Notes under the pieces: model-generated
Told to the model about the DNA's origin: nothing
What the model saw: the letters and a program-made list of their open reading frames with translations, nothing else
Database searches by the model: none
Position numbers and translations under genes: made by a program
Shown: positions 1 through 8,391 of the stretch, piece after piece
Position numbering within the stretch: the stretch's first letter is position 1
Layout of the letters: each line of letters opens with the position of its first letter
Origin: Chloroflexota bacterium
GTDB lineage: Bacteria; Chloroflexota; Anaerolineae; Promineifilales; Promineifilaceae
Length of the DNA: 8,391 bases
Assembly (NCBI GenBank): GCA_008501785.1
Contig: QQUD01000004.1
Span: 1 to 8,391 of the forward strand
Direction: 5' to 3'

Positions 1-2
1 TG

Positions 3-596
3 TATTTTGATTGCAAACAAAGCTTGATTTTCCCAAACAACGGCACGCCAGGATGGATTATTGGTCCACCAAAGACAGATTTCGTTTCACTCCCTGTTGC
101 ATTGCGACCACAGTCTGTTTTTGTTCATGCGCCGACCACCACAGCACCCGCCTATGAGCTATTTTACTGGTCAGGAGATGTAGATGTAGCCAATGTGATG
201 ACTGCATGGCCTGGGGGTGTTTCGTTAGCTAATGGGGTGGCTTTAAAACGGCCGTTTCCCATCAACCACACCGCCAACTTCCTCGGCTACCAACAAAACA
301 ACACAACCTGGCTCACCGCCTGGCAAGTCGAAAGCACACCCACCGAACCACTTTCGATGATGGCACATTTGCAGGGGTCAGAAACGGCCGTTCAAGTCGC
401 CGACGGCCTCGGTTTCAGCAGTGATCAATGGCAGCCAGGAGATGTGATTGTGCAGCAGCATGTTTTTGAGGGGGGTGAAACGGCCGTTTTCCTCCGCACC
501 GGCCTCTACAACTACGTTTCAGGCAAACAACTCCCCCTCGACAATCAATCCGACACAACCTTTCAACTTTTGCCCACTACCAATGAAAAACCGTAG
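3..596 (+). CDS. C-terminal part of a large protein, probably a membrane glycosyltransferase-like protein (partial at left edge)
   Basis: The frame is open from base 3, so the gene enters from the left; the TTG at 24 is only the first possible start inside the window and is probably internal. The visible 197 residues have no membrane segment. They contain a strand-rich domain with W-Q-P-G-D at about 143-147, followed by G-L-Y-N and a G-K-Q-L-P-L end. This pattern, a strand with WxPGE/D, then RTGLY and SGxxLPL, is what I know from beta-sandwich domains at the C-terminus of long Chloroflexota dolichyl-phosphate-mannose-type (GT-C) glycosyltransferases; the membrane part would lie outside the window. 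The reaction cannot be read from this fragment. Three ACGGCCGT words lie within it, two translated as E-T-A-V and one as R-P. It is followed by trmO on the same strand after a 55-base gap. Confidence 0.7.
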   Translation, partial: YFDCKQSLIFPNNGTPGWIIGPPKTDFVSLPVALRPQSVFVHAPTTTAPAYELFYWSGDVDVANVMTAWPGGVSLANGVALKRPFPINHTANFLGYQQNNTTWLTAWQVESTPTEPLSMMAHLQGSETAVQVADGLGFSSDQWQPGDVIVQQHVFEGGETAVFLRTGLYNYVSGKQLPLDNQSDTTFQLLPTTNEKP

Positions 597-606
597 CGCG
601 ATTTGC

Positions 607-635
607 TAATTCGCGTATCGAATTACCAATTCGAT
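607..635. repeat. Overlapping AATTCG/CGAATT inverted repeats upstream of trmO
   Basis: AATTCG occurs at 608-613 and 628-633, and its reverse complement at 619-624. The middle copy can pair either with the left one (7-bp stem 607-613/619-625, loop of five) or with the right one (8-bp stem 617-624/628-635, loop of three). The two hairpins exclude each other. No T-run follows, so this is not a classical terminator. The trmO ribosome binding site (AAGGA, 641-645) lies six bases after the right-hand stem. Confidence 0.55.
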
Positions 636-651
636 TTACAAAGGAATAAAC

Positions 652-1122
652 ATGATTCAGCCAATTGGTATTATCCACTCACCATTCAAACAGCTAGAAA
701 ACATGCCCATTCAACCCAAAGGCGCACAAGAAATTCTGGGTCAGGTCGAACTGTTCCCAGATTTTGCGGCAGGTCTGAAAGATTTAGAAGGGTTCAGCCA
801 CATATATCTAATTACCCATTTTCACAAAGCGCAACGCGAATCGCTCACAGTGGTGCCATTCATGGACGATGTACCGCGTGGCGTATTTGCCACACGTTCA
901 CCGCTGCGACCCAACCATATTGGGCTGTCCATCGTTGAGCTCGTCGAAGTCAATGAAAATGTGGTGACGATTAAAGGGGTCGATGTACTAGACGGCACGC
1001 CGTTGTTGGACATCAAGCCATACATCGCCCGCTTTGATCACGTCAACGACAGTCGATCTGGTTGGATGCAAGCATCCGCAGCTGAGGTGAAAAATAAAAG
1101 GTCCGACACCCGTTTTGTGTGA
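652..1122 (+). CDS. trmO: tRNA (N6-threonylcarbamoyladenosine(37)-N6)-methyltransferase TrmO, short form
   Basis: TrmO (formerly TsaA/YaeB, UPF0066) uses S-adenosylmethionine to methylate t6A at position 37 of ANN-decoding tRNAs, chiefly tRNA-Thr, in the cytoplasm. The 156-residue product shows the family blocks in order: an N-terminal IGIIHSPF strand (5-12), D-L-E-G-F-S-H (44-50), G-V-F-A-T-R-S-P followed by R-P-N-H-I-G-L-S (77-93), and D-G-T-P-L-L-D-I-K-P-Y (114-124). It lacks the extra C-terminal domain of the roughly 235-residue E. coli protein, matching the short architecture found in archaea and many bacteria. The start is ATG with AAGGA six bases upstream. The last 15 residues or so are polar and variable. 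It converges on the aminotransferase gene with 70 bases between the stop codons. Assignment to the family is firm; tRNA specificity is by homology. Confidence 0.92.
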   Translation: MIQPIGIIHSPFKQLENMPIQPKGAQEILGQVELFPDFAAGLKDLEGFSHIYLITHFHKAQRESLTVVPFMDDVPRGVFATRSPLRPNHIGLSIVELVEVNENVVTIKGVDVLDGTPLLDIKPYIARFDHVNDSRSGWMQASAAEVKNKRSDTRFV

Positions 1123-1142
1123 GAGAGAAACGGCCGTATCAA

Positions 1143-1185
1143 CAAAAAAGGACGAACAACACAAAACCATTCGTGCTATTCGTCC
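1143..1185 (-). terminator. Rho-independent terminator of the aspartate aminotransferase gene
   Basis: Read on the minus strand, GGACGAA (1185-1179) pairs with TTCGTCC (1156-1150), leaving a 22-base loop, and is followed directly by six T (1149-1144). It begins 8 bases after the aminotransferase stop codon. The stem is short and the loop large, so efficiency is uncertain, but position, orientation and T-run all fit. Confidence 0.65.
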
Positions 1186-1200
1186 ATTCGTTTTATTCGT
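1169..1200. repeat. Four near-tandem copies of ATTCGT
   Basis: ATTCGT starts at 1169, 1178, 1186 and 1195, a spacing of 9, 8 and 9 bases. The array straddles the aminotransferase stop codon (TAA on the minus strand, 1193-1195), and its second copy supplies one arm of the terminator stem. The fourth copy overlaps the last coding residues. Confidence 0.7.
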
Positions 1201-2449
1201 GGTTCGCTTCATATTCTGCCGAAGCCAGCTTCACACAAACCGCCACCACAGCCATCGCCTGCGCCACCTCAGCCACCGGCGGGCGACTTGGCGACAAACG
1301 AATATTGCTGTTATTCGGGTCTTCGCCACGCGGATAGGTTGCACCAGCGGGCGTCAGCGCCACCCCCGCTTCCTTCGCCAACGCCACCACACGATCTGCT
1401 ACCGGCAGCTTCGTATCCAGACTGACAAAGTAACCACCATTCGGTTTCGTCCAGGTTGCCAACCCCGTGCCATCCAGCTCATTCGACAGCGCTTCGTAAA
1501 CTGCATTGAATTTTGGCGCTAAAATGGCCGCATGTGCCTTCATCAAACCATCAATGCCACCCGGATAGCTGTTGATAAACTTCACATGACGATACTGCTC
1601 AACCTTGTTCGGACCAATCGCCTGTAAACCCATCAACTTACCAATAAAATCAATATTTGCTTCACTGGCAGCCATAAACCCGATGCCACCACTGGAAAAT
1701 GTCACTTTGGACGTCGAGCCAAACAAGTAAACACGATCAGGGTTGCCGGCTGCCTCACAAGCACGCAGCAAATTCAATGGTTTTTCTGGCGTATCGGTTA
1801 GATGATGAATCACATAAGCATCATCGGCAAAAATGGTAAAGTCAGAAGCGGCCGTTTTCATTGCAGCCAACCGCTTTACCACCTCATCCGACACCGAATC
1901 GCCAGTTGGATTACTATAGGTCGGCACAAACATAATGCCTTTTACCGAAGCATCAGAAGCTGCCAACTTCTCAACCGCATCCATATCAGGACCATCTGGC
2001 GTCATGTTTACCGGCAACATTTCAAAACCCAGTGCATCGAGCACTTTAAAATGGCGATCATACCCTGGAACCGTCACAATCATCTTTGGAGATTGTCCTA
2101 TCCAGGGAGCATCACTGTGCAACAATCCTTTGAGCAGCGCCCACATCAGATTATTAGCCATCAAGCGTAGGCTGGCGTTATTGCCCACAATCATCTCCTC
2201 TGGCTTAACACCCAACACAGACGCAAATAGTTCTCGCGCTTCTGGCAAGCCTGCAATACCACCGGGGTAATTGCGAATCGCGACACCACTCGGGGTCACC
2301 ACATCTTGCGCATCAACAATCGTCAACATCCCGTTTGACAGATCAAAATCTTGATCACTGGGCTGACCACGCTGCAAATTTAACTGCAATCCAATTGATA
2401 TAAACTTTTCATAGCGAGCACGAATATTTTCTAACGTTTCAACTGTCAT
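1193..2449 (-). CDS. aspT: Aspartate aminotransferase, class Ic (AspT type), PLP-dependent
   Basis: It is predicted to transfer the amino group between aspartate and 2-oxoglutarate, giving oxaloacetate and glutamate, in the cytoplasm. The 418-residue product follows the Corynebacterium glutamicum AspT subgroup closely: L-Q-R-G-Q-P (25-30), R-N-Y-P-G-G (59-64), P-G-Y-D-R-H-F (128-134), D-G-P-D-M-D-A-V-E (152-160), S-N-P-T-G (179-183), D-D-A-Y (209-212), S-T-S-K with PLP lysine K248, I-G-P-N-K-V (278-283) and N-I-R-L-S-P with substrate-carboxylate arginine R384. It therefore belongs to fold type I. An ATG eight codons further upstream (2473) is possible, but the ATG at 2449 has a near-perfect GGAGGAG 4 bases ahead, so I chose it. 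A terminator follows at 1185-1143. The substrate is inferred from subgroup membership; another amino-acid specificity is possible. Confidence 0.88.
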   Translation of the reverse strand: MTVETLENIRARYEKFISIGLQLNLQRGQPSDQDFDLSNGMLTIVDAQDVVTPSGVAIRNYPGGIAGLPEARELFASVLGVKPEEMIVGNNASLRLMANNLMWALLKGLLHSDAPWIGQSPKMIVTVPGYDRHFKVLDALGFEMLPVNMTPDGPDMDAVEKLAASDASVKGIMFVPTYSNPTGDSVSDEVVKRLAAMKTAASDFTIFADDAYVIHHLTDTPEKPLNLLRACEAAGNPDRVYLFGSTSKVTFSSGGIGFMAASEANIDFIGKLMGLQAIGPNKVEQYRHVKFINSYPGGIDGLMKAHAAILAPKFNAVYEALSNELDGTGLATWTKPNGGYFVSLDTKLPVADRVVALAKEAGVALTPAGATYPRGEDPNNSNIRLSPSRPPVAEVAQAMAVVAVCVKLASAEYEANHE

Positions 2450-2453
2450 CTTT

Positions 2454-2460
2454 CTCCTCC
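2454..2460 (-). promoter_or_regulatory. Strong Shine-Dalgarno that decides the aminotransferase start
   Basis: On the minus strand the bases read GGAGGAG, 4 bases before the ATG at 2449-2447. No comparable site precedes the alternative ATG at 2473, which would place this sequence inside the coding region. Confidence 0.85.
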
Positions 2461-2672
2461 AAGCATTTATCATGCATAGTCAAAATTTTTATGCTGGGCG
2501 GAAAGTGGATTGTAGTGGGGGTTACTTGGCAAAATCTTCACACCTTACAGTCAAAATCTTGCTACTCTAAAACGGCGCCCTTTGTAGCACAATCCGATTA
2601 TTAATCAAATTCTTTTGCCAGTAGGTTAAAAGTAGTATACCTTTGAGGTTTAAATATTTTTTGCATGATAAT

Positions 2673-2755
2673 CGTTCAGGTGCGACGCACTTTTCCCAAA
2701 GGAATGTGCCACAACAATACCGTTTGAAAGTGCGTCGCACCTCAGAGACTGAACG
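2673..2755. repeat. Large inverted repeat with operator-like arms upstream of the thioesterase gene
   Basis: The 16-bp arm 2678-2693 (AGGTGCGACGCACTTT) is matched perfectly by its reverse complement at 2727-2742, with a 33-base loop. Each arm is itself a dyad, GTGCG-N-CGCAC (2680-2690 and 2730-2740). A second, outer inverted pair, CGTTCAG (2673-2679) and CTGAACG (2749-2755), frames the element. It ends 29 bases before the thioesterase ATG. It could be a tandem operator for a dimeric regulator, or a small palindromic mobile repeat. Confidence 0.75.
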
Positions 2756-2784
2756 CTTACTTTGCAAGTTAAAATGGAGTTCTT

Positions 2785-3228
2785 ATGAGCCAGACAAACT
2801 ATCCATTTGAAGGCAAAATTGAAGTCACATTCCGGGACATTGACGCGATGGGTTTTGTCAATAATGCAGTGTTTTTTACCTACCTTGAAACGGTACGCAT
2901 CAAATATGTCTCCCGCATTTTCGAGCAAAATGATATTTTAGACTTAGATTTGCCGCTCATTTTGGTTGAAGCAACTTGTACCTATCATTCTCCAGCACTG
3001 TTGGGGGAAACGCTAGCCGTTGGTGTGGGGCTTTCTCGGTTTGGCACCAAAAGCTTTGATTTATTGTACCGCATTGAGGGGGAAGACGGCCGTTTAATAG
3101 CCACCGGCAAAACCATCCAGGTCATGTACGATTACAATACCCAAAGCGCCTTCCCCATCCCAGAAGATATAAAAACACGGGTCCAAAATTATCAAGGTGA
3201 CTGGCAAGACTTACTCAATCATGAGTAA
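2785..3228 (+). CDS. Acyl-CoA thioesterase of the 4HBT/YbgC hotdog family
   Basis: Hydrolyses an acyl-CoA thioester in the cytoplasm; the substrate cannot be read from sequence. The 147-residue length is typical of single-hotdog 4-hydroxybenzoyl-CoA-thioesterase-like proteins. The signature R-D-I-D-A-M-G-F-V-N-N (17-27) holds the catalytic aspartate D20 and the conserved Gly and Asn, followed by the long central helix with Y-L-E (33-35). Later strands carry T-Y-H-S-P (about residue 70) and the G-K-T-I-Q-V-M-Y strand (about 108-115) usual for the family. The ATG has TGGAG five bases upstream. It is the first plus-strand gene after the divergent spacer, and no terminator is visible before the DsbA gene 149 bases downstream, so shared transcription is possible. 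One ACGGCCGT word encodes part of D-G-R-L. Confidence 0.88.
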   Translation: MSQTNYPFEGKIEVTFRDIDAMGFVNNAVFFTYLETVRIKYVSRIFEQNDILDLDLPLILVEATCTYHSPALLGETLAVGVGLSRFGTKSFDLLYRIEGEDGRLIATGKTIQVMYDYNTQSAFPIPEDIKTRVQNYQGDWQDLLNHE

Positions 3229-3310
3229 ATCAAACTCCCACTTGTTACAAAATCATATCTCGTTAGAATAGTGACGCGAAAATCCTAGAGGAAATAGAAG
3301 GCTGGGGATG

Positions 3311-3326
3311 GAAAACGGCCGTTTTC
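3311..3326. repeat. Intergenic 16-bp perfect palindrome around ACGGCCGT
   Basis: GAAAACGGCCGTTTTC is a perfect palindrome in the spacer ahead of the DsbA gene, enclosed by GGATGG (3306-3311) and CCATCC (3335-3340). No T-run follows, so I do not call it a terminator. It is one of 11 copies of the octamer described separately. Confidence 0.8.
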
Positions 3327-3377
3327 GTTCCAATCCATCCACATTCCAGGCCAAAACCAAACACAATCGAGGGAGTA

Positions 3378-4058
3378 ATGGCTAAAAAATCATCAAGAAG
3401 AAAATCATCACGACAATCCCAAAGAAAAACAAACTGGACCGTCATCTACGGTGTGATTGCTGCTGGCGTCATATTGCTGGGTGGTCTCCTATACCTTTCC
3501 TTACAAACTGGCGAAATCGTCACCATTCCCATACGGTGCGAAGACGATGCAGCACTTTGTGTAACCAAAGGTGAGGCAAATGCCCCCGTCACCATCGTCG
3601 AAATATTAGATTTCGGCTGCAACCATTGTCAGGCATTTCACCAAGAAACAGCCCCACTAATCGACGCTCAATATGTAGAAAATGGCGACGTGAAATTTGT
3701 CATGTACCCCTACGCACTCAGCGGAAACACATTACCGGGCACCAACGCCGCATTATGTGCTGAAGAACAAGATGCTTACTTTGCATTTACAGATGCCTTG
3801 TTTGATCAATTTGGTCAACCCGATTACCTGACAAGTGAAAGCATCATACGTGCTGGTGAGACCGCTGGTGTGGAAATGACATCATTTACACAATGTGTTA
3901 GCGAAGGCAGATACAATGACGTTATCCAGGAAAACATGAGCGTTGCCCGCAATAATCGCATCAACAGTACACCAAACTTCTTTGTCAACGGCGAAAAATT
4001 GGAAGGCAACCAACCTTTTTCAATCTTCCAACAGCGCATCGAAAGCTATCTGAATTAA
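3378..4058 (+). CDS. DsbA-like thioredoxin-fold disulfide oxidoreductase, membrane anchored
   Basis: Introduces disulfides into proteins outside the cytoplasmic membrane. The 226-residue product begins with a lysine/arginine-rich cytoplasmic tail (1-18), then one membrane segment (about 21-42) that serves as an uncleaved anchor, then a DsbA/BdbD-type domain (thioredoxin_4-like). The active site is F-G-C-N-H-C (C81, C84), and the cis-proline loop is S-T-P-N-F-F-V-N-G with P199. Four further cysteines (C54, C61, C127, C173) probably form structural disulfides. The ATG follows a GAGGGAG sequence. The gene ends 3 bases before a VKOR-family gene, its expected electron acceptor. The fold and active site are clear; oxidase rather than isomerase function is inferred from the partner. 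Confidence 0.93.
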   Translation: MAKKSSRRKSSRQSQRKTNWTVIYGVIAAGVILLGGLLYLSLQTGEIVTIPIRCEDDAALCVTKGEANAPVTIVEILDFGCNHCQAFHQETAPLIDAQYVENGDVKFVMYPYALSGNTLPGTNAALCAEEQDAYFAFTDALFDQFGQPDYLTSESIIRAGETAGVEMTSFTQCVSEGRYNDVIQENMSVARNNRINSTPNFFVNGEKLEGNQPFSIFQQRIESYLN

Positions 4059-4061
4059 ATT

Positions 4062-4508
4062 ATGCTCATCGATAAATGGCAATTACGAATTATTCAACTG
4101 TTCTCAGTGGCGGGTATTGTTGTTGCATTCTACCTGATGCTGTTTCATGATGGCAGTTTGGTATCAGCCTGTGGAACCAGCACGTGGTTCGATTGTGGCG
4201 AAGTCAGCGGACCAGGTGCGCCCTACGCCTCTATCGGGCCCATCCCGGTTGCTTTAATTGGTTTAATTGGGTACATCGCCATGTTTTTGGCGATCTGGCT
4301 TGATGACTGGATTCCGCTGCTGAGTGATTATCTGCCCGAAATTATGGTCGGCATGTCATCTCTCGCACTTGTGTTCACCCTGTGGCTAACAGGACTTGAA
4401 CTGTTTATGATCGGTGCATTCTGTCAATATTGTGTGGTTTCGGCCGTTTTCATTATCATTATTTTCGGACTGGCAATCAGCTACCTACGATCTATAAATA
4501 GCGATTAA
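4062..4508 (+). CDS. Vitamin K epoxide reductase (VKOR) family membrane protein
   Basis: VKOR homologues take electrons from a reduced DsbA-like protein and pass them to quinone, replacing DsbB. The 148 residues form four membrane helices (about 9-28, 58-78, 94-114 and 117-142). The first loop carries C37 and C45, the pair that exchanges with the partner; the C-Q-Y-C motif (C121, C124) in the last helix is the quinone-side redox centre. The conserved Y-A-S-I-G-P-I-P-V-A-L-I-G-L block (55-68) includes the family serine S57. There is no thioredoxin domain fused to it; that function comes from the gene just upstream. With a 3-base gap and no clear ribosome binding site, translation is probably coupled to the DsbA gene. 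A strong terminator follows. Confidence 0.93.
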   Translation: MLIDKWQLRIIQLFSVAGIVVAFYLMLFHDGSLVSACGTSTWFDCGEVSGPGAPYASIGPIPVALIGLIGYIAMFLAIWLDDWIPLLSDYLPEIMVGMSSLALVFTLWLTGLELFMIGAFCQYCVVSAVFIIIIFGLAISYLRSINSD

Positions 4509-4512
4509 AAAA

Positions 4513-4557
4513 AGCTATTAACCTTTGGCCATTAGCTCTTATTCTGGGCTAATAGCT
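4513..4557. repeat. AGCTATTA / TTAGCT short-repeat spacer
   Basis: AGCTATTA (4513-4520) and its reverse complement TAATAGCT (4550-4557) flank a second nested pair, ATTAGC (4531-4536) and GCTAAT (4548-4553); the right arms overlap, so the two hairpins compete. It lies just after the VKOR stop codon. Confidence 0.55.
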
Positions 4558-4570
4558 CAATACAAACAAC

Positions 4571-4617
4571 AATAGCGGACTACAAATCAATTTGCAGTCC
4601 GCTATTTATTTTTATTC
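4571..4617 (+). terminator. Rho-independent terminator of the DsbA-VKOR operon
   Basis: AATAGCGGACT (4571-4581) pairs perfectly with AGTCCGCTATT (4596-4606), 11 bp, and CAAAT/ATTTG can extend the stem inside after one mismatch. A T-rich tract (TTTATTTTTATT, up to about 4616) follows on the plus strand. On the minus strand the stem is followed by a weaker T-rich stretch, so it may also act as a backup for the converging ribosomal protein operon. Confidence 0.88.
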
Positions 4618-4636
4618 AAATCACAAATTTTCAGAA

Positions 4637-4664
4637 CGAAAATTAAATTACCGTCTGCGGTAAT
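4637..4664 (-). terminator. Probable terminator of the rpsR-V4R-rpmB-rpmG operon
   Basis: On the minus strand ATTACCG (4664-4658) and CGGTAAT (4653-4647) form a 7-bp stem with a four-base loop, followed by TTAATTTTC. It starts three bases after the rpmG stop codon. A competing hairpin, CGGTAA (4658-4663) with TTACCG (4667-4672), would sequester the rpmG stop codon instead. The stem is AT-rich, so strength is uncertain. Confidence 0.55.
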
Positions 4665-4666
4665 AA

Positions 4667-4831
4667 TTACCGGGTTTCGCGGTAAACAACGTGACGACGT
4701 AAAATGGGGTCGTACTTTTTCAGTTCCAATCGCTGCGGGTTGTTGCGACGATTTTTAAATGTGATGTACATGTGAGAACTTTCAGTGCTGCGCATCTTAA
4801 TGACACCGCGAACGCCTTTTTTCTTAGCCAT
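4667..4831 (-). CDS. rpmG: 50S ribosomal protein L33, cysteine-free form
   Basis: The 54-residue product starts M-A-K-K-K-G-V-R and has the family core [19 protein letters not shown] followed by R-E-T-R at the end. L33 sits near the E site of the large subunit. The four zinc-ligand cysteines of the C+ type (two CxxC pairs) are all absent: S-T-E-S replaces the first and D-P-I-L the second. It is therefore the zinc-independent C- type. AAAGGAG lies about seven bases ahead of the ATG. It is the last gene of the minus-strand cluster, 59 bases after rpmB, followed by a probable terminator. Confidence 0.95.
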
Positions 4832-4850
4832 GTCGCTCTCCTTTTAGCAA

Positions 4851-4880
4851 TTAGCTGTCAGCCCATCAGCTTTCAGCTAA
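4851..4880. repeat. AGCTGA-type short repeats between rpmB and rpmG
   Basis: On the minus strand the spacer is a run of degenerate AGCTGA/AGCTAA units. The outer units TTAGCTG (4851-4857) and CAGCTAA (4874-4880) are inverted repeats, with inner GCTG/CAGC pairs. The sequence could form a weak hairpin just upstream of the rpmG ribosome binding site. No T-run follows. Confidence 0.5.
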
Positions 4881-4890
4881 AACAAATTTG

Positions 4891-5133
4891 TTAGGATGTT
4901 ACGTCCTTGAGGGACAATCCTTGTTTACGCAAATATGGCATCAAACCAATTTTGTCGACGGTGCGCATGGCGCGGACCGACATTTTAATGCGTACGGTGC
5001 GATCCAGTTCTGGAATATACACACGCTTGGATTGAATATTTGGCATAAACCGACGCTTGGTTTTCTTTTGGGAAAACGAAACGTTGTGACCGGTCAGTGG
5101 GCCTTTTCCGCTTAGTTTACATTTCCGAGACAT
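4891..5133 (-). CDS. rpmB: 50S ribosomal protein L28
   Basis: The 80-residue product has the L28 signature K-G-P-L-T-G-H-N-V-S (10-19), then T-K-R-R-F-M-P-N-I (25-33) and I-K-M-S-V-R-A-M-R-T-V-D-K-I-G-L (49-64). L28 is a late-assembling large-subunit protein. C+ forms carry a four-cysteine zinc ribbon; here only C5 remains, so it is a zinc-independent type. The ATG has GAGGT eight bases upstream. It lies between the V4R gene (63-base gap) and rpmG (59-base gap) in one orientation, consistent with one transcript. Confidence 0.95.
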   Translation of the reverse strand: MSRKCKLSGKGPLTGHNVSFSQKKTKRRFMPNIQSKRVYIPELDRTVRIKMSVRAMRTVDKIGLMPYLRKQGLSLKDVTS

Positions 5134-5159
5134 GATATTCTACCTCAATATCGTTTCAA

Positions 5160-5184
5160 TTCAGTACAGCATCGCTGCCCTGAA
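5160..5184 (-). repeat. Small hairpin between the V4R gene and rpmB
   Basis: TTCAG (5160-5164) pairs with CTGAA (5180-5184) and, after a two-by-two internal loop, CAGC (5167-5170) pairs with GCTG (5174-5177). No T-run follows. It could be a processing or stability element within the operon, or chance. Confidence 0.35.
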
Positions 5185-5196
5185 TCAAACCTTTCG

Positions 5197-5826
5197 CTAT
5201 TTCAACGGTTCCTTGTAAATGATGTAACGTCCGATGTCGTCTCCCTGAGCCATACAGGTCTTCATATCCACCCGTAACGTATGGCCACCAGAAACCCACT
5301 GCACCGCTTCTTGCAATAACCCCAATCCAAAGTAGCAAACAGGATGATCTTCTTTCCTGTTCCAACACATCGGGCATTGCTCAAGCGTATAGATGAAGTG
5401 ATCCCCTTCATCTGTGACATTGGAAATCTGGTCAGAAAACTGTGAAAAAATACGTCCGAGAGCTGGCAGACCAATCTTTAACTTGCTGTTTAACGGCAAG
5501 ACGCGAAAAGCCAAATCACCAATCCCCACTAAAGCGCCCACACCCTTCAACCCGTTTTCAAAGGTGGCACGACCAGCTCGAATCGCCAGTCCTCGACCAC
5601 CACGTGGTCCATACATTTCCTCTAATGCAATCTGCAAGGCTGTCAGATCAGCAAAAGAGAACTGCTTTTCCAGGTTATTCGGCGGACGCTCATTAATATA
5701 TTTTTCAAGTTTCGCCAGACGTAAAACTGCGTGCAGACCATTTTTACCCATCACCTCTTGTAACGCGTCAATAATGATACGTCCAAATTTATTGGGATAG
5801 TATAAATCTTGTTCGTCAGGTGACAT
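5197..5826 (-). CDS. V4R-domain protein with a four-cysteine putative metal site, function unknown
   Basis: The 209-residue product has a C-terminal V4R domain (4-vinyl reductase fold, related to heme-NO-binding-like domains): C-P-M-C (C151, C154), C-Y-F-G-L-G (C164), and K-T-C-M-A-Q-G-D (C191), ending in a R-Y-I-I-Y-K strand. This is the usual cysteine layout that binds a metal, probably zinc. The N-terminal 130 residues are mostly helical and include a conserved-looking E-M-Y-G-P-R-G-G-R-G-L-A-I-R-A-G (70-85), which resembles the region preceding V4R in other bacterial proteins. V4R proteins bind small hydrophobic ligands or metals and act in bacteriochlorophyll synthesis, degradation of aromatics or regulation; none of these fits the neighbourhood. 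It sits between rpsR (60 bases upstream) and rpmB (63 bases downstream). The ATG has a modest GAAAGG-type site. Domain call good, role unknown. Confidence 0.8.
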   Translation of the reverse strand: MSPDEQDLYYPNKFGRIIIDALQEVMGKNGLHAVLRLAKLEKYINERPPNNLEKQFSFADLTALQIALEEMYGPRGGRGLAIRAGRATFENGLKGVGALVGIGDLAFRVLPLNSKLKIGLPALGRIFSQFSDQISNVTDEGDHFIYTLEQCPMCWNRKEDHPVCYFGLGLLQEAVQWVSGGHTLRVDMKTCMAQGDDIGRYIIYKEPLK

Positions 5827-5886
5827 GATGGCTGCCTTTCTTTATGGTCTATCAGTTTTTAATAATTACACCGTTACTAAGAATGT

Positions 5887-6168
5887 TTATTCATCAACAA
5901 ACGGCAAAAGTGCCAAATGACGTGCCCGCTTCACTGCAAGAGCCAGATTACGCTGTTCTTTTGCACAGAGGCGAGTTTGACGACGTGGGCGAATACGGCC
6001 GTATTCATTCAAATATCGACGTAAAGAATCTGCATCCTTGTAATCAAACTTGACACCTTTGATGCAGCCCCGACGCGGACGGCGACGATTCGCCGGACGA
6101 CCACGATTATCACCACCACGGTAACCACCACGATTATCATCGCGACGTGAACGATTGTTATAGGTCAT
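5887..6168 (-). CDS. rpsR: 30S ribosomal protein S18 with a Gly/Arg-rich N-terminal extension
   Basis: S18 binds the 30S platform together with S6. The 93-residue product has the family core F-D-Y-K-D (41-45), [17 protein letters not shown] (49-65), and [13 protein letters not shown] (78-90). The first 33 residues are an extended, disordered-looking tail rich in Arg, Gly and Asn, with RGG/RGR-like units, longer than in E. coli S18 (75 residues). Two cysteines remain (C35, C68) of the four found in zinc-binding S18. The ATG has AAAGGAG 11 bases upstream. rpsR leads a minus-strand cluster with a V4R gene, rpmB and rpmG; its usual neighbours rpsF and ssb are not upstream. Bases 5991-6006 form a 16-bp palindrome around ACGGCCGT inside the gene. 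Confidence 0.95.
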
Positions 6169-6220
6169 CGTTGGAGTTTCTCCTTTATAAAATTTTTAAG
6201 TCTTTGATATTTCTGGAGTG

Positions 6221-6331
6221 TTGTGGCAAAGATTTTACCACAAATGCTATTTGCAAGGTCGCCCTCTTCCTGGTAAACCGCACTACGTGTTCAAATGTAG
6301 CAAACATACAAAATGCGGTTTACTTAAGTAA
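6221..6331 (-). promoter_or_regulatory. Structured leader region of the rpsR operon
   Basis: In transcription order it holds the 12-bp palindrome TTACTTAAGTAA (6331-6320); a 10-bp perfect inverted repeat GTAAACCGCA/TGCGGTTTAC (6323-6314 and 6282-6273), with CTAC/GTAG (6300-6297, 6286-6283) stacked on one side; and a hairpin TTGTGG-T-AAA-atc-TTT-G-CCACAA (6243-6221). The last has a T-G pair that is a wobble only in minus-strand RNA, which supports action as RNA of this operon. The start ATG lies 53 bases downstream. No promoter hexamers are convincing, though the promoter must lie downstream of the trpC terminator (below 6389). It may be an autoregulatory leader; I cannot match it to a named ribosomal leader class. 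Confidence 0.5.
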
Positions 6332-6388
6332 TCGGTAAAAAACTTGCTGTTTTTAATTCAACACCTTCTTGACGATTACACAAACAGC

Positions 6389-6418
6389 CAAAAAAATCGC
6401 TGTTTCCAGAAAACAGCC
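6389..6418 (-). terminator. Rho-independent terminator downstream of trpC
   Basis: On the minus strand GCTGTTT (6417-6411) pairs with AAACAGC (6405-6399), loop TCTGG, followed by GA and seven T (6396-6390). It separates trpC from the ribosomal protein operon. Additional copies of the stem sequence (AAACAGC at 6382-6388 and GCTGTTT at 6346-6352) could form a second 7-bp hairpin just beyond it. Confidence 0.8.
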
Positions 6419-6458
6419 TCACGATTCTAACAAGCATTGGCTGGAAGTCAAGCAATTG

Positions 6459-6602
6459 GTGTCCTTATTCAGGGTTTTTCAGTAGTCGTGTTTTCATTGT
6501 CATTCCTGCGCAGGCAGGAATCCATCCTTGTCGAGTGCGAAGATGGATTCCCGCCTGCGCGGGAATGACAGCCTGACTACTGAAAAACCGTGTGTCCTTA
6601 TT
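6459..6602. repeat. 11-bp direct repeats (target-site duplication) flanking the MITE
   Basis: GTGTCCTTATT occurs at 6459-6469 and again at 6592-6602, exactly flanking the 122-bp inverted-repeat element. The right copy includes the trpC stop codon (6598-6600 on the minus strand). The bases just outside each copy differ, so the duplication is limited to 11 bp. Confidence 0.85.
6470..6591. mobile_element. 122-bp MITE-like element with terminal inverted repeats and dRS3-like core
   Basis: The ends GGTTTTTCAGTAGTC (6473-6487) and GACTACTGAAAAACC (6575-6589) are 15-bp perfect inverted repeats. Inside is a second, imperfect inverted repeat of 28 bp (6499-6526 and 6542-6569, 26 of 28 matching), each arm holding an ATTCC-N-GGAAT type motif (ATTCCTGCGCAGGCAGGAAT and ATTCCCGCCTGCGCGGGAAT). 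This is the sequence class known as dRS3 in Neisseria and seen as intergenic repeats in many bacteria. An 11-bp target duplication flanks the element. It has no coding capacity and would need a transposase from elsewhere. The whole can fold into one long hairpin and now separates trpC from its terminator. Confidence 0.85.
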
Positions 6603-7413
6603 TTCGGCCAGCTTTGACAAAGGAAACGGCCGTTCCATACATATCCTTCGCACGCACCAACGTTTCCCCTACCAAAATTGCGTCCACACCAATATGCGCC
6701 ATTTGACGCACATCTTGCGACGTTTTTAAGCCGCTCTCCCCGACCGTCACAATTTCCGACGGAATCCGGTCACGTAAGCGGGCTGTGTTCGCAAAATCCA
6801 CTTCAAATGTTTGCAGATTTCGATTATTCACACCAATGATACGAGGCTGCAACGGCAGCACCATATCCAGTTCTTCATCCGTATGCACTTCCACCAACGC
6901 ATTCATACCGAGATTGTGCGTGAGCTTTAGCAGCGACTGTATTTCTTTGCCGCTCAAAACAGCCGCAATCAGCAAAATCGCATCTGCACCAGCCACCCGT
7001 GCTTCATACACCTGATACGGGTCAAACACAAAATCTTTGCGCAGCACAGGCACACGCACCGACTCTTTCACATCTCGCAAATGCGCCAAATTGCCTTGAA
7101 AATGGCGGCCATCCGTCAATACCGAAATGGCACTGGCCCCCGCCCTTTCATACGTTTTAGCAATCTGCACAGGATCATAATCGCGCACCATTAACCCTTT
7201 GCTAGGGGATGCTTTTTTACATTCAGCAATCAGCGACACGCCCGACTTTTGTAAAGCAGCATAAAAATCTAGCGCAGGCTGGGTCACACTCGCAAACGCT
7301 CGCAAATCTTCAAGCGGCACACCTCGTTTAATTTTGGGCAGCTGCTCTCGATGATATTTCATAATTTCATCAAGAATTGTGCCCCGTCGTTTAGATTGAT
7401 TCGTTACACTCAT
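6598..7413 (-). CDS. trpC: Indole-3-glycerol phosphate synthase
   Basis: Closes the indole ring in tryptophan biosynthesis, converting carboxyphenylamino-deoxyribulose phosphate to indole-3-glycerol phosphate with loss of CO2. The 271-residue TIM barrel shows the catalytic set: E64 and K66 in I-A-E-C-K-K-A-S-P-S-K-G, K126 in V-L-R-K-D-F, E175 in L-V-E-V-H, N196/N197 in G-V-N-N-R-N-L, and E226-S227 in V-G-E-S-G-L. It is monofunctional, not fused to TrpF. The N-terminus is about ten residues longer than common, and no good ribosome binding site precedes the ATG, which is next to a repeat array. There are no other trp genes in the window; the upstream neighbour is an alpha/beta hydrolase 112 bases away. 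The stop codon lies inside the target duplication of the MITE but is intact. Confidence 0.96.
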   Translation of the reverse strand: MSVTNQSKRRGTILDEIMKYHREQLPKIKRGVPLEDLRAFASVTQPALDFYAALQKSGVSLIAECKKASPSKGLMVRDYDPVQIAKTYERAGASAISVLTDGRHFQGNLAHLRDVKESVRVPVLRKDFVFDPYQVYEARVAGADAILLIAAVLSGKEIQSLLKLTHNLGMNALVEVHTDEELDMVLPLQPRIIGVNNRNLQTFEVDFANTARLRDRIPSEIVTVGESGLKTSQDVRQMAHIGVDAILVGETLVRAKDMYGTAVSFVKAGRK

Positions 7414-7420
7414 TTTATTA

Positions 7421-7510
7421 TTTGCTCTGGCCGGTCTCCAGACCGAGCCATTTGCTCTAGTCGGTCTTCAGACCGGGCCAGATGAGGCGACACGATCTGG
7501 AGACCGGTCG
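7421..7510. repeat. GGTCTCCAGACC palindromic repeats upstream of trpC
   Basis: Two 30-bp units in tandem (7421-7450 and 7451-7480) match at 26 of 30 positions. Each contains the dyad CGGTCT-NN-AGACCG (7432-7445 and 7462-7475). A third, inverted partial copy (CTGGAGACCGG around 7498-7508) closes the array. They fill most of the 112-base gap between the hydrolase and trpC. As minus-strand RNA each unit can form a hairpin, or the third can pair with the first. No T-run follows. Confidence 0.75.
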
Positions 7511-7525
7511 CAAAACTTAATTACA

Positions 7526-8338
7526 TTACTGTGGATTTGCCACAAACTCAAAAAGTAGTTGAGCATACATTTCAGGTTCGTTCAGATAAGGAAAATGCCC
7601 AACTTCATGCAAAGTATGCACAACAGCCTCTGGATAGGTTTCTTTGAGCATCTCACGCAGTGGTTCTGCCACCAGAGGATCGTTATTAGCTTCAATAATC
7701 ATCACCGGCACGTTAGTCACTGGCGGTTCAAATGGGTCAATAACAGCATGATAACGAGCCAGGAATTGGTCCTTACTCATTCGACCATACGCCTGTTCCA
7801 ACACATACGCCCTCACCAACTCAGAATTCCCTGCTGCTGTGTAAAGGGATTCTTCAGCACTGCCTTTTAACACACCCATCACGGCCCATTCGGGAATGAT
7901 TGGCAATAAGCCGCCAATTGTTTTATTTTCTTCGGCAATGATGTCGTTCGGTGGGAAAGTGTTGGCAAAAACGGCCGTTTTCACCCTCCCCCCATAATTC
8001 GCCACAAAATATTGTGCCGTATATCCGCCCAACGAACTGCCAACCACATGAACAGTTTCAATCTTTTCGGCATCAAGAACGGCCGTTATCCCTTCTCCCA
8101 TCCCTGCCAACCTATCAACCGGCGGATATGTCACCGAAATCACCTGAAAATCACCAGCCAACCGGGACATCACCTGCCACCAAATATCATACGCCCCCGT
8201 CATGCCATGCAGAAACAAAATCGTCTCGTCGCCGCTGCCAAACCTTGTGTACTCCCAGGTGTTGCCATTCACTACCAAGGTTTGTGGCGCGTGGGTTTGA
8301 CGAAATGTTTGGAGAGAAACGGCCGTTTCCCCATCCAC
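7526..8338 (-). CDS. Alpha/beta-hydrolase fold protein, substrate unknown
   Basis: A serine hydrolase of the alpha/beta fold, about 270 residues. F-L-H-G (42-45) forms the oxyanion hole, G-S-S-L-G (100-104) holds nucleophile S102, D220 in E-A-N-N-D-P is the likely acid, and H248 in E-V-G-H-F-P-Y-L completes the triad. The lid region (about 135-200) is variable, so substrate cannot be predicted. There is no signal peptide. The start is doubtful: GTG at 8338 lacks a clear ribosome binding site, and the frame stays open to a stop at 8378-8380 without an ATG, so the true N-terminus may differ. Three ACGGCCGT words occur (as E-T-A-V, I-T-A-V and K-T-A-V). It precedes trpC in the same direction; a shared transcript is possible but nothing links the functions. 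Confidence 0.85.
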   Translation of the reverse strand: MDGETAVSLQTFRQTHAPQTLVVNGNTWEYTRFGSGDETILFLHGMTGAYDIWWQVMSRLAGDFQVISVTYPPVDRLAGMGEGITAVLDAEKIETVHVVGSSLGGYTAQYFVANYGGRVKTAVFANTFPPNDIIAEENKTIGGLLPIIPEWAVMGVLKGSAEESLYTAAGNSELVRAYVLEQAYGRMSKDQFLARYHAVIDPFEPPVTNVPVMIIEANNDPLVAEPLREMLKETYPEAVVHTLHEVGHFPYLNEPEMYAQLLFEFVANPQ

Positions 8339-8391
8339 CCGACTGTAAATCTCATCAAACGATTTCTGTGGCGTTGGCTACCAATAAATCA

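Follow-up and report, generated by a model that had tools for sequence, protein, structure and literature searches.

A HIP-like palindromic word with a CGGCCG core and lineage dialects in one order of the Anaerolineae

The palindromic octamer ACGGCCGT is a dispersed genomic word in relatives of the DNA analyzed here, which belong to the Anaerolineae (uncultured Chloroflexota). Within the samples searched it is restricted to a single order, it has a core-plus-dialect structure, and it is present on some phage and plasmid-like records. The force involved acts on DNA and not on protein, and the word is both conserved and gained at the DNA level. It may be that ACGGCCGT is a HIP-like word, made and kept via a two-fold symmetric DNA-binding protein and serving as a dispersed self mark, a reading to which we assign a probability of slightly under one half (about 0.47).

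Copies in the window and distribution across genomes

The window, the whole 8,391-nt stretch that was analyzed, contains 11 exact copies of ACGGCCGT, compared with a mean of 0.12 and a maximum of 2 in 200 dinucleotide-preserving shuffles, and the count is thus as far above chance as the initial annotation held. By the ORF translations, nine copies lie within reading frames and two are intergenic. Six are read as Thr-Ala-Val: 384..391 and 480..487 in ORF 24-596, both preceded by Glu, 6626..6633 in the indole-3-glycerol-phosphate synthase gene (6598-7413, minus strand), and 7971..7978, 8079..8086 and 8319..8326, the last also preceded by Glu, in ORF 7526-8338 (minus strand), which we take from the look of its sequence to be alpha/beta-hydrolase-like. 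Two are read as x-Gly-Arg-x, namely Asp-Gly-Arg-Leu at 3086..3093 in a thioesterase-like gene (2785-3228), where relative G002 likewise has ACGGCCGT at the aligned stretch, and Tyr-Gly-Arg-Ile at 5995..6002 in the gene for ribosomal protein bS18 (5887-6168, minus strand). The remaining in-frame copy, at 248..255 in ORF 24-596, is read as Lys-Arg-Pro-Phe. Three codon phases are therefore in use, and spacers are used as well, both as previously claimed; the intergenic copies are located between a TrmO-like gene and a PF12897 aminotransferase gene (1130..1137) and upstream of a DsbA-like gene at 3378-4058 (3315..3322). An automatic count gave eight copies in frame and three outside frames, presumably because its 110-residue limit omits the 93-residue bS18 gene. 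The description of the word as usually embedded in AAACGGCCGTTT was overstated, since the exact 12-mer surrounds five of the 11 copies (those starting at 248, 480, 3315, 7971 and 8319).

Among 56 genomes of the order, 30 carry ACGGCCGT at 0.4-2.1 per kb. More than 6,000 copies (6,147 to 15,176, the maximum) are present in 25 of these 30 word-rich genomes, in which the reversed word occurs 40-459 times, and in a sample of 400 from the phylum only the centre genome exceeds 700 copies. Counting against a Markov model, the check suggested at the outset, gave 711 copies versus 8.2 expected (87-fold) in sampled stretches of G008 and 1,719 versus 24.6 (70-fold) in those of 18 genomes. The main counts omit 16 short loci that overlap longer stretches, which hardly alters the ratios; of the sampled sequence, that of G328 is all N and that of G312, G014 and G011 is partly N. 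A restriction site under avoidance is ruled out by the genome counts, in which ACGGCCGT is over-represented and not under-represented. No report of ACGGCCGT as a word in Chloroflexota was found in literature searches that covered mainly open-access papers.

Spacing between words is nearly random, with contig coefficients of variation (CVs) of 1.03, 0.95 and 0.95, by which regular spacing was looked for and not found, and this fits a dispersed mark. The CV rises to 1.64 on a contig with a word-poor element. Almost no copies occur in one low-GC element, about 50 kb long, that is integrated in G008, so the mark is not on all resident DNA. Gaps of 45-48 bp between words occur in excess. Of 27 viral records, most of them picked for dense loci, 20 carry ACGGCCGT at 1.1-3.5 per kb; one word-dense record includes a terminase, and some phage and plasmid-like records match the density of the host. 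Viral loci above 4 kb with at least 1 per kb make up 1 of 101 among the matches listed in a scan for paired TCGGCCGA and 19 of 99 among those listed in a scan for ACGGCCGT, which is a weak test of dialect in viruses.

A DNA-level force and a core with dialects

The relatives use ACGGCCGT in all three codon phases and in spacers. In alignments of 75-84% identity the word is conserved in 104 of 120 cases, compared with a fraction of 0.273 for all 8-mers, and its conservation among aligned relatives is high at every level of divergence. Synonymous third positions agree at 960 of 980 sites within the word (98.0%) versus 8,065 of 10,270 in the same codons outside it (78.5%). In both comparisons each aligned pair is counted in either direction, and the pairs are not independent. 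Polarised gains and losses of the word number three events in total, a number too small to weigh. In these relatives there is strong support for the earlier claim of a HIP1-like genomic word kept through the DNA itself, including at the synonymous sites where conservation was to be sought.

Codon or amino-acid usage, by which a preference for Thr-Ala-Val would itself generate the word, has practically no chance of being the explanation: about half of the in-gene copies in G008 do encode this tripeptide (337 of 649), but the others encode other peptides in the two other phases or lie outside frames, and usage of its codons, which had been named as a possible full account, explains only approximately 46.5 of 339 Thr-Ala-Val copies. 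Thr-Ala-Val is 6.9-fold in excess, and this excess is almost wholly word-encoded (1,276 of 1,324); encoding by other codons is depleted in 26 genomes (48 versus 162 expected, or 0.30) and stands at 18 versus 17.5 expected in four word-poor relatives. Codon usage and protein composition are thus rejected on the basis of the phases, the synonymous conservation and the coding of Thr-Ala-Val. In the genes sampled, the DNA-level force is strong enough for a roughly seven-fold rise of one tripeptide.

The hexamer CGGCCG is common to the relatives, while the outer pair varies: A..T, T..A, G..C or none. The dialect TCGGCCGA is found 204 times versus 4.3 expected in G009 and 80 versus 3.0 in G108, GCGGCCGC is found 73 times versus 2.1 in G194, and the bare core is enriched 3.8-7.1 fold in G013, G333, G011, G217 and G164. 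No clear replacement word was seen in the 25-39 kb sampled from each of G313, G314 and G318. One-base variants of the core show no overall increase (234 versus 320 expected, or 0.73), the outer A>T variant of ACGGCCGT is raised 4.6-fold, and one-mismatch forms at all positions total 724 versus 551 expected (1.31). Changes of C>T at the three core cytosines occur at 0.8-1.3 of expectation. Aligned A-type partners exist for five TCGGCCGA sites in G009, six TCGGCCGA sites in G108 and three GCGGCCGC sites in G194, and at none of these is the partner ACGGCCGT. In an aminotransferase tree, in which eight of 16 inner branches are left open, those genomes of the set that have T-type, mixed or bare-core words group together (98/96).

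Possible readers and alternative explanations

A force on double-stranded DNA would, in the reading preferred here, create and maintain a palindromic address at 0.4-2 per kb. A sequence-specific protein, putatively two-fold symmetric, would read CGGCCG together with an outer base pair, and its preference for the outer base would drift among lineages. The sites could then act as a dispersed self mark, for example in chromosome organisation or in distinguishing foreign DNA from the cell's own, and the word would also be acquired by phages and plasmids living in these hosts. No reader gene for CGGCCG was found among the families profile-searched in the 56 genomes. The nearly word-free element in G008 and the lack of a clear replacement word in G313, G314 and G318 speak against such a reader, and biased repair without function could yield equal conservation. 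The weak PF01555 matches in G180 and G322, two of the five genomes with neither a C5 nor a strong PF01555 match, also count somewhat against this reading. A further-reaching version seems doubtful: a methylation-independent self-recognition code in which a candidate DNA-binding protein would read an order-wide palindromic address whose outer letter drifts, and in which the survival of phages would depend on their taking up the dialect of the host.

We consider it somewhat unlikely that methylation underlies the word. An orphan cytosine methyltransferase would mark CGGCCG and methyl-directed mismatch repair would ratchet sequences wordward, as Elhai proposed for cyanobacterial HIP (PMC4390886). 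The HIP1-like layout would suit this model, with its CGxxCG hexamer core, preferred outer pair and alternate words in relatives, as would MutL_C, present in 49 of 56 genomes. Matches to the C5-methyltransferase family (PF00145) occur in 26 of 56 genomes and 16 of the 30 word-rich ones; PF01555 (N4/N6) is matched in 52 of 56 at E 0.001 and in 45 above the family cut-off, strongly in 24 of the 30. Taking one enzyme per genome and grouping at 40% identity, nine of the 20 best C5 enzymes fall together, and so do seven of the PF01555 family that share an SPPY motif. Against the model, the 20 C5 enzymes make up 11 groups in all and the 28 examined from PF01555 make up 12. No C5 match was found in 14 of the 30 word-rich genomes, and five of these 14 also lack a strong PF01555 match, with best PF01555 E-values of 6.2e-5 to 5.0e-4 in G004, G312 and G329, 9.5e-10 in G180 and 4.3e-8 in G322. 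In G217, where the bare core is enriched, searches with PF00145, PF01555 and D12 all found nothing. D12 is matched in 45 of 56 genomes, but the seven enzymes scanned are Dam-family adenine methylases, and CGGCCG contains no A. The G-before-methyl-C rule of the model gives no A as the outer base, and the rate of C>T changes in the core is unremarkable. Because five of the 30 genomes, which may be incomplete, have only weak N4/N6 matches and no C5 match, methylation as a general requirement is not supported by these profile searches; methyltransferases may be involved in other word-bearing genomes. The HIP1-like interpretation in the initial annotation is thus partly supported: a DNA-level word is well borne out, and the matching methyltransferase that it suggested looking for finds no support as a general requirement. 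Of the C5, PF01555, D12, NotI (4 of 56 genomes), Vsr, MutL_C and competence (PF03772) families considered as partners, none tracks the word across the 56 genomes.

It is unlikely that the word results from biased repair or from gene conversion that serves no function. A sequence-preferring enzyme would make and restore the word on any cellular DNA, which would agree with the depletion of synonymous near-matches, the strong conservation whatever the divergence, the nearly random spacing and the presence of the word on phages. However, strong conversion should empty the one-mismatch forms of the core, which are only mildly depleted, Vsr-type repair is present in only eight of 56 genomes, and the foreign element in G008, though maybe recent, is unconverted.

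Uptake sequences are known to differ in dialect between relatives, as ACGGCCGT does. A DNA uptake signal, in which transformation would prefer word-bearing fragments and recombination would spread the word, is quite unlikely, although PF03772 is found in 50 of 56 genomes, the density of the word resembles that of uptake sequences, and so does its enrichment (PMC1939737). PF03772 is also present in word-poor G313, G314, G317 and G318, and uptake would not explain the word on phages. For the uptake words of Haemophilus influenzae and Neisseria gonorrhoeae, one-mismatch forms exceed expectation by factors of about 3.0 and 5.8, and none of the known uptake sequences is a palindrome (PMC1939737); the one-mismatch values for ACGGCCGT are 0.73 for core forms and 1.31 for all.

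A Chi-like recombination signal or a phosphorothioate-modification site is very improbable. The latter has a GGCC core, and a self/non-self logic would account for the word on phages, but known Chi sites are asymmetric and rarer than ACGGCCGT.

Significance and comparison with known systems

Ever since the first description of HIP1, in 1995, it has been an open question what HIP words are for. Another phylum with dialect switches (A..T, T..A, G..C and bare core) represents a natural experiment: genomes without an evident cytosine methyltransferase may let the word be separated from methylation, and the dialects and word-poor relatives permit a presence/absence search for the reader.

Like Chi sites, ACGGCCGT is a short, dispersed and over-represented word, but it is palindromic and far denser. 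Its enrichment is similar to that of the uptake sequences of Pasteurellaceae and Neisseriaceae (PMC1939737), from which it differs in being palindromic and in its core one-mismatch forms, which are not raised.

The nearest likeness is to the HIP words of cyanobacteria. In Elhai 2015 (PMC4390886), these are palindromic octamers at roughly 0.5-2.5 per kb, and HIP1 deviates by one base mostly at its first and last positions; a capable methyltransferase is described there for every word-rich genome, with some HIP1-rich genomes lacking a CGATCG enzyme. ACGGCCGT is likewise a palindromic octamer and the top over-represented word at a HIP-like density. HIP words are typically independent of reading frame and occur in genes and spacers, and the same was found for ACGGCCGT. 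HIP1 (GCGATCGC) and the alternate HIPs share with the Chloroflexota word a GC-rich sequence, a similar density, a CGxxCG core with an outer pair, alternate palindromes in some relatives, and one-base deviations mostly at the outer positions. HIP1 proper is rejected, as the word is not GCGATCGC and the hosts are not cyanobacteria. The Chloroflexota word differs in its phylum, in a core of GGCC versus GATC, in that no cytosine methyltransferase common to all word-bearing genomes was found, and in its density on some phage records.

The octamer in the window and across the order

The window holds 11 exact copies of the palindromic octamer ACGGCCGT (hereafter the word), which consists of the core hexamer CGGCCG and one outer base pair. 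Dinucleotide-preserving shuffles of the window contain 0.12 copies on average and 2 at most, confirming the over-representation described in the initial annotation. Nine copies are genic, with all three codon phases represented, and two lie in spacers; use of three phases and of spacers was described there too; the further statement that the word usually appears as the 12-mer AAACGGCCGTTT is too strong, as only 5 of the 11 copies match it exactly. Pfam matches assign the window's genes to TrmO-like, PF12897 aminotransferase, thioesterase-like, DsbA-like and VKOR-like proteins, ribosomal proteins bL28 and bS18, and indole-3-glycerol-phosphate synthase. Ten frames were scanned, of which two match no Pfam family. 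Inverted repeats are also present: a perfect 16-base repeat, AGGTGCGACGCACTTT, with arms 33 bases apart in a spacer (2678-2742); nested 29-base repeats (93% and 83% complementary; 6470-6592), which resemble a small mobile or repeat element and adjoin the indole-3-glycerol-phosphate synthase gene; and, between two genes, a degenerate 40-base repeat, 70% complementary, that includes several GGTCT/AGACC units (7406-7532).

The window's aminotransferase matches 23 loci at 58-75% identity, of which 14 have Chloroflexota names and are for the most part Anaerolineae metagenome-assembled genomes, and nine carry Spirochaetes, Proteobacteria, Myxococcales and other names. Whole-genome counts of ACGGCCGT for these 14 Chloroflexota matches range from 2,982 to 15,176 in 11 genomes and are 198, 657 and 874 in the other three; the word read backwards occurs 20-392 times in the same 14. 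In the order of G004, 1,000 or more copies occur in 31 of 56 genomes and a density of 0.4 per kb or more in 30; these 30 are termed word-rich. At least 1,000 copies are found in 11 of 298 genomes in a class sample, all 11 also among the order genomes, and of 400 genomes sampled across the phylum none but G004, the centre of that sample, exceeds 700, followed by two members of its order (G049, 646; G081, 549) and then by counts of 471 and 408. Because the high counts in both samples fall in this order, the word is, within the samples searched, a trait of one order.

Maintenance, gain and dialects

Between aligned close relatives of 75-84% identity, 104 of 120 words are retained, against 0.273 for all 8-mers; in two intermediate identity classes the figures are 164 of 185 and 130 of 142, against 0.371 and 0.498, and at 93-99% identity 60 of 66, against 0.692. 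Among codons whose first two bases agree, third positions match in 960 of 980 cases within the word, compared with 8,065 of 10,270 where the same codons lie outside it (both sets of counts take each alignment in both directions). This, with the word's spread through the order, bears out the earlier proposal of a HIP1-like word maintained on DNA. In 26 word-rich genomes, Thr-Ala-Val would be expected 191 times but is found 1,324 times; 1,276 occurrences are coded as the word, and other codings number 48 against 162 expected (0.30), compared with 18 against 17.5 in four word-poor relatives. This depletion is partly background, since the baseline tripeptides VAT, SAV, SAE, SAD and TAL stand at 0.66-0.85 of expectation in the same word-rich set. 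The surplus as the word and the deficit of other codings nevertheless indicate that the word has been gained as well as kept. Its density in G008, a word-rich relative, is 1.95 per kb within frames and 1.29 outside. Gaps of 45, 46, 47 and 48 bases between adjacent words are in excess in the 26 ACGGCCGT-type genomes (19, 23, 9 and 13 gaps, with about 4.7 expected for each length), and at least some in G008 look like local repeats. Independently of any reading of its use, the word is a genuine and widespread feature of the order that is maintained on DNA.

With exact words masked, forms with one mismatch within the core show no overall excess (in 18 pooled genomes 234, where 320 are expected; in G008 92, where 119 are expected), single mismatch classes spanning 0.44-1.56 of expectation. 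Among outer-base variants, A>T is raised 4.6-5.0 fold and A>G about 2-fold, and A>C is not raised.

The outer pair also differs between genomes, giving dialects that were counted in samples of 3.3-381 kb per genome (G328 only N; G312, G014 and G011 partly N). The enriched octamer is ACGGCCGT in most word-rich genomes (711 against 13.8 expected in G008); its place is taken by TCGGCCGA in G009 (204 against 4.3) and G108 (80 against 3.0), by GCGGCCGC in G194 (73 against 2.1) and by a different word, TGCCGGCA, in G317 (58 against 2.5-4.3 in the sample; 3,665 genome-wide). CGGCCG is scarce in G317 (5, with 24-47 expected depending on the model), as are GGCGCC and CCGCGG. In G013, G333, G011, G217 and G164 the bare core is enriched 3.8-7.1 fold without strong outer preference, G006 is mixed, and in the samples of G313, G314 and G318 none of the dialect words is clearly present. 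In G008 the hexamer is not enriched where it stands outside the octamer (315, with 350 expected for all hexamers), which makes the octamer the unit in that genome. As the T-type, mixed and bare-core genomes included in the aminotransferase tree cluster there with good support, dialect follows descent in part. A or T precedes the word in 96% of cases in G009. Two sets of flanks (G008 with samples of G004, G005 and G007; G010, G003 and G316) have a weak further consensus: roughly half of half-flanks carry G at -4 and -3, and 65% of those from the lower-GC set carry A at -1.

Methyltransferases and mobile DNA

Among the 30 word-rich genomes, 14 have no match to the C5 methyltransferase family PF00145, and 24 have a strong match (E below 1e-15, our own cut) to the N4/N6 family PF01555. 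Neither is found in G004, G180, G312, G322 and G329, whose best PF01555 E-values are 4.6e-4, 9.5e-10, 6.2e-5, 4.3e-8 and 5.0e-4; the values for G180 and G322 are such that these may encode a divergent member. None of PF00145, PF01555 and D12 finds a match in G217, where the bare core is enriched. D12 matches clearly in 27 of the 30, and also in word-poor G313, G314, G317 and G318; all seven D12 enzymes scanned are Dam-family adenine types, and the core contains no A. With one enzyme taken from each genome and a threshold of 40% identity, 20 C5 proteins fall into 11 groups (the largest of nine), and 28 of 30 PF01555 proteins into 12 (the largest of seven). A matching methyltransferase, as suggested initially, thus seems not to be a general requirement, although absences may be gaps in the genome sequences, and methylation may be involved in some genomes.

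Two words 20-50 bases apart occur at no fewer than 120 loci in viral contigs. Whole records were counted for 30 loci among the matches listed, 23 of them picked for density, giving 27 records; in this mostly density-picked set, 20 have a density of 1.1-3.5 per kb, such as 227 words in 65.5 kb, 226 in 100 kb or 99 in 70.6 kb; the density is under 0.2 per kb in the other seven. We take the 70.6-kb record to be a tailed phage, because it encodes a terminase large subunit, a Sak4-like match protein and an RNA ligase. Judged by gene content, record L264 looks phage-like (primase, helicase-loader-like protein, methyltransferase) and L236 looks plasmid- or conjugative-element-like (ParA, FtsK-like protein, transglycosylase); for L268 and L222 it points to no particular type. 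In the word-dense record L264, positions 5539-7897 include two proteins with PAPS-reductase-like PHROG matches, one also matching Pfam, near a DNA methyltransferase and a primase. By contrast, G008 contains a low-GC integrated element of about 50 kb (contig C67, about 115-170 kb; L118-L121) that is nearly free of the word (about 0.3 per kb); encoded inside it or at its border are integrase, primase-like, nuclease-like and thymidylate-synthase-like proteins and a 5-hmdU DNA kinase. The last two together resemble phages with hypermodified thymine.

A proposed dispersed mark and the likeness to known palindromes

The likeliest use, at a probability just short of even (about 0.47), is as a dispersed self mark recognized by a putative protein reader other than a cytosine methyltransferase. 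A symmetric protein-DNA contact with an evolving edge would be expected to give a common hexamer with a changeable outer letter, and likewise strict inner bases with graded outer tolerance. The phage data behind the self-mark role are small in number and were selected. First among the alternatives is a methylation-linked highly iterated palindrome (HIP), possible given the enzymes present in many genomes; function-free biased repair is a possible second. Uptake, possible in third place, has against it that inner one-mismatch forms are not raised overall for the word, unlike in uptake sequences as far as the cited account describes them (PMC1939737).

The word works like a HIP. For HIPs, Elhai reports a matching methyltransferase in every case (PMC4390886). 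The Chloroflexota word differs from them in phylum, in core and in its carriage by phages.
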